Position numbers and translations under genes: made by a program. Shown in pieces: positions 1-64,000 of a DNA stretch of 64,000 nt (the stretch's first letter is position 1; every line of letters begins with the position of its first letter). The notes beneath the pieces were generated by a model. It saw only the letters and a list, made by a program, of their open reading frames with translations. It made no database searches and was not told the origin of the DNA. Location: positions 1,738,001 to 1,802,000 of the forward strand of contig NZ_AP021903.1 in assembly GCF_018326005.1 (NCBI RefSeq), read 5' to 3'. This DNA is from Pseudomonas sp. Seg1 (GTDB lineage Bacteria; Pseudomonadota; Gammaproteobacteria; Pseudomonadales; Pseudomonadaceae).

Positions 1-2940
1 ACCGATACATTCACCTACACCATCCGCGACAGTGACGGCGACGAAAGCACCACGACCATCACCATCAATGTCGCCGACAGCAAACTGGTGGCCTCGGTCG
101 ATCAGGACGTGACGGTCTACGAAAAAGCCCTCGACCTGACCAAGGACGGCGCGGATCTGGCCCCCGGCACGGTCACCGGCAGCGACCCGACCAACACCGG
201 CGAAACCGCCACCGGTACCCTGGTCGGCGCGGTCACCGGCGGCACGGGCGCGATCACCTATACGCTGGTCGGCAGCGCCACCGGCACTTACGGACAGATC
301 CAGCTCAACGCTGACGGCACCTACACCTACACGCTGACCTCGGCACCGAAAACCACGCCGAATGCCAACGACGGGGCGAATACCCTGAGCGAAAGCTTCA
401 CCTACAAAGCCACCGATGCGTTGGGCAACAGCACCACCAGCACCCTCGTCGTCAACATCGTCGACGACGTGCCCAAAGCCGTGGCGTCGGATCGTTCGGT
501 GGCGGCAGTGGAGATCGATTCCAACCTGCTGATCGTTCTCGACATCTCGGGCAGTATGGCCGACGCCTCTGGCGTGCCCGGCTTGTCGCGGCTGGCGCTG
601 GCCAAGCAGGCGATCAGTGCCTTGCTCGACAAGTACGATGATCTTGGCGATGTGAAAGTGCAGCTCGTTACCTTCAGCAGCAACGCTACCGACCGCACCT
701 CGGTGTGGGTCGATGTGGCCACGGCGAAAACCATTCTCGCCGGCCTCACGGCGGGTGGCGGCACCAACTACGACGCGGCCGTGGCGGTGATGCAGACCGC
801 GTTCAACACCTCGGGCAAACTCACCGGGGCGCAGAACGTCGGCTACTTCTTCTCCGACGGCAAACCCAACGAGGGCGACATCAACGCTGCCGACGAAGCG
901 GCGCTGAAAAACTTCCTCGATGCCAACAACATCAAGAACTACGCGATCGGCCTGGGCAGTGGCGTGAGCAACGCCAACCTCGATCCGCTGGCGTATGACG
1001 GCATCACCCACACCAATACCAACGCGGTGGTGGTGACGGATCTCAACCAGCTCAACTCGGTGCTGTCCGGCACCGTGGAAGGCGCGCCGGTTACCGGTTC
1101 GTTGCTGGGAGAGGGCGGTACGTTCGGCGCCGATGGCGGCTTCATCAAATCCATCGTCATTGACGGCACCACGTACACCTACGATCCAAAAGCCAATGGC
1201 GGACAGGGCTCGCTGGTCGCCAGCGGCGGCACCAACCATGGCACCTTCAACACCGTGAACAACACGCTGAGCATCGCCACCAACAACAGCGGCACGCTGG
1301 TGATCAACCTCGACACCGGTGACTACAGCTACACCTCGCAGAAAACCACCGCGGTGGTGATCACCGAAAACATCGGTTTCACCCTCAGCGACAACGACGG
1401 CGACCTCGCCAGCTCGACGCTGACGGTGAAAGTGATCCCCAACGCGCCTCCGGTGGCGGCGGACGACCACATCATCACTAACGTGCTGTCGAGCAACATC
1501 GTGGTGCCGGGTGAGCTGTTGCTGGCCAACGACACTGATCCGAATGGCGACACGCTCAACGCCACGCCAACCAGTTTCAATACCGGTTGGGTGGCGAAGG
1601 GCGCGGACTTCACCGGCAGTGGTGCGATCACCTTCAACGGCACCGGGAATACGGCCGCCAACCAGAGCCTGGCGGATGTGCGCAATGCGTTTGCCGCCAA
1701 CACTGCAGCGATGACCGCCGTGCTGGTGGTCAGCGGTTACCTCGGCGCGGTGACCAACGCCAATGCCAACGATGAAGACCTGATCACCGTCAAACTGAAA
1801 CAGGGCGAAACTCTCAACCTCGATCACAACCTGGCGGCCGGGCACATCACCATGGAGTACTCGCTCAACGGCGGAGCGTTCGTCGGCATCGCCGATGGCG
1901 GCACCATCACCGCCAGCGCCGACGGCACGTATCAGATCCACGTGACCAACATCACCAACACCAGCGGCAGTAACACCAACGCTGCGGAAAACTACCAACT
2001 GACCATGACGGTCAACTACGCCGGGGCCCACGACATCACCCCGGACTTCAACGGTACCTACACCGCCAACGACAACCACGGCGGCAGCGATACCGCTGCT
2101 GTGACCATTACTTATCAGGATGGCCACACCCTCACGGGCACTGCCGGGGATGACATTCTGGTGGCCGGCACCGGCGACAACATCCTCAACGGTGGCGATG
2201 GCAATGACGTGCTCACCGCAGGCTCGGGCAACAACGAAATGCACGGCGGCGCTGGTAATGACTTGCTCTACAGCGGCCCGGGCAACGACTTGCTTGACGG
2301 TGGCACGGGTATCGACACCGCAAGCTACGCCCACGCCACGGCTGGCGTGACGGTCAACCTCGGCCTGCTCGGCGCGCAAAACACCGTCGGCGCAGGGACG
2401 GACACCCTGACCGCTATCGAAAATCTCGTCGGTTCGAACTTCAACGACACCCTGACCGGCGACAACAATAACAACGTGATCAACGGCGGCCTGGGCAACG
2501 ACATCCTCAACGGTGGCGGCGGCGATGACCTGCTGATCGGCGGCATGGGCAACAACACGATGACGGGCGGCGCAGGGGCCGACACCTTCCAGTGGCTCAA
2601 AGGCAACAGCGGCCACGACCTGATCACCGACTTCACCCCCGGCACCGACAAGCTCGACCTGTCGCAACTGCTGCAAGGTGAAAACGGCACCACGGCGTCG
2701 CTGGATGACTACCTGCACTTCACCGTCACCGGCAGCGGCGCGTCGGTGCTCACCAGCATCGATGTCAGCGCCATGGCCGGTGCCACGCCGAACCAGACCA
2801 TCGATCTGGCCGGCGTCAACCTCGCCAGCCACTACGGCGTCACGCCGGGAGCGGGTGGCGTGGTTGCCGGTGGACATGACACGGCGACGATCATCAGCGG
2901 CATGTTGAATGATCATTCATTGAAGGTGGACACCGTCTGA
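1..2940 (+). CDS. LapA/MapA-type giant RTX adhesin, C-terminal part (5' end outside window)
   Basis: The reading frame is open from base 1, so this is the last ~979 residues of a larger protein. It begins in a bacterial Ig-like/cadherin-type repeat (DSDGDES, then VDDVP), followed by a von Willebrand A domain with a MIDAS motif (DISGSMAD, near base 540). Near the C-terminus are glycine/aspartate-rich nonapeptide repeats (GGDGNDVL, GGAGNDLL, GGLGNDIL) of the calcium-binding RTX type, then a DLITDFTPGTDKLDL stretch typical of type I secretion signals. This architecture matches the C-terminal half of Pseudomonas LapA/MapA biofilm adhesins, which are exported by an ABC-type secretion system and held at the outer membrane. 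MapA is suggested by the distance to the flagellar genes as I recall it for P. fluorescens Pf0-1; this is inference, and the N-terminal retention module is not visible. Confidence 0.85.
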   Translation, partial: TDTFTYTIRDSDGDESTTTITINVADSKLVASVDQDVTVYEKALDLTKDGADLAPGTVTGSDPTNTGETATGTLVGAVTGGTGAITYTLVGSATGTYGQIQLNADGTYTYTLTSAPKTTPNANDGANTLSESFTYKATDALGNSTTSTLVVNIVDDVPKAVASDRSVAAVEIDSNLLIVLDISGSMADASGVPGLSRLALAKQAISALLDKYDDLGDVKVQLVTFSSNATDRTSVWVDVATAKTILAGLTAGGGTNYDAAVAVMQTAFNTSGKLTGAQNVGYFFSDGKPNEGDINAADEAALKNFLDANNIKNYAIGLGSGVSNANLDPLAYDGITHTNTNAVVVTDLNQLNSVLSGTVEGAPVTGSLLGEGGTFGADGGFIKSIVIDGTTYTYDPKANGGQGSLVASGGTNHGTFNTVNNTLSIATNNSGTLVINLDTGDYSYTSQKTTAVVITENIGFTLSDNDGDLASSTLTVKVIPNAPPVAADDHIITNVLSSNIVVPGELLLANDTDPNGDTLNATPTSFNTGWVAKGADFTGSGAITFNGTGNTAANQSLADVRNAFAANTAAMTAVLVVSGYLGAVTNANANDEDLITVKLKQGETLNLDHNLAAGHITMEYSLNGGAFVGIADGGTITASADGTYQIHVTNITNTSGSNTNAAENYQLTMTVNYAGAHDITPDFNGTYTANDNHGGSDTAAVTITYQDGHTLTGTAGDDILVAGTGDNILNGGDGNDVLTAGSGNNEMHGGAGNDLLYSGPGNDLLDGGTGIDTASYAHATAGVTVNLGLLGAQNTVGAGTDTLTAIENLVGSNFNDTLTGDNNNNVINGGLGNDILNGGGGDDLLIGGMGNNTMTGGAGADTFQWLKGNSGHDLITDFTPGTDKLDLSQLLQGENGTTASLDDYLHFTVTGSGASVLTSIDVSAMAGATPNQTIDLAGVNLASHYGVTPGAGGVVAGGHDTATIISGMLNDHSLKVDTV

Positions 2941-2957
2941 TCGAGGCCTGAAACGAC

Positions 2958-2996
2958 AAAACCCGTCGCCCCCGTTGAAGGGGCGGCGGGTTTTTT
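2958..2996 (+). terminator. Rho-independent terminator of the adhesin gene
   Basis: An inverted repeat (AAACCCGTCGCCCC / GGGGCGGCGGGTTT, one mismatch) with a 6-base loop and a trailing T run, 18 bases after the adhesin stop codon. The ~265 bases from here to the next gene hold only a degenerate REP-like pair (about 3040-3105). Confidence 0.9.
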
Positions 2997-3261
2997 CTGC
3001 CTGATGGAAATGCGTTGCCTGTTCGCCAGTCTGCGCGAGCTGCTCCCACAGGTACGGTGGTGTGACAGAGGTTTGTGATCGACACAGATCCCTGTGGGCG
3101 GAGGACTTGCTCCCGAGAGCTTCAGCAACCACGGTCGAGGGCGCGATCGGTTAAACGCTGTCGTCTATCGGGTGTAGGCCTGCTAATCGGGATTTTCTCC
3201 GACGAACGGTAGCAATACCTGTAATTTCTGACAGTTGTCGCTTTTGAGTGATGCGCGCTAA

Positions 3262-5280
3262 ATGAAGCCATTCAACACACGCCTGCCGCAGTTCGACAAT
3301 GTGCGCAACGCGGGCTCCAACACTCGTCAGGGATTACGTGCGATGTCTGCCACCAATACGCCGAACGATCAAATCACTCCTCAGGGCGAGCCGCTCGCCG
3401 ATATTCCAGCACCCAAAGTACCTTCGGTGCTGGACCCGGAAGATCCTGCGGGACTGCTTCCTCTGCGCGCGCTGGGGCAGCCTCTGCAGGTCACGTTCGA
3501 AGGCGTGGATTTCACCACGGTTCCCAATCGTACCGACAAAGTGGAACTGAGCTTCAGAACGCGCGGCGCAGCCTTTGTTCCGGTGGATTTTCGCGAGTAC
3601 CCATCCAATGTCCCGGTGCAGCAGCCGCAGACTCTTAGCGTACCGAAAGATCTTTTAAGCCATGGGGTCTATGACGTATCCATTCGCTTTTACCCCAGCG
3701 GATCTGAGGCCAACGCTTCGGAATCCTTAAAAAAACAGATCACCATCGACACCTACAAGCCCAATTTCGGCAACCAGCCCGATGCGGTCATTTTTCCTGA
3801 CGAGCTGAACGGTGTCATCACAGAAAGCTATTTGACGCAGCACGGGCAGGTCATCGTCGAAGTACCGTTTTACATCGATGTAGCACCGGGCGATCGAGCC
3901 GTCTATTTCTGGACGGACAAGGAAGATCCGTCCGACAGCGAAGTCGAGATCCGCGAACAGGAGTTCAGCGCTCAGGACATTATCGACAAACGTCTGTTGA
4001 TCACTGTGTATGCCGACGAGATCCGCCCTTGGGGGCACGGTGATCGTTTTATGTATTACCGGCTCAGGGATCGTGCGGGCAATATCGGGCCCAACGCCAA
4101 GCGAGCGAAAATCTTTGTCGACCTGTCGCCGCTGCCAGGCAATCTGCCTCCTCCTCGCGTGATATTGACGCGTAATCTGCTTGATCGGCAGCAGGCTCGT
4201 GAAAGCGTCCAGGTACTGATAGATCCTTATGATTTTCCGGATGCTACCCATCGGGTTGCAATCGACTGGGACGGAACAACGCTGGCAGAAATTCCGGTCG
4301 ATCCGACGGACTTCCCGCTGCAAACCACTGTTCCGTGGACGGCGCTGCATGCGCGTGGCGATGGTCCGTCACGGCCCAAAGTGAGTTATCGCATTCGTCT
4401 GGCAGATGGCAGCTACACTGCGCCTTCCTCCGACATTTCTGTCGCGTTGAATTTGACCATTGCCGGTCAGGATCATGTGCACGCCCCGGCGTTGCTCAAT
4501 GAAACCCTGGCTAAAGTGGAAATTCGCGGGCAGAAGTCTGATCTTCCCGACAAGCTACGCAGTATTGATTTCGGCTTGCCGGCGCGAGCGATATTGACGC
4601 TCTACGACAATCCTCAGCCCTTTGAGGAAATAGACGTGTACTGGGGGCAGATTCCGACGCCGGTTGCCACGTACACGGTGCAAGCCAGTGATGGCGCCGG
4701 CACGCCCATCGAGGTGGAGATTCCCTGGCAGTACATTCAGCCAGACCTGCAGAATCCGAAGTTACCGGTTTACTACGTTACCCGTAATGGGGTGAATGAC
4801 CAGCATGCTCGAAAGACTGAGGTAGAGGTGGCGATCGTCGTCATCGAAAATCTCGACGAGCCGACATTCCCCCATGCCGGAAAACAAGTCGAATTGCACT
4901 GTTGCTCCAAACCTCGTTTGTGGGAAGGCGTCACCGTACATATTCCGGCCAACCCGCTCTTTGCAGAGAAGGATGAAGTTATTGTGCATTGGCAGGGGTG
5001 TCTGGGACCGAACGGGACTAATCCTATTGTCGATGCCTATGACGAATTGCCAAAACAAATCGAGTTGGCGGATATCCAAAATGGCTTTGATCTGGTCGTC
5101 ACTGATTACGAACGGCTTATAGCACCCATGGTGAATAATGCTTCTGCACTTGTTTATTATGTGTTGTATAAACAGGACGGCACGATTGGCAGGTCACGAC
5201 CTGAATTTGTAATTATCAATAGAACCATGCCTAGCGGCATAGTCTGTTCGCCGATGAATGAGGTTTATTGCCCGGAATAA
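3262..5280 (+). CDS. Large hypothetical protein, tandem paralogue 1 (Ig-like repeats)
   Basis: 672 residues of unrecognised function. There is no signal peptide or membrane segment. It appears built of ~110-residue beta-rich units ending in motifs such as YYRLRDRAGNIGP (around residue 270), resembling bacterial Ig-like or cadherin-like modules. The final segment is cysteine-bearing (LHCCSKPRLW; ends CSPMNEVYCPE). The same plan, including the D-x-x-GN-x-GP motif, recurs in the next gene, so the two are probably duplicates. An alternative start at 3343 (MSATNT) has an AGGGA element upstream and may be the true one; the upstream ATG has no clear ribosome binding site. Located between a giant adhesin and an autotransporter, a surface or exported role is possible but unproven. 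Confidence 0.7.
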   Translation: MKPFNTRLPQFDNVRNAGSNTRQGLRAMSATNTPNDQITPQGEPLADIPAPKVPSVLDPEDPAGLLPLRALGQPLQVTFEGVDFTTVPNRTDKVELSFRTRGAAFVPVDFREYPSNVPVQQPQTLSVPKDLLSHGVYDVSIRFYPSGSEANASESLKKQITIDTYKPNFGNQPDAVIFPDELNGVITESYLTQHGQVIVEVPFYIDVAPGDRAVYFWTDKEDPSDSEVEIREQEFSAQDIIDKRLLITVYADEIRPWGHGDRFMYYRLRDRAGNIGPNAKRAKIFVDLSPLPGNLPPPRVILTRNLLDRQQARESVQVLIDPYDFPDATHRVAIDWDGTTLAEIPVDPTDFPLQTTVPWTALHARGDGPSRPKVSYRIRLADGSYTAPSSDISVALNLTIAGQDHVHAPALLNETLAKVEIRGQKSDLPDKLRSIDFGLPARAILTLYDNPQPFEEIDVYWGQIPTPVATYTVQASDGAGTPIEVEIPWQYIQPDLQNPKLPVYYVTRNGVNDQHARKTEVEVAIVVIENLDEPTFPHAGKQVELHCCSKPRLWEGVTVHIPANPLFAEKDEVIVHWQGCLGPNGTNPIVDAYDELPKQIELADIQNGFDLVVTDYERLIAPMVNNASALVYYVLYKQDGTIGRSRPEFVIINRTMPSGIVCSPMNEVYCPE

Positions 5281-5407
5281 GTTTTTTCGTGCAAATAAAG
5301 CAGTAAATAAATGACAGGCAGTAACGGGTCGAAGTTTCGATTCGGAGGTCATGTTGTGTCGAAAAATAGAGTTCAAATATCTGCTTTAATATCAGGAGAG
5401 TGACAAA

Positions 5408-7366
5408 ATGACTGTCCATGAAAAAAATACCCAAGGCGAGCCCGGCAGGGCGGCAATGAAGGCCATCCGCGCAACCCGGGCGTCACGCGCTCCAACGCCA
5501 CCGAAACTACAGGGTTTGCTGGATAATGTTTCAGGTGACGATGACAACAAACTACCGAAGGCTCGGCAGGGTTTTCCTAACGAAGTTATTATCGAAAACG
5601 TTCTGGATATCAATCCTGTCCCTCCACCTAATCGCGACGTAAAGTTGCAACTATTGTGGAATGGCGCGGAAGTGGGCGATGCCATCATAGCGAAGACTCC
5701 GGTAACTACTCAGCAGAAACTGGTATTGCCGAGTCTTGAGACGACTGCAGAAGGTCGGTTTGCATTGAGCTATAGATTGACCTATGTCAGGGATGTATAT
5801 GATTTTCCAGTTCCGGAATTTATTCTGATTGATAAGGAGCCGCCGAATAAAAATATCGCTGGTGAGCCAATTGAATTACCGACTCCGTACGAGGACGGTC
5901 GTATAACAATAGAGCGATTGGCAACCGACCCTGATCTTGAGTTGACGATCCCGCTGCATCCCGATCGACGAACCGGGGATACTGCCCGTGTCTATATGGG
6001 CGATAGCATCCCGGGCACGATTGTCGACACCTATATTGCCCCCGACGACGGTAGCGCTGCTATGACGGTCACACTGACGAAGGCCCGGATCGAAGCCGAG
6101 GGTGAGGGGAAAAAAATCATTTATTACCAATGGCAGGATCGCGTTGGCAATGAAGGACCGCCTTCACATGAACTGGACGTTCTGGTTCTGCTGGCGCAGC
6201 AGCCCACTAACCTGAAGCCTCTTGAAGTGCCTGAGGCGCCGGGTCCCGATAACCTCATCACTATCAAGGATGCGTACCCTGATGTGGGCGTTATCATCCG
6301 CGAGTACGACAATGTTGGCGCGATGGATGAGGTAGCGCTGACGTGGGATGGCATTCCTCAGCCACGCAAAAGGTCCGTTGATGGTTTTCCGATGATCTTC
6401 GACGTTCCTTACCACCATGTGAAAGCCAAAGGACTCGGGGAAAGGCCTGTCAGCGTCACCTACTCGATATGGCGTAGCACGCAGGAATATCCTGAAAACA
6501 CGGTTGTGCCGGTGAAGGTCGACCTTCGGCGTCCTGGTACCCCGCCACCTGATCCAGAAGATCCGGAAACAGGCAACCCGAACTTGAGCGTGGTAAGGGT
6601 TCAAGCGGCAGTCACTGGCGATCCCAATAAATTTGAGCTCGTCGATGCAGGGCAGGACGGCACGGCGAGTACAGTCATTGATAAAGTTCGAGAAGTTGGT
6701 GACGTCTATCAACTCTACTGGGGGGACGTAGCTGTTCCCGCTCCTGGAGGGGTGTATACCGTGACTGGTAGTGAAGTTGACGACGATCCGGTTCCGTTTA
6801 CCATTCCACACGCATTTATTACTGCACAGGGTAATGGTCAGGCAATTCCCGTACATTACAAGATTACCAATCCCGCATTGCCCGACAATAATCCAAACCC
6901 GTCACTTCGACAGCCAGTGAGCGTTTACGTCGTGCCCGTCACCTTGCCAGAGCCAAAGATCAACTTTACTTTCATGATTGGAAGTAGCGAATACTTGGAC
7001 TGTGGGTCGCTGAGAAATATTGCCGGACAGGGACATGTAGCCGTTGTGACGGTTCCGGGCGGAGCGCCTTTGGAGTTGGGCATGGATTTGGCGTTTACCT
7101 GGACTGGCGTGGGCTGGGATGGAACAGATCCTGTTCCAATCACACCTTATGAATTTACCAAAAAACTTGCCAACGAAGAACATCGAGACGGATTCACTGT
7201 GTATATACCTTACAACGCCGTCTTGCAACCGATCATAGACGGCAGTGGGAGCATTGAATATTCAGCTTTAGTACAGGGTCGGTCTGAGACTTCTGATAAG
7301 CACGAAGTTCAAGTGATTGCCCGCACAGGCGACGGAGGTATGTGCCCGATCCCGACTGTTCGTTAA
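5408..7366 (+). CDS. Large hypothetical protein, tandem paralogue 2 (Ig-like repeats)
   Basis: 652 residues with the same architecture as the preceding gene: a basic Ala/Arg-rich N-terminus, then several beta-rich units. One contains YYQWQDRVGNEGP, aligned with YYRLRDRAGNIGP of its neighbour. Another repeated element has the form VYQLYWGDVAVP / VALTWDGIPQP. Two cysteines lie near the C-terminus (YLDCGSL and MCPIPTVR). A strong AGGAGAG ribosome binding site lies 8 bases before the ATG. The 127-base gap to paralogue 1 has no terminator, so the two may be cotranscribed, and a perfect terminator follows this gene. No signal peptide is visible. Function unknown; the codon use is more AT-tolerant than in the core genes. 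Confidence 0.7.
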   Translation: MTVHEKNTQGEPGRAAMKAIRATRASRAPTPPKLQGLLDNVSGDDDNKLPKARQGFPNEVIIENVLDINPVPPPNRDVKLQLLWNGAEVGDAIIAKTPVTTQQKLVLPSLETTAEGRFALSYRLTYVRDVYDFPVPEFILIDKEPPNKNIAGEPIELPTPYEDGRITIERLATDPDLELTIPLHPDRRTGDTARVYMGDSIPGTIVDTYIAPDDGSAAMTVTLTKARIEAEGEGKKIIYYQWQDRVGNEGPPSHELDVLVLLAQQPTNLKPLEVPEAPGPDNLITIKDAYPDVGVIIREYDNVGAMDEVALTWDGIPQPRKRSVDGFPMIFDVPYHHVKAKGLGERPVSVTYSIWRSTQEYPENTVVPVKVDLRRPGTPPPDPEDPETGNPNLSVVRVQAAVTGDPNKFELVDAGQDGTASTVIDKVREVGDVYQLYWGDVAVPAPGGVYTVTGSEVDDDPVPFTIPHAFITAQGNGQAIPVHYKITNPALPDNNPNPSLRQPVSVYVVPVTLPEPKINFTFMIGSSEYLDCGSLRNIAGQGHVAVVTVPGGAPLELGMDLAFTWTGVGWDGTDPVPITPYEFTKKLANEEHRDGFTVYIPYNAVLQPIIDGSGSIEYSALVQGRSETSDKHEVQVIARTGDGGMCPIPTVR

Positions 7367-7377
7367 TCGGTGTAACG

Positions 7378-7408
7378 AAAAAGGAAGATGCAAATCTTCC
7401 TTTTTCAT
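7378..7408 (+). terminator. Rho-independent terminator after paralogue 2
   Basis: Perfect 12-bp stem AAAAAGGAAGAT / ATCTTCCTTTTT with a GCAA loop, 12 bases after the stop codon. The A/T symmetry would let it work in both directions. Confidence 0.93.
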
Positions 7409-7590
7409 TTGTGCTGCAGGTTTTTATGATGTGGGGTTTCGCAATGGAAGCGATGTGCGGATTCGGCGCGAGCGCGGGATAAAACCTCATGCAATATGAG
7501 ACTTTTCCTACATTTTGTGGGTGACACTTCCTATTACTCTGCTCACATCAAAGAATCTGTTTTTTAACACTCATACCATCGGAGAGAATT

Positions 7591-9873
7591 ATGAGTTGTA
7601 AAAAGTCGAGAGGGCATTTTCTGTGCGCCGGCCGAGTAACCCTTCTGATGTTTTCACCTTTGTTTTTTGTCAGCTCGCCCCTGATGGCATTGACCATCGT
7701 GGGGGCGGGGGAAAGTCGAAGCATAGACAACGCCACGCCAACTGATAATTACCTGGTGAACAGCGGCGGTATCCTGAACGCCCATAATGCCGGTACTTAT
7801 GAAGTTCTCGTTCAGTCCGGTTCGACAATAAATGCGACAGGGGGCACTTTCGCCGGTCGCAATGGCAATAGTGGTATTACCCTCTCGAACAGTCAGGCAA
7901 CGTTGATCGGAGTAACGCTCACCAGTGATGACGCCGCACTGACGCTGAGGCGCCAGGTGGGAACGCTTACCGGTTCTGCTGCCGTAGTGACAGACAGCGT
8001 CCTGCGCGGTGGAATAGCGGGTGTTGCGATTACAGGATTGAGTACCCTCGAACTTAATGGCGGTGAAGTCACGGGTACCCTTGCGGACAGCGTCGGCATC
8101 GAATTTTTTGCAGGTACGGTTCGGGCGAACGGCACAATAATCAGTGGTGACGCCAACGGTGTGCGGATGGCCCTGAGTGGTCAAGGGTTGGCAGAGACCG
8201 ATCTGACGCTTGATGGCGCAACACTTGAAGGGCGGTTATCGTCAGCCATTCTTGTCGAGGAAGGGGTGCAGGCGGATATTCATGTTCTGAACAACTCGAA
8301 ATTGCTCGCTGGCAATAACATCCTGCTCGATGTGCAAGGTGCTTCAACGGTTACCATGGCAGTTGCCAACAGCACGTTGCAAGGCAACATCAACATTGCG
8401 GACGGCAGCACCGCCAACCTCACTTTCGACCAGGGCCAGATGACCGGCGACGTGCTGGTCGATGGCAGTTCCTCAGCCAGCGTGACCTTGCAAAACCAAT
8501 CACAGTTCACCGGTCGCCTGGACAAGGTCGCCAGCGTCAACATCGACAGCCATTCGAACTGGACGCTGACAGGCAACGACTCGATCGGCGCCCTGGGCAT
8601 GAATGGTGGCAATGTCACCTTTGGCGCCGCAGATGCACCCGCCACCTATTACCAATTGAATGTCGGCGCGCTGTCTGGCAATGGCACCTTTGTCATGAAG
8701 GGGGATTTTGCTACGGGCGAGCATGACTTCCTGAATGTGGTCGGCGCATCGGCGGGTGACTTTGCTCTCGCGGTGGCGGCGTCGGGCCTGGATGCGGTGG
8801 CGCCTCAGCAATTGACGCTGGCACGCACCGGCACTACCGATGGTGCGCAGTTTGCACTGGCGGGCAACAGTGTGGTCGACGTCGGCACCTGGTCTTACAG
8901 CTTGGCCAATCGAGAAAACGGCGAAGGCGGCAGGGACTGGTTTCTTGACCCTACCACCGCCGTGATCAGCCCTGGCGCGCGTTCAGTGCTGGCACTGTTC
9001 AATACCGCGCCCACCGTGTGGTACGGCGAGTTGAGCTCGTTGCGCAGCCGCATGGGTGAGCTGCGTTTCAACGGCGGTCAGGCCGGTGGCTGGATCCGCA
9101 CCTACGGCAACAAATACAACGTGGCCGACGGTTCGGGAACCGGTTATCAGCAACAGCAGCAGGGCCTGTCCCTTGGCGCCGACGCCCGGATAGGTGAAAG
9201 CCAGGTGTTGGTCGGTGTGCTGGCGGGCACGAGCCAGTCTGATCTGGATTTGAATCGTGGCACCTCGGGCACGGTGAAAAGCTATTACGTCGGCCCGTAC
9301 GTGACCTGGCTCGACAGCGACACCGGTTACTACGTTGATGGCGTGCTCAAGTTCAACCGCTTTCGCAACGAATCAAAGGTCAACCTGAGCGACGGCAGTC
9401 GTACCAAGGGCGATTACGACAACTGGGGTGTGGGCGGTTCGGCGGAATTCGGTCGGCATATCAAACTGGCTGACGGTTACTTCATCGAGCCTTTCACGCA
9501 ATTGTCGGCGGTGCAGATACAGGGCAAACGCTACACGCTGGACAACGACATGGACGCCGACGGCGATCGCATGCGTTCACTGCTCGGCAAGGCCGGTGCC
9601 ACGTTCGGGCGTAACTTCGGTTTCGGTAACGGCGCTGTCGCGCAGCCTTACGTGCGCGCGGCGATTGCTCATGAGTTCGCCTCGAACAACGAAGTGAAGG
9701 TCAACAACAACGTGTTCAACAATGACTTGTCGGGCTCCCGGGCCGAGTTCGGAGCGGGGGTGGCGGTGGCCATGTCTGCGCAGTGGCAAGTGCATGCCGA
9801 TTTTGACTACTCGAAAGGCGAGCACATCGAGCAGCCCTGGGGGGCCAATGTCGGGGTGAGGTATAGCTGGTAG
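7591..9873 (+). CDS. Autotransporter (type Va), pertactin-like passenger and beta-barrel
   Basis: 760 residues. The N-terminal signal peptide has a basic start, a hydrophobic core (LLMFSPLFFV) and an SSPLMA-type cleavage region. Residues ~35-440 form a Gly/Asn/Ser/Thr-rich passenger of short repeats (SNSQATLIGVTLTS, LDGATLEGRLSSAI) expected to fold as a beta-helix. The last ~270 residues form an autotransporter barrel (ARIGESQVLVGVLAG, FGAGVAVAMSAQWQVHADFDY) ending in the aromatic residue W (VGVRYSW), the usual BAM recognition end. GGAGAG lies 5 bases before the ATG. No serine protease or lipase motif is visible, so a structural or adhesive role is likelier than an enzymatic one. Confidence 0.9.
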   Translation: MSCKKSRGHFLCAGRVTLLMFSPLFFVSSPLMALTIVGAGESRSIDNATPTDNYLVNSGGILNAHNAGTYEVLVQSGSTINATGGTFAGRNGNSGITLSNSQATLIGVTLTSDDAALTLRRQVGTLTGSAAVVTDSVLRGGIAGVAITGLSTLELNGGEVTGTLADSVGIEFFAGTVRANGTIISGDANGVRMALSGQGLAETDLTLDGATLEGRLSSAILVEEGVQADIHVLNNSKLLAGNNILLDVQGASTVTMAVANSTLQGNINIADGSTANLTFDQGQMTGDVLVDGSSSASVTLQNQSQFTGRLDKVASVNIDSHSNWTLTGNDSIGALGMNGGNVTFGAADAPATYYQLNVGALSGNGTFVMKGDFATGEHDFLNVVGASAGDFALAVAASGLDAVAPQQLTLARTGTTDGAQFALAGNSVVDVGTWSYSLANRENGEGGRDWFLDPTTAVISPGARSVLALFNTAPTVWYGELSSLRSRMGELRFNGGQAGGWIRTYGNKYNVADGSGTGYQQQQQGLSLGADARIGESQVLVGVLAGTSQSDLDLNRGTSGTVKSYYVGPYVTWLDSDTGYYVDGVLKFNRFRNESKVNLSDGSRTKGDYDNWGVGGSAEFGRHIKLADGYFIEPFTQLSAVQIQGKRYTLDNDMDADGDRMRSLLGKAGATFGRNFGFGNGAVAQPYVRAAIAHEFASNNEVKVNNNVFNNDLSGSRAEFGAGVAVAMSAQWQVHADFDYSKGEHIEQPWGANVGVRYSW

Positions 9874-9927
9874 GTCTGACAGCGCTGGCGAGGCGACGGT
9901 GTGATCTTCAGAACATCGTCAAGGAGT

Positions 9928-9967
9928 AAAAAAAGCCGCTTCTCTGTAACAGAGCAAGCGGCTTTTT
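9928..9967. terminator. Terminator between the autotransporter and the minus-strand ybaN gene
   Basis: AAAAAAGCCGCTT / AAGCGGCTTTTT stem with an inner CTCTG/CAGAG extension and flanking A and T runs, so it can serve both convergent genes. It lies 55 bases after the autotransporter stop. Confidence 0.9.
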
Positions 9968-10125
9968 CGAATAAACCTGCCAGCCTTTACAGGTGAGGAA
10001 GGTTGGGCTGTAAGTACAAAATGAGTAGGTTTGGCCGACCACAAATCGGAATGATTGACTGAATGACAGCCCCGAGTGACCTGAGGTGGCCGTGGTGTCG
10101 AGCCCGCGCGGGTGAGTCCGCAAAG

Positions 10126-10521
10126 TCAGTCTTTTTCCAGGGTCTTCTGCCGCAAGATATAAACCGTCACCAAAACCGCACTGGTCAACATGAACCCCCG
10201 CGCCCACGGCAGCGGCACCAGGTAGCAGGAAAACAGAATGCTCGCCCACATCAGCCCGATCGCGTAGACCTTGCCCTTGAGCGGAATGCCGTTGCCATCG
10301 AGATAGTCACGAATCCATGGCCCAAGCCGGGGATGCTCGACCAGCCAATGATAGAAACGCGGAGAACTGCGGGCGAAACACGCGGCCGCGAGTAACAGGA
10401 AGGGAGTGGTGGGGAGGACGGGCAGGAAAATCCCGATCACCCCCAATGCCACGCTGAGCCAGCCGATGGCCAGCAGGCAGTAGCGCAACATCAGGGGGCG
10501 GTTGCCTATGGGATTGTCCAT
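10126..10521 (-). CDS. YbaN family (DUF454) inner-membrane protein
   Basis: 131 residues with two hydrophobic pairs: residues ~10-48 (CLLAIGWLSVALGVIGIFLPVLPTTPF) and ~85-122. The GIFLPVLPTTPFLLLAAACFARSSPRFYHWL stretch is the DUF454/YbaN signature. Function is unknown in all bacteria known to me. It sits 10 bases downstream of the UPF0149 gene on the same strand and is probably cotranscribed with it. Confidence 0.88.
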   Translation of the reverse strand: MDNPIGNRPLMLRYCLLAIGWLSVALGVIGIFLPVLPTTPFLLLAAACFARSSPRFYHWLVEHPRLGPWIRDYLDGNGIPLKGKVYAIGLMWASILFSCYLVPLPWARGFMLTSAVLVTVYILRQKTLEKD

Positions 10522-10531
10522 AGGCCGGATC

Positions 10532-11119
10532 TTAGTGGTGACGTGGCTTGAGGATCGCCGGTTTTTCGTCGGGCGCCTGGCACAGCAGGTACAGCGCCGT
10601 CAGGGCTTCCGGGATCTGCACGATCATGTCGTCCATCAGGTTCGCATCCTTGGCGATGTCTTCGAACTCTGGCTGTTCGTCGAACAGGCCCGAACCGACC
10701 ATGATCGGCAGGAGCATTTCGCTGACCTCTTCTTCGGCGGTTTCGAACCAGGCCGCTTCACGCAGGAACACGCCTTCCATGAAACCGATGCACCAGCCGC
10801 GCAGTTCGGAATCGTCCGGCTCTTCGCCCAGATCCAGTTCGCAGGGCAGCTCGAATTCTTCGTCGGAAGCGAGTTGACGGGCGATGTGCGCCTTGAGGCC
10901 GATCAGGGTGGCTTCGATCTCTTCGCGCTGGGCGTCGCTGCTGTAATGCGGCTCTTCAGCGAACAGGGCGTCGATCCATTCACGCTCCGGTACGTCTTCG
11001 GCGCAGATCGACAGCGCGGTCAGGTAGCCGTGAGCGGCCACGTAATCCAGTGCCTCGTCGTGCAGCTCGTCGGCATCGAGGAAGACTTGCAGGCGGGTCA
11101 GTTGCTCAGCGAAGGACAT
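10532..11119 (-). CDS. UPF0149 (YecA/YgfB) family protein
   Basis: 195 residues counted from the MSFAEQLTRLQVFLD start, chosen because AAGGTAG lies about 10 bases upstream; the longer frame begins in non-conserved sequence. The protein is acidic and helical, with family features GYLTALSICAEDVPEREWI and LRGWCIGFMEGVFLREAAW. It lacks the C-terminal SEC-C zinc tail found in some YecA proteins. Function is not established. First gene of a probable two-gene unit with ybaN. Confidence 0.85.
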   Translation of the reverse strand: MSFAEQLTRLQVFLDADELHDEALDYVAAHGYLTALSICAEDVPEREWIDALFAEEPHYSSDAQREEIEATLIGLKAHIARQLASDEEFELPCELDLGEEPDDSELRGWCIGFMEGVFLREAAWFETAEEEVSEMLLPIMVGSGLFDEQPEFEDIAKDANLMDDMIVQIPEALTALYLLCQAPDEKPAILKPRHH

Positions 11120-11244
11120 TACGGGGCTACCTTGGGGGAATAAACAATGCGGGAATTCTAGGCCTTCTTGAGCGCTCAAGCCAGCCGCATGGCAGATTTG
11201 CCGCAATTGCCGGCCGGCCTACAAACTGAAGGTGGGCAACGACT

Positions 11245-11338
11245 CCTGTGGGAGCGGGCTTGCCCGCGATAGCGGTGTATTTGTCGATGAAGAAGTTTGC
11301 CGTGCCGGCCATCGCGGGCAAGCCCGCTTCCACGGGGT
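11245..11338. repeat. REP pair, GGGCTTGCCCGCGAT family
   Basis: Two inverted copies of the Pseudomonas palindrome (GTGGGAGCGGGCTTGCCCGC and its complement) about 45 bases apart, forming a REPIN-like doublet in the 411-base gap before recQ. The rest of that gap shows no gene. Confidence 0.9.
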
Positions 11339-11530
11339 TTCGTATTGTTGACTAGCGGAGTCTTATCAGCGGCACCCTGTGCCGGGGAACGCTCGGGTAT
11401 ACTGCCGCGTTTTGCGATCCCTGCCCGTAAGGCGGCCGCCATGCAACGCGTCCTTACGTTTTGTTTAAGCAGCCCTGGCTGTCTTGAACCAGCCTGAGCA
11501 GGGATGTATCAGTAGATTTTTGGAGTTTTT

Positions 11531-13660
11531 ATGCTCGAACAGGCTCAACGCGTCCTCAAGGACATCTTCGGCTACGACAGTTTCCGTGGCCGTCAGGGTG
11601 CAATCATTGAGCGCGTGGCCAGCGGCGGTGATGCGCTGGTGCTGATGCCTACCGGTGGCGGCAAATCCCTGTGCTTCCAGGTGCCGGCGTTGCTGCGCGA
11701 TGGCTTGGCGGTAGTGGTGTCGCCGCTGATCGCCTTGATGGACGACCAAGTTGCCACCCTCGAAGAGCTGGGCGTGGCCGCCGCCGCGCTGAACTCCACG
11801 TTGAGCGCCGAGCAGCAGCGTGATCTGGCCGCGCGGATCAAGCGCGGCGAAGTGAAAATGCTCTATCTGGCGCCGGAACGTCTGGTGCAGCCGCGCATGT
11901 TGTCTTTCCTGCAAGGGCTGAACATCGCCCTGTTCGCCATCGACGAGGCACACTGTGTTTCGCAGTGGGGTCACGACTTCCGTCCGGAATACCTGCAACT
12001 GGGTCAGTTGGCGGAGATGTTCCCCGATGTGCCGCGCATCGCCCTGACCGCTACCGCCGACAAGCGTACCCGCGAAGAAATCGTCACCCGCCTGCATTTG
12101 CAGAATGCCGAGCGCTTTCTGTCGAGTTTCGACCGGCCCAACATCTTCTATCGCATCGTGCCGAAGGAGCAGCCGCGCAAGCAGTTGCTGGCGTTTCTCG
12201 CCGAGCGCCGCAGTGACGCCGGCATCGTTTATTGCCTGTCGCGCAAGAAAGTCGAGGAAGTGGCGGCGTTTCTCAGCGAGCAAGGCTTCCCGGCGCTGCC
12301 GTATCACGCAGGCCTGCCCAACGATCTGCGCGCCTATCACCAGAAACGCTTCCTCAACGAGGAAGGCCTGATCATGGTCGCCACCGTGGCGTTCGGCATG
12401 GGTATCGACAAACCCAACGTGCGTTTCGTCGCCCACCTCGACCTGCCGAAATCCCTTGAGGCGTATTACCAGGAAACCGGGCGCGGCGGCCGTGACGGTC
12501 TGCCGGCGGACGCGTGGATGGCGTACGGTCTGCAAGACGTGGTGATGCTCAAGCAGATGCTGCAAAACTCCGAAGGCGACGAGCGCCACAAGCGCCTGGA
12601 GCAGCACAAGCTCGATGCCATGCTCTCGCTGTGCGAAGAGACCCGTTGCCGCCGACAGACGCTGCTGGCGTATTTCGATGAAGAGATGGCGGAGCCTTGC
12701 GGCCATTGCGACAACTGCGTTGATGGCGTGCAGACCTGGGACGCCACCGAGCCTGCTCGTCAGGCGTTGTCGGCGATCTATCGCACCGGTCAGCGTTACG
12801 GCGTCGGCCATCTGGTCGATGTGCTGCTGGGCAAGGACAACGAAAAAGTTCGCAGCTTTGGCCATCAGCATCTGTCGGTGTATGGCGTAGGCAAGGCGCT
12901 GAGTGAAAGCGAATGGCGCTCGTTGTTCCGCCAGTTGGTGGCGCGTGGCCTGGCCGATGTCGATCATGAAGGCTATGGCGGCTTGCGCCTGAGCGACACC
13001 TGCCGGCCATTGCTCAAGGGCGAAGTGACCCTGGAATTGCGCCGTGACCTGAAACCGCAAGTCACCGCCAAAACCGCCAGCAAGAGCCCGGCCAGCCAAC
13101 TGGTGCGCGGCGAGGAACGCGAACAGTGGGAAGCCTTGCGCGCCCTGCGGCGCAAACTCGCCGAAGAGCATGGCGTGCCGCCGTACGTCATCTTCCCCGA
13201 TTCGACCCTGCTGGAAATGCTCCGCAGCCAGCCAACCTCGCTGGCGGACATGGCCCGGGTCAGCGGCGTCGGTGCGCGCAAGCTGGAGCGTTACGGCGAT
13301 GCTTTCCTCGAAGTGCTTGGTGGCGAGGCCGAGGCGCCGAAAGTGGTGGCCGACGTGCGTCACGAGTTGATCACCCTGGCTCGTGCCGGCATGACGCCGA
13401 TGCAGATCGCCGGGCAATTGCAGTGCTCGGAAAAAAACGTTTACACCATGCTCGCCGAAGCGATTGGCAAGCAGCAGTTGTCGCTGGAGCAGGCCCTGGA
13501 TTTGCCTGAAGAACTGATGGGCGAAGTGCAGGACGCGTTCCTCGATGGCGAGGGCGAGTTGCCGTCGGTCGCCGAGATCGCCGAGTTGTTTGCCGGCCGC
13601 GTGCCGGAGGGCGTGCTGTACTGCGTGCGGGCTGCGCTGCAATCTGAATTTGAGATGTGA
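11531..13660 (+). CDS. recQ: ATP-dependent DNA helicase RecQ
   Basis: 709 residues, full length for RecQ, a 3'-5' helicase that unwinds forks and recombination intermediates in RecF-pathway repair. Visible motifs are Walker A ([15 protein letters not shown], ~residue 45), DEAH with the aromatic-rich loop ([18 protein letters not shown], ~140), motif VI ([10 protein letters not shown], ~315), the RQC zinc cysteines (CEETRCRR...CGHCDNC, ~370-400) and an HRDC domain (~residues 528-600, [23 protein letters not shown]). The start follows an A/T-rich leader (TTTTTGGAGTTTTTATG) with a GGAG site. The following genes (MarR, FimV-like, PlpD) keep the same order as around P. aeruginosa recQ, from memory. 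Confidence 0.97.
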
Positions 13661-13794
13661 GATGGCGTTTGCGCCAAGCGCTATACAGTTGTAACGATTC
13701 AGTACAGACCGCCACTTGCCTATAGCTGCAGCTCATGCTTAGCTGACTAATAATTAGTTTTTCTCTATTACTTCAGTCTAATCATGAGTGTTTT

Positions 13795-14229
13795 ATGCCG
13801 TTAACCGATCAACACCGCTTTGGCATGCAACTGGCCCAGATGTCCCGCGGCTGGCGTGCCGAGCTGGACCGGCGCCTGGCCGGCCTCGGCCTGTCTCAGG
13901 CGCGCTGGCTGGTGCTGCTGCATCTGGCGCGTTTCGAAGAAGCACCCACCCAACGCGAGCTGGCGCAAAGCGTCGGCGTCGAAGGCCCGACGCTCGCCCG
14001 CTTGCTCGATAGTCTGGAAAGCCAGGGGCTGGTGCAACGCCAGTCCGTGATGGAAGACCGCCGGGCGAAAAAAATCGTCCTGTGCGCACCCGCCCTGCCG
14101 CTCATCGAACAGATCGAAACCATTGCCACGCAACTGCGCCATGAATTGTTCGATGGCGTGGATGAGGCGGATTTAAAGGTGTGCATGCGTGTTCACGGGC
14201 ACATTCTGGCCAATCTGGAAAAATCTTGA
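13795..14229 (+). CDS. MarR/SlyA family transcriptional regulator
   Basis: 144 residues with a winged helix-turn-helix: recognition helix region TQRELAQSVGVEGPTLARLLDSLESQGLVQR (~residues 44-75) and the wing VMEDRRAKKI with the DRR motif typical of MarR/SlyA. The N-terminal and C-terminal helices give the dimerisation interface. Its effector and targets cannot be read from the sequence. It is followed after ~125 bases by the FimV-like gene in the same direction. Confidence 0.9.
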   Translation: MPLTDQHRFGMQLAQMSRGWRAELDRRLAGLGLSQARWLVLLHLARFEEAPTQRELAQSVGVEGPTLARLLDSLESQGLVQRQSVMEDRRAKKIVLCAPALPLIEQIETIATQLRHELFDGVDEADLKVCMRVHGHILANLEKS

Positions 14230-14356
14230 GGCATAACCGCGTGCCGGTTTTTTGAGAGATCGGGCTGGGCAGACTATAAGAACTACTGGGCAATATCGTG
14301 TTCGTACCGGATGTGCGAACGCATAGAAGTCGGTTTTGCTTATTTAAGGGATGCTC

Positions 14357-16141
14357 ATGCTCGCAAGTTGGCACGTGGTACTGCGCGTTAGCGCCAAAGC
14401 GCTGTTGGTCGCTGGCGCCGTCGGCTATTCAACCTTGTCGCTGGCCCTGGGGCTGGGTGACATCACGGTTCATTCCGCGCTCAATCAGCCGCTAAAGGCC
14501 GATATCGCGCTGCTTGATGTCGGTGGTCTGACGCAGAGCGATCTGTCGGTGAGCCTGGCCACGGCAGACGAGTTCGGCCGTGCCGGGGTCGAGCGGGTGT
14601 TCTTTCTCAGCGACCTGAAATTCACGCCAATCCTGCATGGCAATCGCCAGATGATCCGGGTGACCTCCAGCAAACCGGTCAACGAACCCTTTCTGAATTT
14701 CCTTGTGCAACTCAATCAGCCCAACGGCCGTCTGCTGCGCGAGTACACGGTGCTGATCGATCCACCGGGCTCGCCGGGTATCGTGCCGGCCACCGATGAG
14801 CCGGATCCCCGCGCACAGTCCTCGGCGTTTCCCACGGTCGAACCCGTCACTGCGCCGCCACAGGGGGCGCAGGGCAAACGCGACACACCGGCTGCGCCAC
14901 CGCCCGTAACGACGCCGGCCAACGACGCGCTGGCCGAACAATTGGCCGCCAGCGTGCTGCTGAACCAGCAGTTGCAAAAAACTCTCGACGAACTGAACGC
15001 GAAACTGCAGGCGCAGGATGTGCAGATTGCCGACGGCAAGAAGCAGGTCAGTGATTTGCAAACGCGCCTGGCCGAACAGCAAAAGCCCCCGCCAGCGCCC
15101 GTCGTCACACCGACGCCAACGCCAGTTGCTGCACCCGTCGAATCCACGGATGAAGGTTTGAGCTGGCCGTTGCTGGGTGGTCTGCTGCTTTTGCTGGGCG
15201 TGTTGGCCGCTTTGTTTGTTCACCGCCGACGCCAGCAACAGCTGCAAGGCGTTGCACCGCTGCCGCTGTTGCCACTGCGCAATGAGCCGGATGTTGATGA
15301 AACCGAAGATAGCCGTCCCGTCACGGCTCACGCTGTAGCTGAACAGCGAGAAGAACCGGCGGCAGGTGATGTGCTGGAAGCGGTGGGGATCTACCTCGCC
15401 TATGGGCGACTTGGCGAGGCGGCCGGGTTGTTGCGCGATGCCTTGCACAAGGAGCCCGAGCGTGTCGACCTGGGTCTGCAATTGCTGGAAGTGCTGGGGC
15501 GTCAGGGTGATAGCGCGGCGTTCGAGCAACAGGAAAGTCATTTGCGAGCGCTTGGCGTGGACGCGCAGTCCTTACAGGAAATCCGCGTCCGGTATCCGAA
15601 ACTGGCGAACAGCGCGCCGTTGGCGGCAGTTGCCCCTGTGGTCGCCAGCGTAGTTCCCGCCGTCGTCGCTGTTCCTGAGCCCGCACCACCCGAGGATGAT
15701 TTCGAGTTGAATCTCGACGAGTTGTCGATGGATGCCAGTTGGGATCTGGAGGACAGCCGTTCGGCGCCGGTTCAGCCATCCGCTGCAGAATCCGCTTTCA
15801 GTTCCAGCCTGCAAGTGTTGCCGCAGGGCTTTGAACTGCCGGAGACCACGGTCAGTGAGGACGCCGAACTTGAGTGGATCCCCGAGCCGGATGCGCAAGC
15901 GCTGGACGATGATTTTCTCGATGAGTTTGCTGATCCAGCGCCATCGCTCACGCTGGAGCCGTTGGCGTTGCAAATGTCGGAGCCGGAGGAGGCAACGGGT
16001 GCCGGGAAGCTCGAACAGGCACAGACCTGCATTGATGATGGAGACATCGACAGCGCGATTGAGTTGCTCAATGAATTGCTCAAGGAAGGCGATGAGCCAT
16101 TGAAGCAAACCGCCCGAACCCTTCTGGCGGGCATTCGCTGA
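14357..16141 (+). CDS. FimV/HubP-like pole-associated peptidoglycan-binding membrane protein
   Basis: About 594 residues. I prefer the second ATG (14357) because AAGGG lies 6 bases upstream; the first in-frame ATG is at 14351. Features in order: a signal peptide; the FimV N-terminal domain (LGDITVHSALNQPLKADIALL) with FLNFLVQLNQPNGRLLREYTVLIDPP; a Pro-rich linker; a coiled coil (~185-235); one membrane segment (LPLLGGLLLLLGVLAALFV); an acidic cytoplasmic region; and a C-terminal FimV helical repeat (KLEQAQTCIDDGDIDSAIELLNELL). Much shorter than housekeeping FimV and located away from truA/asd, it is a paralogue. A role in polar organisation or motility is inferred. Confidence 0.85.
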   Translation: MLASWHVVLRVSAKALLVAGAVGYSTLSLALGLGDITVHSALNQPLKADIALLDVGGLTQSDLSVSLATADEFGRAGVERVFFLSDLKFTPILHGNRQMIRVTSSKPVNEPFLNFLVQLNQPNGRLLREYTVLIDPPGSPGIVPATDEPDPRAQSSAFPTVEPVTAPPQGAQGKRDTPAAPPPVTTPANDALAEQLAASVLLNQQLQKTLDELNAKLQAQDVQIADGKKQVSDLQTRLAEQQKPPPAPVVTPTPTPVAAPVESTDEGLSWPLLGGLLLLLGVLAALFVHRRRQQQLQGVAPLPLLPLRNEPDVDETEDSRPVTAHAVAEQREEPAAGDVLEAVGIYLAYGRLGEAAGLLRDALHKEPERVDLGLQLLEVLGRQGDSAAFEQQESHLRALGVDAQSLQEIRVRYPKLANSAPLAAVAPVVASVVPAVVAVPEPAPPEDDFELNLDELSMDASWDLEDSRSAPVQPSAAESAFSSSLQVLPQGFELPETTVSEDAELEWIPEPDAQALDDDFLDEFADPAPSLTLEPLALQMSEPEEATGAGKLEQAQTCIDDGDIDSAIELLNELLKEGDEPLKQTARTLLAGIR

Positions 16142-16181
16142 TCCAGACGTTCATTGACTGATGTGGTGTTCTTGACGACGC

Positions 16182-16260
16182 CATCGCGGGCAAGCCCGCT
16201 CCCACAGGTTGTTTGCTGTGTCCCATTTCTCGACAACACAACAAATCCCTGTGGGAGCGG
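16182..16260. repeat. REP pair (second arm truncated), GGGCTTGCCCGCGAT family
   Basis: A complete palindromic unit (ATCGCGGGCAAGCCCGCT) is followed ~45 bases later by only the outer part of the inverted copy (CCCTGTGGGAGCGG). It lies between convergent genes. Confidence 0.8.
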
Positions 16261-16294
16261 CAATAGAACAGGCACCGCCCATTCTGAATCCTGA

Positions 16295-18484
16295 TCAGAA
16301 CGTCTGCCCCAGATTCAGATAAACCGCCTGCTCATTTGCATCATTCAATCCATAACTGAAATTCAACGGCCCCAGCGGCGTATCGAAACCGATAAACACA
16401 CTCGCTGCATTGATGTATCCACTGTCGAACTCATTGTCGTTGTTCCACGCCCGTCCACGTTCCAGCGAAGCTCCGGCATACAGCGGGAAGTCCAGCGGCA
16501 GGTACGAGCGCGGTGTCAGTCGACGGTAATAAACGGCGCGCATCAAACTGACGTTCTGCCCGGAAATCGCATCCTCGCGGAACCCCGACAATTGCCGTGC
16601 GCCGCCGAGCAGGAAACTCGACGTCACCACGTTGGTGTCGTCGAGGGTACGGCCATAGCGCCCACCGAGAATCAGTGTGTCTGGCCCTCGGCTCATGGCC
16701 TTGTCGAGTTTGAACTCCCACTGTCGATAGCGCGTATCCGAACCCAGGCTTGGCTCGAATTGCAGGAACGTCAGGCTGATGTCCTTGCCTTCATGGGGGT
16801 AGTAAACGTTGTCCAGCGAATCGTAGGAATACTTCAGCGAGTAGAAACCTTCGTTGAAGTTTTCGCTGGGCAGATCCTGATCGCCGATCCGCACGTCAGC
16901 CTTGCCCCAGGCCTCGCCGACACCGAAACGCACTTCACCGTTGTTGCCGATTTGCCGGCCGACATTCAGCGCCATGCCGTAGCGCTCGACGCGGTACTGG
17001 GCGATCGGATCATTGTCGAGCACGGCATCAACGTTCTGTGCTTCGAACACCACCGAGGGCGCAATGAAGTAGCGCGAACCGACGTCCAGTGGCTGATAGA
17101 ACTCGCTGTACAGTTCCTGTTTGTCGCCAAGCTGCGCCCGGGTCAGCCATTCCGCACCGAGGCGATTGATACCGTTGATGCGGTAACTGGCGCCGAGGTT
17201 GAAGGCGCTGTCGCCGCGCATGTCGTCCGACAGGTTCAAGCCGACGCGCAGATAATCGGTACCGCTGCGCTTGCCCCGGGCGCTGATCACCAAGGTGTGA
17301 TCCTGGCCCTTGTGCACCACGCGATACTGCACCTGCTCGAAGTAGTCGAGGCCGTACAAGGTGCCCATGTCTGAATGCAATCGGCCCAGATCCAGCGGCT
17401 CTCCGATGTGTTGACGGATGTAGTAGCGGATCACATCGTCGTCGACCTTCGAGTCGTTCTCGACCTTGATCGCGGTGATGATGGGCGTGCGTTGACCGGG
17501 GGCGCGGGCGGCGTTGAGTTCGGCGTCCTGAGACTCGCTCGGCTTGAGTCGGGCGAGGCGGGCGTCGAGGATTCGGGTGGCACGATAACCGGCATCAATC
17601 ATCTCCTGGGCGCGGCCGAAATCGGTGACGCCGAAGCTGGCCAATGCCGGTTGGATCAACACGTCAGTCGGTTTGAGGGCGGCCAGTTGTTCTTCGGAAT
17701 TGCTCCGGGTCATCAGGGTGATCGACTGGTTAAGCACATCGACCACGGTGGTCAGTTGCTTGCGATTGCGCAGCGGTGTGCCGATGTCGACCACGATGGC
17801 GATATCGACGCCCATTTCCCGCGCCACATCCAGCGGGATGTTGTCGGTCATGCCGCCGTCCACCAGCAGCCGACCATCGAGTTCGACCGGGGCGAATACC
17901 GCCGGGATCGACATGCTGGCGCGGATCACCTGGGGCAGGTGGCCCTTGCGGAACACCACTTTCTCGCCGTTGGCGATGTCGGTGGCCACGGCGCGGAACG
18001 GGATCGGCAGTTTGTCGAAATCCCGGGTGTCACTGGTGTGGGCCAGCAGGCTTTCCAGCAGCAGCGCGAGGTTCTGGCCCTGAATCACCCCCAGTGGCAG
18101 GCCGAGGCTGCCGTCGTCGCGAAAACTGAGTTTCTGTTTCACCAGAAAATCGCGGTCATCCTGCTTGCGCCGGAATGGCACGTCCTCGCGGGGCGGCGCA
18201 TCGGACAGCGCCTGTTGCCAGTCGATACCCAGGGCGAGTTTTTCCAGTTCATCGATCTTGTAGCCCGAGGCATACAGACCGCCGATCACTGCGCCCATGC
18301 TGGTGCCGGCGATCGCATCGATCTTGATGCCTTGTTCTTCCAGTGCCTTGAGCACGCCGATGTGCGCGAGCCCGCGAGCGGCACCGCCGGACAGCACCAG
18401 GCCAACTTTCGGCCGTGGCGCTTCAGCGGCGCAAAGCAACATTGGAAGGAAACCAAGCAGCAGGCAGAACAGCAGACGGTGCAT
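16295..18484 (-). CDS. plpD: Patatin-like phospholipase with outer-membrane barrel (type Vd, PlpD)
   Basis: 729 residues. A signal peptide (FCLLLGFLPMLLCAAEA) is followed by a patatin domain (~residues 26-315) with the oxyanion loop GGAARG, nucleophile elbow GTSMGA and DGG of the Ser-Asp dyad (LLVDGGMTDNIP). Then comes a POTRA-like segment (~330-410) and a BamA/TpsB-like 16-strand barrel ending in F (VYLNLGQTF). This is the PlpD type Vd autotransporter plan, in which the lipase is carried to the surface by its own barrel; substrates are phospholipids. Its position after recQ and the FimV-like gene supports orthology to P. aeruginosa PlpD. Confidence 0.93.
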   Translation of the reverse strand: MHRLLFCLLLGFLPMLLCAAEAPRPKVGLVLSGGAARGLAHIGVLKALEEQGIKIDAIAGTSMGAVIGGLYASGYKIDELEKLALGIDWQQALSDAPPREDVPFRRKQDDRDFLVKQKLSFRDDGSLGLPLGVIQGQNLALLLESLLAHTSDTRDFDKLPIPFRAVATDIANGEKVVFRKGHLPQVIRASMSIPAVFAPVELDGRLLVDGGMTDNIPLDVAREMGVDIAIVVDIGTPLRNRKQLTTVVDVLNQSITLMTRSNSEEQLAALKPTDVLIQPALASFGVTDFGRAQEMIDAGYRATRILDARLARLKPSESQDAELNAARAPGQRTPIITAIKVENDSKVDDDVIRYYIRQHIGEPLDLGRLHSDMGTLYGLDYFEQVQYRVVHKGQDHTLVISARGKRSGTDYLRVGLNLSDDMRGDSAFNLGASYRINGINRLGAEWLTRAQLGDKQELYSEFYQPLDVGSRYFIAPSVVFEAQNVDAVLDNDPIAQYRVERYGMALNVGRQIGNNGEVRFGVGEAWGKADVRIGDQDLPSENFNEGFYSLKYSYDSLDNVYYPHEGKDISLTFLQFEPSLGSDTRYRQWEFKLDKAMSRGPDTLILGGRYGRTLDDTNVVTSSFLLGGARQLSGFREDAISGQNVSLMRAVYYRRLTPRSYLPLDFPLYAGASLERGRAWNNDNEFDSGYINAASVFIGFDTPLGPLNFSYGLNDANEQAVYLNLGQTF

Positions 18485-18548
18485 TGTGAGTCTCGGGGCA
18501 AGCGATAAAGCCGGCTATTATAGCGGCGCCCTCGTCTCAGGAGTTTCA

Positions 18549-18842
18549 ATGAACATGTCTGCCGCAAAAGCCGAAGTCGTCATTACCTATTGCACCCAAT
18601 GCCAGTGGCTGTTGCGCGCCGCGTGGCTGGCGCAGGAACTGCTCAGCACCTTCGGCGATGACCTCGGCAAAGTGTCGCTGGTGCCGGGCACTGGCGGCGT
18701 ATTCCACATTACCTGCGCGGGCGTGCAGATCTGGGAACGCAAGGCTGACGGCGGTTTCCCCGAGGCGAAAGTGCTGAAGCAGCGGGTGCGCGATCAGATC
18801 GATCCTGACCGCGACCTCGGCCACAACGACCGTACTCAGTGA
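18549..18842 (+). CDS. SelT/SelW/SelH (Rdx) family thioredoxin-like protein
   Basis: 97 residues from the ATG preceded by AGGAG at a 6-base distance; the longer upstream frame runs antisense into plpD and was discarded. It has a CxxC redox pair near the N-terminus (ITYCTQCQWLLRAAWLAQELL) and the GTGGVFHITCAGVQIWERKADGGFPEAKVLKQRVRD segment of Rdx proteins. These are cysteine versions of selenoprotein W with a likely redox role but no defined partner. The last 7 bases overlap the convergent EamA gene. Confidence 0.9.
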   Translation: MNMSAAKAEVVITYCTQCQWLLRAAWLAQELLSTFGDDLGKVSLVPGTGGVFHITCAGVQIWERKADGGFPEAKVLKQRVRDQIDPDRDLGHNDRTQ

Positions 18843-19729
18843 GACGCGGCCTCGGCGGCAACGGTGTTCTTGTTGGTGCTGCCGGACATCCGCGCGGACA
18901 CTACGATGGCGACGATAATCAGTGCGCCGCCCATCAACATCCGTAGCGTCGGATTTTCGTTGAACAACAGCCAGGCGACGGTGATGCCGTAGACCGGCTC
19001 CATGGCGAACACCACTGCGGCGGTGCGCGCCTTGATCACGGCCAGGCTGGCAACGAACAGGCTATGGGCGACGCCGGTGCAAAACACGCCGAGCAGGGCG
19101 ATCCACAACCAGTCCAGCGCGCGCACCTCACTGAGTTGCGGTGCCGCAACCGGCAGCAGACACAGCGCCACCACCACGTTCTGACACAGCGCCGCCTGCA
19201 CCGCCGGAATGCGCCCGGAGCTGGCGCGGTTGGTCAGCGACAGCAGCGCGAACAACAGGCCCGACAACACCGCCCAGAGCAAACCCGTGGTCGCGCCGCT
19301 GGCCAGATCGAACGCCGGGGTCACCAGGATCAGGCCGACGCTGACCAGCACCACCAGTACGATTTCATTGGCGCGGATGCGCTCGCGGAAAATCAGCCCT
19401 TCCAGAATCACCGTGAATGCCGGAAAACTGGCAAAACCCAGAGTGGCGATAGCTACGCCGGCCACCTTCACCGCGATGAAAAAGCTCACCCAGTGCCCGG
19501 CCAGCAAAACGCCGCTGAGGGCGAGACGGCGCCAGTCCACGGCTTGCAGTTTTTGCCAGCCGTGCTGACTGGCGAAACGGGCGAAAAATCCCAGGGCGAG
19601 TACAGCGAAAGCGGCTCGTCCGAACACGATAACAGCGGGGGAAGCGGCGGCGAGTTTGCCGAACACACCGGTTAGGCCGAACATCAGAGCACCGATATGC
19701 AGGGCGCCAAGGGCGGTACGCGGAGTCAT
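18836..19729 (-). CDS. EamA/DMT superfamily transporter
   Basis: 297 residues with about ten hydrophobic segments in two homologous halves, the EamA (DMT) plan: first half around ALMFGLTGVFGKLAAASPAVIVFGRAAFAVLALGF, second half from TGLLWAVLSGLLFALLSLTNR to LMGGALIIVAIVVS. Probably an inner-membrane exporter of small metabolites; the substrate is not deducible. The AraC-type gene upstream on the same strand is a candidate regulator. Confidence 0.88.
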   Translation of the reverse strand: MTPRTALGALHIGALMFGLTGVFGKLAAASPAVIVFGRAAFAVLALGFFARFASQHGWQKLQAVDWRRLALSGVLLAGHWVSFFIAVKVAGVAIATLGFASFPAFTVILEGLIFRERIRANEIVLVVLVSVGLILVTPAFDLASGATTGLLWAVLSGLLFALLSLTNRASSGRIPAVQAALCQNVVVALCLLPVAAPQLSEVRALDWLWIALLGVFCTGVAHSLFVASLAVIKARTAAVVFAMEPVYGITVAWLLFNENPTLRMLMGGALIIVAIVVSARMSGSTNKNTVAAEAASH

Positions 19730-19771
19730 TGCAATCCTTCTATTAACGCAAATTCAACCTACATTGAACCG

Positions 19772-19877
19772 TTGATCGTTCCCACGCTCTGCGTGGGTAT
19801 GCCTCTAGGGACGCTCTGCGTCCAGTAACGCGGAGCGTCACGGGCTGCATTCCCACGCAGAGCATGGGAACGATCAA
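19772..19877. repeat. Long palindromic repeat, GATCGTTCCCACGC family
   Basis: Outer arms TTGATCGTTCCCACGC and its complement enclose an inner inverted pair (ACGCTCTGCGT and its variants). The same element recurs at 50938-51046. It fills most of the 196-base gap between the EamA and AraC genes. Confidence 0.88.
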
Positions 19878-19925
19878 CCCGTAGGCTCATTGAAGCGCGT
19901 TCAGGCCAATAAGTCTGTCGGCAGA

Positions 19926-20690
19926 CTATCGTCTTTTGTCGCAGGAATCGCGCCGAAGCTGGCCGGGTGATGAGCCGAACTCACGTAGGACCGCGGCTGA
20001 AAAGGCACTCTGCGAGCTGTAACCGACGCGACTGGCGATTTCACCTATCGGCAATGCGGTGTCGCGCAGCAGTTGCACAGCCAGACGCAGCCGTCGACTG
20101 CGAATGTAATCCATCGGCGTCTGCCCGCATTCGGCCATGAAACGTGCATGCAGACGCGCGCTGGACAACCCGGCAACCCGCGCCAGATCGGCGACCTGCA
20201 AGGGGTAAGCGGCGTTCTGTTCGATGTGCGCATCCAGTGCCGCATAGGGCAGGCGCCGGGCGGCGCATTCGACCGGTTGCGCATGATTGAGGCTGGCCAG
20301 CAGCAACACCGCACCTTGCTGGGCAATCAGCGGGTCGCTGACCGGACTGTGCGCCAGCCAACTGACCAATTGGCTTTGCCCGCCATCCAGCGACAGACGA
20401 GCAGGAGTGTCGAGCAAGCGGCGGCTGGCCTCGGCATGATCACCGAGTGAATCGGCAAGCCATTGCCCGTCAGGAATATCCAGCACCAGACAGCGACTGC
20501 CCTGCGGACTGCCGCAGGCGTGATGGGCGCCGGAAGGGATAACCACGAAACTCTGCTGCCGCACCTGGCTGCCGCAGCCCTCGACCTCGAAATCCAGCGC
20601 ACCGGACAGACCGAACACCAATTGGGCATGCTCGTGGCTGTGAACGATCAAGTCGTGGGTGTACTGACGCAGGGTGAGAATCGGTCGCAT
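19926..20690 (-). CDS. AraC family transcriptional regulator (cupin sensor)
   Basis: 254 residues from MRPILTLRQYTHDLIVHSHEHAQLVFGLSG, preceded by GGAG at 7 bases; the longer frame to 20747 has no such site. The N-terminal cupin-like domain has the HSHEHAQ metal/ligand-binding look. The C-terminal double helix-turn-helix spans ~residues 155-250 (LQVADLARVAGLSSARLHARF and LPIGEIASRVGYSSQSAFSAAVLREFGSSPGQLR). Located just upstream of the EamA transporter on the same strand, which it may control. Confidence 0.9.
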   Translation of the reverse strand: MRPILTLRQYTHDLIVHSHEHAQLVFGLSGALDFEVEGCGSQVRQQSFVVIPSGAHHACGSPQGSRCLVLDIPDGQWLADSLGDHAEASRRLLDTPARLSLDGGQSQLVSWLAHSPVSDPLIAQQGAVLLLASLNHAQPVECAARRLPYAALDAHIEQNAAYPLQVADLARVAGLSSARLHARFMAECGQTPMDYIRSRRLRLAVQLLRDTALPIGEIASRVGYSSQSAFSAAVLREFGSSPGQLRRDSCDKRR

Positions 20691-20822
20691 GGCAAGTCTC
20701 CGGGCAGGCAGCCAGTCTACACCGACGCAACCGGGATGCGCTGTCACAGGAATGACTCGCGCCTGTCATGGTCGATTAACCGGACGGGCGCACTCTGGCG
20801 AAAACATCGCAGAGGGTTGCCC

Positions 20823-21638
20823 ATGACCAGCGCCGAGCTCGCCAGACCCAGTCGTAAACAACGGGTGCGCACCTTGTGGATTTCCGACGTGCACCTGGGC
20901 ACGCGGGATTGCCAGGCCGAGCACTTGTCGCAATTTCTCAAGGGCTACCATGCCGACAAGATCTACCTGGTCGGCGACATCATCGACGGCTGGAAACTGC
21001 GCGGTGGCATGTATTGGCCGCAGGCGCACACCAACGTGATTCGCCGCTTGCTGACCATGAGCAAGCGCGGCACCGAGGTGATCTATGTCACCGGCAACCA
21101 CGATGAATTCCTGCGCCGGTATTCGAAACTGATTCTGGGTAACATTCAGTTGGTCGACGAGGCGGTGCACGTCACGGCGGACGGTCGGCACTTGCTGGTG
21201 ATTCATGGCGACCAGTTTGATGTGATTACCCGTTATCACCGCTGGCTGGCTTTTCTCGGCGACTCCGCCTACGAGTTCACCTTGACGCTCAATCGCTGGC
21301 TCAACCACTGGCGCGCCCGTTATGGCTACGGTTACTGGTCGTTGTCGGCGTATCTGAAGCACAAGGTGAAGACCGCGGTGAGTTTTATCAGCGATTTTGA
21401 AGAAGCCATCGCCCATGAATGCGTGAAGCGCGAACTGCACGGTGTGGTGTGCGGACACATTCACCATGCCGAGATTCGCAAGGTCGGTGAGGTGGATTAC
21501 CTCAATTGCGGCGATTGGGTGGAGTCGTGCACGGCGCTGATCGAGCATTGGGATGGCACGATCGAGCTGTATCGGCTGGCGGATGCGCAGGCGCGTGAGG
21601 CGGAACTCAAGGCTGCCAAAGTCGTTGAGGTTGCCTGA
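20823..21638 (+). CDS. Calcineurin-like metallophosphoesterase (LpxH-like)
   Basis: 271 residues from the ATG after AGAGGGTTGCCC. Metallophosphoesterase ligands are present: DVH (WISDVHLGT), GDxxD (YLVGDIIDGW), GNHDE (VTGNHDEFLRR), and the late H and GHxH motifs (VIHGDQFD, VCGHIHHAEI). It resembles proteins annotated as UDP-2,3-diacylglucosamine diphosphatase but lacks the short LpxH length and is probably a paralogue. The physiological substrate is uncertain. Single gene, divergent from the AraC regulator. Confidence 0.85.
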   Translation: MTSAELARPSRKQRVRTLWISDVHLGTRDCQAEHLSQFLKGYHADKIYLVGDIIDGWKLRGGMYWPQAHTNVIRRLLTMSKRGTEVIYVTGNHDEFLRRYSKLILGNIQLVDEAVHVTADGRHLLVIHGDQFDVITRYHRWLAFLGDSAYEFTLTLNRWLNHWRARYGYGYWSLSAYLKHKVKTAVSFISDFEEAIAHECVKRELHGVVCGHIHHAEIRKVGEVDYLNCGDWVESCTALIEHWDGTIELYRLADAQAREAELKAAKVVEVA

Positions 21639-21658
21639 ATTCTCGAGTGTTTGAGAGG

Positions 21659-21741
21659 GCCCCATCGCTGGCAAGCCAGCTCCCACAGGTTTTATGAACG
21701 CCACAAACCCATGTGGGAGCTGGCTTGCCAGCGATGAGGCC
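21659..21741. repeat. REP pair, AGCTGGCTTGCCAGCGATG family
   Basis: Two inverted copies (ATCGCTGGCAAGCCAGCT and complement) ~30 bases apart between convergent genes. The same subfamily occurs at 35804-35907. Confidence 0.9.
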
Positions 21742-21754
21742 GGAACAGGCAACA

Positions 21755-22345
21755 TCAAGCTGGGCTGTGTTCTTCCATGGCAGCCTTGTAGATCGAGTTC
21801 TTCGGCTGCGCAAACAGCCTTTCCAGCATCGGTTCAAAGAAGCTCAACGGCAGCGTGTCATACGTCGGGTCAAACGCCGCCGCGTCGTATTTGGCGCAAA
21901 ACTCGGCGGTCGCCTGAAACTGCGGGTGCTCTTTGAACTGCTCGCGCAAGTGCCGATCCATGCCCAGATGATGAAAGAAGTAATAACCCTGAAACACCCC
22001 ATGCTTCTCGACCATCCACAGATTCTCGGCACTGACGAACGGCTTGAGGATCGCCGCCGCAATATCCGGATGGTTATACGAGCCCAAAGTGTCGCCAATG
22101 TCGTGCAGCAATGCGCAGACCACGTATTCCTCGTCACGCCCGTCGCGAAAGGCGCGGGTGGCGGTTTGCAGCGAATGGGTCAGGCGGTCCACCGGGAAAC
22201 CGCCGAAATCGCCTTCGAGCAATTTCAGGTGGGTCATGATCCGTGACGGCAATTGCTTGGCATAGGCACTGAAATCCGCAGCGATGATCGCCCAGTCTTC
22301 CTGGGTGCCATCCTGCATATGGGTGAAACGGGCGCTGGCGTTCAT
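21755..22345 (-). CDS. HD-domain phosphohydrolase-like protein
   Basis: 196 residues with an HD metal-binding signature: H in RLTHSLQTATRAF, then ALLHDIGDTLGSYNHPDIAAAIL, giving the H...HD arrangement, followed by VFQGYYFFHHLGMDRHLREQF. Related HD proteins act on phosphorylated or phosphonate substrates, but no substrate can be assigned. It is ~25 bases upstream of the DUF962 gene's end, both on the minus strand, so cotranscription is plausible. Confidence 0.82.
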   Translation of the reverse strand: MNASARFTHMQDGTQEDWAIIAADFSAYAKQLPSRIMTHLKLLEGDFGGFPVDRLTHSLQTATRAFRDGRDEEYVVCALLHDIGDTLGSYNHPDIAAAILKPFVSAENLWMVEKHGVFQGYYFFHHLGMDRHLREQFKEHPQFQATAEFCAKYDAAAFDPTYDTLPLSFFEPMLERLFAQPKNSIYKAAMEEHSPA

Positions 22346-22368
22346 CGGCCATCCTCAGTGTTGTTTTT

Positions 22369-22680
22369 TCAGAAGGCCACGCGACCGAGGATCATGTCGC
22401 GATACATGACGAAGTCGCCGAGCAGGCTGTACAGCGGATGCTGAAACGTCGCCGGACGGTTCTTTTCAAAGAAGAAATGCCCGACCCAGGCGAAGCTGTA
22501 ACCGGCCAGCGGCAGGGCCAGCAACAGCAGCCAAGCGCCCTTGGCGATGGTCATGGCGAGAATGAAAATTACCAGTGTCGTGCCGATGAAATGCAATCGA
22601 CGACAGGTACTGTTGCTGTGTTCGCTGAGGTAATACGGATAGAACTCGGCGAAGCTGTTGAAATGCTTGATGTTTTCCAC
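22369..22680 (-). CDS. DUF962/Mpo1-like membrane protein
   Basis: 103 residues if started at the GTG at 22680 (VENIKHFNSFAEFYPYYLSEH), where the conserved family sequence begins; the longer ATG at 22755 is possible. It has the HSNSTCRRLHFIGT motif, two membrane spans (LVIFILAMTIAKGAWLLLLALPLAGYSFAWVGHFFFEKNRPATF) and a second conserved His cluster. The family includes yeast Mpo1, an iron-dependent dioxygenase of phytosphingosine breakdown; the bacterial role is unknown. Confidence 0.85.
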   Translation of the reverse strand: MENIKHFNSFAEFYPYYLSEHSNSTCRRLHFIGTTLVIFILAMTIAKGAWLLLLALPLAGYSFAWVGHFFFEKNRPATFQHPLYSLLGDFVMYRDMILGRVAF

Positions 22681-22844
22681 GACCGCGATCTCTGTGGTTA
22701 TTGTTCTGGCGACGAGTTGTTCTGCGGGTAGCTTATTTGAGTCTAGAGTGATCATTGGCGTGGGCCAGTGACAATCGGCGCCACTTTAGTATCCTTCGCA
22801 AATCAGGCCGTAGCATGCGGCCCCTCATGTAAAAGAATAACGCC

Positions 22845-23906
22845 ATGAGCGAACGAACAACTTCTGCAAGCTGGGCGATGGGGATTGTCAAAGCACTGGA
22901 GATGGACGGCCTGGATTGCCGGGTACTGTTCAAGCAACTGGGGCTCGATTATTCGGCCCTGGATGATCCGGATGCGCGTTTTCCGCAAGATTCCATGACC
23001 CGACTCTGGCAACGGGCGGTCGAGTTGTCCGGCAACCCGGCGATCGGCCTGAACATGGGCAAAGTGGTGCGCCCGGCGTCGTTCCATGTCGCCGGTTATG
23101 CGCTGATGTCCAGCAACACCCTCGCCGAAGGTTTCCAGCGACTGGTGCGTTATCAGCGCATTATTGCCGAAAGCGCCGACCTGAGTTTTCGTCTGATCGA
23201 GGACGGTTACGCGCTGATCCTGACGGTGCACGGCGACCATCTGCCGCCGACCCGGCAAAGTGCCGAGGCTTCGCTGGCCTGCGCTTTGGGCCTGTGTGGC
23301 TGGTTGACCGGGCGCACGCTGCACCCGGTCAAAGTGTTGGTGCAAGGCGATGAACCGGAAGATCTGCAACCTTACAAACAGGCTTTCCATGCACCGCTGA
23401 TGTTCAATGCGCCGTACGACGCGTTGATCTTCGAGCGCGCCGACATGGAAGCGCCGCTGCCCACGGCCAATGAGGCGATGGCGTTGCTGCATGACCGTTT
23501 TGCCGGGGAGTACCTGGCGCGGTTTTCCGAAAGTCGCGTGACCCACAAGGCGCGGCAGGTGCTGTGCCGTTTACTGCCTCAGGGCGAACCCAAGCGCGAC
23601 ACCGTTGCGCAGACTTTGCACCTGTCGCAGCGCACCTTGCAGCGCCGGTTGCAGGAGGAGGGCACAAGCTTTCAGCAACTGCTCGATGACACCCGCCGCG
23701 AATTGGCCGAGCAGTATCTGGCGCAACCGAGCATGACGTTGCTGGAAATCGCCTATCTGTTGGGTTTTGCCGATCCGAGCAACTTCTTCCGCGCCTTCCG
23801 TCGCTGGTTCGACACAACGCCCGGTGATTACCGGGCGCGGCTGTTGCAGGCGCCGAATGTGATCAGTGACGCCAAAAGGCCGGAATACACAGCACAAACA
23901 CCGTAA
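22845..23906 (+). CDS. AraC family regulator with Arabinose_bd-type sensor domain
   Basis: 353 residues. The N-terminal ~190 residues match the effector-binding domain of OruR/ArgR-like AraC proteins (GLDCRVLFKQLGLDYSALDDPDARFP, then AVELSGNPAIGLNMGKVVRPASFHVAGYAL). The C-terminal helix-turn-helix pair (DTVAQTLHLSQRTLQRRLQEEGTSFQQLL and TLLEIAYLLGFADPSNFFRAFRRWFDTTPGDYR) is complete. The effector is not deducible. Its last 44 bases overlap the 3' end of the convergent trkH gene. Confidence 0.92.
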   Translation: MSERTTSASWAMGIVKALEMDGLDCRVLFKQLGLDYSALDDPDARFPQDSMTRLWQRAVELSGNPAIGLNMGKVVRPASFHVAGYALMSSNTLAEGFQRLVRYQRIIAESADLSFRLIEDGYALILTVHGDHLPPTRQSAEASLACALGLCGWLTGRTLHPVKVLVQGDEPEDLQPYKQAFHAPLMFNAPYDALIFERADMEAPLPTANEAMALLHDRFAGEYLARFSESRVTHKARQVLCRLLPQGEPKRDTVAQTLHLSQRTLQRRLQEEGTSFQQLLDDTRRELAEQYLAQPSMTLLEIAYLLGFADPSNFFRAFRRWFDTTPGDYRARLLQAPNVISDAKRPEYTAQTP

Positions 23907-25317
23907 TGATTTCCAGTCGGCCAAGCAGCATGCCGAACGACAGGATCCACTTGGCCGCGTCCGGCAGGGTGGCAAAGTTGCCCGCCGGACCGATGGTTTC
24001 GCCCAGACCCGGGCCGACGCCGGACACGGTACTGGCAGCGCCGGTCAGTGCGGTCATCCAGTCGACGCCGAGCAGCGACAGCAACAGGGCGATAACGCAG
24101 ATGGTGATCGCAAAGAAAAACGAAAAAGTCAGAATCGAACGCACGATCTCTTCATCGAGGCGGTGACCGTTGTACTTCTGCTTGATCACCGCACGCGGGT
24201 GAATCAGTTGGTTAAGGTTGGCCTTGAGCAGGATGTACGCGACCTGGAAGCGGAAGATCTTGATCCCGCCCGCCGTCGAACCGGAGCAGCCGCCGACGAA
24301 GCCCAGATAGAAAAACAGCATCAGCGAGAAGTTGCCCCACAGGCTGTAGTCGCCGAGGGCGAAACCAGTGGTGGTGACGACTGACGTCACGTTCAGCGCC
24401 ACATGCCGCAACGCATCCAACCAATGCAGATTGGTCGTCCACCAATACCAGGTGCCGAGCACCAGCCAGGTCACCAGCAACATGCCGAGCAAGCCCTGCA
24501 CTTGTTGATCCTTGATCAACGCTTTGCGGTTGCCGCGCAACGTCGCCACGTACAGGGTGAACGGCAGGCTGCCGAGAATCATCACCACCACCGCGACCCA
24601 GTGCACCGCCGGTTGTGTCCACTTGGCCAACGACTGGTCGGACGTCGAGAAACCACCGGTGGAAATCGCCGACATCGCGTGGTTGATCGCATCGAACGGG
24701 CTCATCCCGGCCCACCAGAACGCCAGGCTGCCGAGGATGGTGATGCCGACATACGCCGCCACGATCAGCCGCGCCACCATGTGCGAGCGGGGCATGACCT
24801 TTTCCGAACGGTCCGAGGATTCGGTCTGGAACAGGCGCATGCCACCGATGCGCAGCAGCGGCAGAATCGCCACCGCCATACCGATAAAGCCGATGCCACC
24901 GATCCAGTGCAGCAGCGAGCGCCACATCAGGATGCCGGGGGACATGGTGTCGAGGCCGTTGAGCACGGTCGAGCCGGTGGCGGTGATGCCGGACATGCTT
25001 TCGAAGAACGAATCGGTGTAGCTGATGTGCTGGGTCAGCAGAAACGGCAGCGCGGCGAAAATACACACCACCAGCCAACTGCTGACAGTCAGCAAATACA
25101 TGTCACGCGGGCGCAGGTGAATGTGTTCGGGCCTGCCGGGAATCACCAGCGCAAGACCGGCGACGAAGGTAATCATGCTCGCCCAGAGGAACGATGGCAG
25201 GTCGCTGGTGCGCTCGAAAATCACCAGGGTGGCCATGGGCACAACCATGGCGACGGCCAGGGTGATCAGGAAGATGCCGATGATGAAACCAATGATCCGT
25301 AAGGTCGGCAACGCCAT
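23863..25317 (-). CDS. trkH: TrkH-family potassium uptake protein
   Basis: 484 residues, full length, with repeated membrane-pore-membrane units: pore-loop segments SMSGITATGSTVL, AISTGGFSTSDQSL, VTTTGFALGDYSLW and AASTVSGVGPGLGETIGPAGNF carry the selectivity-filter glycines. TrkH is the channel-like subunit for K+ uptake and works with the NAD-binding TrkA protein encoded elsewhere. The first ~60 residues form two hydrophobic segments. Alone in its transcription unit. Confidence 0.95.
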   Translation of the reverse strand: MALPTLRIIGFIIGIFLITLAVAMVVPMATLVIFERTSDLPSFLWASMITFVAGLALVIPGRPEHIHLRPRDMYLLTVSSWLVVCIFAALPFLLTQHISYTDSFFESMSGITATGSTVLNGLDTMSPGILMWRSLLHWIGGIGFIGMAVAILPLLRIGGMRLFQTESSDRSEKVMPRSHMVARLIVAAYVGITILGSLAFWWAGMSPFDAINHAMSAISTGGFSTSDQSLAKWTQPAVHWVAVVVMILGSLPFTLYVATLRGNRKALIKDQQVQGLLGMLLVTWLVLGTWYWWTTNLHWLDALRHVALNVTSVVTTTGFALGDYSLWGNFSLMLFFYLGFVGGCSGSTAGGIKIFRFQVAYILLKANLNQLIHPRAVIKQKYNGHRLDEEIVRSILTFSFFFAITICVIALLLSLLGVDWMTALTGAASTVSGVGPGLGETIGPAGNFATLPDAAKWILSFGMLLGRLEIITVFVLCIPAFWRH

Positions 25318-25438
25318 GAAGTCCGCTCGGGCTGATGTAAGAAGGGCGCCATTCTACCCGTGGGACAGGGCATGTAAACCGGCATCCCGTTGGCAGATGC
25401 AGCTAGAATAGCCGCACATTTTTCTCAGGAGGTGGCCG

Positions 25439-26005
25439 ATGCAGGCTCTCGACGCTTTGCTCAACCGTGTTTCCGTTCCCCGCCTGGTCGAACCGGCCCC
25501 CACTGCCGAGCAGCGCGAAGCGCTGTTTGGCGCAGCGTTGCGCGCGCCGGATCACGGGCATTTGCAGCCGTATCGCTTCCTGACGGTCGAAGGCGCAGCG
25601 CGTGAGCAGATGGGCGAGTTGCTGGCTGAAGCTGCGCAAATGCAGGAAGGCGAAGTCACCGAAGCAATGATCGACAAGGCCCGCAACGGCCCGCTGCGTG
25701 CGCCGCTGGTGGTTGTGGTGATCGCCAGATTGCAGGAACACGTCAAGTATCCGAAGGCTGAGCAATTGCTCGCGGCCGGGTGTGCGGCGCACGGGATTTT
25801 GCTGGCGGCGTATGCGCAGGGGATTGGTGCGGTGTGGCGTACGGGTGATTTGGCGTATTCCAGGCATGTGGCGCAGGGTTTGGGCTTGACCGAGGGTGAA
25901 GAGGTGATTGCTTTCCTTTACCTCGGCACTCCGCAGAAAGAACCGCGTGTGGCGGAGAAAGCTGATCTGGCCGAGTTTGTCAGCGCCTGGCCTGGTAAAG
26001 CCTGA
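25439..26005 (+). CDS. Nitroreductase family protein (YdjA-like)
   Basis: 188 residues, preceded by a near-perfect AGGAGG at an 8-base distance. Family features are RAPDHGHLQPYRFLTVEG (FMN-phosphate region) near the N-terminus, the NGPLRAPLVVVVIAR strand, and AAYAQGIGAVWRTGDLAY with the WRTG motif of the small YdjA subfamily. This is an FMN-dependent NAD(P)H oxidoreductase; the natural substrate is unknown. Single gene between trkH and the large palindromic repeat. Confidence 0.9.
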   Translation: MQALDALLNRVSVPRLVEPAPTAEQREALFGAALRAPDHGHLQPYRFLTVEGAAREQMGELLAEAAQMQEGEVTEAMIDKARNGPLRAPLVVVVIARLQEHVKYPKAEQLLAAGCAAHGILLAAYAQGIGAVWRTGDLAYSRHVAQGLGLTEGEEVIAFLYLGTPQKEPRVAEKADLAEFVSAWPGKA

Positions 26006-26035
26006 AGATCAAAAGCCCCTCATCGGAACGCCGCC

Positions 26036-26262
26036 CGCCTAACCCTCTCCCGGAGGGAGAGGGGATTGATTGGGGGGGGCTCAAGAGGTACGCCGACGTG
26101 GGCGATCTTCGTGGAATCCAGAATCGACTTCGGTTTAAGTCGAATTCAAAGTTGATTAGGCCTCCGAATCCATAATCAACTCGGTTTTTCAGGTCGATGT
26201 ATGACGCAACACACTGCGGTCGGCTCCCTCTCCCTCCGGGAGAGGGTTGGGGTGAGGGCGGC
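26036..26262. repeat. MITE-like element flanked by CCCTCTCCCGGAGGGAGAGGG inverted ends
   Basis: Arms ACCCTCTCCCGGAGGGAGAG (26042-26062) and the inverse near 26224-26246 enclose ~160 bases of AT-richer sequence holding internal near-repeats (AATCGACTT, GTCGAATTC, AGTTGATTA, AATCAACTC). It has no open frame of note and fills the gap between the nitroreductase and the sensor kinase. Confidence 0.75.
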
Positions 26263-26264
26263 TC

Positions 26265-27605
26265 TTAGGGTTGCACCACCGCGCCTGGCACCAGCGGCAA
26301 TTCCAGGCTGGCAATAAACCCGCCCTGCGGATGATTGGCCAGCGTCAGACTGCCGCCATGCCGCTCCGCCGCCCTTCGCGCAATCGCCAATCCCAAACCA
26401 TGCCCGGCGGCAGTCTGCCCCGGCGCCCGATAAAACGGTTCGCCCAACTGCTTCAGATGCTCTTCCTGCACCCCGGGCCCATGATCGCGCACGCTCACGA
26501 TAATTTTTTCGCCTTGACGCGATGCCTGCATTTCAATGGCCTGGTCCTCAGGGTTGAAACGCTGAGCATTGCGCAGCAGGTTGTCGATGGCCCGCTCAAT
26601 CATCGTCGGCCAGCCTTTGAGGTTCAGTTGCGGCTCGGCTTCCAGGCGTACCGTCTGCTCCGGCGAGCCAAGCTGCGCGTCTTTTTGCAGGGTACCCAGC
26701 AGCGCATTCAGATCCACTTCTTCAGCACTGGCATTGTCGGCATCGACCCGCGCCAGCACCAGAATTTCACTGATCAACGCTTCGAGCCGATCACACTCGC
26801 GGGTCAGGCGTGGCCAGAGTTTTTCGCGCTCTTCAGGGTTGGCGCGTTCGGCCAGCGCCAAGGCGATACGCAACCGCGCCAGCGGCGAACGCAGTTCGTG
26901 TGAGACATCGCGCAATAGTTGGCGCTGACTGCCGATCAGGCTTTGCAGACGCGCACCCATGCGGTTGAAATCGGTGGCCAGTACGCCGAACTCATCGCGA
27001 CGGTTGGCCAGTTTCGCCAGGCTGTTTTGCTGATAAGTCGTCTGCCCCAGATCATGCACCGCGCCGCGCAAACGGCTGAGTGGGCGGGTGATGGAAAAGG
27101 TCACCAGCAGACTGAACAGGGTCAGCACCACCAGCGCGATGCCCAGCGCACTCAACGGCCAGAGCAGGCTATCGCGATGCCATGCGTCGAGTTCCGGGTG
27201 CGGGATGCGGTAAATGAACAGGTAAGTGTCGCCGGTTTTGTCACTGGTGAACTCGTCTGTGAGGCGGCGCCATGGCAGGCGGCGGTCATCGTTGTTCTGG
27301 CGTGCTTCGAAGGCGGCGGCGCGGCGGGGGAAGGTGCCGCGTACCACCGGGTCGCCGCTTTCGTTGAGCACCTGAACGTCGATGTGATACTGGCGTTTGC
27401 GTTGTTCGAGGATGTCCTGGGCGGCTTCTTCGCCTTGCGCTTCGTAGGTCTGCGTCCACTCGGAGGCCAACGTGTTGAGGCCCGGATGGCGGCTGAGGAT
27501 CCACGCGTCCTGATTGAGCATGTGCCCGAGCAGAATCGAAAGCCCTGCCACCAGAGCAATGGCCAGCCAGAAGCTTGCGAGAATACGCCAGAACAATGAA
27601 CGCAC
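26265..27605 (-). CDS. cpxS: CpxA/CpxS-type envelope-stress sensor histidine kinase
   Basis: 446 residues: membrane segment 1 (~residues 8-30, ILASFWLAIALVAGLSILLGHML), a periplasmic sensor of ~120 residues, membrane segment 2 (LLWPLSALGIALVVLTLFSLLVTF), HAMP (ITRPLSRLRGAVHDLGQ), HisKA with the phospho-acceptor H (LRDVSHELRSPLARLRIAL), and an ATPase domain with N, G1 and G2 boxes (DNLLRNAQRF, VRDHGPGV, AAGHGLGLAI). Order and content with the regulator and Spy protein upstream match P. aeruginosa PA3204-PA3206 (CpxR/Spy/CpxS) as remembered. It lies ~240 bases from the Spy gene, past a terminator and a repeat. Confidence 0.9.
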   Translation of the reverse strand: MRSLFWRILASFWLAIALVAGLSILLGHMLNQDAWILSRHPGLNTLASEWTQTYEAQGEEAAQDILEQRKRQYHIDVQVLNESGDPVVRGTFPRRAAAFEARQNNDDRRLPWRRLTDEFTSDKTGDTYLFIYRIPHPELDAWHRDSLLWPLSALGIALVVLTLFSLLVTFSITRPLSRLRGAVHDLGQTTYQQNSLAKLANRRDEFGVLATDFNRMGARLQSLIGSQRQLLRDVSHELRSPLARLRIALALAERANPEEREKLWPRLTRECDRLEALISEILVLARVDADNASAEEVDLNALLGTLQKDAQLGSPEQTVRLEAEPQLNLKGWPTMIERAIDNLLRNAQRFNPEDQAIEMQASRQGEKIIVSVRDHGPGVQEEHLKQLGEPFYRAPGQTAAGHGLGLAIARRAAERHGGSLTLANHPQGGFIASLELPLVPGAVVQP

Positions 27606-27645
27606 AGAAAATCCTCAATCAAACACAGTCCATGTTGGAAGCCCT

Positions 27646-27778
27646 GTGGTGAGGGGATTTATCCCCGATGGGACGCGTAGCGGTCCCAAAACCTGCGAAT
27701 GCGGATTGCCAGATACATTGCATCCGCTGATTTTGCGACTGCTTCGCAGCCGATCGGGGATAAATCCCCTCGCCACCA
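27646..27778. repeat. Palindromic repeat, GGCGAGGGGATTTATCCCCGA family
   Basis: Inverted arms GGTGAGGGGATTTATCCCCG (left) and its GGCGAGG-type complement (right) enclose further inverted pieces (GGACGCGTAGCGGTCC; CTGCTTCGCAGC). A close relative is at 55495-55632. It lies between the Spy-like gene and the kinase gene, upstream of the kinase start. Confidence 0.88.
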
Positions 27779-27800
27779 GGCCTCAACATTAGATCGAAAA

Positions 27801-27832
27801 CAAAAGACCCGACGGATTTAACCGTCGGGCCT
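27801..27832 (-). terminator. Terminator after the Spy-like gene
   Basis: Stem CCCGACGG / CCGTCGGG; read on the minus strand it is followed by TCTTTTGTTTT. It lies just past the Spy-like stop codon, so most transcripts should end before the kinase gene. Confidence 0.85.
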
Positions 27833-27843
27833 GGGTTAGAACA

Positions 27844-28293
27844 TTATTGCGCCTTTTGCGGCTGCTGCGCTTTCCACGCCTTGAACTCGGCCCATTCGGC
27901 GCGGCGCTCGGCTTGTTTCTTCTGGATCTCGTCGAATTTCTTCTGTTGATCCGGTTTCAATACCGCACGCACATCGGCTTCGGCTTCCTTATGGTTAGCG
28001 GCCATTTCGTCTTTCAGGGCTTTCTGGTCAGCTGGCGAAAGTTTTTCCAGGTACTTGTCGACCACTTGCTTACGCTCGTGCATCTGCTCGCCCATGATCT
28101 TGCGGATCTGTTCACGCTGTTCGCGGGACAGGTCGAGTTGGCTGTACGGGCCTTTGCCGTGCATGCCGTGCATCTGACCGCCGTGGCGTGGGCCGTCGAG
28201 CGGGCCACCCATCGGGCCGCCATCCTGTGGCATGGCCATGGCGACGGTTGGCAGAGCGGCAGCGAACATCAGAGCGATAAGAGTCTTGCGCAT
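27844..28293 (-). CDS. Spy/CpxP-like periplasmic LTXXQ-motif protein
   Basis: 149 residues from MRKTLIALMFAAALPTVAMA, preceded by AAGGAG at 8 bases; the longer frame ignores this site. Signal peptide, then a His/Met/Gly-rich stretch (GGPMGGPLDGPRHGGQMHGMHGKG) that could bind metal, then an alpha-helical CpxP/Spy fold with LSREQREQIRKIM and LKPDQQKKFDEIQKKQAERRAEW as the two LTxxQ-type motifs. Spy proteins are periplasmic chaperones; CpxP also restrains its kinase. Its position between cpxR and cpxS supports a Cpx-linked role. Confidence 0.92.
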   Translation of the reverse strand: MRKTLIALMFAAALPTVAMAMPQDGGPMGGPLDGPRHGGQMHGMHGKGPYSQLDLSREQREQIRKIMGEQMHERKQVVDKYLEKLSPADQKALKDEMAANHKEAEADVRAVLKPDQQKKFDEIQKKQAERRAEWAEFKAWKAQQPQKAQ

Positions 28294-28419
28294 GGTGTAT
28301 CTCCTTGTCTCGTTCCCGGTACGTTCCGGATGTGTGCAGATTACGGAGATCAAGGTCAGCGGCGGTCAGCGCTGCGTAAAGCTTGGGTAAAGACGCTTTG
28401 CCATCAGCCTGACAAACCG

Positions 28420-28452
28420 CTGTGGCGAGGGAGCAAGCTCCCTCGCCACAGA
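28420..28452. repeat. Short palindrome CTGTGGCGAGGGAGC/GCTCCCTCGCCACAG
   Basis: Perfect 15-bp inverted arms with a 2-base centre, a Pseudomonas REP-type unit. It sits immediately after the cpxR stop codon and could also act as an mRNA 3' hairpin. Confidence 0.85.
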
Positions 28453-28459
28453 TGGGTAT

Positions 28460-29137
28460 TTACAGGCTGTAGTAATAGCCGCGGCTGCGCAGGGCGACGA
28501 TGCGCGGGCGACCGTCCGGGTGGGGGCCGATCTTTTTACGCAGGTTGCTGACGTGCATGTCGAGGCTGCGGTCGTACAGGGTCAGCTTGCGGCCGAGGGC
28601 GAGTTGCGCCAGTTCCTGTTTGTCCAGCGGCTCGCCGGGTTGCTTTAGCAAGGCTTCGAGCAGACGGCTTTCGGAAACGGTCAGCGTCAGTTCTTTCTCA
28701 TCGATGCTGACCACACCGCGCACCGGGCTGAAACTCAGGTCGCCCAACTCGAGTTGCGTCGACACCGCGGCCGGATGACTGCGGCGCAATACGGCGCGCA
28801 AGCGAGCGGTCAGTTCACGGGGATCGCAGGGTTTGGCCAGGTAATCGTCGGCGCCCAGTTCCAGGCCGAGGATACGATCCAGCGGTTCGCCGCGTGCCGA
28901 TAGCATCAGCACCGGCAGATCGGCGTGATCGTTGCGCAGTTGCTTGAGCAGTTCCAGACCGCTGCCGTCGGGCAGCATCACGTCCAGCACCACCGCCGCC
29001 GGGGCGGTTTCCGCCAGTGCCTTGCGGGCGCTCTGACCATCGTGGCAAGCACGCACCTGAAAGCCTTCCTGGCTCAGCCAACTGCTCAGGAGTTCACACA
29101 ACTCCTGGTCATCATCAATCAGTAACAGCTCGCTCAT
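28460..29137 (-). CDS. cpxR: OmpR/CpxR-type response regulator
   Basis: 225 residues. The receiver domain has the acidic pocket (LLIDDDQEL), phospho-acceptor Asp (AVVLDVMLPDGSGLELL) and Lys (DDYLAKPCDPREL). The winged-helix OmpR/PhoB DNA-binding domain follows (LTVSESRLLEALLKQPGEPLDKQELAQLALGRKLTLYDRSLDMHVSNLRKKIG). It should control envelope-stress genes with the kinase encoded downstream. Directly downstream on the strand come a palindrome and the Spy-like gene. Confidence 0.93.
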   Translation of the reverse strand: MSELLLIDDDQELCELLSSWLSQEGFQVRACHDGQSARKALAETAPAAVVLDVMLPDGSGLELLKQLRNDHADLPVLMLSARGEPLDRILGLELGADDYLAKPCDPRELTARLRAVLRRSHPAAVSTQLELGDLSFSPVRGVVSIDEKELTLTVSESRLLEALLKQPGEPLDKQELAQLALGRKLTLYDRSLDMHVSNLRKKIGPHPDGRPRIVALRSRGYYYSL

Positions 29138-29144
29138 GACTCAC

Positions 29145-29555
29145 TCAATTTAACCATTGCCGACGTTTTCGGCTTGCACCACTGGCAAAGATACCGCAGA
29201 GCAGCGCCAATAGCGCTACCCCGGCCCCGGTAACGAACCACTGCTGCTGATCGGTCAACAGGCGCGGCAGCGGGCTGGCCTGGGCTTCCTTGAGTTGCAG
29301 CTTGAGGCGCTGGTTCTCTTGGCGTAGCCGGGCGAGCTGAGCGCTTTCGCGTGTGTTGTCGGCATTTTGCAGTTGTTTGTTCAATTCTTCTCGCTGCTGC
29401 TCGCTGGCCTTGAGGCGCTGCTGCAACTCGGTGATCTGACTGCCGGCACTCAATGACAGCGGCGTGGAGTTACCGCCTTCGGTAGTTTCCTCACCATGGG
29501 CGGGCGCCATGATCGACAACGTGACCAACATCAGACACAACGGACCCTTGCGCAT
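29145..29555 (-). CDS. Hypothetical signal-peptide, coiled-coil, tail-anchored protein
   Basis: 136 residues from MRKGPLCLMLVTLSIMAPAHG (CAGGTG upstream); the longer frame adds 16 non-conserved residues. Order: signal peptide; coiled coil (~residues 38-95, LQQRLKASEQQREELNKQLQ...LARLRQENQRLKLQLKEA); a membrane segment (VTGAGVALLALLCGIFASG); and a basic tail (RKRRQWLN). This layout matches the YgiM-type family but without its SH3 domain. It is 7 bases upstream of cpxR and may be cotranscribed, suggesting an envelope role. Function unknown. Confidence 0.78.
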   Translation of the reverse strand: MRKGPLCLMLVTLSIMAPAHGEETTEGGNSTPLSLSAGSQITELQQRLKASEQQREELNKQLQNADNTRESAQLARLRQENQRLKLQLKEAQASPLPRLLTDQQQWFVTGAGVALLALLCGIFASGASRKRRQWLN

Positions 29556-29665
29556 CGCGACACCTGCTTCCAAATGGATATTGGGCAGGTTGTCGGCAGG
29601 CAAACGAGAATAATGAGCGATTGAGAACGCGATGAACCGAGAAGGTTCATCGCGTGGGGAAAGCG

Positions 29666-29965
29666 TTACGGCAGGACTTGCTTGAACGGCTTGACGAGCA
29701 CATTGGCGTAGACGCCAGCGGCGATGTACGGATCGGCGTCAGCCCATGCTTGCGCGGCGCTCAGGGAGTCGAATTCGGCGACGATCAGGCTGCCGGTGAA
29801 GCCCGCTGCGCCCGGATCATTGCTGTCGACGGCCGGATGCGGGCCGGCCAAGACGATGCGGCCTTCGCCCTTGAGCACTTGCAGACGTTCCAGATGCGCA
29901 GGGCGCGCAGCCAGGCGCGCTTCCAGCGAGTTGGCGACGTCGGTGGCAATGATTGCGTAGAGCAT
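29666..29965 (-). CDS. YciI family protein
   Basis: 99 residues with the ferredoxin-like YciI fold: [29 protein letters not shown] holds the conserved R-x-x-H, followed by [26 protein letters not shown] and [17 protein letters not shown]. These small proteins have a possible His-Asp site, but no proven reaction. One base separates it from the end of yciB upstream on the same strand, so they form an operon. Confidence 0.9.
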
Positions 29966-29966
29966 G

Positions 29967-30563
29967 TCAGTCCTCGGTTTTTGGTGTTGTGGTATCGGTG
30001 TCGTGCAGGTGACGGGACAGGTAAATGCCCTGTGCGACCAGGAACAGCACGGTCATGCCCAGGCTGCCGAACACCTTGAAATCGACCCAGTAACTCTGGA
30101 AGGTGAAGGCGACGAACAGGTTGGCGGCCCCGCAGAACAGGAAAAAGACGATCCAGGCGATGTTCAGGCGTGTCCAGACCGGATCCGGCAGGGTCAGCGC
30201 GTGGCCCATGATTCGTTTGATCAGCAGGCGGTCACCGATGAAGTGACTGCCGATGAAGGCCAGAGCGAACAGCCAGTTGACCACCGGGGCTTTCCATTTG
30301 AGGAAGGTCTCGCTGTGGAAGGCCAGGGTCAGACTGCCGAACACGAGGCAGGCGATCAGGGTCAGCCATTGGCTCTTTTCCAGCTTGCGCTGTTTGATGA
30401 ACAGTGCGCCGTACACCACCAGAGAGCTGATGATCAGCATTGCGGTGGCGCTGTAAATACCGCCTACAGTCAACTCATGGCCGGCGACGTCGACGGTGCG
30501 GGGATCGAGTTTGTAGACGATGAAGAACAGCAGAAGCGGGATGAAATCGATGAATTGTTTCAC
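29967..30563 (-). CDS. yciB: Inner-membrane-spanning protein YciB (septation protein A family)
   Basis: 198 residues from a GTG start ([19 protein letters not shown]), which fits the family N-terminus; the ORF extends further upstream without conservation. Five or six membrane spans include [44 protein letters not shown], plus the conserved [25 protein letters not shown] block. YciB interacts with cell-elongation and division proteins in enterics and affects septation or intracellular growth. Operon with yciI; divergent from the PHP gene. Confidence 0.93.
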
Positions 30564-30650
30564 AGTGAGAGCCAGATGCCGGATGTGGCGGCATAATAAC
30601 AAACATATGGGCGCGCGATAGCGCCAGCTGATTTGAGGTTACAACTCCCC

Positions 30651-31514
30651 GTGAATGTTGATTTGCACTGCCATAGCACGGCCTCCGATGGCGCCCTGGC
30701 GCCTGCGGTTCTGGTTGCGCGAGCGTTCGAGAACGGCGTGCGAGTCCTGGCGTTGACCGACCACGACACCCTTGAAGGCCTCGCCGAAGCGCGCACGGCC
30801 GCCAACGAATTGGGCATGCAACTGGTCAATGGCGTGGAATTGTCCTGCACTTGGGGCGGGGCGACCATTCATGTGCTGGGTTACGGCTTCGACGTTAACG
30901 CCGCGCCGTTGGTCGAGGCGATTGCCAAATTGCACGATGGCCGCTGGCTGCGGTCGGAAGAGATAAGCCGCAAACTCGCCCTCAAGGGCATGCCCGGCGC
31001 CCTTGACGGCGCCCGGAAGATCCAGCAGGAGCTGGGCGATAGCGGCAACGCCCCGGCCAGGCCGCATTTCGCTGACTGGATGGTGCGTGAAGGTTTTGTA
31101 AAGGATCGCGCCGAGGCGTTCCGCAAGTGGCTCGGCGCCGGCAAGCTGGGCGACGTCAAATTGCACTGGCCGACCCTGGAAGACACCGTTGGCACACTGC
31201 GCGCTGCTGGTGCCTGGGTCAGTCTGGCGCATCCGTGGCACTACGATTTCACCCGCAGCAAGCGCCGAAAGCTGATTGCCGACTATATTCAAGCAGGCGG
31301 GCATGCGATCGAGGTGGTCAATGGCCATCAGCCTGCGGAACAGGTCGGCAGCCTGGCAATCCTTGCCCGTGAGTTCGGTCTGCTGGTCAGCGCCGGCAGT
31401 GATTTTCATGGCCCAGGCGGCTGGTCCGAGATCGGCCAGTACCGGCCGGTTCCCGAGGACCTTCCACCCCTGTGGGGTCGGTTCAAACATGACACAGTTA
31501 TTGCCGCCGTCTGA
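30651..31514 (+). CDS. PHP-domain 5'-3' exoribonuclease (RNase AM/YciV family)
   Basis: 287 residues from a GTG start (VNVDLHCHSTASDG). PHP metal ligands are visible: DLHCHST, TDHDTL, E in NGVELSC, H in SLAHPWHYD, and SAGSDFHGPGGW. The family member E. coli RNase AM (YciV/Rnm) trims rRNA 5' ends and degrades nucleotides with 3',5'-bisphosphate. The start is uncertain; a TTG 18 bases upstream lies within the probable GAGG ribosome binding site. First gene of a run into yciO, scpA and scpB with 13 or fewer bases between genes. Confidence 0.9.
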   Translation: MNVDLHCHSTASDGALAPAVLVARAFENGVRVLALTDHDTLEGLAEARTAANELGMQLVNGVELSCTWGGATIHVLGYGFDVNAAPLVEAIAKLHDGRWLRSEEISRKLALKGMPGALDGARKIQQELGDSGNAPARPHFADWMVREGFVKDRAEAFRKWLGAGKLGDVKLHWPTLEDTVGTLRAAGAWVSLAHPWHYDFTRSKRRKLIADYIQAGGHAIEVVNGHQPAEQVGSLAILAREFGLLVSAGSDFHGPGGWSEIGQYRPVPEDLPPLWGRFKHDTVIAAV

Positions 31515-31527
31515 ACAGGTAGAGAAT

Positions 31528-32157
31528 GTGAGTCAATTTTTCCAGATTCATCCGGAAAACCCGCAAGCGCGCCTGATCAAACAGGCGGTCGAGATCATCC
31601 GCAGGGGCGGGGTGGTGATTTATCCCACAGACTCTTCCTACGCCATCGGTTGCCAAATCGGCGACAAAACCGCGATCGAGCGCGTGCGACGCCTGCGTCA
31701 GCTCGATGAGAAGCACAACTTCGCCTTGATCTGCAGTGACCTTTCGCAACTGGGCAACTACGCCAAGATCGACACCGGCACCTTCCGCATTCTCAAAGCG
31801 CATTTGCCGGGGCCGTACACCTTTATTCTCAACGCCACCCGCGAAGTGCCTCGGCTGCTCCTGCATCCGAAGAAGCGCACCATCGGGCTACGCGTACCCA
31901 GCCAACCGATCGCCCTGGCGCTGCTGGCCGAATTGGGTGAGCCGCTGATGAGCGTAACGCTGATCATGCCCGGCGACGAAGATCCCTTGAGTGATCCGTA
32001 CGAAATGCGCCAGTTGCTCGAACATCAGGTGGACCTGATCATCGACGGCGGTTTTGGCGGCATCAAGGCCTCCACCGTGATCGACCTGACCGGCGATGAC
32101 CCGGAAGTGGTCCGTGTCGGTTGTGGCGATCCGACGCCGTTCATGGTCGAGGCCTGA
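31528..32157 (+). CDS. YciO family (Sua5/YrdC-like) protein
   Basis: 209 residues from GTG (VSQFFQIHPENPQARLI), with AGGTAGAG just upstream. The Sua5/YrdC fold is indicated by the phosphate/ATP loop region GGVVIYPTDSSYAIGCQ, the KHNFALICSDLSQLGNYA block and RTIGLRVPSQPIALALL. True TsaC/Sua5 enzymes make threonylcarbamoyl-AMP for tRNA t6A37; YciO is a paralogue with weak or different activity. It ends in TGAATG, directly abutting scpA. Confidence 0.92.
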   Translation: MSQFFQIHPENPQARLIKQAVEIIRRGGVVIYPTDSSYAIGCQIGDKTAIERVRRLRQLDEKHNFALICSDLSQLGNYAKIDTGTFRILKAHLPGPYTFILNATREVPRLLLHPKKRTIGLRVPSQPIALALLAELGEPLMSVTLIMPGDEDPLSDPYEMRQLLEHQVDLIIDGGFGGIKASTVIDLTGDDPEVVRVGCGDPTPFMVEA

Positions 32158-32979
32158 ATGTCCGCAGTGGAAACCGTTGTCGATCCCCAGGCCGGAGCTC
32201 AGCAGGAGCTGCCGTTTGCCATGGTCTATGGCCAAGCGGTCATGGAAATGCCGCTCGACCTGTACATCCCGCCGGATGCACTGGAAGTCTTCCTTGAAGC
32301 CTTCGAAGGCCCGCTCGATCTGCTGCTGTACCTGATCCGCAAACAGAACATCAACATCCTCGACATCCCGGTGGCGGAAATCACCCGTCAGTACATGGGG
32401 TATGTCGAGTTGATGCAGTCGGTGCGCCTGGAGCTGGCGGCCGAGTATCTGGTGATGGCCGCGATGCTCGCCGAGATCAAGTCGCGCATGCTCCTGCCAC
32501 GGGCCGAAACCGTCGAAGACGAAGAAGACGACCCGCGCGCCGAACTGATCCGCCGCTTGCAGGAATACGAACGCTTCAAGGCTGCCGCCGAAGGCATCGA
32601 CGGCCTGAGCCGGGTGGGGCGCGACGTCGTGGTGCCCAAGCTTGACGCCCCGGAAGCCCGCGCACGCAAGCTGTTGCCCGACGTCGCGCTGGAAGAGATT
32701 CTGATGTGCATGGCCGAAGTGCTGCGCCGAGGAGACATGTTCGAAAGCCACCAGGTCAGCCGCGAGGCGCTGTCCACCCGCGAACGCATGAGCGATGTGC
32801 TGGAACGGCTCAAGGGCGGCGGTTTCGTGCCGTTCGTCGAGCTGTTCACCGCCGAAGAAGGCCGCCTCGGTGTGGTGGTGACCTTTATGGCAATCCTTGA
32901 ACTGGTCAAGGAATCCTTGGTCGAGCTGGTGCAGAATGAGCCGTTCGCCGCGATCCACGTGCGAGCCCGAGCCGAATAA
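32158..32979 (+). CDS. scpA: Segregation and condensation protein A
   Basis: 273 residues. The kleisin N-terminal signature is present (LEVFLEAFEGPLDLLLYLIRKQNINILDIPVAEITRQYMGY), then DPRAELIRRLQEYERFKAAAEGI, and a C-terminal winged helix (RLGVVVTFMAILELVKESLVELVQNEPFAAIHVR) that contacts SMC heads. ScpA bridges an SMC dimer with ScpB in chromosome compaction and segregation. The start directly follows the yciO stop (TGAATG); ATGs at 32221 and 32245 are alternatives because the first ~45 residues are not conserved. Confidence 0.95.
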   Translation: MSAVETVVDPQAGAQQELPFAMVYGQAVMEMPLDLYIPPDALEVFLEAFEGPLDLLLYLIRKQNINILDIPVAEITRQYMGYVELMQSVRLELAAEYLVMAAMLAEIKSRMLLPRAETVEDEEDDPRAELIRRLQEYERFKAAAEGIDGLSRVGRDVVVPKLDAPEARARKLLPDVALEEILMCMAEVLRRGDMFESHQVSREALSTRERMSDVLERLKGGGFVPFVELFTAEEGRLGVVVTFMAILELVKESLVELVQNEPFAAIHVRARAE

Positions 32980-32990
32980 CGAGTCGAAAC

Positions 32991-34007
32991 ATGAACCTGA
33001 CTGAACCCCGCGAGCTGGCCCCCCTGCTTGAAGCCTTTCTGTTGGCCTCGGGAAAGCCGCAATCCCTTGAGCGCCTCTACGAACTGTTCGAAGAGGGCGA
33101 GCGGCCCGAACCGCCAGTCTTCAAGAAAGCCCTGGCGTTACTGGCCAAGTCCTGTGACGGCCGTGCGTTCGAGCTCAAAGAGGTGTCGTCGGGCTATCGC
33201 TTGCAGATCCGCGAGAAGTTTTCGCCGTGGGTCGGCCGACTCTGGGAAGAGCGCCCGCAGCGCTATTCTCGTGCCTTGCTGGAAACCATCGCGCTGATCG
33301 CCTATCGCCAGCCGATCACCCGTGGCGAGATCGAAGACGTGCGCGGTGTGGCGGTCAACAGCAACATCGTCAAAACCCTCATTGAACGCGAGTGGATCCG
33401 CATCGTCGGTTACCGCGACGTGCCCGGCAAACCGGCGATGTTTGCGACGACCAAGGCGTTTCTCGATCACTTCAATCTGAAGAACCTTGAAGATCTGCCA
33501 CCGCTGGCCGAGCTGCGCGAGATGGAAACCGACCCGGTGCTCGATTTCGACGATGCGCCGGTGCCGCAAGGCTTGCAGGAGCTGGCCGACGCCAGCGCCG
33601 AGCCGGAAGAGGAGAAGGAAGAAACCAGTTTCCATACCTTGCTGCTGGAACTGGACAGCATGGAGGAGGGGATCAAGACCGACTTCGACGATTTGCTGCG
33701 TGATGCCGCTGATGGTGCTGATGGTGCTGATGTTGCTGATGTTGCTGATGTTGCTGATGTTGAAGCATCGACGAGCGAACCCGAAGCTGAAATCACCGAG
33801 CCGGTTATCGAGGTTGAACTCGGGGCTGAGCCTGAAGCCGAACCTGAAGAGGACGTGCTTGGCGTCGCCGAAGCCCGGGAAAAACTTCTTGCTGCCGTCG
33901 CTGCCCTGGAGCAGTCCGCACCAGAACCCGAGCTGAGCGAAGAAGAAGCCGAAGCCCGCGCCCTGGCTGAAGCGATCGAAGCCGAACGTCGCGAGTTCGA
34001 AGACTGA
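32991..34007 (+). CDS. scpB: Segregation and condensation protein B with long acidic tail
   Basis: 338 residues. The conserved ScpB core with two winged helices occupies ~residues 5-175 (LAPLLEAFLLASGKPQSLERLYELFEE, RYSRALLETIALIAYRQPITRGEIEDVRGV, REWIRIVGYRDVPGKPAMFATTKAFLDHF). Beyond it lies ~160 residues of acidic, low-complexity tail rich in Glu, Ala and Asp, including a DNA tandem repeat encoding ADG/ADV. ScpB dimerises and binds the ScpA kleisin. 11 bases separate it from scpA. Confidence 0.95.
   Translation: MNLTEPRELAPLLEAFLLASGKPQSLERLYELFEEGERPEPPVFKKALALLAKSCDGRAFELKEVSSGYRLQIREKFSPWVGRLWEERPQRYSRALLETIALIAYRQPITRGEIEDVRGVAVNSNIVKTLIEREWIRIVGYRDVPGKPAMFATTKAFLDHFNLKNLEDLPPLAELREMETDPVLDFDDAPVPQGLQELADASAEPEEEKEETSFHTLLLELDSMEEGIKTDFDDLLRDAADGADGADVADVADVADVEASTSEPEAEITEPVIEVELGAEPEAEPEEDVLGVAEAREKLLAAVAALEQSAPEPELSEEEAEARALAEAIEAERREFED
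33708..33761 (+). repeat. In-frame 9-bp tandem repeat inside scpB
   Basis: Six perfect or near-perfect units of GCTGATGKT: two GCTGATGGT then four GCTGATGTT, encoding (ADG)2(ADV)4. Unit length is a multiple of three, so copy-number change would alter tail length without a frameshift. Confidence 0.95.
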
Positions 34008-34034
34008 CAATCAAATTCTCTGAACACTGAAGAA

Positions 34035-34130
34035 CCCTGTGGGGGCGGGCTTGCCCGCGATTGCGGTGGATCAGACAAAAATAGGCTGGCTGGCACTCCG
34101 TCATCGCGGGCAAGCCCGCTCCCACAGGGT
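34035..34130. repeat. REP pair, GGGCTTGCCCGCGAT family
   Basis: Inverted copies CCTGTGGGGGCGGGCTTGCC and ATCGCGGGCAAGCCCGCTCC ~45 bases apart, between scpB and the DUF1289 gene. Confidence 0.9.
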
Positions 34131-34152
34131 TCAATGTGTTCTGGAGAAGGGT

Positions 34153-34344
34153 ATGAGCTCAACCAAAGATCCCTGCATCAGCCTCTGCAAATTCACCGAC
34201 GACATCTGCCTCGGCTGCGGCCGCAGCAAGCGCGAAATCAAGGCCTGGAAGAAACTCGACAAGGATGACAAGCGTACGGTGCTGGCCGAAGCCGCCCTGC
34301 GCCTGATCAAACTCGGCGGCGCCGGTCGGCGGAAAAAGAAATAA
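34153..34344 (+). CDS. DUF1289 small cysteine-motif protein
   Basis: 63 residues from the ATG after GGAGAAGGGT; the longer frame runs through the REP element and was rejected. It has the CISLCKFTDDICLGCGRS four-cysteine motif characteristic of DUF1289, then EIKAWKKLDKDDKRTVLAEAALRL and a lysine-rich end (GRRKKK). Probably a small metal- or Fe-S-binding protein; function unknown. It lies between scpB and rluB, as in other Pseudomonas genomes. Confidence 0.9.
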   Translation: MSSTKDPCISLCKFTDDICLGCGRSKREIKAWKKLDKDDKRTVLAEAALRLIKLGGAGRRKKK

Positions 34345-34498
34345 CCTTGGCTTGATCAACTAGTCTCTGATGCGCGATGGCCCACATCCGCGTATGATTC
34401 GCGACCCTTCGCCGATCCCTTCGGCCAAGAACCCAGATTCCAATGCTTCAGGCGCTCACTTCGAGGCGACTGAACAGATCACACCGGGAGGTGCCCAG

Positions 34499-35719
34499 AT
34501 GAGTGACATCAATCAGAAAGACGACCAGGAAATCGGCCCAGCAGGCGAAAAGCTGCAGAAAGTCCTCGCCCGTATCGGCGTCGGCTCGCGCCGTGACGTG
34601 GAATCCTGGATCAGCCAGGGTCGGATCAAGGTCAATGGCAAAGACGCCACCCTCGGTCTGCGCGTCGACATGCACGACGCCATCACCATTGATGGCAAGG
34701 TGATCAAGCGCGAAGAAGCGGCCGAATCGGTCCGCCGCGTGATCATGTACAACAAACCCGATGGCGAGATCTGCACCCGTGACGACCCGGAAGGCCGTCC
34801 GACCGTGTTCGACAAGCTGCCGCGTCCGAAAGAAGGACGCTGGATCAACATCGGTCGTCTCGACATCAACACCACCGGTTTGCTGATGTTCACCACTGAC
34901 GGTGAACTGGCCAACCGCCTGATGCACCCATCCTACGAGATGGACCGTGAGTACGCCGTGCGTGTACGCGGTGAAGTCGACGACGAAATGATCGAACGCC
35001 TGAAGGCCGGCGTTGTGCTGGAAGACGGCCCGGCCAAGTTCACCGACATCAAGCAGGCGCCAGGTGGCGAAGGCTTCAACCACTGGTATCACTGCGTGGT
35101 GATGGAAGGGCGTAACCGTGAGGTTCGTCGTCTGTGGGAATCGCAAGGTCTGGTGGTCAGCCGTCTGAAGCGCGTGCGTTTCGGTCCGGTGTTCCTCAAC
35201 TCCGACCTGCCGATGGGCCGCTGGCGCGAAATGAGCCAGTACGAAGTCGACATCCTCAGCGCTGAGGTGGGCCTGACGCCGGTTGCCATGCCGCAACTGA
35301 ACGCCAAGAGCAAAGACAAGCTTGAGCGCATGCAGCGCAAATCATCGCGGCCGATGGCCAAGACCGAGCGCGTGCGCACCCTGCGTCCAGCCGCTGGCGC
35401 GCCGACCGGCCCACGTCCGGCCCGCGAGCCGCAGATCGAAGGCGAGCGTCCAGGTCGCAAGCCAGTCGCCCGTGACGGCGAGCGCGCTCCGCGTCCGGCC
35501 AACGGTCGCACTGAGCGTGGCGAGCGTGGTGCGCCTGCCGGTCGCGGTACGCCAGTGGCAGATCGCCCGGCGGACACCACCAACAAGCGTCCTGCGAAAC
35601 CCGCGCCGAAGCGTCCGGGGATCAAACTGGTCGACGGCGACAAGCCATCGGGCAAGCGTCGCGGTGCACCGGCCGGTTCCGGTCAGCGTCCGGGTTTCGG
35701 TCGCAAGAAGCCTGAGTAA
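34499..35719 (+). CDS. rluB: 23S rRNA pseudouridine(2605) synthase RluB
   Basis: 406 residues from the ATG after GGGAGGTGCCCAG. An N-terminal S4 RNA-binding domain (EKLQKVLARIGVGSRRDVESWISQGRIKVNG) is followed by the RsuA/RluB catalytic domain with the catalytic Asp in NIGRLDINTTGLLMFTTDGELANRL and the EGRNREVRRLWESQGLVVSRLKR motif. A ~120-residue Arg/Pro/Ala-rich tail is likely disordered and RNA-binding. RluB modifies helix 89 of 23S rRNA. Confidence 0.94.
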   Translation: MSDINQKDDQEIGPAGEKLQKVLARIGVGSRRDVESWISQGRIKVNGKDATLGLRVDMHDAITIDGKVIKREEAAESVRRVIMYNKPDGEICTRDDPEGRPTVFDKLPRPKEGRWINIGRLDINTTGLLMFTTDGELANRLMHPSYEMDREYAVRVRGEVDDEMIERLKAGVVLEDGPAKFTDIKQAPGGEGFNHWYHCVVMEGRNREVRRLWESQGLVVSRLKRVRFGPVFLNSDLPMGRWREMSQYEVDILSAEVGLTPVAMPQLNAKSKDKLERMQRKSSRPMAKTERVRTLRPAAGAPTGPRPAREPQIEGERPGRKPVARDGERAPRPANGRTERGERGAPAGRGTPVADRPADTTNKRPAKPAPKRPGIKLVDGDKPSGKRRGAPAGSGQRPGFGRKKPE

Positions 35720-35738
35720 TCGGGTTTAGCACCGAATG

Positions 35739-35772
35739 AAAAAACGCCAACCGCAGGGTTGGCGTTTTTTTT
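35739..35772 (+). terminator. Terminator of rluB
   Basis: 14-bp stem AAAAAACGCCAACC / GGTTGGCGTTTTTT with loop GCAG and an extended T run, 19 bases after the rluB stop. Confidence 0.93.
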
Positions 35773-35803
35773 CGTCTGGCGAAAGTCGGGTGGTGCTTTT
35801 GAG

Positions 35804-35907
35804 GGCCTCATCGCTGGCAAGCCAGCTCCCACAGGTTTCTGTTGCGTTGCATAAATCCTGTGCACACCGCAGCTTCCTGTGGGAGCTGGCTTGCCAGCGA
35901 TGAGGCC
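35804..35907. repeat. REP pair, AGCTGGCTTGCCAGCGATG family
   Basis: Inverted copies GGCCTCATCGCTGGCAAGCC and complement, same subfamily as 21659-21741, between rluB and the minus-strand M29-like gene. Confidence 0.92.
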
Positions 35908-35930
35908 AATGCACCCCATAATTTCCAGGA

Positions 35931-36896
35931 TCAGAACACAAACCGCCCATCAAACACCGGTTTGTCATCCAGTGCCAACACGCCACTGGAGAAGATCAGG
36001 TCCAGGTGATGACTGCCCTTGGCGCCACCGCCCAATCCCAGATGCAGCCCACAATGCCGCTCCTCAAACCCGGCATTACGCGCATACAGATCCTTCACCC
36101 CTTCGTTGGTACCAATCCCCAACTCCTCAATCCGCCGGTTTGAAGGATTGGCGTCCAGATACTTGTTGAAATCATGCTCCAGCCCCGGCACATCGGTGGC
36201 GATGCGGCTGATGGTCGAGTTCTCGATCCACAACTCGAGCGGTGACTCCAGCACGCCATATTTGCGCGCGAACGGGATGGTGCTGAGGAAGGTGCCCTTG
36301 AACTTCACATGGCCGTTGATGGCTTCACTGTGAGTCGCGATTTCACCGGGCGCCAGGTCGAAGTTGCCGACGCCATTGATGTCGGTCCACTTCTTGATGC
36401 TGCTCAAGGGGGTTTCAAACCGCGAGCCGTGCTCATCGGTAAAGCTCAGCGTGGTCGCCTGGGACATGCGCTGGATCAAGTGGCTGTTCAGCCCGGCAAT
36501 ACGCTGCGGGGCGATGCTGAAAGTGTCATAGAAATAGTCGCCGTAATCCTTGAACAGCAGCGACTTCTTCCAGTTCTCCGCCATCACCGCTTGCAGCGCG
36601 CGGATAAATTCCGGGCCGTCGGGGCGCGGGTTGGGCAGGGTGGAAGAGTCGTAAAAGAAAATGTACAGATCGCTGTCGGTAATCGCCGAGGTCAGCGCTG
36701 CGGTGCTTTCCAGGTCCAGGCGTCGGGCGCTGAAACTGAAACGCGGATGTTCGCCAGCCTGTTCGGCGATGGCGCCAGTCAGGGCTTCGTAATCCGCCGT
36801 GTGGCCGAGCAATATCTTCGCCGAGTCGAGGCCGGCGAGGGCAGGGTGATGTTCGAGGTAGTAAAGGAAATGCGAGATCGCGCGGGGCTTATCCAT
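35931..36896 (-). CDS. M29-aminopeptidase-like / NicX-like metalloenzyme
   Basis: 321 residues from MDKPRAISHFLYYL (GGGAGG 6 bases upstream); the longer frame reads through the preceding hairpin. The C-terminal third carries the sequence pattern of M29 aminopeptidases and NicX-type dioxygenases: EELGIGTNEGVKDL, EERHCGLHLGLGGG and SHHLDLIF, keeping the Glu, Glu, His, His and Asp that bind metal in M29. The N-terminal half is poorly conserved. Cytoplasmic, no signal peptide. A 45-codon peptide gene lies 70 bases upstream with a hairpin in between, so peptide maturation is a possible job; from memory, M29-like proteins also occur in crocagin-type peptide clusters. Alternative: a stand-alone ring-cleavage or peptidase-like enzyme. 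Confidence 0.72.
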   Translation of the reverse strand: MDKPRAISHFLYYLEHHPALAGLDSAKILLGHTADYEALTGAIAEQAGEHPRFSFSARRLDLESTAALTSAITDSDLYIFFYDSSTLPNPRPDGPEFIRALQAVMAENWKKSLLFKDYGDYFYDTFSIAPQRIAGLNSHLIQRMSQATTLSFTDEHGSRFETPLSSIKKWTDINGVGNFDLAPGEIATHSEAINGHVKFKGTFLSTIPFARKYGVLESPLELWIENSTISRIATDVPGLEHDFNKYLDANPSNRRIEELGIGTNEGVKDLYARNAGFEERHCGLHLGLGGGAKGSHHLDLIFSSGVLALDDKPVFDGRFVF

Positions 36897-36918
36897 GAGT
36901 CCTCCCTGACTGACCGAG

Positions 36919-36958
36919 AAAAAAGTGGCAGGCACGACCGGCCGGATCATGCCTGCCC
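36919..36958 (-). terminator. Hairpin/attenuator between the 45-codon peptide gene and the M29-like gene
   Basis: Read on the minus strand: GGCAGGCA / TGCCTGCC (36951-36958 with 36928-36935), an inner GATCCGGCCGGTC stem, then ACTTTTTT. It starts 9 bases after the peptide stop codon and ends ~23 bases before the enzyme's start, so it may limit read-through into the enzyme. Confidence 0.8.
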
Positions 36959-36966
36959 GGGATGTC

Positions 36967-37104
36967 TTACAGAGGCCACATCGCCGTGCCGAACGGAACG
37001 ACCGCATCGGCTTGCATCATTTCCACAGCCGCCTCATGGGTCGGTGCTTCAAACCATTCGTCCAGTTGCAGTTCGGTATCCAAGTCTTTTTCCAGTGCTT
37101 GCAT
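36967..37104 (-). CDS. 45-residue peptide, candidate precursor peptide
   Basis: ATG at 37104 is preceded by AGGAG at a 7-base distance, one of the better sites in the region, and the frame ends at TAA (36967-36969). The peptide starts MQALEKDLDTELQLDEWFEA; its first ~33 residues are acidic and predicted helical (including THEAAVEMMQADA). The last 12 are neutral and hydrophobic (VVPFGTAMWPL). That split looks like a leader followed by a short core. No hydrophobic signal sequence. The downstream hairpin and M29-like enzyme support a ribosomal peptide module, but this is inference; no family was recognised. A simple small conserved protein is the alternative. Confidence 0.6.
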   Translation of the reverse strand: MQALEKDLDTELQLDEWFEAPTHEAAVEMMQADAVVPFGTAMWPL

Positions 37105-37559
37105 GGTCGATCTCCTAGATGACTTTCACGGTTGTGACTGGCCGGTCGAAGTGGCCGGCAAGACGTGAAGAACCTAGTTCAGGGACTTTTGTAATGCAAA
37201 AAATAATTTATTTAATTTTTAAATGGACTTTTTATTCTGTTTTTTAAGCGGCGTTTTCTTATTTAAAAACAAAAAACTAAGTGGTGGTTTTCATTAGCAA
37301 GCTAGCTACCGTCAATTTGCAGACGTCTGACGGAAATTTCTGAAATGGAAACTTCGCGTTACGCACTGTAAATAAATGTTTACGAAAAACCCGGTAAAAC
37401 CCAACGGAACACCGCGCACCGAGCCAGTGTAAGGAAAAGCTGCCGAAGCGCCGCTGGCCGGGCATGGCGCAAGGCTCTGGCGCGCTTGTTTCAGAGGCGT
37501 TTGAAGAGTGAGATGCGCCCCATGCCTGTCGTGCAGGTGCATAACAAGAAGGAGGCGCA
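37105..37559. other. Intergenic region, AT-rich, between divergent transcription units
   Basis: Bases ~37190-37290 are strongly AT-rich (TTTATTTAATTTTTAAAT). On the minus strand TTGCAT and TAGGTT, 17 bases apart near 37165-37195, are a possible weak promoter for the peptide gene. No convincing gene was seen in the rest. Confidence 0.5.
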
Positions 37560-37706
37560 ATGAACGCCGTGACTGATCTCCACCTCTCTCCGTGGGACGG
37601 TTTTTCCATCGTCCCCGTCGATGGCCTGCAAAGGCCTGACTCAATTTTTGCAGCCGCTCGAGCGTCTCGAGGCGGACACACGCAATCCCGGCAACCGATA
37701 CGCTGA
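37560..37706 (+). CDS. Possible 48-codon ORF with strong ribosome binding site
   Basis: The ATG follows AAGAAGGAGGCGC, a very good Shine-Dalgarno site. The product (MNAVTDLHLSPWDGFSIVPV..., ending basic, SRQPIR) has 48 residues and matches no family I know. It lies upstream of the aromatic permease leader on the same strand, and could equally be part of a regulatory transcript. Coding status is unproven. Confidence 0.35.
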   Translation: MNAVTDLHLSPWDGFSIVPVDGLQRPDSIFAAARASRGGHTQSRQPIR

Positions 37707-37874
37707 TCCAGCGGAGTCTGGCAGCAGGGGGTTAGCGGTGTACAATGCGCCGCGTTTTAACTGTGACCCTCTGCGTAATCGCGCAAACCTCAAGGCTATC
37801 CGCCTTGTTCACTCCGCCGCGTCACAAGCGTGTCGGGTTCGATTTCGTCACAGATAAAAACAAACAGGTGACGC

Positions 37875-37937
37875 ATGACCGTTGTAAAAAAGCTGAACTC
37901 CTGGTGCCTGCGCTGGGGTTTGATCGGGGCTGCTTGA
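37875..37937 (+). CDS. Putative 20-residue leader peptide upstream of the aromatic permease
   Basis: ATG after AGGTGACGC; product begins MTVVKKLNSWCLRWG and ends LIGAA, with two Trp in 20 residues, far above the usual frequency. It ends 60 bases before the permease start. The density of tryptophan just ahead of an AroP-type gene suggests translation-coupled control. No clear terminator hairpin follows, so the mechanism is not evident. Confidence 0.5.
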   Translation: MTVVKKLNSWCLRWGLIGAA

Positions 37938-37997
37938 AATCGCAACCTTGCAGCAACGTCTACTGAACATCATCAAACCTTGCGTGAGACCTTTTTC

Positions 37998-39419
37998 ATG
38001 AGTGGACAACCCTCGCAATCAGGCGAGCTGAAACGCGGCCTGAAAAATCGCCACATTCAACTGATCGCCCTCGGTGGCGCGATCGGTACCGGATTGTTCC
38101 TCGGCTCGGCCGGGGTCCTGAAATCCGCTGGCCCGTCGATGATTCTCGGCTATGCCATCTGCGGCTTCATTGCCTTCATGATCATGCGCCAGCTCGGCGA
38201 GATGATCGTCGAAGAGCCGGTGGCCGGTTCCTTCAGCCATTTCGCGCACAAGTACTGGGGCGGCTTTGCCGGTTTCCTGTCGGGCTGGAACTGCTGGATC
38301 CTGTACATCCTGGTGGGCATGTCGGAGCTGACAGCGGTCGGCAAGTACATCCACTACTGGGCACCGCACATTCCGAGTTGGGTCACGGCGGCCGGCTTCT
38401 TCGTGCTGATCAATGTGATCAACCTGGCCAACGTCAAAGTCTTCGGTGAAGCCGAATTCTGGTTCGCGATCATCAAGGTCGTGGCCATCGTCGGCATGAT
38501 TGCCCTCGGCAGCTACCTGCTGGTCAGCGGCCATGGCGGCCCGCAAGCCTCGGTCAGCAACCTGTGGTCCCACGGCGGTTTCTTCCCCAACGGCGTCAGC
38601 GGTCTGGTGATGGCCATGGCGATCATCATGTTCTCCTTTGGCGGTCTGGAAATGCTCGGTTTCACCGCCGCCGAAGCCGACAAGCCGAAGACCGTGATCC
38701 CGAAAGCGATCAACCAGGTGATCTACCGGATCCTGATTTTCTACATCGGCGCCCTGGTGATCCTGTTGTCGCTGACCCCATGGGACAGCCTGCTGGAAAC
38801 CCTCAACGCCTCCGGCGATTCCTACAGCGGTAGCCCGTTCGTGCAAGTGTTCTCGATGCTGGGCAGTGACACCGCTGCGCACATCCTCAACTTTGTCGTG
38901 CTGACGGCGGCGCTGTCGGTCTATAACAGTGGTACCTACTGCAACAGCCGTATGCTGCTGGGCATGGCCGAGCAGGGCGATGCGCCAAAAGGCCTGGCGA
39001 AGATCGACAAACGTGGCGTGCCGGTGCGTTCGATTCTGGCTTCGGCGGCAGTGACGCTGATCGCTGTGCTGCTCAACTACCTGATCCCGCAGCATGCTCT
39101 GGAGCTGCTGATGTCGCTGGTCGTTGCGACCCTGGTGATCAACTGGGCGATGATCAGCTTCTCGCACTTCAAGTTCCGCCAACACATGAACAAGACCAAC
39201 CAGACGCCGCTGTTCAAGGCACTGTGGTATCCATACGGCAACTACGTCTGCCTGGCGTTTGTGTTGTTCATCCTCGGCGTCATGCTGCTGATCCCGGGCA
39301 TTCAGATCTCGGTGTACGCGATTCCGCTGTGGGTCGTGTTCATGTGGGTCTGCTACGTGATCAAGAACAAACGTGGTGCGCAGCAGGCTCTGCACGCGTC
39401 GAGTTCTGTCGCGAAGTAA
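37998..39419 (+). CDS. AroP/PheP-type aromatic amino acid permease (APC family)
   Basis: 473 residues from MSGQPSQSGELKRGLKNRHIQLIALGGAIGTGLFLGSAG, the AAT-subfamily N-terminus with the GGAIGTGLFLG substrate loop. Twelve membrane spans. The block FGGLEMLGFTAAEADKPKTVIPKAINQVIYRIL and the ALSVYNSGTYCNSRMLLGMAEQG motif are those of AroP/PheP/LysP proton symporters. AroP-like specificity is the best guess, though ProY-like transport cannot be excluded. A terminator follows; an upstream Trp-rich leader may regulate it. Confidence 0.85.
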   Translation: MSGQPSQSGELKRGLKNRHIQLIALGGAIGTGLFLGSAGVLKSAGPSMILGYAICGFIAFMIMRQLGEMIVEEPVAGSFSHFAHKYWGGFAGFLSGWNCWILYILVGMSELTAVGKYIHYWAPHIPSWVTAAGFFVLINVINLANVKVFGEAEFWFAIIKVVAIVGMIALGSYLLVSGHGGPQASVSNLWSHGGFFPNGVSGLVMAMAIIMFSFGGLEMLGFTAAEADKPKTVIPKAINQVIYRILIFYIGALVILLSLTPWDSLLETLNASGDSYSGSPFVQVFSMLGSDTAAHILNFVVLTAALSVYNSGTYCNSRMLLGMAEQGDAPKGLAKIDKRGVPVRSILASAAVTLIAVLLNYLIPQHALELLMSLVVATLVINWAMISFSHFKFRQHMNKTNQTPLFKALWYPYGNYVCLAFVLFILGVMLLIPGIQISVYAIPLWVVFMWVCYVIKNKRGAQQALHASSSVAK

Positions 39420-39433
39420 GCAAAGTGCAAAAA

Positions 39434-39468
39434 CAACAAACCCGGCCAAGTGCCGGGTTTGTTGTGTT
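39434..39468 (+). terminator. Terminator of the aromatic permease gene
   Basis: 13-bp stem CAACAAACCCGGC / GCCGGGTTTGTTG with a 5-base loop, 15 bases after the stop. It also borders the 3' end of the convergent SHMT-like gene. Confidence 0.88.
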
Positions 39469-39473
39469 CGCCG

Positions 39474-40823
39474 TTATACGTAATCGGCGATGGGATAGAT
39501 CGCGCACAATGCCTCGGCCTGTAAGCGGAATTGCTCCTGTGAGGCCGGGTCCAGCGAGTATTCTCGCTCGCCTTGCGGCGTTACCTTGTCGAGAATCTGG
39601 CACAGCAGACTGACAACTTCGCGGCATCCCTGCGGGTCGATGTGACGCTGCGCTATGGAGCCGGTGCCGATACGCAATCCGCTGGCGATAAGTGCCGGTC
39701 GAGTCTCGCCGGGGACGCGATGTTTGTTGACGATGATCCCGCAATGCTCCAGCGCCTTCTCGGCAATGGCGCCGGTGATGCCGCCACGCAAGCGGATCAG
39801 CACCGTGTGGTTTTCACTGCCGCCGCCCACAACCTCGTAATCATGAGCTTGAAACGCGCTGGCAAGCTCATCGGCGGTGCTGCGAATTCGCCCCATGTAA
39901 GCGTCGAACTGCGAAGACATCGCATAGCCCAGCGCCGCAGCCTTGGCTGCAATCATATTGACGGCTGGCGCCCCCTGCATCTGCGGAAACACGGCTTGAT
40001 CGAGGGCGCGGCGGAAGGTTGTTCGCAAGCCGGGAACCTTGGTATTGGCGTCCCGGCCCGATAGGATCAGGCCGCCACGAGGGCCCATGAGTTGTTTGTG
40101 TGTGCACGTCGTGGTGACGTGAGCCGCGTCGATCGGACTCGGATGTCGGCCCGTGGCGACCAGTCCGGCGATATGAGAAATGTCGGCGAGCAGGATCGCC
40201 CCGGCTTCATCGGCAATTTGGCGAAACCGTTCAAAGTCCACGGCCCGCGAATAGGCTGTGGCGCCGCACATGATGATGCGCGGGCGATGCGCAAGCGCCA
40301 GGCTGCGCACATTGTCGTAATCGATGACGCCGTCTGATGTCGTTCCGTACTGAATCGCCTTGTAGTAGGCGCCCGAGAAGGCTTTGGAGCTGCCATGGGT
40401 GAGGTCTCCGCCGTGTTCAACAGCCATGCCCAGCAGGGTGTCGCCCGGCTCAAGCAACGCAGTGAGCACCTGATAAGTGGCGTTCGAAGCCGAGTGTGAC
40501 TGCACGTTGGCATATTGGGCACCGAACAACTCCCGCGCCCTTCGAATGGCAAGCGATTCGACTAGGTCAACGTTCTCGCAGCCGGCGTTATAGCGCCTGC
40601 CTGGCATCCCCTCGGCGGTCACGTTGACCAGTGCCGACGCAGAGGCGGCAAGCGTGCGGGGCATGACTGCGCAGGAGGAGGAGACCAATGACAGCACTCG
40701 GTGTTGTCGTGCGACCTCAGCGTCGAGAATCCCCGCCAACTCGGCATCTTCCGTACGAAGATCCGCCAGACCATTTCGCAGTAAGTCGGCCTGGTTCATC
40801 AGCGGTTCAGTTTTGACTGCCAT
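39474..40823 (-). CDS. SHMT-fold PLP enzyme, divergent (transaldolase/aldolase-like?)
   Basis: 449 residues from MAVKTEPLMNQADLL (AAGGAA upstream). The fold-type I SHMT scaffold is clear: LFGAQYANVQSHSASNATYQVL, DISHIAGLVATGRHPSPIDAAHVTTTCTHKQLMGPRGG with the PLP lysine in THK, and SGLRIGT with the substrate-carboxylate Arg. The normal KYAEGYPGKRYYGG block reads NVTAEGMPGRRYNAGC, so two active-site Tyr are Thr and Asn; the ASEN-type segment is SSSCAVM; the usual HGGHLTHG is HGGDLTHG. It is therefore unlikely to be housekeeping GlyA. L-threonine transaldolases and aldolases with this fold are an option. Divergent from the XRE gene. Confidence 0.8.
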   Translation of the reverse strand: MAVKTEPLMNQADLLRNGLADLRTEDAELAGILDAEVARQHRVLSLVSSSCAVMPRTLAASASALVNVTAEGMPGRRYNAGCENVDLVESLAIRRARELFGAQYANVQSHSASNATYQVLTALLEPGDTLLGMAVEHGGDLTHGSSKAFSGAYYKAIQYGTTSDGVIDYDNVRSLALAHRPRIIMCGATAYSRAVDFERFRQIADEAGAILLADISHIAGLVATGRHPSPIDAAHVTTTCTHKQLMGPRGGLILSGRDANTKVPGLRTTFRRALDQAVFPQMQGAPAVNMIAAKAAALGYAMSSQFDAYMGRIRSTADELASAFQAHDYEVVGGGSENHTVLIRLRGGITGAIAEKALEHCGIIVNKHRVPGETRPALIASGLRIGTGSIAQRHIDPQGCREVVSLLCQILDKVTPQGEREYSLDPASQEQFRLQAEALCAIYPIADYV

Positions 40824-41378
40824 GCTTCGTATTCCTTCCATGTTTGCTGCGTACTGCGAACAACAGCACGCCTTCCTTGGTTTCACGACTTTGCGTACAT
40901 CCACTTGCCGATCGGTACAGGCGCATTCCGTGTTTTGCGGGCAATGCGCGCAAAACTAACGTCTGTACGAGCAACCACTGCTCTTGCGTTTCGCTCGCTG
41001 ATCAGAGGAGGTGAGCTCGACGCATCATAGGTTTTTCAGTGAGGAACGCCAGAAAAATTAATCAGAAAAATGAACATTGTTCAAATAAAATGATTCTTTT
41101 TGCGTAAGCAAACGGTGTAAAACTGCAGTTCGGGAGGCGTTTGTCGAGTGATGGCAGCCAAAACGGACGAGTCGGTACGCAGCATGAATCGACTCCGTAG
41201 AGCTGAGCATGTGGTTGTTGCGTCTGACTTTTGTACCGAAACCAAGGATGGAGAATGCTATGATCGCTGGCGGTTCCAATACCAGTACAACTATCTGCGT
41301 AGTGTTCCTGTGTCACCACTGAATGCTCATTCGTGGCGTGTTTTCTAATTGCCTTTATAAAAAGATGGTAAGTACTTT
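40824..41378. other. Divergent intergenic region between SHMT-like and XRE genes
   Basis: 555 bases, becoming AT-rich after ~41030 (AAAAATTAATCAGAAAAATG, TTCAAATAAAATGATTC). It should contain the promoters of both divergent genes. Short frames on both strands (e.g. 41151-41348 plus) have no convincing start signal except the one listed at 41260. Confidence 0.5.
41260..41322 (+). CDS. Possible 20-residue Cys/Ser/Thr-rich peptide
   Basis: ATG with GGAG at 6 bases. The product begins MIAGGSNTSTTIC and ends VVFLCHH; a GG pair is followed by Ser/Thr residues and two Cys. It is very short and unsupported by any neighbour that modifies such peptides, so coding is doubtful. Confidence 0.2.
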   Translation: MIAGGSNTSTTICVVFLCHH

Positions 41379-41984
41379 ATGCACAGAAGAGAAAGATCGG
41401 AGAATCTGAAAAACAACATTAAATACTTGATAAAGAGTCGTGGGGAGACACAGTTGTCGTTGTGCAATTCCAGTGGATTGACCAGGACGACTATCTATAA
41501 CATTCTTGAAGGCAAGGTGGTCAACGTACAGCACTCCACCGTGCGCAAGATTTCTGATTTCTTCGGTGTATCGTATGAAGAAATAGAGACCATTGATTTT
41601 GAAGAAAAGGAAATAATCGACAACAGCATCTCTCCGCAGGGAAATATGAATCCCGCGGCTGTTCCGGTTATAAAAGAGAGCTTGCTGCTTCAGAATCTTG
41701 ATAAAAGAATTGGTGAGCTGGCTACCATCTATCCACTGACATACTACTTTGGTGCGTCTTTCAATCTGATCGGTGTACTGCTGGAAAACGAGATCAGTGG
41801 AATGAATGAACCAGGTGATCTTTTGATCGTGCAGAAGGGGGTGTCCAGCAACGATAGGCAAAAGCTGGTGTATGACAAAGTCGGCAAAAAGTTATTCATA
41901 ATGGATGAGGTTGACCCTGATACGGATCGTATTTGTGTGGTCGGGGATATAATCGAGGAACGATTTAATGGATTGCAGCGTTGA
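41379..41984 (+). CDS. XRE-type HTH regulator with C-terminal sensor region
   Basis: 201 residues. N-terminal helix-turn-helix at ~residues 10-65 (NLKNNIKYLIKSRGETQLSLCNSSGLTRTTIYNILEGK). The C-terminal ~90 residues (NEPGDLLIVQKGVSSNDRQKLVYDKVGKKLFIMDEV...ICVVGDIIEERF) have the layout of an S24/LexA-like beta domain, but no catalytic Ser-Lys pair was identified. Its stop lies inside the start of the VUT gene (17-base overlap), so the two are translationally coupled and the regulator may sense the transported compound. AT-richer codon use than the flanking core genes. Confidence 0.8.
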   Translation: MHRRERSENLKNNIKYLIKSRGETQLSLCNSSGLTRTTIYNILEGKVVNVQHSTVRKISDFFGVSYEEIETIDFEEKEIIDNSISPQGNMNPAAVPVIKESLLLQNLDKRIGELATIYPLTYYFGASFNLIGVLLENEISGMNEPGDLLIVQKGVSSNDRQKLVYDKVGKKLFIMDEVDPDTDRICVVGDIIEERFNGLQR

Positions 41985-42846
41985 AACGGAAAACAGCAAA
42001 TACAAGCTGCTAGGGTTTGAAAACGGTAAAAGTCTGGCCGTCATCATGGTGATAGCCACAGGCAAGATAATTAAAATAAAGCTCAGTGAAGTGTTGAATA
42101 GTGAGATTATGGATAATCTAAATAAAATAGAAGTAAAAAATCTCTATAAAAAGTTTTATTCTCAGGGTGGGGCACTCACTGCCTACGAGATCAATGACCG
42201 TCATGAGAGTTCCTGGATGATCTACATCATCCTGAACCTGATGCTGTTCACGCTGTACATTTTCACCAGTATTGCCGCAACGAAGCCGATTTATCTGGAA
42301 TATTTCGATATTGTTGTAACGCCGGGCACCTTTCTTTATCCGCTGACGTTTCTGATCGTCGATTTGCTGAACGAAACCTTTGGTCTCAGACTTGCGCGAA
42401 AGGCGATTCTTTTTGCCTTTATCAGTAATGCGGCCATTATTATTTTGCTGGCTATTACTACCCACTTGCCTGGGCTACCAGGCTGGAAACTGGACGGGCC
42501 TTACAACGACGTGATCAGTCAGTTGTCGTCGGTACTGGTAGCCTCATCCATCTCGTTCCTGGTCTCGGAAAACATAAACTCTTATTTGTTGTGCAAGATC
42601 AAGGAACTGACGAACTCGAGATTCCTGTTTTTGCGGGTGTTCTTGAGTACGTTATTTGCGGTGATTATCGACAGTTTCCTTTTCTGCTATATCGCCTTTT
42701 ATGGAAAGATGGACAATAGTGCGATATTGAGCATGATCTATGTCCAGATCGCGATAAAAGTCGGTTTTGCCTTCTTTAACGTCTTGCCCGCGTATGGCGC
42801 AAGGTCACTGTTCAAGAAGTATTTAACAGGCGCTCAGACGCAATAA
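41968..42846 (+). CDS. VUT/YhhQ family transporter with extra N-terminal domain
   Basis: 292 residues. From residue ~85 it is a six-span VUT (DUF165, YhhQ-type) protein: FDIVVTPGTFLYPLTFLIVDLLNETFGLRLARKAI is the family signature, followed by the SENINSYLLCKIKELTNSRFLFLRVFLST block. YhhQ of E. coli imports queuosine precursors preQ0/preQ1. The first ~85 residues (MDCSVETENSKYKLLGFENGK...) are soluble and not part of YhhQ. It overlaps the XRE regulator and faces a queC gene, consistent with a 7-deazaguanine role. Confidence 0.82.
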   Translation: MDCSVETENSKYKLLGFENGKSLAVIMVIATGKIIKIKLSEVLNSEIMDNLNKIEVKNLYKKFYSQGGALTAYEINDRHESSWMIYIILNLMLFTLYIFTSIAATKPIYLEYFDIVVTPGTFLYPLTFLIVDLLNETFGLRLARKAILFAFISNAAIIILLAITTHLPGLPGWKLDGPYNDVISQLSSVLVASSISFLVSENINSYLLCKIKELTNSRFLFLRVFLSTLFAVIIDSFLFCYIAFYGKMDNSAILSMIYVQIAIKVGFAFFNVLPAYGARSLFKKYLTGAQTQ

Positions 42847-42851
42847 GATCA

Positions 42852-42899
42852 ACAAGGCGCTCACTAGGGAAATCCCTTCGTTAGGGAGCGCCTCGTTTG
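42852..42899. terminator. Convergent terminator between VUT and queC genes
   Basis: AGGCGCTC / GAGCGCCT stem with an inner AGGGA/TCCCT hairpin and AAC/GTT-rich flanks, located between the two convergent stop codons. Confidence 0.75.
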
Positions 42900-42908
42900 T
42901 GGTTTGAT

Positions 42909-43607
42909 TTATTTCAAGTTCAATTTGTTTTTAAGATTGTGTGTAACCTGATCTTTGTTATTCAGGAGTTCGTTCAGGCCTTTGGCGCGAAGATTACACG
43001 CATCGCAATCGGAACATCCGCTACCTTTGATGCCGTTGTAACAGGTTAGCGTTTCGTTACGAACCAGATCCAGTTGATGGTGGTAATCAGCCAGGGCCCA
43101 GGTTTCTGCCTTGTTTAGCCACATCAATGGGGTGTCCAGTTGCAACTTGTAATCCATGCCTAACTCAAGGGCCTTGTTCAGGGCCTTGACGAACTCATCC
43201 CGGCAATCAGGGTAGCCAGAAAAGTCGGTTTCACACACGCCGGTAATGACAGTCCTGGCTTGGACTTGATAGGCGTAGATAGACGCCAGGGTCAAAAACA
43301 GAATGTTCCTTCCCGGGACAAAAGTGCTTGGCAGGCTTTCTCCGGAGCTATTCACGGTCGGGACCGGAATGTTGTCGCGGGTCAGGCTGCTGATGGCCAG
43401 CTCATTGAGCAAGGACACGTCCATGGTTTTATGCACGGTCACGCCGAGCTTTTTGGCGAGCTGCTGAGCAACTTCGATTTCCGCGTGATGGCGCTGACCA
43501 TAGTCAAACGTGATGCAGTGAATTTCATCGTAGTGGGTCAGGGCGTGGATCAAACAGGTGGTGGAGTCCTGCCCGCCGCTGAACACGATAACTGCTTTAT
43601 TGGTCAT
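42909..43607 (-). CDS. queC: 7-cyano-7-deazaguanine (preQ0) synthase QueC, enterobacterial-like copy
   Basis: 232 residues. N-type ATP pyrophosphatase loop [70 protein letters not shown]; and a C-terminal zinc site with four Cys ([17 protein letters not shown] plus the upstream TCYNG). QueC converts carboxydeazaguanine to preQ0 using ATP and ammonia, a step toward queuosine in tRNA. This sequence is of the E. coli type ([10 protein letters not shown]) and unlike the QueC usually next to pal/ybgF in Pseudomonas (SGGLDSAT), so it is probably a second, acquired copy. Confidence 0.93.
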
Positions 43608-43779
43608 GCTTATGCTTCCTGCATTGATTGGAGTAGAGCAACGCCCGAAAGGGTAACGCGAATGGCCCTCGGTATAAACGCTTCAGGCGCTGGATCTGTC
43701 AAAAAGCTCTATTGCCCGAAACATTCAGCAGATAAAACAACACAGTTTCAAAATCGTCATATCGACCGCTTGCCGTGAC

Positions 43780-44172
43780 TCAGGCGTCTTGAATCTCAAT
43801 CTGTCGACCAATAACGTAGAGGTCACCGTCCTGGCGTACTTCTTCCAGGGAAGACGGGTCTGCATCCAGCGCGTAATTCCCGTCGATATCAATGCACCAG
43901 AGATCGTTTAATTTCAATAAACGAACACCCGAGCAAATGGAGTTGAATTGATTGCCCCTGACCCGTGCGCTCAATTCCGTCACACCTGTCAAGGTTATTC
44001 TTATTTTTTTCCAGACGTTGCCTTTGGCTCTGTGGTCTCTTCCATGCAGCACAACGGTTGCTGCCAGTGGCTCATTGGGTACGTAATAAAATTCGAAGGA
44101 CAGTATCAAACCATCTTCAAACCGATTGAATGCCTGAGATATTTCATTGATGTCGTCGATCGAGAATGACAT
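43780..44172 (-). CDS. Small hypothetical protein, member of immunity-like array
   Basis: 130 residues (MSFSIDDINEISQAFNRFEDGLILSFEFYYVP...), soluble, mixed alpha/beta with many beta-forming stretches (AATVVLHGRDHRAKGNVWKKIRITLTGVTEL) and an acidic C-terminal part. No family recognised. Six bases downstream of the next array gene, same strand. Size, acidity and neighbours fit an immunity protein, but that is context only. 172 bases separate it from queC. Confidence 0.6.
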   Translation of the reverse strand: MSFSIDDINEISQAFNRFEDGLILSFEFYYVPNEPLAATVVLHGRDHRAKGNVWKKIRITLTGVTELSARVRGNQFNSICSGVRLLKLNDLWCIDIDGNYALDADPSSLEEVRQDGDLYVIGRQIEIQDA

Positions 44173-44178
44173 TTTTAT

Positions 44179-44643
44179 TTATCCATAGCGTCTTATGCAG
44201 CAATCAAGGGTTCTGCTGAAACCTGTGACACTGTAATCAATAGAAAATTGCGCGGTAAAATCAGAGCTGATCAGTCTTATTTCGTCGCTGTCGGTACTGT
44301 CAAAATCAAACCCTTCACAGAGTCGGACGCCGCTTTTTACCTTGTATGCCCCGCAGAATTTCCAGTCTTCATCCATCAACAAGTAGTATTCGCGATCATC
44401 CATTAGTGATGAGGTAAAGCGCAGGCACTCAGCGATCGAAGAGAACTCGGTGAACTCACATAAGATTTCTCGTCTTGATCTTAAATCACTAATTATCGAG
44501 TCCGTTGCCGGCAGGCTTAAGAGCAAGCTCTCATCGAAAGGGTGTGCTAAAAGCAGGCTGGTTTTTTTGCTGTATCGGCCCAGTACATTCTTATATTGTG
44601 CCTTTCGATACAATAACTCCCTCGTATAGGGATCATAAATCAT
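44179..44643 (-). CDS. Small hypothetical protein, member of immunity-like array
   Basis: 154 residues counted from MIYDPYTRELLYRK at 44643, where AAGGA lies 8 bases upstream; an ATG at 44652 falls directly on that site. Soluble protein with conserved-looking aromatic and acidic blocks (LMDDREYYLLMDEDWKFCGAYKVK, GFDFDSTDSDEIRLISSDF). No family recognised. Six bases from the following gene, so probably in one transcript. Confidence 0.6.
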   Translation of the reverse strand: MIYDPYTRELLYRKAQYKNVLGRYSKKTSLLLAHPFDESLLLSLPATDSIISDLRSRREILCEFTEFSSIAECLRFTSSLMDDREYYLLMDEDWKFCGAYKVKSGVRLCEGFDFDSTDSDEIRLISSDFTAQFSIDYSVTGFSRTLDCCIRRYG

Positions 44644-44679
44644 GTTGAACATCCTTGTGTGTTGAATGGGCTCCTAGGC

Positions 44680-45012
44680 CTAAACAAGGTGACCTTCAAT
44701 GCGAAAAGCTTCATTCAGCCCCACCTCTTCAGCGGGATCGCCATCTTCAAGGCACCTAAAGCTTATGCCCGATAGTGCTTTGTGCAATAGCCCGCAGAGT
44801 TTCACAGATTGGAAGTTTATTTGAAGCCAAAGAGAACTTTGATCTGTCTGTGTCAGACGAGCATGGTAACCTCCATTGCTGATCAGTGCATGATCTTTCA
44901 AATAGATATCACCGTGTTTTACAAGAACACAAGCCTGACTGGTTTTTATTTCATTCATGACATGTTGAGCCGTAAAGTTGTCATCAAAAACCAGTTTATA
45001 TTCATAACTCAT
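44680..45012 (-). CDS. Small hypothetical protein, member of immunity-like array
   Basis: 110 residues (MSYEYKLVFDDNFTAQHVMNEIK...), soluble, alpha/beta; C-terminal end acidic (LEDGDPAEEVGLNEAFRIEGHLV). It starts 5 bases after a short open frame that looks like the 3' end of a lost protein (45018-45131), the position an immunity gene takes behind its toxin. Function inferred only from context. Confidence 0.6.
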   Translation of the reverse strand: MSYEYKLVFDDNFTAQHVMNEIKTSQACVLVKHGDIYLKDHALISNGGYHARLTQTDQSSLWLQINFQSVKLCGLLHKALSGISFRCLEDGDPAEEVGLNEAFRIEGHLV

Positions 45013-45017
45013 GTTTT

Positions 45018-45131
45018 TTAGTCGTCCTCTGACGGAAGGTTGGTGGCGGCGTCCTCTGCTGGGATTTTATTAATTCGTACACTTGAGGAGCTTTTAAAGT
45101 TGCCGAATTTTGCTCTATAGCACAAGATTTT
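45018..45131 (-). pseudogene. Possible remnant 3' tail of a lost (toxin?) gene
   Basis: Between two in-frame stops lie 37 codons without an ATG, reading KILCYRAKFGNFKSSSSVRI then NKIPAEDAATNLPSEDD. The composition is protein-like, and the frame ends 5 bases before the next gene's ATG. C-terminal toxin tails ending just before an immunity gene are a hallmark of polymorphic toxin loci. Short, so chance is possible. Confidence 0.4.
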
Positions 45132-45181
45132 TTAAGTCACACTGTATCCCTTCAGTATAAGTCAGTCTGTTTGATGTCAAT

Positions 45182-45607
45182 TTACAGGCGAGGAAGAGCA
45201 ATGTTGTTTCTGGAAAGAATTAAACAAATCATCTCGATAAATTTTATCGGATGCTCAGTTGGGGTGGAGTACATATCTACTAATCCAACTTCCACAGCGC
45301 AATCAACAATTACGCGGAAGTCATCGATATCTTGTGATGAAATGCAGTGGAGGAGATCAGGCGGCATATTATCTCCCCTGCCATTCAGGGGCAGTGTTGC
45401 ACCTTTTCTCTCCCAGTCAGTCAAGCCACCGCACTCCGGAAAGCTATCAAGGTGAGCTATCAATTTTTCGATAGCACCGTGTCGAATGAACTTTGCTTCG
45501 CAATAGGTATGCAGCAGTCTGGACGCATAGCGCTGTAAAGCAGCTGGGGAGAGGTTGGCAAGTGCTTGCGCTAACTCTTCTTGAATGATCATTGAATTTT
45601 GGTCCAC
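45182..45607 (-). CDS. Small hypothetical helical protein, member of immunity-like array
   Basis: 141 residues (MDQNSMIIQEELAQALANLSPAALQRYASRLLHTYCEAKFI...), mainly helical, with a Pro-rich middle. An in-frame ATG five codons in (MIIQEEL) is an alternative start. The 5' end overlaps the preceding gene by 19 bases, indicating translational coupling. No family recognised. Confidence 0.62.
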   Translation of the reverse strand: MDQNSMIIQEELAQALANLSPAALQRYASRLLHTYCEAKFIRHGAIEKLIAHLDSFPECGGLTDWERKGATLPLNGRGDNMPPDLLHCISSQDIDDFRVIVDCAVEVGLVDMYSTPTEHPIKFIEMICLILSRNNIALPRL

Positions 45608-45939
45608 TCAGCTATTTTTCTTTTTATTTCTTCCAGTGAGTTCACGTTGCCGATTACAACCAGTTCGCACCCCAGTTCCTTGTCTCGGTAGGAAACAAGC
45701 TCATCAGTGTCCTGTTCGAGTATTACTCTAAGAATTTGCCCATTCGCTTCGTTTCTGGCAGAAAAAATGGGATTGCCATCCATGAACGGCGTGCCATTTG
45801 AGAATGTCGTATTGTAATAAGGTGCTTTAAATCCCTTTATATCGATTTTGTTCGTCTGAGCCTCCAGGCGAAAAAACTCATAAAAGGATCGCTCCAATCT
45901 GAAGTAGCAGTCCAGATTGTGCAGATAGTCATTGAACAT
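45589..45939 (-). CDS. Small hypothetical protein, member of immunity-like array
   Basis: 116 residues (MFNDYLHNLDCYFRLERSFYEFFRLEAQ...), aromatic-rich at the N-terminus, with a beta-rich middle (FSARNEANGQILRVILEQDTDELVSYRD) and a basic helix at the end. Coupled by overlap to the next gene. No family recognised; an immunity or small anti-toxin role is inferred from context. Confidence 0.62.
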   Translation of the reverse strand: MFNDYLHNLDCYFRLERSFYEFFRLEAQTNKIDIKGFKAPYYNTTFSNGTPFMDGNPIFSARNEANGQILRVILEQDTDELVSYRDKELGCELVVIGNVNSLEEIKRKIAEWTKIQ

Positions 45940-45981
45940 TTCACTTGCTCCGCGAAAGCGCGATAGGTTTTTTCGTAGCCG

Positions 45982-46410
45982 TCAGCGGAAGTCAAAATAC
46001 TCGATCATAAGTTCGGTCGGCTTCATGCCAGCACCCAAGAATCCGAGAACCTCCAGGAACCACGATAGATCATCTCCGAGTTCAGAGATATCCTCCCTCT
46101 CACTCATCAATAAACATAACGCCAGTCTTGCCATCAGATTTTTACGTTCACGAAAGTTGCGTATTGCCTCGTGCTCATCGATTTTCGCCCACCAAATAGA
46201 TGACTCTGTTTTTAATATTTTGGTGGTGATTTTTCCATCAATGTATTCTTGAGCCAGATGCATAGGGTCATGCTTGCAATTGGCAAACTTGATGTTCAGG
46301 GCGTGCAATACCTTAAGAAAAAAGGTGAGTTGATGTTTGTGCGCAATTGAACTGTTGTTTGATCGAATGATGCCGTTCATGTTGTATTTTTTGAAGTCAA
46401 TCTTGTTCAA
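45982..46410 (-). CDS. Small hypothetical helical protein, member of immunity-like array
   Basis: 142 residues (MNKIDFKKYNMNGIIRSNNSS...). The second half is helical and acidic (ISELGDDLSWFLEVLGFLGAGMKPTELMIEYFDFR). AT-rich codons contrast with core genes. 42 bases upstream of the next gene in the array. No family recognised. Confidence 0.6.
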   Translation of the reverse strand: MNKIDFKKYNMNGIIRSNNSSIAHKHQLTFFLKVLHALNIKFANCKHDPMHLAQEYIDGKITTKILKTESSIWWAKIDEHEAIRNFRERKNLMARLALCLLMSEREDISELGDDLSWFLEVLGFLGAGMKPTELMIEYFDFR

Positions 46411-46420
46411 TTTGGTTTCC

Positions 46421-46588
46421 CTACCTGCCGCTATGGGCGGTGCATTGCAAAAAGGTTCTATTGGGTCGTTCGCTCAGTACGGCTTTCCAGTATTCCGATT
46501 CTTTGGCTGTCTGATTTTTATCGCTGAAAAGTAGATCTTCTTGAAAATGGAATTTTAAGCAAGAATTCTCTGGTTTTTGGTGTGGGTG
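46421..46588 (-). pseudogene. Possible remnant 3' tail of a lost gene
   Basis: A 55-codon open stretch with no ATG, reading ...CLKFHFQEDLLFSDKNQ then TAKESEYWKAVLSERPNRTF and LQCTAHSGR, ending at TAG 11 bases before the next gene's start. It overlaps the 3' end of the 46518-47255 gene in another frame, so a frameshift joining the two is also possible. Coding-like composition is the only evidence. Confidence 0.35.
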
Positions 46589-47255
46589 TCATGTCAGCGT
46601 CGGCTTGTTTCAAGGATTCTGCAAGTTCTGAGAATTCAATAGTCTGTTCCGGGAGGCCGTGAATCAGTATGCAGCGAGTATCGGAGAGATCCTCACCTGT
46701 AAGCGCCACGAGGTATTTTTTTGAAGTTAATAATTTTGCGACGTTAGCAAACGACTTGAAAGACGACGCCTTTGAAAATTCTGTGCCGGAAGCCTTATAC
46801 ATGTTGACTATCGTACCTAGAATTTCTTTTTTATCCGTTTCATCCAGCTTTTTCTTGGATAAAAATATCAAGGCATTCCATCCTCTGTATATAGCGCTAA
46901 ATAGCGTCAATACTTCTTCGTGGCACAGAATGCTAGAGATGTCACAGAAATTAAGTTTGTCATCAATGTGTAAGTCAACTTCCATCTCCCTTCTTTTGTT
47001 CATGGCGGCCATGCCAAGTTTGCCAAAGGCCCTTTTGTGTCGACCTAGTTTCTCCGCAATAACACTACTGGATTCGAGTTCGGCAGCCAGTACTGCGTAT
47101 ACATTATATTGAAGAAAAATCGGTGCCAGAGGTTCGAAGATCAACTCGTGGCTATATCCTGTAGCCAGATACCATATTGCATCACATGATTCATCAAGAC
47201 TGATCCGCGCAGCCTTCGATGCATATATTGATCCTGTGTCTATGATGGCTTTCAT
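46518..47255 (-). CDS. Hypothetical protein (~245 aa) in immunity-like array
   Basis: 245 residues from MKAIIDTGSIYASKAARISL, 8 bases after the SUKH-3 stop codon. Soluble, largely helical, with an acidic middle (MEVDLHIDDKLNFCDISSILCHEEVLTLFSAIY). The C-terminal ~20 residues (LLKIPFSRRSTFQR) are basic, and another frame over the same DNA also reads like protein, so its 3' end may be damaged. No family recognised. It is the longest gene of the array. Confidence 0.6.
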   Translation of the reverse strand: MKAIIDTGSIYASKAARISLDESCDAIWYLATGYSHELIFEPLAPIFLQYNVYAVLAAELESSSVIAEKLGRHKRAFGKLGMAAMNKRREMEVDLHIDDKLNFCDISSILCHEEVLTLFSAIYRGWNALIFLSKKKLDETDKKEILGTIVNMYKASGTEFSKASSFKSFANVAKLLTSKKYLVALTGEDLSDTRCILIHGLPEQTIEFSELAESLKQADADMTPTPKTREFLLKIPFSRRSTFQR

Positions 47256-47263
47256 AAAGAAAC

Positions 47264-47752
47264 TCAAATGGCGGGCACGGCGCCGGGCGTGGCCAGCGCG
47301 ACCTGTTCACCGGCTTTGCGCCCAAACACCAGGGTTTCCATGGCCTGGACGAAGGTTCGACCCTGTAGCCAGAAACCGTCATGAATCATGCTCAAGACAT
47401 AGCATCGCTGCTGCTCGTCCATCAATAGCGCAGCGTGACCGTGATGGATCTCGGCGATGCTTACCAAAGTGCTGCCCAGGCGCTGCTGCCAGGCCAGGAA
47501 GTCTTCGCTGTCATGCAGGTATTCAAAGGTGCCAAAGGCGACATCGCTGGTAGCGCAGTCTTCGCCTCTACCGCAGGTCCCCACCTGCAGGCCGGCGAGT
47601 TGTCCGAGCAGTGCGGCGGCCGGGTGCTCGGGCGGGACGAAGTCCGGCAAAGGTTCTGCGAGAGTCACGGGCCAGCCAGCGGCCAGGAACAGAGGGCGCA
47701 GAGTGTCAGGAAACTCGATCAGCGAAGGTTCGGGCTGGGCAATGAGTGTCAT
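47264..47752 (-). CDS. SUKH-3-type immunity protein
   Basis: 162 residues. The pattern L-x-x-AGWP near the N-terminus (LRPLFLAAGWPVTLAEPL), AALLGQLAGLQVGTCGRGED, LGSTLVSIAEIHHGHAALLMDEQQRCYVL and GRTFVQAMETLVFGRKAGEQ follows the SUKH-3 (SMI1/KNR4-related) immunity family used against polymorphic toxins. GC-richer than its neighbours. Its start overlaps the stop of a 40-codon ORF by the ATGA arrangement, so its translation is coupled to whatever that frame encodes. No cognate toxin is visible. Confidence 0.75.
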   Translation of the reverse strand: MTLIAQPEPSLIEFPDTLRPLFLAAGWPVTLAEPLPDFVPPEHPAAALLGQLAGLQVGTCGRGEDCATSDVAFGTFEYLHDSEDFLAWQQRLGSTLVSIAEIHHGHAALLMDEQQRCYVLSMIHDGFWLQGRTFVQAMETLVFGRKAGEQVALATPGAVPAI

Positions 47753-47871
47753 CGGTAAACCTGCTTCATGATAGATCTGACCCGCAATGCGTCATGCTTT
47801 TTTGATTTTTCCATTTGCAGAACCGCTGCCTCTTCCATAACCCTGATCAAGATGAGTTTTTCATGGGGCAT
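47749..47871 (-). CDS. 40-residue ORF translationally coupled to SUKH-3 gene
   Basis: ATG at 47871; product MPHEKLILIRVMEEAAVLQM... ending SIMKQVYR, charged and helical. Its TGA overlaps the SUKH-3 ATG (ATGA), a common toxin-immunity junction. The frame stays open upstream of the ATG into the preceding gene's 3' end, so it could be the tail of a longer, now lost, reading frame rather than a gene of its own. Confidence 0.45.
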   Translation of the reverse strand: MPHEKLILIRVMEEAAVLQMEKSKKHDALRVRSIMKQVYR

Positions 47872-47879
47872 GGTCAAAG

Positions 47880-48377
47880 TCAGTGTGCCGGCTTGCTGTA
47901 TAAAATCCGTTGGATTTGCCTCATGACACCCGGATCTTGCTTCGAATGCCTTGCGATAATGTCCAGCCCAAGTGCAATACCTTCTTTCCCCTCTGCTGTC
48001 GCTTGGTCAAAGACTGACTTAAATACCCTGATGACAGATGTGCGATCAAAGTGACGCGCGAGCATATCGCCGACAGTCCAGCAGAATTCCATAACTGCAT
48101 ATCTGGAATAGTTGCTCCGAATGGCATCGAGCAATGCCTGCTTTTGAATTGCCGAGAGCCTGTTCATATCCGATGAAATCTTTATTATGAAAAAATCTGC
48201 GCCAGGCTTATTGAAAAATGCGTCTGTCGAGAGAATTTCAATAATGAAATTCAGACATTTCTCAGGAAAGATCTCATGACTCAGTGTCAGCCGATCGTAG
48301 TCATCAGCAAGCGCCATGACTCGCTTGCGCGCTCCTTTTCCTTCCGCGGCATATAACGACTTCCTTATCTCTTCCAT
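47880..48377 (-). CDS. Helical hypothetical protein, first gene of immunity-like array
   Basis: 165 residues (MEEIRKSLYAAEGKGARKRVMALADDYDRL...), all-helical with HEAT-like spacing and conserved-looking AVMEFCWTVGDMLARHFDRTSVIRVFKSVF. No family recognised. Upstream another frame ending at TAA overlaps its start (…KTRSWKR), again reminiscent of a lost upstream partner but only ~21 codons long. It is the first gene of the minus-strand run after the arfB intergenic region. Confidence 0.6.
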   Translation of the reverse strand: MEEIRKSLYAAEGKGARKRVMALADDYDRLTLSHEIFPEKCLNFIIEILSTDAFFNKPGADFFIIKISSDMNRLSAIQKQALLDAIRSNYSRYAVMEFCWTVGDMLARHFDRTSVIRVFKSVFDQATAEGKEGIALGLDIIARHSKQDPGVMRQIQRILYSKPAH

Positions 48378-48441
48378 GACCGGGTTTTCACTTTTGCGGG
48401 GGGGCTGGTGCTAGCCGCGTCAATTACGCTTCAATTTTTAA

Positions 48442-48459
48442 CATGAATCAAGATTCATG
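48442..48459. promoter_or_regulatory. Perfect 8-bp inverted repeat CATGAATC/GATTCATG
   Basis: Perfect dyad with a 2-base centre ~65 bases upstream of the first array gene, in a short AT-rich stretch. A possible operator; no T run to make a terminator. Confidence 0.45.
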
Positions 48460-48634
48460 CCAGCCATGATATGGCCATTACGGGGCATGGAGGGGCGCCG
48501 CTGGCCGAAGAGCTTGTTCAATTTTTGCTGTAGTAAACCGCATCAAAGTGCGCAAGAAGTTGCGTACTCTTGTAATGCGATCGCGTTCTGGCTATTCGCG
48601 GTATCCTGCGCGTTCTGAATACGGACGCTTTTCC

Positions 48635-49048
48635 ATGCTGGTAATTTCCAACAACGTGCATCTGCCGGATGCCGAGATCGAATTGACGGCCATTCGCGCC
48701 CAGGGCGCCGGAGGGCAGAACGTCAACAAGGTCTCCAGCGCCGTGCACCTGCGCTTCGACATTCCAGCCTCGTCCTTGCCCGAATTCTACAAGGAGCGGC
48801 TGCTGGCGCTGCGCGACAGTCGCATCACCAGCGATGGCGTGTTGATCATCAAGGCTCAGCAATACCGCACGCAGGAAGCCAACCGAGCCGATGCGCTGGA
48901 GCGTCTGGTGGAGCTGATTCTCAGCGCCACCAAAGTTGAAAAGAAACGCCGTCCGACCAAGCCGACCCTCGGTTCAAAAAAGCGCCGGCTTGAGTCGAAG
49001 ACCAAGCGCGGCAGTATCAAGGCCGGGCGGGGCAAGGTGGATTTCTAG
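48635..49048 (+). CDS. arfB: Alternative ribosome-rescue factor / peptidyl-tRNA hydrolase ArfB (YaeJ)
   Basis: 137 residues from [42 protein letters not shown], carrying the GGQ catalytic motif (GAGGQNVNK). The C-terminal tail is strongly basic ([31 protein letters not shown]), which in ArfB enters the empty mRNA channel of stalled ribosomes. It hydrolyses peptidyl-tRNA on non-stop complexes. The longer frame upstream lacks conservation. Its stop overlaps the convergent MFS gene by 4 bases. Confidence 0.95.
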
Positions 49049-50244
49049 TCCTCGCGATACTTGGCGGTGTGTTTATACAGATACACGCTCAAGGCCAATC
49101 CACTCAGCGAGGCGAGGGCGGCGAAGAGGAAGATCGAAGCAAACCCGAATCCCGCCGCAATCGCCCCGGCCAGTGGCCCAGTGATCCCCAGCGACAAGTC
49201 GATGAACAGCGAGTACGCACCCACCGCCGCGCCACGGCTGGACGCCGGCACCAGATTCACCGCCTCCACGCCCAGCGCCGGGAACACCAGCGAGAAGCCA
49301 AAACCGCTCAACGCCGCACCGGCCAGTGCCCAATGCGCGTCCGGTGCCAGCCACAGCAGCAACAGGCCGAGGGTCTCCACTGACAGGCAGGCAATCGCCA
49401 CGCGGAAGCCGCCGAGGCGGTTGATCAGGTTGCCGAACAGCAGTCGCGCACCGATGAAACTGGCGCCGAACAGGCTCAGGCACAACACCGCGTTGTCCCA
49501 GTGCTGAGTGGCGTAATACAGGGTGATGAAGGTCGCGATGGTACCGAAACCGATTGAGCCCAAGGCCAGCCCGCAACCGTGGGGGAACACGCGTCCGAGC
49601 ACATGCATGAATGGCAGGCGCTCACCGGCAACAATCGGTGCGGCGGTTTTTGGCCATGCCAATAACAGGCCCAACGCGGCCAGCAGGATGATGCTGACGC
49701 CCATGCTCCACAAACCCAATTTGCCGACCAGCCATACCCCGAACGGTGCGCCGACCGCCAGTGCGCCATAGCTGGCGATGCCGTTCCACGAGATCACCTT
49801 GGCGGTGTTCGCCGCGCCGACACGGCCGATGCCCCAGCCGATCGAGCCGGAGCCGACGAGGCTTTCCGCGCTGCCCAGCACCAGTCGGCCGATCAACAGG
49901 CTGATCAAACTGAGCATCGGCATGTTCGGTGTCCACGCGGAAATCAGCATGAACACACCGCTCAAACCGCAGCCGGCCAAACCATACATCACTGCGAGCT
50001 TGCTGCCCTTGTTGTCGATGATCTTGCCGGCGTACGGGCGGCTGAGCAGGGTCGCGAGGTATTGCACGCTGATCACCAGACCTGCGATTACCGCGCCGAA
50101 GCCCAGGTCGCTGTGGACGTAACCCGGCAGCACCGCGAGGGGAATACCGATGTTCAGGTAGCCGATGAAGGTGAAGAGGACGATGGAGACGACTTGCAGC
50201 GTGACCGCCAGGGGGCGCTGGGGCTCTGACTTAGAGAACGACAT
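49045..50244 (-). CDS. MFS transporter (YfcJ/YhhS-like)
   Basis: 399 residues, twelve membrane spans in two halves. The MFS motif A region is seen as [29 protein letters not shown], with [50 protein letters not shown] in the second half, as in the UPF0226/YfcJ-YhhS group of putative arabinose/drug exporters. Substrate unknown. Single gene. Confidence 0.88.
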
Positions 50245-50346
50245 GGGTAACGATCCACGGGGAGAGCAGAATAGATAGGCTGCTCATGATACCGGCGCGG
50301 AACAATCTGAGGCGGGAAAAGTAAAACTATTTGTCGGGCGGCGGCT

Positions 50347-50529
50347 TCAGGATTTGGCCGGAGCGACCAGTTGTGTGGTGACCAGCGCGGCGAGGGCGTT
50401 TTCTTCACAGCCGAAGCGGGCGAGCAGAGCGGCTTGTTTCTCAGGAGAGAGGCGGTTCCAGATCTCGATCATTTTCTCGGTGGCGCCGATCAGGACGGCG
50501 GCTTGGCTTTCGGAGAATTCGTCGGTCAT
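50347..50529 (-). CDS. Small hypothetical protein (60 aa)
   Basis: 60 residues (MTDEFSESQAAVLIGATEKMIEIWNRLSPEKQAALLARFGCEENAL...), helical, soluble. The ribosome binding site is weak (GAGCC). No function known. A long hairpin separates it from the 43-codon gene upstream. Confidence 0.6.
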   Translation of the reverse strand: MTDEFSESQAAVLIGATEKMIEIWNRLSPEKQAALLARFGCEENALAALVTTQLVAPAKS

Positions 50530-50549
50530 GGCAGGCTCGGTTTCAGGCA

Positions 50550-50581
50550 GTGTGGAAAGCGCATGTTAGCGCTTTCCACAC
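50550..50581. terminator. 13-bp hairpin GTGTGGAAAGCGC/GCGCTTTCCACAC
   Basis: Perfect 13-bp inverted repeat with a 6-base loop between two small minus-strand genes. There is no T run, so it may act as an mRNA-stabilising or weak terminating structure. Confidence 0.7.
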
Positions 50582-50598
50582 GGTCTGTACGACGGGTC

Positions 50599-50730
50599 TT
50601 ACTCTTCGTTGTCGGCCGGGCGGCTCTCAACGGCTTCTTGCGGCTCGGGCTGGCCCGCACCGGCTTGTTGCGTGGTCGTCTGCTCAGGTACGTGCAGGCT
50701 TGGGAAGGGGAGATTAGGAATCTCGTGCAT
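50599..50730 (-). CDS. 43-residue proline/glutamine-rich small protein
   Basis: ATG at 50730 follows GCGAGGAGCGCAACC, a strong GAGGAG site. Product MHEIPNLPFPSLHVPEQTT..., ending with an acidic tail (RPADNEE). Likely unstructured; no family known. The frame is too short for routine ORF calling but the start signal is convincing. Confidence 0.55.
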   Translation of the reverse strand: MHEIPNLPFPSLHVPEQTTTQQAGAGQPEPQEAVESRPADNEE

Positions 50731-50937
50731 GGTTGCGCTCCTCGCTAAGTCTGTTGATAGATCTGGTAGATCCGCGCTTCTGAAAAAGCCTGCGCAGGAT
50801 ACAGGAGGAAAAATGACAATCAGACTTTTAATTCAAATTAATGCGACAGATGGCCGCAGGGAGAGCGAAAAGCAAAAGACTGGGCCATAGCCGAAACCAA
50901 ATGTGGGAGCGAGCCTGTTCGCGAAGGCAGTGTGTGT

Positions 50938-51046
50938 TGATCGTTCCCACGCTCTGCGTGGGAACGCCTCAAAGGACGCTCTGCGTCCGCTGTTGGGACG
51001 CAGAGCGTCCTGGGCTGCATTCCCACGCGGAGCGTGGGAACGATCA
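50938..51046. repeat. Long palindromic repeat, GATCGTTCCCACGC family
   Basis: Same family as 19772-19877: outer arms TGATCGTTCCCACGCTCTGC and complement, with an inner GGACGCTCTGCGTCC / GGACGCAGAGCGTCC pair. A partial REP (TGTGGGAGCGAGCCTGTTCG) sits just left of it at 50902-50921. Lies between phhC and the small genes. Confidence 0.9.
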
Positions 51047-51093
51047 AATCAAAAGATCGCAGCCTGCGGCAATTCCTGCAGAGTATTGCGGTG

Positions 51094-52287
51094 TTACTTG
51101 CAGACGCTGGCGATGGCTTCGGCCAGCAGCGCCAGACGCGTGGCATCGATGCCGGCCACGTTGGCCCGCCCCGAGCTGACCATGTACACGCTGTGGTGCT
51201 CGCGCAGCTGTTTTACCTGCTCCGGCGACAGGCCGGTGTATGAGAACATCCCGCGTTGCACGCCAATGTGCGCAAAACGTTCGCGCAAACCGTGCGGCTC
51301 CAGCGCTTCCACCAGACCACTGCGTAGCTGGGCGATGCGCAAACGCATGGCTTCCACTTCGTCGGCCCAGCGGCTTTTCAGTTCCGGGTCGGCGAGGATG
51401 GTTGCGACAACAGCTGCACCGTGATCCGGTGGTGTCGACCACAGGTTGCGGGCAATGTTGGCCAGTTGGCTGCGGATGTCGATGAGCTTGTCGGCGGTTT
51501 TCGCGCAGACAATCAGCGCACCGGTGCGGTCGCGATAGAGGCCGAAGTTCTTCGAGCAGGAACTGGTGATCAGCAGCTCAGGTATCTCTGCCGCGAACAA
51601 GCGGGTCGACCACGCATCCTGCTCCAGACCATCGCCAAAACCCTGGTAGGCAAAGTCGATCAGCGGCAGCAGATTGCGGCTGCGCACCACGTCGAGTACG
51701 CGCTGCCAGTCGTCGTGGTTCAGGTCGAAACCGGTCGGGTTGTGGCAGCACGCGTGCAGCAGCACCACATCACCTTTCGGTACTTCATTGAGCACGGCAA
51801 GCATGGCATCGACGTCGAGGCGGTTGTCGCTGCCCACGTACGGGTAGTGACTGACCTTGACCCCGGCCGCGGCGAAAATGGTTTCGTGGATCGGCCAGGT
51901 CGGGTTGCTCAGCCACACGCCTTTGCCCGGCAGGCATTGGGCGATGAAGTCAGCGGCCAGACGCAGGGCACCGGTACCGCCCGGCGTCTGGGTAGCGCCG
52001 GCACGTTGTTCGGCGATCAGCTTCGAGTCGGCGCCGAGCACCAACTCGTTGATGACTTTGCCGAACAGCGGATTGCCGTGGCCACCGATGTAAGTCTTGG
52101 TGTCCTGGCTTTCGACCAGCCGTGCTTCGGCGATTTTCACCGCTTCCGGGATCGGCGTCAGGCCTTGGGCATCCTTGTAGACGCCAACGCCGAGGTCGAA
52201 TTTGCGCGGGTTGCTGTCCTGCGCATACGCCTCCATCAAACCGAGGATCGGGTCGCCGGGTACCCGGCCGATGGCGTCAAAGTGCAT
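51094..52287 (-). CDS. phhC: Aromatic amino acid aminotransferase (PhhC/TyrB family)
   Basis: 397 residues. Aspartate/aromatic aminotransferase class I: FDLGVGVYKDAQGLTPIPEAVK, GGTGALRLAADF, HACCHNPTGFDL, and the PLP lysine in SSCSKNFGLYRDRTGAL, with the conserved GMFSYTGLSPEQVKQL near the end. It transaminates phenylalanine/tyrosine with 2-oxoglutarate. Third gene of the phh operon; its ATG overlaps the phhB stop (TAATG), implying translational coupling. Confidence 0.95.
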   Translation of the reverse strand: MHFDAIGRVPGDPILGLMEAYAQDSNPRKFDLGVGVYKDAQGLTPIPEAVKIAEARLVESQDTKTYIGGHGNPLFGKVINELVLGADSKLIAEQRAGATQTPGGTGALRLAADFIAQCLPGKGVWLSNPTWPIHETIFAAAGVKVSHYPYVGSDNRLDVDAMLAVLNEVPKGDVVLLHACCHNPTGFDLNHDDWQRVLDVVRSRNLLPLIDFAYQGFGDGLEQDAWSTRLFAAEIPELLITSSCSKNFGLYRDRTGALIVCAKTADKLIDIRSQLANIARNLWSTPPDHGAAVVATILADPELKSRWADEVEAMRLRIAQLRSGLVEALEPHGLRERFAHIGVQRGMFSYTGLSPEQVKQLREHHSVYMVSSGRANVAGIDATRLALLAEAIASVCK

Positions 52288-52643
52288 TACTTGCGTCCTT
52301 CTGCGGTCTTGGCCACTTCGTCAGTGCGCGCGGCCATGATGAAGTCGTTGCGGTGCAGGCCTTTGATCGAGTGGCTCCACCAGGTCACGGTGACTTTGCC
52401 CCACTCGGTCAGCAGGCCCGGGTGATGACCCTCGGCCTCGGAGATCTCGCCGACGGCATTGGTGAAGGCCAGCGCGTGCTTGAAGTTCTTGAACAGGAAG
52501 ACCTTCTCCAGTTGCATGATGCTGTCGCGCACTTCGATGTTCCAGTCAGGGATCTGCTTGATCAGGATCGGCAGTTCTTCGTCGCTGACTTGTGGCGCAT
52601 CGGCGCGGCAGGCTTCGCAGTGGGCTTGGTTCAAAGAGGACAT
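52287..52643 (-). CDS. phhB: Pterin-4a-carbinolamine dehydratase
   Basis: 118 residues from [21 protein letters not shown] (AGGAA 7 bases upstream). Family motif [42 protein letters not shown] with the catalytic His pair (EGHHP). It regenerates the tetrahydropterin cofactor for PhhA. The longer ORF start lies in the phhA-phhB gap without support. Confidence 0.96.
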
Positions 52644-52760
52644 GGTTGGATTCCTGAGATCGGGTGTCTTTTTTATAAGAGCTGTTACGGACGTCAATGC
52701 CGTCACGCTAAACCAAAGCCGCGACGACTGACAGACTCACTTGTCACTAAAAGCGACGGT

Positions 52761-53552
52761 TCACGCCGCTTTCGGTTTCGGCGGAAATTTTGGCGCGTGC
52801 AGACCCAGCTGCATGCCTTGCTTGACCATGGCCATGATGTCTTCATGAGCCACGTCGAACAGGCGCTTGAGATTCGGCAGGACAAAGTACAGCGGTTGCA
52901 GAATGTCGATGCGATACGGCGTGCGCATGGCTTCCAGCGGATCGAAGGCCTGATGCTCGGGCTCGTCCGACAGGGAATAAACAGTTTCCTTGGGGGAAGA
53001 CAGGATGCCGCCGCCGTAGATGCGTTTGCCTTGCGGGGTGTCGACCAGACCGAATTCGATGGTCATCCAGTACAGCCGCGCCAGATACACGCGTTCTTCC
53101 TTGGTCGCTTGCAGACCAAGTTTGCCGTAGGTGTGCGTGAATTCGGCGAACCACGGGTTGGTCAGCAGCGGGCAGTGACCAAAGATCTCGTGGAAAATAT
53201 CCGGTTCTTGCAGGTAGTCCAGTTCTTCACGGGTGCGAATAAACGTGGCCACCGGAAATTGTTTGCTGGCGAGCAATTCAAAAAAAGTCTGGAACGGAAT
53301 CAGCGCCGGGACACGGGCAACCTGCCAACCGGTGGTCTCGCCGAGCACCTTGTTGATCTCGCCGAGCTGCGGAATGCGGTCGTGGGGCAGACCGAGTTTT
53401 TCGATACCGTCCAGGTATTCCTGGCACGCACGACCCTCGATCACTTTCAGTTGACGGGTGATCAGCGTGTTCCACACCGCATGTTCTTCGGCGGGGTAGT
53501 CGATAAAACCTTGCGCATCGGGCTCGCGGGCCACGTATTGCGTCTGCTTCAT
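52761..53552 (-). CDS. phhA: Phenylalanine 4-monooxygenase
   Basis: 263 residues with the iron ligands of aromatic amino acid hydroxylases: FHEIFGHCPLL (two His) and the Glu in YWMTIEFGLVDT. It converts phenylalanine to tyrosine using tetrahydropterin and O2, feeding tyrosine catabolism. AGGAGAGCAGT precedes the ATG. First gene of phhABC; control by the divergent PhhR through the upstream TyrR-like box is likely. Confidence 0.97.
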   Translation of the reverse strand: MKQTQYVAREPDAQGFIDYPAEEHAVWNTLITRQLKVIEGRACQEYLDGIEKLGLPHDRIPQLGEINKVLGETTGWQVARVPALIPFQTFFELLASKQFPVATFIRTREELDYLQEPDIFHEIFGHCPLLTNPWFAEFTHTYGKLGLQATKEERVYLARLYWMTIEFGLVDTPQGKRIYGGGILSSPKETVYSLSDEPEHQAFDPLEAMRTPYRIDILQPLYFVLPNLKRLFDVAHEDIMAMVKQGMQLGLHAPKFPPKPKAA

Positions 53553-53673
53553 ACTGCTCTCCTGCTAGGGGAATTCGTTCTTGTTATGTCCAGCGATGGA
53601 TTCAGAATTACCTGAGAGCGTGTTGATGTGCAGCAGGTTGAATGGCCTGTGCGTAGGAAATTTCTCTTTAATT

Positions 53674-53691
53674 CGTAAAGTTATCGTTACG
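53674..53691. promoter_or_regulatory. TyrR/PhhR-like box upstream of phhA
   Basis: CGTAAA-N6-GTTACG, an inverted repeat close to the TyrR consensus TGTAAA-N6-TTTACA, ~120 bases upstream of the phhA start in the phhA-phhR gap. A further half-site (GTTTACG) lies at 53709-53715. Confidence 0.6.
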
Positions 53692-53805
53692 GTTTGGCGG
53701 ATATCTCGCGTTTACGGTGATTCTCGGGTTTGAAAAGGTCAATGGCTGTCACATAATCTTGACAACTATCTGCGCCCCTCGACAGAAAAGTCCGGCGCCG
53801 TTCCC

Positions 53806-53898
53806 TTGTAGGAGTGAGCCTGCTCGCGATAGCGGTGTATCCGTCAGCATCAATATCAACTGACCCACCGCTATCGCGAGCAGGCTCACTCCTACAGG
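53806..53898. repeat. REP pair, GAGCCTGCTCGCGATAGC family, in phhR leader
   Basis: Inverted copies TGTAGGAGTGAGCCTGCTCG and complement ~50 bases apart, ending only 26 bases before the phhR ATG. The phhR promoter must lie to its left or the element forms part of the 5' leader. Confidence 0.9.
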
Positions 53899-53924
53899 TA
53901 TTACTGTCTTCACGGGTCATTTAT

Positions 53925-55487
53925 ATGCGCATCAAAGTCCACTGCCAGAACCGCATCGGCATCCTGCGCGACATCCTCAATCTGCTGGTGGCGTACGGGA
54001 TCAACGTCGCGCGCGGCGAGGTCGGCGGTGAGCATGGCAACGCGATCTATCTGCATTGCCCGAACCTGATCAACATCCAGTTCCAGGCGCTACGGCCGAA
54101 GTTCGAAGCGATTGCCGGGGTGTTCGGCGTCAAGCGGGTAGGGCTGATGCCAAGCGAGCGTCGGCACATGGAATTGAATGCGCTGCTCGGTGCGCTGGAA
54201 TTCCCGGTGTTGTCGATCGACATGGGCGGCTCGATCGTTGCCGCCAACCGTGCGGCGGCGCAATTGCTCGGCGTGCGGGTCGATGAAGTGCCGGGGATTC
54301 CGCTGTCGCGCTATGCCGAGGATTTCGATTTGCCGGAGTTGGTGCGCGCCAATAAATCCCGAATCAACGGCATGCGGGTCAAGGTCAAGGGCGACATCTT
54401 TCTCGCTGACATCGCGCCGCTGCAATCCGAACACGACGACAGCGAAGCCATGGCCGGTGCAGTGCTGACCTTGCACCGCGCCGACCGCGTCGGTGAGCGC
54501 ATCTATAACGTGCGCAAGCAGGAGTTGCGTGGCTTCGACAGCATCTTCCAGAGTTCGAAAGTCATGGCGGCGGTGGTGCGCGAAGCGCGGCGCATGGCGC
54601 CGCTGGATGCGCCGTTATTGATAGAAGGTGAAACCGGCACCGGCAAGGAGTTGTTGGCGCGTGCCTGTCACCTCGCCAGTCCGCGTGGGCAGTCGCCGTT
54701 GATGGCGCTCAACTGCGCAGGGCTGCCGGAGTCGATGGCCGAGACCGAATTGTTCGGCTACGGCCCGGGTGCCTTCGAAGGTGCACGGGCGGAAGGCAAG
54801 CTCGGGCTACTGGAACTGACGGCGGGCGGCACGTTGTTTCTCGATGGCGTCGGTGAAATGAGTCCGCGCTTGCAGGTGAAATTGCTGCGCTTTCTGCAGG
54901 ACGGTTGCTTCCGTCGTGTAGGCAGTGATGAAGAGGTTTATCTGGACGTACGGGTGATCTGCGCAACCCAGGTCGACTTGTCCGAGCTGTGCGCGCGTGG
55001 CGAGTTTCGCCAGGATCTGTATCACCGCTTGAATGTGCTTTCGCTGCATATTCCCCCGCTGCGCGAATGCCTCGACGGTTTGACGCCATTGGTCGAGCAC
55101 TTTCTGGATCAGGCCAGCCGGCAGATCGGTTGTTCGCTGCCGAAACTCGCGCCGGCGGCGATGGATCGGCTCAGCCATTACCACTGGCCGGGCAATGTGC
55201 GGCAGTTGGAGAACGTGCTGTTTCAGGCGGTTTCGTTGTGTGATGGCGGCACGGTAAAGGCTGAGCATATCCGCCTGCCGGATTACGGCGTGCGTCAGCC
55301 GCTTGGCGATTTTTCGCTGGAGGGTGGGCTGGACGAGATTGTCGGGCGGTTTGAGAAAGCGGTGCTGGAGCGACTGTATTCAGAGCATCCGAGCAGTCGG
55401 CAACTGGGTAAGCGGCTGGGGGTTTCGCACACCACCATCGCCAACAAACTCCGCGAATATGAAGTGGGCAAAGATCCTGAAAGCTAA
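53925..55487 (+). CDS. phhR: TyrR-like aromatic amino acid regulator PhhR
   Basis: 520 residues from MRIKVHCQNRIGILRDILNLL, the ACT domain start of TyrR (~1-75). PAS domain (~80-180), AAA+ domain (~205-430; Walker A GETGTGKELLARAC), and C-terminal Fis-type helix-turn-helix (SSRQLGKRLGVSHTTIANKLREY). The GAFTGA sigma-54 contact loop reads GAFEGA, and the Walker B segment reads FLDGVGEM, with Gly where Glu normally follows Asp. TyrR relatives with such changes act with sigma-70. It activates phhABC in response to phenylalanine or tyrosine. Confidence 0.95.
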   Translation: MRIKVHCQNRIGILRDILNLLVAYGINVARGEVGGEHGNAIYLHCPNLINIQFQALRPKFEAIAGVFGVKRVGLMPSERRHMELNALLGALEFPVLSIDMGGSIVAANRAAAQLLGVRVDEVPGIPLSRYAEDFDLPELVRANKSRINGMRVKVKGDIFLADIAPLQSEHDDSEAMAGAVLTLHRADRVGERIYNVRKQELRGFDSIFQSSKVMAAVVREARRMAPLDAPLLIEGETGTGKELLARACHLASPRGQSPLMALNCAGLPESMAETELFGYGPGAFEGARAEGKLGLLELTAGGTLFLDGVGEMSPRLQVKLLRFLQDGCFRRVGSDEEVYLDVRVICATQVDLSELCARGEFRQDLYHRLNVLSLHIPPLRECLDGLTPLVEHFLDQASRQIGCSLPKLAPAAMDRLSHYHWPGNVRQLENVLFQAVSLCDGGTVKAEHIRLPDYGVRQPLGDFSLEGGLDEIVGRFEKAVLERLYSEHPSSRQLGKRLGVSHTTIANKLREYEVGKDPES

Positions 55488-55494
55488 GTGGACC

Positions 55495-55632
55495 CCTGTG
55501 GCGAGGGGATTTATCCCCGATGGGCTGCGAAGCAGCCCCAAGGCCGCTTAACTTGATGTATCAGCTGAACCGCATTCATCGGTATCGGGGCGGCTTCGCC
55601 ACCCATCGGGGATAAATCCCCTCGCCACAGGG
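55495..55632. repeat. Palindromic repeat, GGCGAGGGGATTTATCCCCGA family
   Basis: Outer arms CTGTGGCGAGGGGATTTATC and complement enclose GGGCTGCGAAGCAGCCC and GGGCGGCTTCGCCACCC hairpins. Related to 27646-27778. It is between phhR and the flgF promoter. Confidence 0.92.
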
Positions 55633-55769
55633 TTATTCGCCCAGCCCGAGATCGGGATTGCCGCCTAGCGGCATGACACCGCCGGTTTTTCGTCTTCGAT
55701 ACATTTCCCCTATCCCCGCAAAATCCCCCAAGTCCTTTGTTTACCGGGCCGCGAGCCGCCAGAAAAAAG

Positions 55770-55787
55770 TTGGTCTGCAAATTGCTT
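55770..55787 (+). promoter_or_regulatory. Sigma-54 (-24/-12) promoter of flgF
   Basis: TTGGTCTGCAAATTGCTT has the GG and GC dinucleotides exactly 10 bases apart and the TTGC(T) -12 element. It lies ~56 bases upstream of the flgF start. The class II flagellar genes of Pseudomonas are RpoN/FleQ dependent. Confidence 0.78.
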
Positions 55788-55842
55788 ATGGCTCAGCAGT
55801 ACAGCGGTGGGCGGCAAACGTCCGGCATGCAGAGGAAAGAGT

Positions 55843-56583
55843 GTGGACAAGTACCTTTATGTGGCAATGACCGGCGCCAGCCAGAACGCGCTGGCGCAGA
55901 AGGCTCATGCCAACAACCTGGCGAACATCTCCACCAACGGTTTTCAGCGCGACCTGGAGCAGGCGCGTTCGATGCCGGTGTTCGGTGACAGCTTTCCGGC
56001 GCGCGCGTTTGCCATGAGCGAACGGCCCGCCACTGATTTCACGCCGGGCTCGCTGGTGCAGACCGGGCGTGACCTCGACGTCGCGGTGACCGGCAACGGC
56101 TTCATCGCCGTGCAGAACCCCAACGGCGGCGAAAGCTACGTGCGCACCGGCAGCCTCAATATCGACGCCCTCGGCGTGTTGCGTGCCGGCAACGGCATGC
56201 CGGTGATGGGCAATGGCGGTCCGATCGCCGTGCCGCCCGAGCAGCAGGTCGAAGTCGGTGAAGACGGCACCATCAGTATTCGTGCGATGGGCGAAGGCCC
56301 GCGCGTCATGGCGGAAGTCGACCGGATCAAACTGGTCAACCCGGACATCAAGAGCATGAACAAGGGCCTCGACGGCTCGATCTACACCAAGGACGGCCAG
56401 CCTGCGCCGGCCGATGCCAACGTCAAACTGGTGTCGGGTTTCCTGGAATCGAGCAACGTCAATGCCGTGGAAGAGATGACCTCGGTGCTGGCTCTGGCCA
56501 AGCAGTTCGAGTTGCACGTCAAGATGATGAACACCGCCAAAGACGACGACCAGGCCATGGCTCGGGTCTTGCAGATCAGCTAA
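55843..56583 (+). CDS. flgF: Flagellar basal-body rod protein FlgF
   Basis: 246 residues from GTG (VDKYLYVAMTGASQNALAQKAHANNLANISTNGFQRD), after AGAGGAAAGA. The N-terminal rod motif ANNLANISTNGF and the C-terminal FLESSNVNAVEEMTSVLALAKQFELHVKMM helix of rod/hook proteins are present. Part of the proximal rod. First gene of a flgFGHIJ-flgKL run behind a sigma-54 promoter. Confidence 0.96.
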   Translation: MDKYLYVAMTGASQNALAQKAHANNLANISTNGFQRDLEQARSMPVFGDSFPARAFAMSERPATDFTPGSLVQTGRDLDVAVTGNGFIAVQNPNGGESYVRTGSLNIDALGVLRAGNGMPVMGNGGPIAVPPEQQVEVGEDGTISIRAMGEGPRVMAEVDRIKLVNPDIKSMNKGLDGSIYTKDGQPAPADANVKLVSGFLESSNVNAVEEMTSVLALAKQFELHVKMMNTAKDDDQAMARVLQIS

Positions 56584-56628
56584 TTATCAGAACGTCGCGC
56601 CGTAAAACAGGCGCACGAGGAGAATCGA

Positions 56629-57414
56629 ATGCTTCCGGCTCTATGGGTTGCCAAAACTGGTCTGTCCGCTCAGGACACCAACCTGACCACCATTTCCAAC
56701 AACCTGGCGAACGTCTCGACCACGGGTTTCAAACGTGACCGCGCCGAGTTCCAGGACCTGCTGTATCAGATCAAACGTCAGCCAGGCGCCCAGTCGACCC
56801 AGGACAGCGAACTGCCGTCGGGTCTGCAAGTGGGTACTGGTGTGCGCATCGTCGGCACGCAGAAAAACTTCACCGCCGGCAGCCTGCAAACCACCGAGCA
56901 GCCGCTGGACATGGCCATCGACGGTCGCGGTTTCTTCCAGATCCTGCAGCCGGACGGCACCACGTCCTACACCCGTGACGGTACTTTCCACCTCGACTCC
57001 AACGGCCAGATCGTCAACGCCAGCGGTTTCGCTCTGGAACCGGCCATCGTCATTCCGAACGATGCCCAGACCTTCACCGTGGGTCGCGACGGCACCGTGT
57101 CGATCTCCGTTGCCGGCAACCCTGCCGCCCAGGTGATCGGCAACCTGCAAACCGCCGATTTCATCAACCCGGCCGGGCTGCAAGCCGTGGGTAACAACCT
57201 GTTCCTCGAAACCGCTGCTTCCGGTGCGCCGCAAGTCGGTACTCCGGGCCTGAACGGTTTCGGCACCACGCTGCAGAACACCCTGGAAACCTCCAACGTC
57301 AGCACCGTTGAAGAGATGGTCAACATGATCACCACTCAGCGCGCTTACGAGATGAACTCCAAGGTGATTTCCACCGCCGACCAGATGCTCTCGTTCGTAA
57401 CGCAGAATCTGTAA
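56629..57414 (+). CDS. flgG: Flagellar distal rod protein FlgG
   Basis: 261 residues. LPALWVAKTGLSAQDTNLTTISNNLANVSTTGFKRDRAEF and the C-terminal LETSNVSTVEEMVNMITTQRAYEMNSKVISTADQML are diagnostic of FlgG. It builds the distal rod that runs through the P and L rings. 45 bases after flgF, with an AGGAG site. Confidence 0.97.
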   Translation: MLPALWVAKTGLSAQDTNLTTISNNLANVSTTGFKRDRAEFQDLLYQIKRQPGAQSTQDSELPSGLQVGTGVRIVGTQKNFTAGSLQTTEQPLDMAIDGRGFFQILQPDGTTSYTRDGTFHLDSNGQIVNASGFALEPAIVIPNDAQTFTVGRDGTVSISVAGNPAAQVIGNLQTADFINPAGLQAVGNNLFLETAASGAPQVGTPGLNGFGTTLQNTLETSNVSTVEEMVNMITTQRAYEMNSKVISTADQMLSFVTQNL

Positions 57415-57466
57415 TCAAGTCTATGAGGCGGCCATGAGGTCGCCTGCAACACCGTGAGGTAGGGTC

Positions 57467-58162
57467 ATGAATCGCTTCGTATCTGTTCTGGCATTGAGTG
57501 GAGTCGTCTCGCTCGCGGGCTGCGTCGCTCCGACGCCCAAGCCCAATGACCCTTACTACGCCCCGGTGTTGCCGCGCACGCCGCTGCCGGCTGCGGCCAA
57601 TAACGGCTCGATCTATCAGGCCGGGTTCGAACAGAACCTGTACAGCGACCGCAAGGCGTTCCGGGTCGGTGACATCATCACCATCACCCTGAACGAGAAG
57701 ACCCAGGCGAGCAAAAACGCCAACTCGCAAGTGGCCAAGAACAGCAAGACCGGCATCGGCCTGACTTCGTTGTTCGGCGGCAGCGCCGTGACCAACAACC
57801 CGTTGGGTGGCAATGACCTGAGCCTGGACGTCGGCTACAGCGGCGACCGTGCGACCAAGGGTGACAGCAAGGCTGCGCAGGGCAACACCCTGACCGGTTC
57901 GATCACTGTGACCGTGGCTGACGTATTGCCCAACGGCATCATCGCCGTGCGCGGCGAGAAGTGGATGACCCTCAACACCGGTGATGAGCTGGTGCGGATC
58001 GCCGGTCTGGTGCGCGCGGATGACATCGCCACCGACAACACCGTGTCGTCGACCCGTGTCGCCGATGCACGCATCACCTACTCGGGCACCGGTTCGTTCG
58101 CCGATGCGAGTCAGCCAGGCTGGTTCGACCGTTTCTTCCTCAGCCCGCTGTTCCCTTTCTAG
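57467..58162 (+). CDS. flgH: Flagellar L-ring lipoprotein FlgH
   Basis: 231 residues, lipoprotein signal peptide with lipobox LAGC (cysteine at position 19). Family region [33 protein letters not shown] and [36 protein letters not shown]. It forms the outer-membrane L ring. The stop codon abuts the flgI GTG. Confidence 0.97.
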
Positions 58163-59278
58163 GTGGCTACGTTGAATTTCAAGAGCCTTATGGTGGCCGC
58201 GCTGTTGATGTCGGCGGCCTTCACAGCACAAGCCGAGCGGCTGAAAGATATCGCCAGCATTTCCGGCGTGCGCTCCAACCAGTTGATCGGATACGGCCTG
58301 GTGGTCGGGCTTAACGGCACCGGTGACCAGACGACGCAAACTCCGTTCACCCTGCAGACGTTCAACAACATGCTTTCGCAGTTCGGCATCAAAGTGCCGC
58401 CGGGCTCGGGCAACGTGCAGTTGAAAAACGTCGCGGCGGTGTCGGTGAGTGCCGATCTGCCGGCGTTCGCCAAACCGGGTCAGCAGGTCGATATCACCGT
58501 TTCCTCGATCGGTAACTCCAAGAGCCTGCGCGGCGGCACCCTGTTGCTGACCCCGCTGAAGGGTATCGACGGCAACGTCTACGCCATCGCTCAGGGCAAC
58601 CTGGTGGTCGGCGGTTTCGATGCCGAGGGTCGTGACGGTTCGAAGATCACCGTTAACGTGCCGTCGGCCGGTCGTATCCCTGGCGGTGCCTCGGTGGAGC
58701 GTTCGGTGCCGAGCGGTTTCAACCAGGGCAACAGCCTGACGCTGAACCTCAACCGTTCCGACTTCACCACGGCCAAGCGCATCGTCGACAAGATCAACGA
58801 CATGCTCGGCCCTGGCGTCGCGCAAGCCATCGACGGCGGTTCGATCCGTGTGACTGCGCCGCTCGATCCGAGCCAGCGCGTCGACTATCTGTCGATCCTC
58901 GAAAACCTCGAAGTCGATCCGGGGCAGGCGGTGGCGAAAGTCATCATCAACTCGCGGACCGGCACCATCGTCATCGGTCAGAACGTGAAAGTGTCGCCGG
59001 CCGCCGTGACTCACGGCAGCCTGACCGTGACCATCACCGAAGACCCGATCGTCAGCCAGCCGGGCCCTTTGTCCAACGGCCAGACTGCGGTTGTGCCGCG
59101 CTCGCGGGTGAATGCCGAGCAGGAAGCCAAACCGATGTTCAAGTTCGGCCCTGGCACCACACTCGACGAGATCGTCCGTGCGGTGAACCAGGTCGGCGCG
59201 GCACCGGGTGACCTGATGGCGATTCTTGAAGCATTGAAGCAGGCGGGCGCGTTGCAAGCCGACCTGATTGTGATCTGA
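58163..59278 (+). CDS. flgI: Flagellar P-ring protein FlgI
   Basis: 371 residues from GTG directly after flgH (TAGGTG). Signal peptide ([17 protein letters not shown]), then [33 protein letters not shown], diagnostic of FlgI, and an [32 protein letters not shown]-terminus. Forms the periplasmic P ring. A TTG 9 bases later is an alternative start. Confidence 0.97.
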
Positions 59279-59289
59279 GGCCGACCATC

Positions 59290-60582
59290 ATGGATATGCG
59301 CAAGAGCGGTCTGGTCAGCAGCAGCGATTCGGGTTCTTACTCTGACCTCAATCGTCTGAACCAGCTCAAGGTTGGCGACAAGGACAGCGATGCGAACATG
59401 CGCAAGGTGGCGCAGGAGTTCGAATCGCTGTTCCTCGGCGAGATGCTCAAGTCGATGCGTTCGGCCACCGAAGCGCTGGGCCAGGACAATCCGCTGAACA
59501 CCCCGGCGGCCAAGCAGTATCAGGAAATGTACGACCAGCAACTGGCCGTTTCCATGTCTCGCGAGGGCGGTGGTATCGGTCTGGCTGACGTGCTGATGCG
59601 GCAGATGTCGAAGAACAAGCCGATGGCGCCGGGCGAGGCAGCCGCAGCCTCCGCCGCCAAACAGGAAGAAGCCAAGGCCAAGGCGCTGGCCGTGGCCACG
59701 CCGGTTGCCGCAGGCACCGTCGCCACCAACGGCCCGTTGTCGCGCCTCAATGGCGAGCGCCCGTTGTGGGCGTCGCGCTCGGTCAATGCGCCGAACACGC
59801 AACTGGCGCACCGCAACGACATGGAAATGATCAACCAGCGTCGACTGGCCTTGCCGCCGAAACTCGCCGATCGTTTGCTCGCAGGTCTGGTGCCGTCCGC
59901 GATGCCGACAGCCGCCAGCCAATTGCCGCAACGCGCCACGACGGCCGCCACCACTGGCGCCGGTCCGCTGTACAACGGCGACTGGCTGGCCCGCGCCGAG
60001 TCGGACAAAGCGGCTGGTGGGCAGATGCAGATTTACGGCCGGGCGATGGCGCAGATTCCGCTGGCGCCCGCGAAGAAAGCCTTCAGCTCCGCCGACGAAT
60101 TCGTCAACACCATGTTGCCGATGGCCAAGGAAGCTGCCGCGCGTATCGGCGTCGATCCGCGTTACCTGGTGGCGCAGGCCGCGCTGGAAACCGGCTGGGG
60201 CAAATCGGTCATGCGCGCGCAGGATGGCAGTAGCAGCCACAACCTGTTCGGCATCAAGGCCAGCAGTAACTGGAAGGGCGATTCGGCCCGGGCAATCACC
60301 AGCGAGTTCCGCAATGGCGCGATGGTCAAGGAGACGGCCGAGTTCCGTTCCTACGCCTCGTACAAGGACAGTTTCCACGATCTGGTGACTTTGCTGCAGA
60401 GCAACAATCGCTATCAAGATGTCGTGAAGTCTGCCGATAACCCAGAACAGTTTGTACGCGAGTTGCAAAAGGCCGGTTACGCAACCGACCCGAACTACGC
60501 GACGAAGATTTCGCAGATAGCCAAGCAGATGAACAGTTTTGAAAACTACGCTGCGGCGGGCGTTTCCACCACGCCTTTATAA
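59290..60582 (+). CDS. flgJ: Rod assembly protein/peptidoglycan hydrolase FlgJ
   Basis: 430 residues. The N-terminal rod-capping region (~35-105: MRKVAQEFESLFLGEMLKSMRSATEALG) is followed by an Ala/Lys linker and a C-terminal glucosaminidase domain (~250-410: AREAA-like IGVDPRYLVAQAALETGWGKS, HNLFGIKASSNWKGDS, YASYKDSFHDLVTLLQ). It opens the peptidoglycan for the rod. The long middle (~110-250) is low-complexity and typical for Pseudomonas FlgJ. Confidence 0.96.
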   Translation: MDMRKSGLVSSSDSGSYSDLNRLNQLKVGDKDSDANMRKVAQEFESLFLGEMLKSMRSATEALGQDNPLNTPAAKQYQEMYDQQLAVSMSREGGGIGLADVLMRQMSKNKPMAPGEAAAASAAKQEEAKAKALAVATPVAAGTVATNGPLSRLNGERPLWASRSVNAPNTQLAHRNDMEMINQRRLALPPKLADRLLAGLVPSAMPTAASQLPQRATTAATTGAGPLYNGDWLARAESDKAAGGQMQIYGRAMAQIPLAPAKKAFSSADEFVNTMLPMAKEAAARIGVDPRYLVAQAALETGWGKSVMRAQDGSSSHNLFGIKASSNWKGDSARAITSEFRNGAMVKETAEFRSYASYKDSFHDLVTLLQSNNRYQDVVKSADNPEQFVRELQKAGYATDPNYATKISQIAKQMNSFENYAAAGVSTTPL

Positions 60583-60606
60583 GGCACAAGGTATAAGGTC
60601 TGAACC

Positions 60607-62652
60607 ATGAGTTTGCTCAATATCGGGATGTCGGGGCTGTCGGCTAGCCAGTCCTCTCTGGCTACGACAGGCAACAACATTGCCAACGTCGATACCGCCG
60701 GTTATTCACGCCAGCAAACCGTGCAAGGCACCAAGGCCTCGCAGCAAGTCGGCAACGTTTTCATCGGCACGGGGACCACCCTGGCCGACGTGCGCCGGGT
60801 CTACAACTCGTACCTGGAAACCCAGTTGCACACGGCGACCTCGCTCAACAGCGAAGCAGCGTCGTATCTGGCGCAAGCCAAGCCACTGGACGGCACGCTG
60901 TCGGACGTCAACACCGGCCTGACCGGTGTGCTGCAAAAATTCTTCACCTCTATGCAGAGCGTATCGACCTCGGCCACCGATGACACTTCCCGTCAAACGG
61001 TGCTGACCGGCGCACAGGCACTGACTGGCCGTTTCAACTCCATCGCCAAGCAGTTGAACGACCAGAACACCACCATCAACGGCAACCTGACCGACATGAC
61101 CGCCCAGGTGAACAAGCTGGCCAACTCGATTGCCGGCCTGAACCAGAAGATCGGTGAGATTTCTACCAGTGGCGGTCAGCCGAACGATCTGCTCGACAGC
61201 CGTAACGAAGCCGTACGCCAGTTGTCCGAACTGACCGGCGCGCAGGTCGTTGAGCGTGGCACCAGTTTCGACGTGTATATCGGCACCGGCCAGCCGCTGG
61301 TGATCGGCAACACCACCAACACCCTGAGCACCGTTGCGAGCAAGGATGACCCGACGCGCATGGCGATCCAGATGGATCGCGGTTCGAGCGTCATCGATAT
61401 CACCTCGGCGATGAGCGGTGGTGAAATCGGTGGTCTGCTGACCTATCGCAAAGAAGTCCTCGATCCGTCGCTGAACGAACTGGGGCGCGTGGCCCTGGTT
61501 ATCGCCGATCAGATCAACAGCCAGCAAGCCCAGGGCATCGACAAGAACGGTGACTTCGGCGCGGCGATTTTCAACAACATCAACAGTGCGGCGCTGATCA
61601 GTCAGCGCAGTATCGCGCAGTCGGGCAACAGCGCAGGCTCGGGCAACCTTGACGTCACCATCAAGGACACCGGCAAGCTGACCACCAGCGATTATCAGGT
61701 CACGTTCACCAGCGCTACTGACTACACCGTCAAGCGCTCGGACGGCACCGCCATGGGCGCCTTCAGCACGACGACCAATCCGCCACCGGTGATCGACGGT
61801 TTCACGCTGGCACTCAAGGGCGGCGCGTTGAGCGCTGGCGACACCTTCAAGGTGACCCCGACCCGTAACGCTGCAGCGAGCATTCAGACCGTACTCACCG
61901 ATCCGAAGAAAATCGCTGCAGCCGGTCCACTGACCGGTGTGGCCAGCGCTGCCGGTTTGGGCACCTACACCCAGCCGACGCTCAGCGACAGCATCAACAT
62001 CTACAACCCGACTGCTCAGGCCGATATGCAGGCGGCATTGAAGAATTCGACACCGGTAAAACTGGTGTTCGGCGATCCGAGCGGCGGCAGTCAGTCTTAC
62101 AAGTTCGTCGACGCGAAGGGCGGAACCATCAGCTCCGGCACCATCGTTCCGGGGCAGGCCAACACCCTGAACCTGAAAGTGGGCATCGTCGATGCCAGCG
62201 GCAACCCGGTGCTGGACACGAGCGTCACGCCTAACGTGCAGAAAACCTTCACCGTGCAAACCACGGTTGGCGGTACGCCGAAACCGGGCGAAACCTTCAC
62301 CATGAACCTGACCGGTGCGGCGTCTTCGGATAACCGCAACGCCCAGGCGCTGGTCGGCCTGCAAACCAAGCAGACCGTCGACACCGGCTCGGCGAGCAAG
62401 GGCATCAGCCTGACCGACGCCTACAACAAACTGGTGACCAATGTCGGCACCAAGACCGCGCAAGGCATCTCCGACGGTGAAGCCACCTCGGCAATCCTGA
62501 AGCAGGCCGCCGACTCGCGCGATTCGTTGTCCGGGGTCAACCTGGATGAAGAAACCGGCAATCTGGTCAAATACCAGCAGTACTACACAGCGTCTTCGCA
62601 GATCATCAAAGCTGCGCAGGAAACTTTCGCCACGCTGATCAACAGCCTTTAA
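60607..62652 (+). CDS. flgK: Flagellar hook-associated protein FlgK (HAP1)
   Basis: 681 residues. LLNIGMSGLSASQSSLATTGNNIANVDTAGYSRQQTV at the N-terminus and GVNLDEETGNLVKYQQYYTASSQIIKAAQETFATLINSL at the C-terminus are the FlgK signature ends that pair in the hook-filament junction. The central ~500 residues are variable. 25 bases after flgJ. Confidence 0.96.
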   Translation: MSLLNIGMSGLSASQSSLATTGNNIANVDTAGYSRQQTVQGTKASQQVGNVFIGTGTTLADVRRVYNSYLETQLHTATSLNSEAASYLAQAKPLDGTLSDVNTGLTGVLQKFFTSMQSVSTSATDDTSRQTVLTGAQALTGRFNSIAKQLNDQNTTINGNLTDMTAQVNKLANSIAGLNQKIGEISTSGGQPNDLLDSRNEAVRQLSELTGAQVVERGTSFDVYIGTGQPLVIGNTTNTLSTVASKDDPTRMAIQMDRGSSVIDITSAMSGGEIGGLLTYRKEVLDPSLNELGRVALVIADQINSQQAQGIDKNGDFGAAIFNNINSAALISQRSIAQSGNSAGSGNLDVTIKDTGKLTTSDYQVTFTSATDYTVKRSDGTAMGAFSTTTNPPPVIDGFTLALKGGALSAGDTFKVTPTRNAAASIQTVLTDPKKIAAAGPLTGVASAAGLGTYTQPTLSDSINIYNPTAQADMQAALKNSTPVKLVFGDPSGGSQSYKFVDAKGGTISSGTIVPGQANTLNLKVGIVDASGNPVLDTSVTPNVQKTFTVQTTVGGTPKPGETFTMNLTGAASSDNRNAQALVGLQTKQTVDTGSASKGISLTDAYNKLVTNVGTKTAQGISDGEATSAILKQAADSRDSLSGVNLDEETGNLVKYQQYYTASSQIIKAAQETFATLINSL

Positions 62653-62665
62653 GGAGTCGTAATTC

Positions 62666-64000
62666 ATGCGCATTTCCACCGCTCAGTATTACGGAACGCA
62701 AGCTTCGGATTATCAGCGTAACTTCAATAAGGCGCTGGCCACTGCCAGCGAGGCGAGCAGCCTGCAACGCATCAACACCGCAGCCGATGATCCGGTTGGC
62801 GCCGGTCGCTTGCTGCAACTGGGTCAGCAGGCAGCGATGCTGGATCAGTACAAGACCAACGTCGACACCACCACAAATTCGTTGAATGTGCAGGAGTCCA
62901 CGCTGGATTCCATCACCACCGCACTGGCGCGTGCCAAGGAACTCGCCCTGGCCGCCAACACCGGCACGCGCACCGACAAGGATCGCCAGGCTTACGCTTC
63001 GGAACTGAGTCAGATCCAGCAACAAGTGCTGGGCTTGATGAACTCCAAGGATGCCAACGGCAACTACATGTTCTCCGGTTCGAAGACCGATACCGCGCCG
63101 TACTCGCAGAATGCCGACGGCACTTACACCTACAACGGTGACCAGACCACGATCAACCTGGGCATCGGCGACGGTATGACGGTCGGCACCAACACCACCG
63201 GTTGGGATGCCTTTCAGCAGACCATCAACACCGGCCGCACCAGCACCAACATGACGGCTCCTGCAGTGGATGACGGCCGTGTCGTGCTGTCCAGCGGTAC
63301 CGTTGGCAATGTTGCCACCTACAACTCCAAGTTCTCCGGTGGTCAGCCGTACACCGTCAGCTTCGTCAGCAGTACCCAACTGCAAATCACCGATGCGCTG
63401 GGTAACGACGTGACGGCCGAAGCCAGCCAGAACGGCGCGATCGTCAACACCACCGGCACCAACCAGTCGGTCAGTTTCCGTGGCGTCGACCTGAAGCTGA
63501 ACATCAACCTGAAAGCGGGGGACACCAACCCGGACGCGGTCATTGCCGGGCACAGCTTCCAGCTGTCGACCCAGCCTGACTCGTTCACCACCGCGCGCAG
63601 CCCGGGTAACCCGTCTACTGCGGTGATTACCGGTTCGACCATCACCGACCAGTCGGCCTATACAAACGCCTTCCCGCAAGGCGGCGCGGTGCTCAAGTTC
63701 ACCAGCGCCACGGCGTTCGATCTGTATGCGGCGCCAGTCACTGCGGACAGCAAGCCCGTGTCGTCCGGCACCGTGGCTGGCGGCAACGCGACCGCTGCGG
63801 GCGTGACTTTCGCGCTGGGCAACACTCCGGCCGCTGGCGATCAGTTCTCGATCCAGCCGAACAATCACCAGACCCAGAACGTGCTCGACACGCTGGGCCA
63901 GATGATTACGGCATTGAATACGCCGATCGACGGTGATGATGTTGCCAAGCAGAAGTTTCAGGGTGTCATGGAGTCGGGTCTCGGCAACATCGACGCCGCT
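62666..64000 (+). CDS. flgL: Flagellar hook-associated protein FlgL (HAP3), 3' end outside window
   Basis: Starts MRISTAQYYGTQASDYQRNFNKAL after AAGGAGTCGTAATTC, 14 bases past flgK. The frame is open for 445 codons to the window end. Flagellin-like N-terminal helices (SSLQRINTAADDPVGAGRLLQLGQQAAMLDQYKTNVDTTTNSL) identify FlgL, which joins hook and filament with FlgK. The length so far is greater than E. coli FlgL, as usual in Pseudomonas. The C-terminal helix lies beyond the window. Confidence 0.95.
   Translation, partial: MRISTAQYYGTQASDYQRNFNKALATASEASSLQRINTAADDPVGAGRLLQLGQQAAMLDQYKTNVDTTTNSLNVQESTLDSITTALARAKELALAANTGTRTDKDRQAYASELSQIQQQVLGLMNSKDANGNYMFSGSKTDTAPYSQNADGTYTYNGDQTTINLGIGDGMTVGTNTTGWDAFQQTINTGRTSTNMTAPAVDDGRVVLSSGTVGNVATYNSKFSGGQPYTVSFVSSTQLQITDALGNDVTAEASQNGAIVNTTGTNQSVSFRGVDLKLNINLKAGDTNPDAVIAGHSFQLSTQPDSFTTARSPGNPSTAVITGSTITDQSAYTNAFPQGGAVLKFTSATAFDLYAAPVTADSKPVSSGTVAGGNATAAGVTFALGNTPAAGDQFSIQPNNHQTQNVLDTLGQMITALNTPIDGDDVAKQKFQGVMESGLGNIDAA

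Follow-up and report, generated by a model that had tools for sequence, protein, structure and literature searches.

Within the 64,000-nucleotide stretch of Pseudomonas sp. Seg1 DNA that was analysed (the window; the source genome is a single contig of 6.63 Mb), a gene for a 45-residue peptide and a gene for a metalloprotein with an M29-derived fold lie side by side on the minus strand. The two probably form a minimal RiPP-type cassette that is related to the crocagin system and distinct from it, a reading that we hold with reasonable though far from complete confidence. It builds on conservation, linkage, purifying selection, a hairpin between the genes, a predicted fold and conserved ligands, and it points to a minimal pathway from a ribosomal peptide to a small product that is apparently undescribed in the open-access literature.

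The peptide gene and its linkage to the enzyme gene

The peptide gene (36967-37104, minus strand) has 45 codons and an AGGAG ribosome-binding site (37112-37116, minus strand) 7 nt before its ATG, just as an earlier note on this DNA had read it. The same note called the peptide unannotated, which is true in part, as some sources list it as a hypothetical protein; Pfam and NCBIfam hold no family for either the peptide or the enzyme. The translated product, MQALEKDLDTELQLDEWFEAPTHEAAVEMMQADAVVPFGTAMWPL, is composed of a variable, acidic front (residues 1-16), a conserved, leader-like middle (residues 17-33, WFEAPTHEAAVEMMQAD) and a near-invariant core (residues 34-43, AVVPFGTAMW), which is followed by PL and a TAA stop.

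Enzyme relatives were found at 178 places in named genome contigs, and the best 80, all from Pseudomonas and 76-98% identical, were kept for comparison. In all of these best 80 loci the peptide, which has 45 residues in 76 of them and 44 in four, is encoded just before the enzyme in the same orientation, with 64-94 nt to the enzyme match. Across the 80 Pseudomonas loci, dN/dS is 0.34 for codons 1-16, where dN is inflated since the fixed 45-codon window misaligns the first three codons of the four 44-residue peptides, 0.018 for codons 17-33 and 0.012 for codons 34-43. The enzyme gene has a dN/dS of 0.092 (35 of 69 equal-length loci), compared with 0.01-0.02 for peptide residues 17-43. Since the front varies and both the middle and the tail are frozen, the peptide is very likely translated and functional, under what the codon comparison indicates to be strong purifying selection. 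The short gene thus has what is expected of a RiPP precursor: linkage to a possible modifying enzyme, and a recognition segment and C-terminal core that are both under selection.

The C-terminal residues that the earlier note singled out are almost invariant, not only by dN/dS but also in a profile of 66 peptides aligned on FGT, several of them near-identical (65 database or window peptides and that of the BD1-7-like genome L127; a 30-residue fragment without the tail, P0031, and a 71-residue peptide with an E value of 0.21, P0188, were left out). Among these peptides, which include some from Burkholderia, Chromobacterium, Photorhabdus, Vibrio, Aeromonas and Piscirickettsia, the residues V, F, G, T and W of VVPFGTA[M/L]W are invariant, P is found in 63 peptides and A in 65, the residue before W is M or L in all 66, and W is followed by one residue in 15 peptides and by two in 51. 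Peptides with an altered core are under-sampled, since the search words lie partly within the core; in three Pseudomonas genomes outside the set (G152, G182 and G184) the P of the tail is replaced by A.

The association of the two genes is tight throughout Pseudomonas. A second collection of 30 loci, which overlaps in species with the first and includes the source genome, has the peptide with the enzyme in every case (both strands inspected). Among 398 Pseudomonas species genomes, 143 hold the enzyme, 141 the peptide and 140 both, so that both genes are present in 140 of the 144 genomes with either. The three enzyme-only genomes carry fragments (30 residues in G034, 21 in G178, and 124 with two stops in G250), and in the one peptide-only genome, G376, the enzyme is a 16-residue remnant and the peptide core has drifted to DTVMPFGTAMWPM; at this locus (L131, about 6120-6254) the peptide survives beside a decayed enzyme. 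In two of the 140 genomes (G216 and G305) the enzyme beside the peptide is read in two separate pieces.

Beyond the closest relatives, an intact enzyme is found in twelve more distant loci, all twelve of which have the peptide upstream; they comprise eight distant Pseudomonas loci (L132-L139, already within the 140) and four others. The enzyme of G717, presumed to be Piscirickettsia litoralis (L113/L130), is 55% identical and its upstream peptide ends in ENWFDLETHQEAVEMMEEDAVVPFGTALWP; those of Burkholderia stagnalis and B. arboris (L116 and L117) are 46-48% identical, with MQENQQIDLLEWMKEDTHPQAVDMMVEDAVVPFGTALWPV and a close variant of it 58 nt upstream; and that of the BD1-7-like genome L127 is 50% identical, with the peptide MNDQDIDIEEWLDEEVPEDAVTMMLETSVVSFGTALWSS. 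The two expectations attached to the earlier reading, that the peptide recurs beside the enzyme in related genomes and that the enzyme is not commonly found alone, therefore hold, as no intact close homologue lacks the peptide among the loci with DNA examined.

In a class sample, three of 369 genomes match, namely the source genome, G717 and G424, and in the last the enzyme copy is broken into two pieces with stops and no peptide was found. In an order sample, five of 145 genomes match; the pair is present in the source genome and in G817, whose enzyme is 93% identical to a protein named BD1-7 clade, and G798, G860 and G888 hold remote M29-like relatives without this peptide. A peptide profile search of 5.8 billion proteins gave 66 rows at an E value of 10 or better (a set that differs from the 66 profiled peptides), with source names from Pseudomonas, Burkholderia, Paraburkholderia, Piscirickettsia, Vibrio, Chromobacterium, Photorhabdus and Aeromonas. 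For 15 peptide matches the longest contig listed for the source is equal in length to that listed for an enzyme match. Five of these contigs are below 2.3 kb and another measures 3.9 kb, so that both matches probably share one contig. No enzyme relative was found in viral contigs. A contig of IMG/VR (L120:11740-12222) ends inside a Pseudomonas-like pair, with the peptide and the start of the enzyme gene, and this copy is likely host DNA.

The metalloprotein, the hairpin and the surrounding genes

The enzyme gene (35931-36896, minus strand, ATG at 36896, ribosome-binding site GGGAGG at 36901-36906) encodes a CgnB/E-like metalloprotein of 321 residues with an M29/NicX fold. The predicted fold is of the CgnB/E type, and its best structural match is NicX, the closest solved fold. 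By sequence, the enzyme has no match in the PDB up to E 1, and a profile of its homologues (alignment A2) yields six weak rows (E 0.23-0.95), one of which is CgnB (6zsv_A, E 0.79); in Pfam, six homologues give only two weak rows below the cut-off, WbqC and DUF4062. Since these sequence matches are weak, the family assignment rests on the predicted fold together with the ligand register.

Six presumed metal ligands, E186, E259, E280, H286, H298 and D300 (in a numbering that starts one residue before the Met), are invariant in 22 of 22 homologues, in agreement with the statement of the earlier note that the enzyme keeps its metal ligands. They provide a complete set of counterparts to E161, E252, E274, H280, H291 and D293 of CgnB, and metal binding is predicted from this set; five of the six CgnB ligands were aligned via the weak profile match to 6zsv (E 0.79), and the pairing of E186 with E161 is our own, putative assignment. 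The description of the enzyme as M29-like is right as to the fold, but the closest named families are CgnB/CgnE and NicX and the catalytic residue of the peptidases is absent: M29 peptidases carry an EEHYHD set with a catalytic Tyr between two His (PMC7023490), and none of the 22 homologues has a Tyr between H286 and H298. The names given to homologues refer in some cases to crocagin CgnE/B, and NCBI calls many of them 'leucyl aminopeptidase'. The earlier label of 'tailoring enzyme' is plausible but unproven, given a CgnB/E- and NicX-like fold without the catalytic Tyr of M29.

Between the genes lies a hairpin of 13 pairs with a 5-nt loop, followed by ACTTTTTT. Its stem (36957-36927, minus strand) begins 9 nt past the peptide stop and has ACTTTTTTCT directly on its 3' side. 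The hairpin folds with -24.6 kcal/mol (z -3.93), and none of 200 shuffles is as stable; the terminator scan by itself is not significant (3 sites compared with 2.2 expected in shuffles). A stem is present in the spacer of 80 of 80 Pseudomonas loci, where it has 10-13 pairs (13 being the maximum counted in this comparison) and starts 8-11 nt past the stop in 76 loci and 16-17 nt past it in four. At least four T are found in the 10 nt after the stem in 64 of the 80, so that both the position of the hairpin and the T run described earlier are borne out, the latter in most loci.

Covariation was assessed on the 15 stems of the same length (13 distinct), leaving out loci with other stem lengths. 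In these, 94.7% of cells pair and 16 cells show two-sided changes, compared with 5.1 in shuffles. Three of five measures lie above all shuffles; the number of pairs altered on both sides (4 against 3.2) is not unusual, nor do further pair types (10 against 10.7) exceed the shuffles. Together, the folding and alignment data indicate that the stem between the genes is maintained. In the two Burkholderia loci, the spacer contains a stem that differs from this one and is not followed by a T run; the stem of the Piscirickettsia locus differs too, but TTTTTTT comes after it. Partial termination is likely the role of the hairpin in Pseudomonas, and it would fit the production of more precursor than enzyme; the near-constant spacing between stop and stem also leaves room for translation-linked attenuation. 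The hairpin may be an attenuator; alternatively, it may shield the peptide mRNA or serve in its processing.

Upstream of the peptide gene, an alignment of eight divergent Pseudomonas loci reveals a conserved block, TTGCAT-17-TAGGTT (37171-37199, minus strand), which resembles a sigma-70 promoter and may act as one, with none called there by a consensus promoter scan. The same alignment contains an inverted repeat, CTTGCCGG...CCGGCCAG (37138-37162, minus strand), in the presumed 5' leader, which pairs better in several of the folded relatives. In Rfam, the region 35600-38100 has no match at the hairpin and six microRNA rows below gathering scores at 35802-35909. These come from a large palindrome around CATCGCTGGCAAGCCAGCTCCCACAGG (window 35803-35908), which we take to be probably a REP-type repeat pair.

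In Pseudomonas the pair is flanked by rluB and a divergent aroP-type gene. The AroP-type permease gene (window 37980-40904) adjoins the pair in most Pseudomonas loci that reach that far, and a serine hydroxymethyltransferase-like gene is next in 14 of the loci; in the Burkholderia, BD1-7-like and Piscirickettsia loci aroP is not adjacent. When six flanks from four lineages were compared (two Pseudomonas, two Burkholderia, the BD1-7-like and the Piscirickettsia locus; about 6-7 kb on each side, counting ORFs of 90+ residues), no third gene was common to them, be it a transporter, a leader peptidase, a second enzyme or a radical-SAM gene, and the only such ORFs shared across genera were the enzyme and its other-frame shadows.

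A putative precursor and a single presumed modifying enzyme

In the reading that we prefer, the short gene would make a precursor peptide. Its residues 17-33 would dock on the CgnB/E-like metalloprotein, whose metal site would receive the VVPFGTA[M/L]W tail and alter it; the change would most probably fall at or near the invariant Trp or the Pro-Phe-Gly-Thr stretch. The intergenic hairpin would lower enzyme expression relative to the peptide, leaving much precursor per enzyme. The CgnB-like protein is favoured as the one dedicated modifying enzyme, and its chemistry could be hydrolysis, elimination, cyclisation or, as NicX suggests, oxidation. A tail that is near-invariant across orders implies one conserved product, presumably released, which would have a housekeeping-like or signalling role, much like PqqA, rather than that of a diversifying antibiotic. 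Several observations weigh against a cassette of this kind. The flanks share no transporter, leader peptidase or second enzyme, so that export and leader removal would need genes elsewhere, or do not occur; the front of the peptide is acidic, the opposite of the basic CgnA leader; CgnE has the same fold and binds peptide but seems non-catalytic; and in G216 and G305 the peptide stands beside a split enzyme.

A narrower proposal, that a single CgnB/NicX-fold metalloenzyme without a partner gene beside it turns the tail into one conserved small product, such as a cofactor, a metallophore or a signal, is tentative, and we would not expect it to hold in full. If it did, about a third of the sampled Pseudomonas species would make the product, as would some members of Burkholderia, Chromobacterium, Photorhabdus, Vibrio, Aeromonas and Piscirickettsia. 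Few enzymatic RiPP pathways would then be smaller, and the core would equal that of PQQ in conservation. The product might also be connected to the Rsm/CsrA system, a low-probability extension suggested by the inhibition of CsrA by crocagin in vitro (PMC10070186).

A core this invariant also fits a peptide that acts unmodified, as a subunit or regulator. In the main rival reading, the peptide binds the metalloprotein non-covalently as its activator, inhibitor or small subunit, and the two together act on another substrate; the pair might, for instance, be an iron dioxygenase like NicX, or a hydrolase. The freezing of the whole of residues 17-43, the apparently non-catalytic binding of peptide by CgnE, the closeness to NicX and the lack of a third common gene in the flanks all agree with this, but the tail is a short hydrophobic end with an invariant Trp one or two residues from the terminus and looks core-like, CgnB/E, which come closest among the studied proteins that have a short peptide beside them, work in RiPP synthesis, and a hairpin after the peptide gene would favour an excess of peptide over enzyme rather than a 1:1 ratio. 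Overall, we regard an unmodified partner as unlikely.

More improbable still is a regulatory leader, in which stalling near ...MWP(L)-stop would control read-through of the hairpin and hence enzyme expression, as in arrest peptides of the TnaC/SecM type. The W-P near the stop, the T run after most stems and the neighbouring gene for an aromatic amino-acid permease in Pseudomonas would suit such a peptide, as would the nearly fixed start of the hairpin, since 8-11 nt past the stop is the edge of the footprint of a stalled ribosome. Constraint, however, is not confined to a C-terminal segment at a fixed distance from the stop: residues 17-33, distant from it, are frozen like the tail, and the distance from W to the stop varies. 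The two Burkholderia stems have no T run, and the permease gene does not adjoin the pair in the Burkholderia, BD1-7-like and Piscirickettsia loci. A leader/core-like partition of this kind matches a precursor or a binding partner more closely than it does an arrest peptide. Finally, that an ordinary M29 aminopeptidase gene merely follows an unrelated conserved small ORF can be set aside almost entirely, in spite of the M29 fold and the NCBI names, since the co-occurrence of the two genes and their recurrence in other orders make 'unrelated' unlikely, the catalytic Tyr of the EEHYHD set (PMC7023490) is missing and, at 321 residues, the enzyme is shorter than the matched M29 chains (397-413 residues).

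Comparison with known systems

PqqA and MftA are short RiPP cofactor precursors whose tails are conserved across distant bacteria, as is the tail here, but they need radical-SAM enzymes and partner proteins, no genes for which are common to the flanks. NicX (2,5-dihydroxypyridine dioxygenase; 7cup, 7cn3) has a mononuclear Fe(II) site and ring-cleaving activity, and we know of no peptide gene linked to it; it acts on a small ring compound, and the enzyme here is 17% identical to it. The M29 metallo-aminopeptidases (AmpT 2ayi, PepS 4icr, AmpS 1zjc) share the fold and the dinuclear-type metal ligands, whereas the enzyme here lacks their catalytic Tyr, is about 80-90 residues shorter and has a constant peptide neighbour.

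A second, remote M29-like family was also observed (L125:7350-8746, minus strand; L126:6670-8131, plus strand; L128:7292-8708, minus strand). Its members have 373-394 residues and are 27-30% identical to members of alignment A2, and that of L128 passes the Pfam Peptidase_M29 cut-off. All three have a small ORF just upstream on the same strand, ending in TSWRVAGYYNKN, PPWQITWTTRSKDQNQ and PTWKISWETSQDKQ, respectively; possibly this is another two-gene cassette of a peptide, here with paired aromatic residues, and an M29-fold protein.

The gvg cluster of Pseudomonas fluorescens, responsible for 4-formylaminooxyvinylglycine, likewise contains small ORFs that are missing from annotation, but those are lysine-rich or signal-peptide-like and its table has no M29/CgnB-like gene (PMC8067088). 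As these small ORFs and enzymes differ, the gvg/FVG cluster was ruled out as the identity of the pair.

The closest relative is the crocagin system of Chondromyces crocatus, in which CgnA is the precursor and CgnB and CgnE are peptide-binding proteins (PMC10070186). Adam et al. (2023) founded the CgnB/E family, reported about 100 genomes with homologues and, next to those present in a single copy, identified putative precursors by genome mining (PMC10070186); antiSMASH 7 includes a crocagin rule (PMC10320115). The earlier statement that no described family has this exact pair is only partly right, since the idea of a precursor beside a CgnB/E homologue is in print. Searches of the open-access literature turned up no description of this pair and no name for the function of the frozen tail, and VPFGTA, FGTALW and FGTAMW occur in none of the papers in the open-access library; the peptide may figure among the mined precursors in the Supplementary Data of PMC10070186.

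Like crocagin, the pair has a CgnB/E-like protein beside a short precursor-like gene, an M29-derived fold with a complete (predicted) CgnB-type ligand set and a Trp at or near the C-terminus of the peptide. Unlike crocagin, it has one protein in place of CgnB plus CgnE, with a single CgnB/E match in the source genome, and no common dioxygenase or protease neighbour; its enzyme is 12% identical to CgnB over the aligned fold. The peptides are mostly 34-46 residues long from the likely start and have an acidic front, compared with a length of 21 residues and a basic leader for CgnA, and the core is VVPFGTA[M/L]W plus one or two residues, frozen across orders, in place of I-Y-W. Since the adjacent C-terminal Tyr-Trp is missing and the six flanks share neither a CgnC-like dioxygenase gene nor a second CgnB/E copy, the pair does not qualify as a crocagin system. 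That the tail is frozen across orders implies an important common function. Should the peptide indeed be processed, the Gammaproteobacteria would have here a widespread RiPP-type system of unusual conservation, reduced to two genes and with a peptide that is often unnamed. The function of a CgnB/E-fold protein would then become directly testable, since here the protein apparently does without the CgnC dioxygenase and the CgnE partner, which complicate the crocagin pathway.
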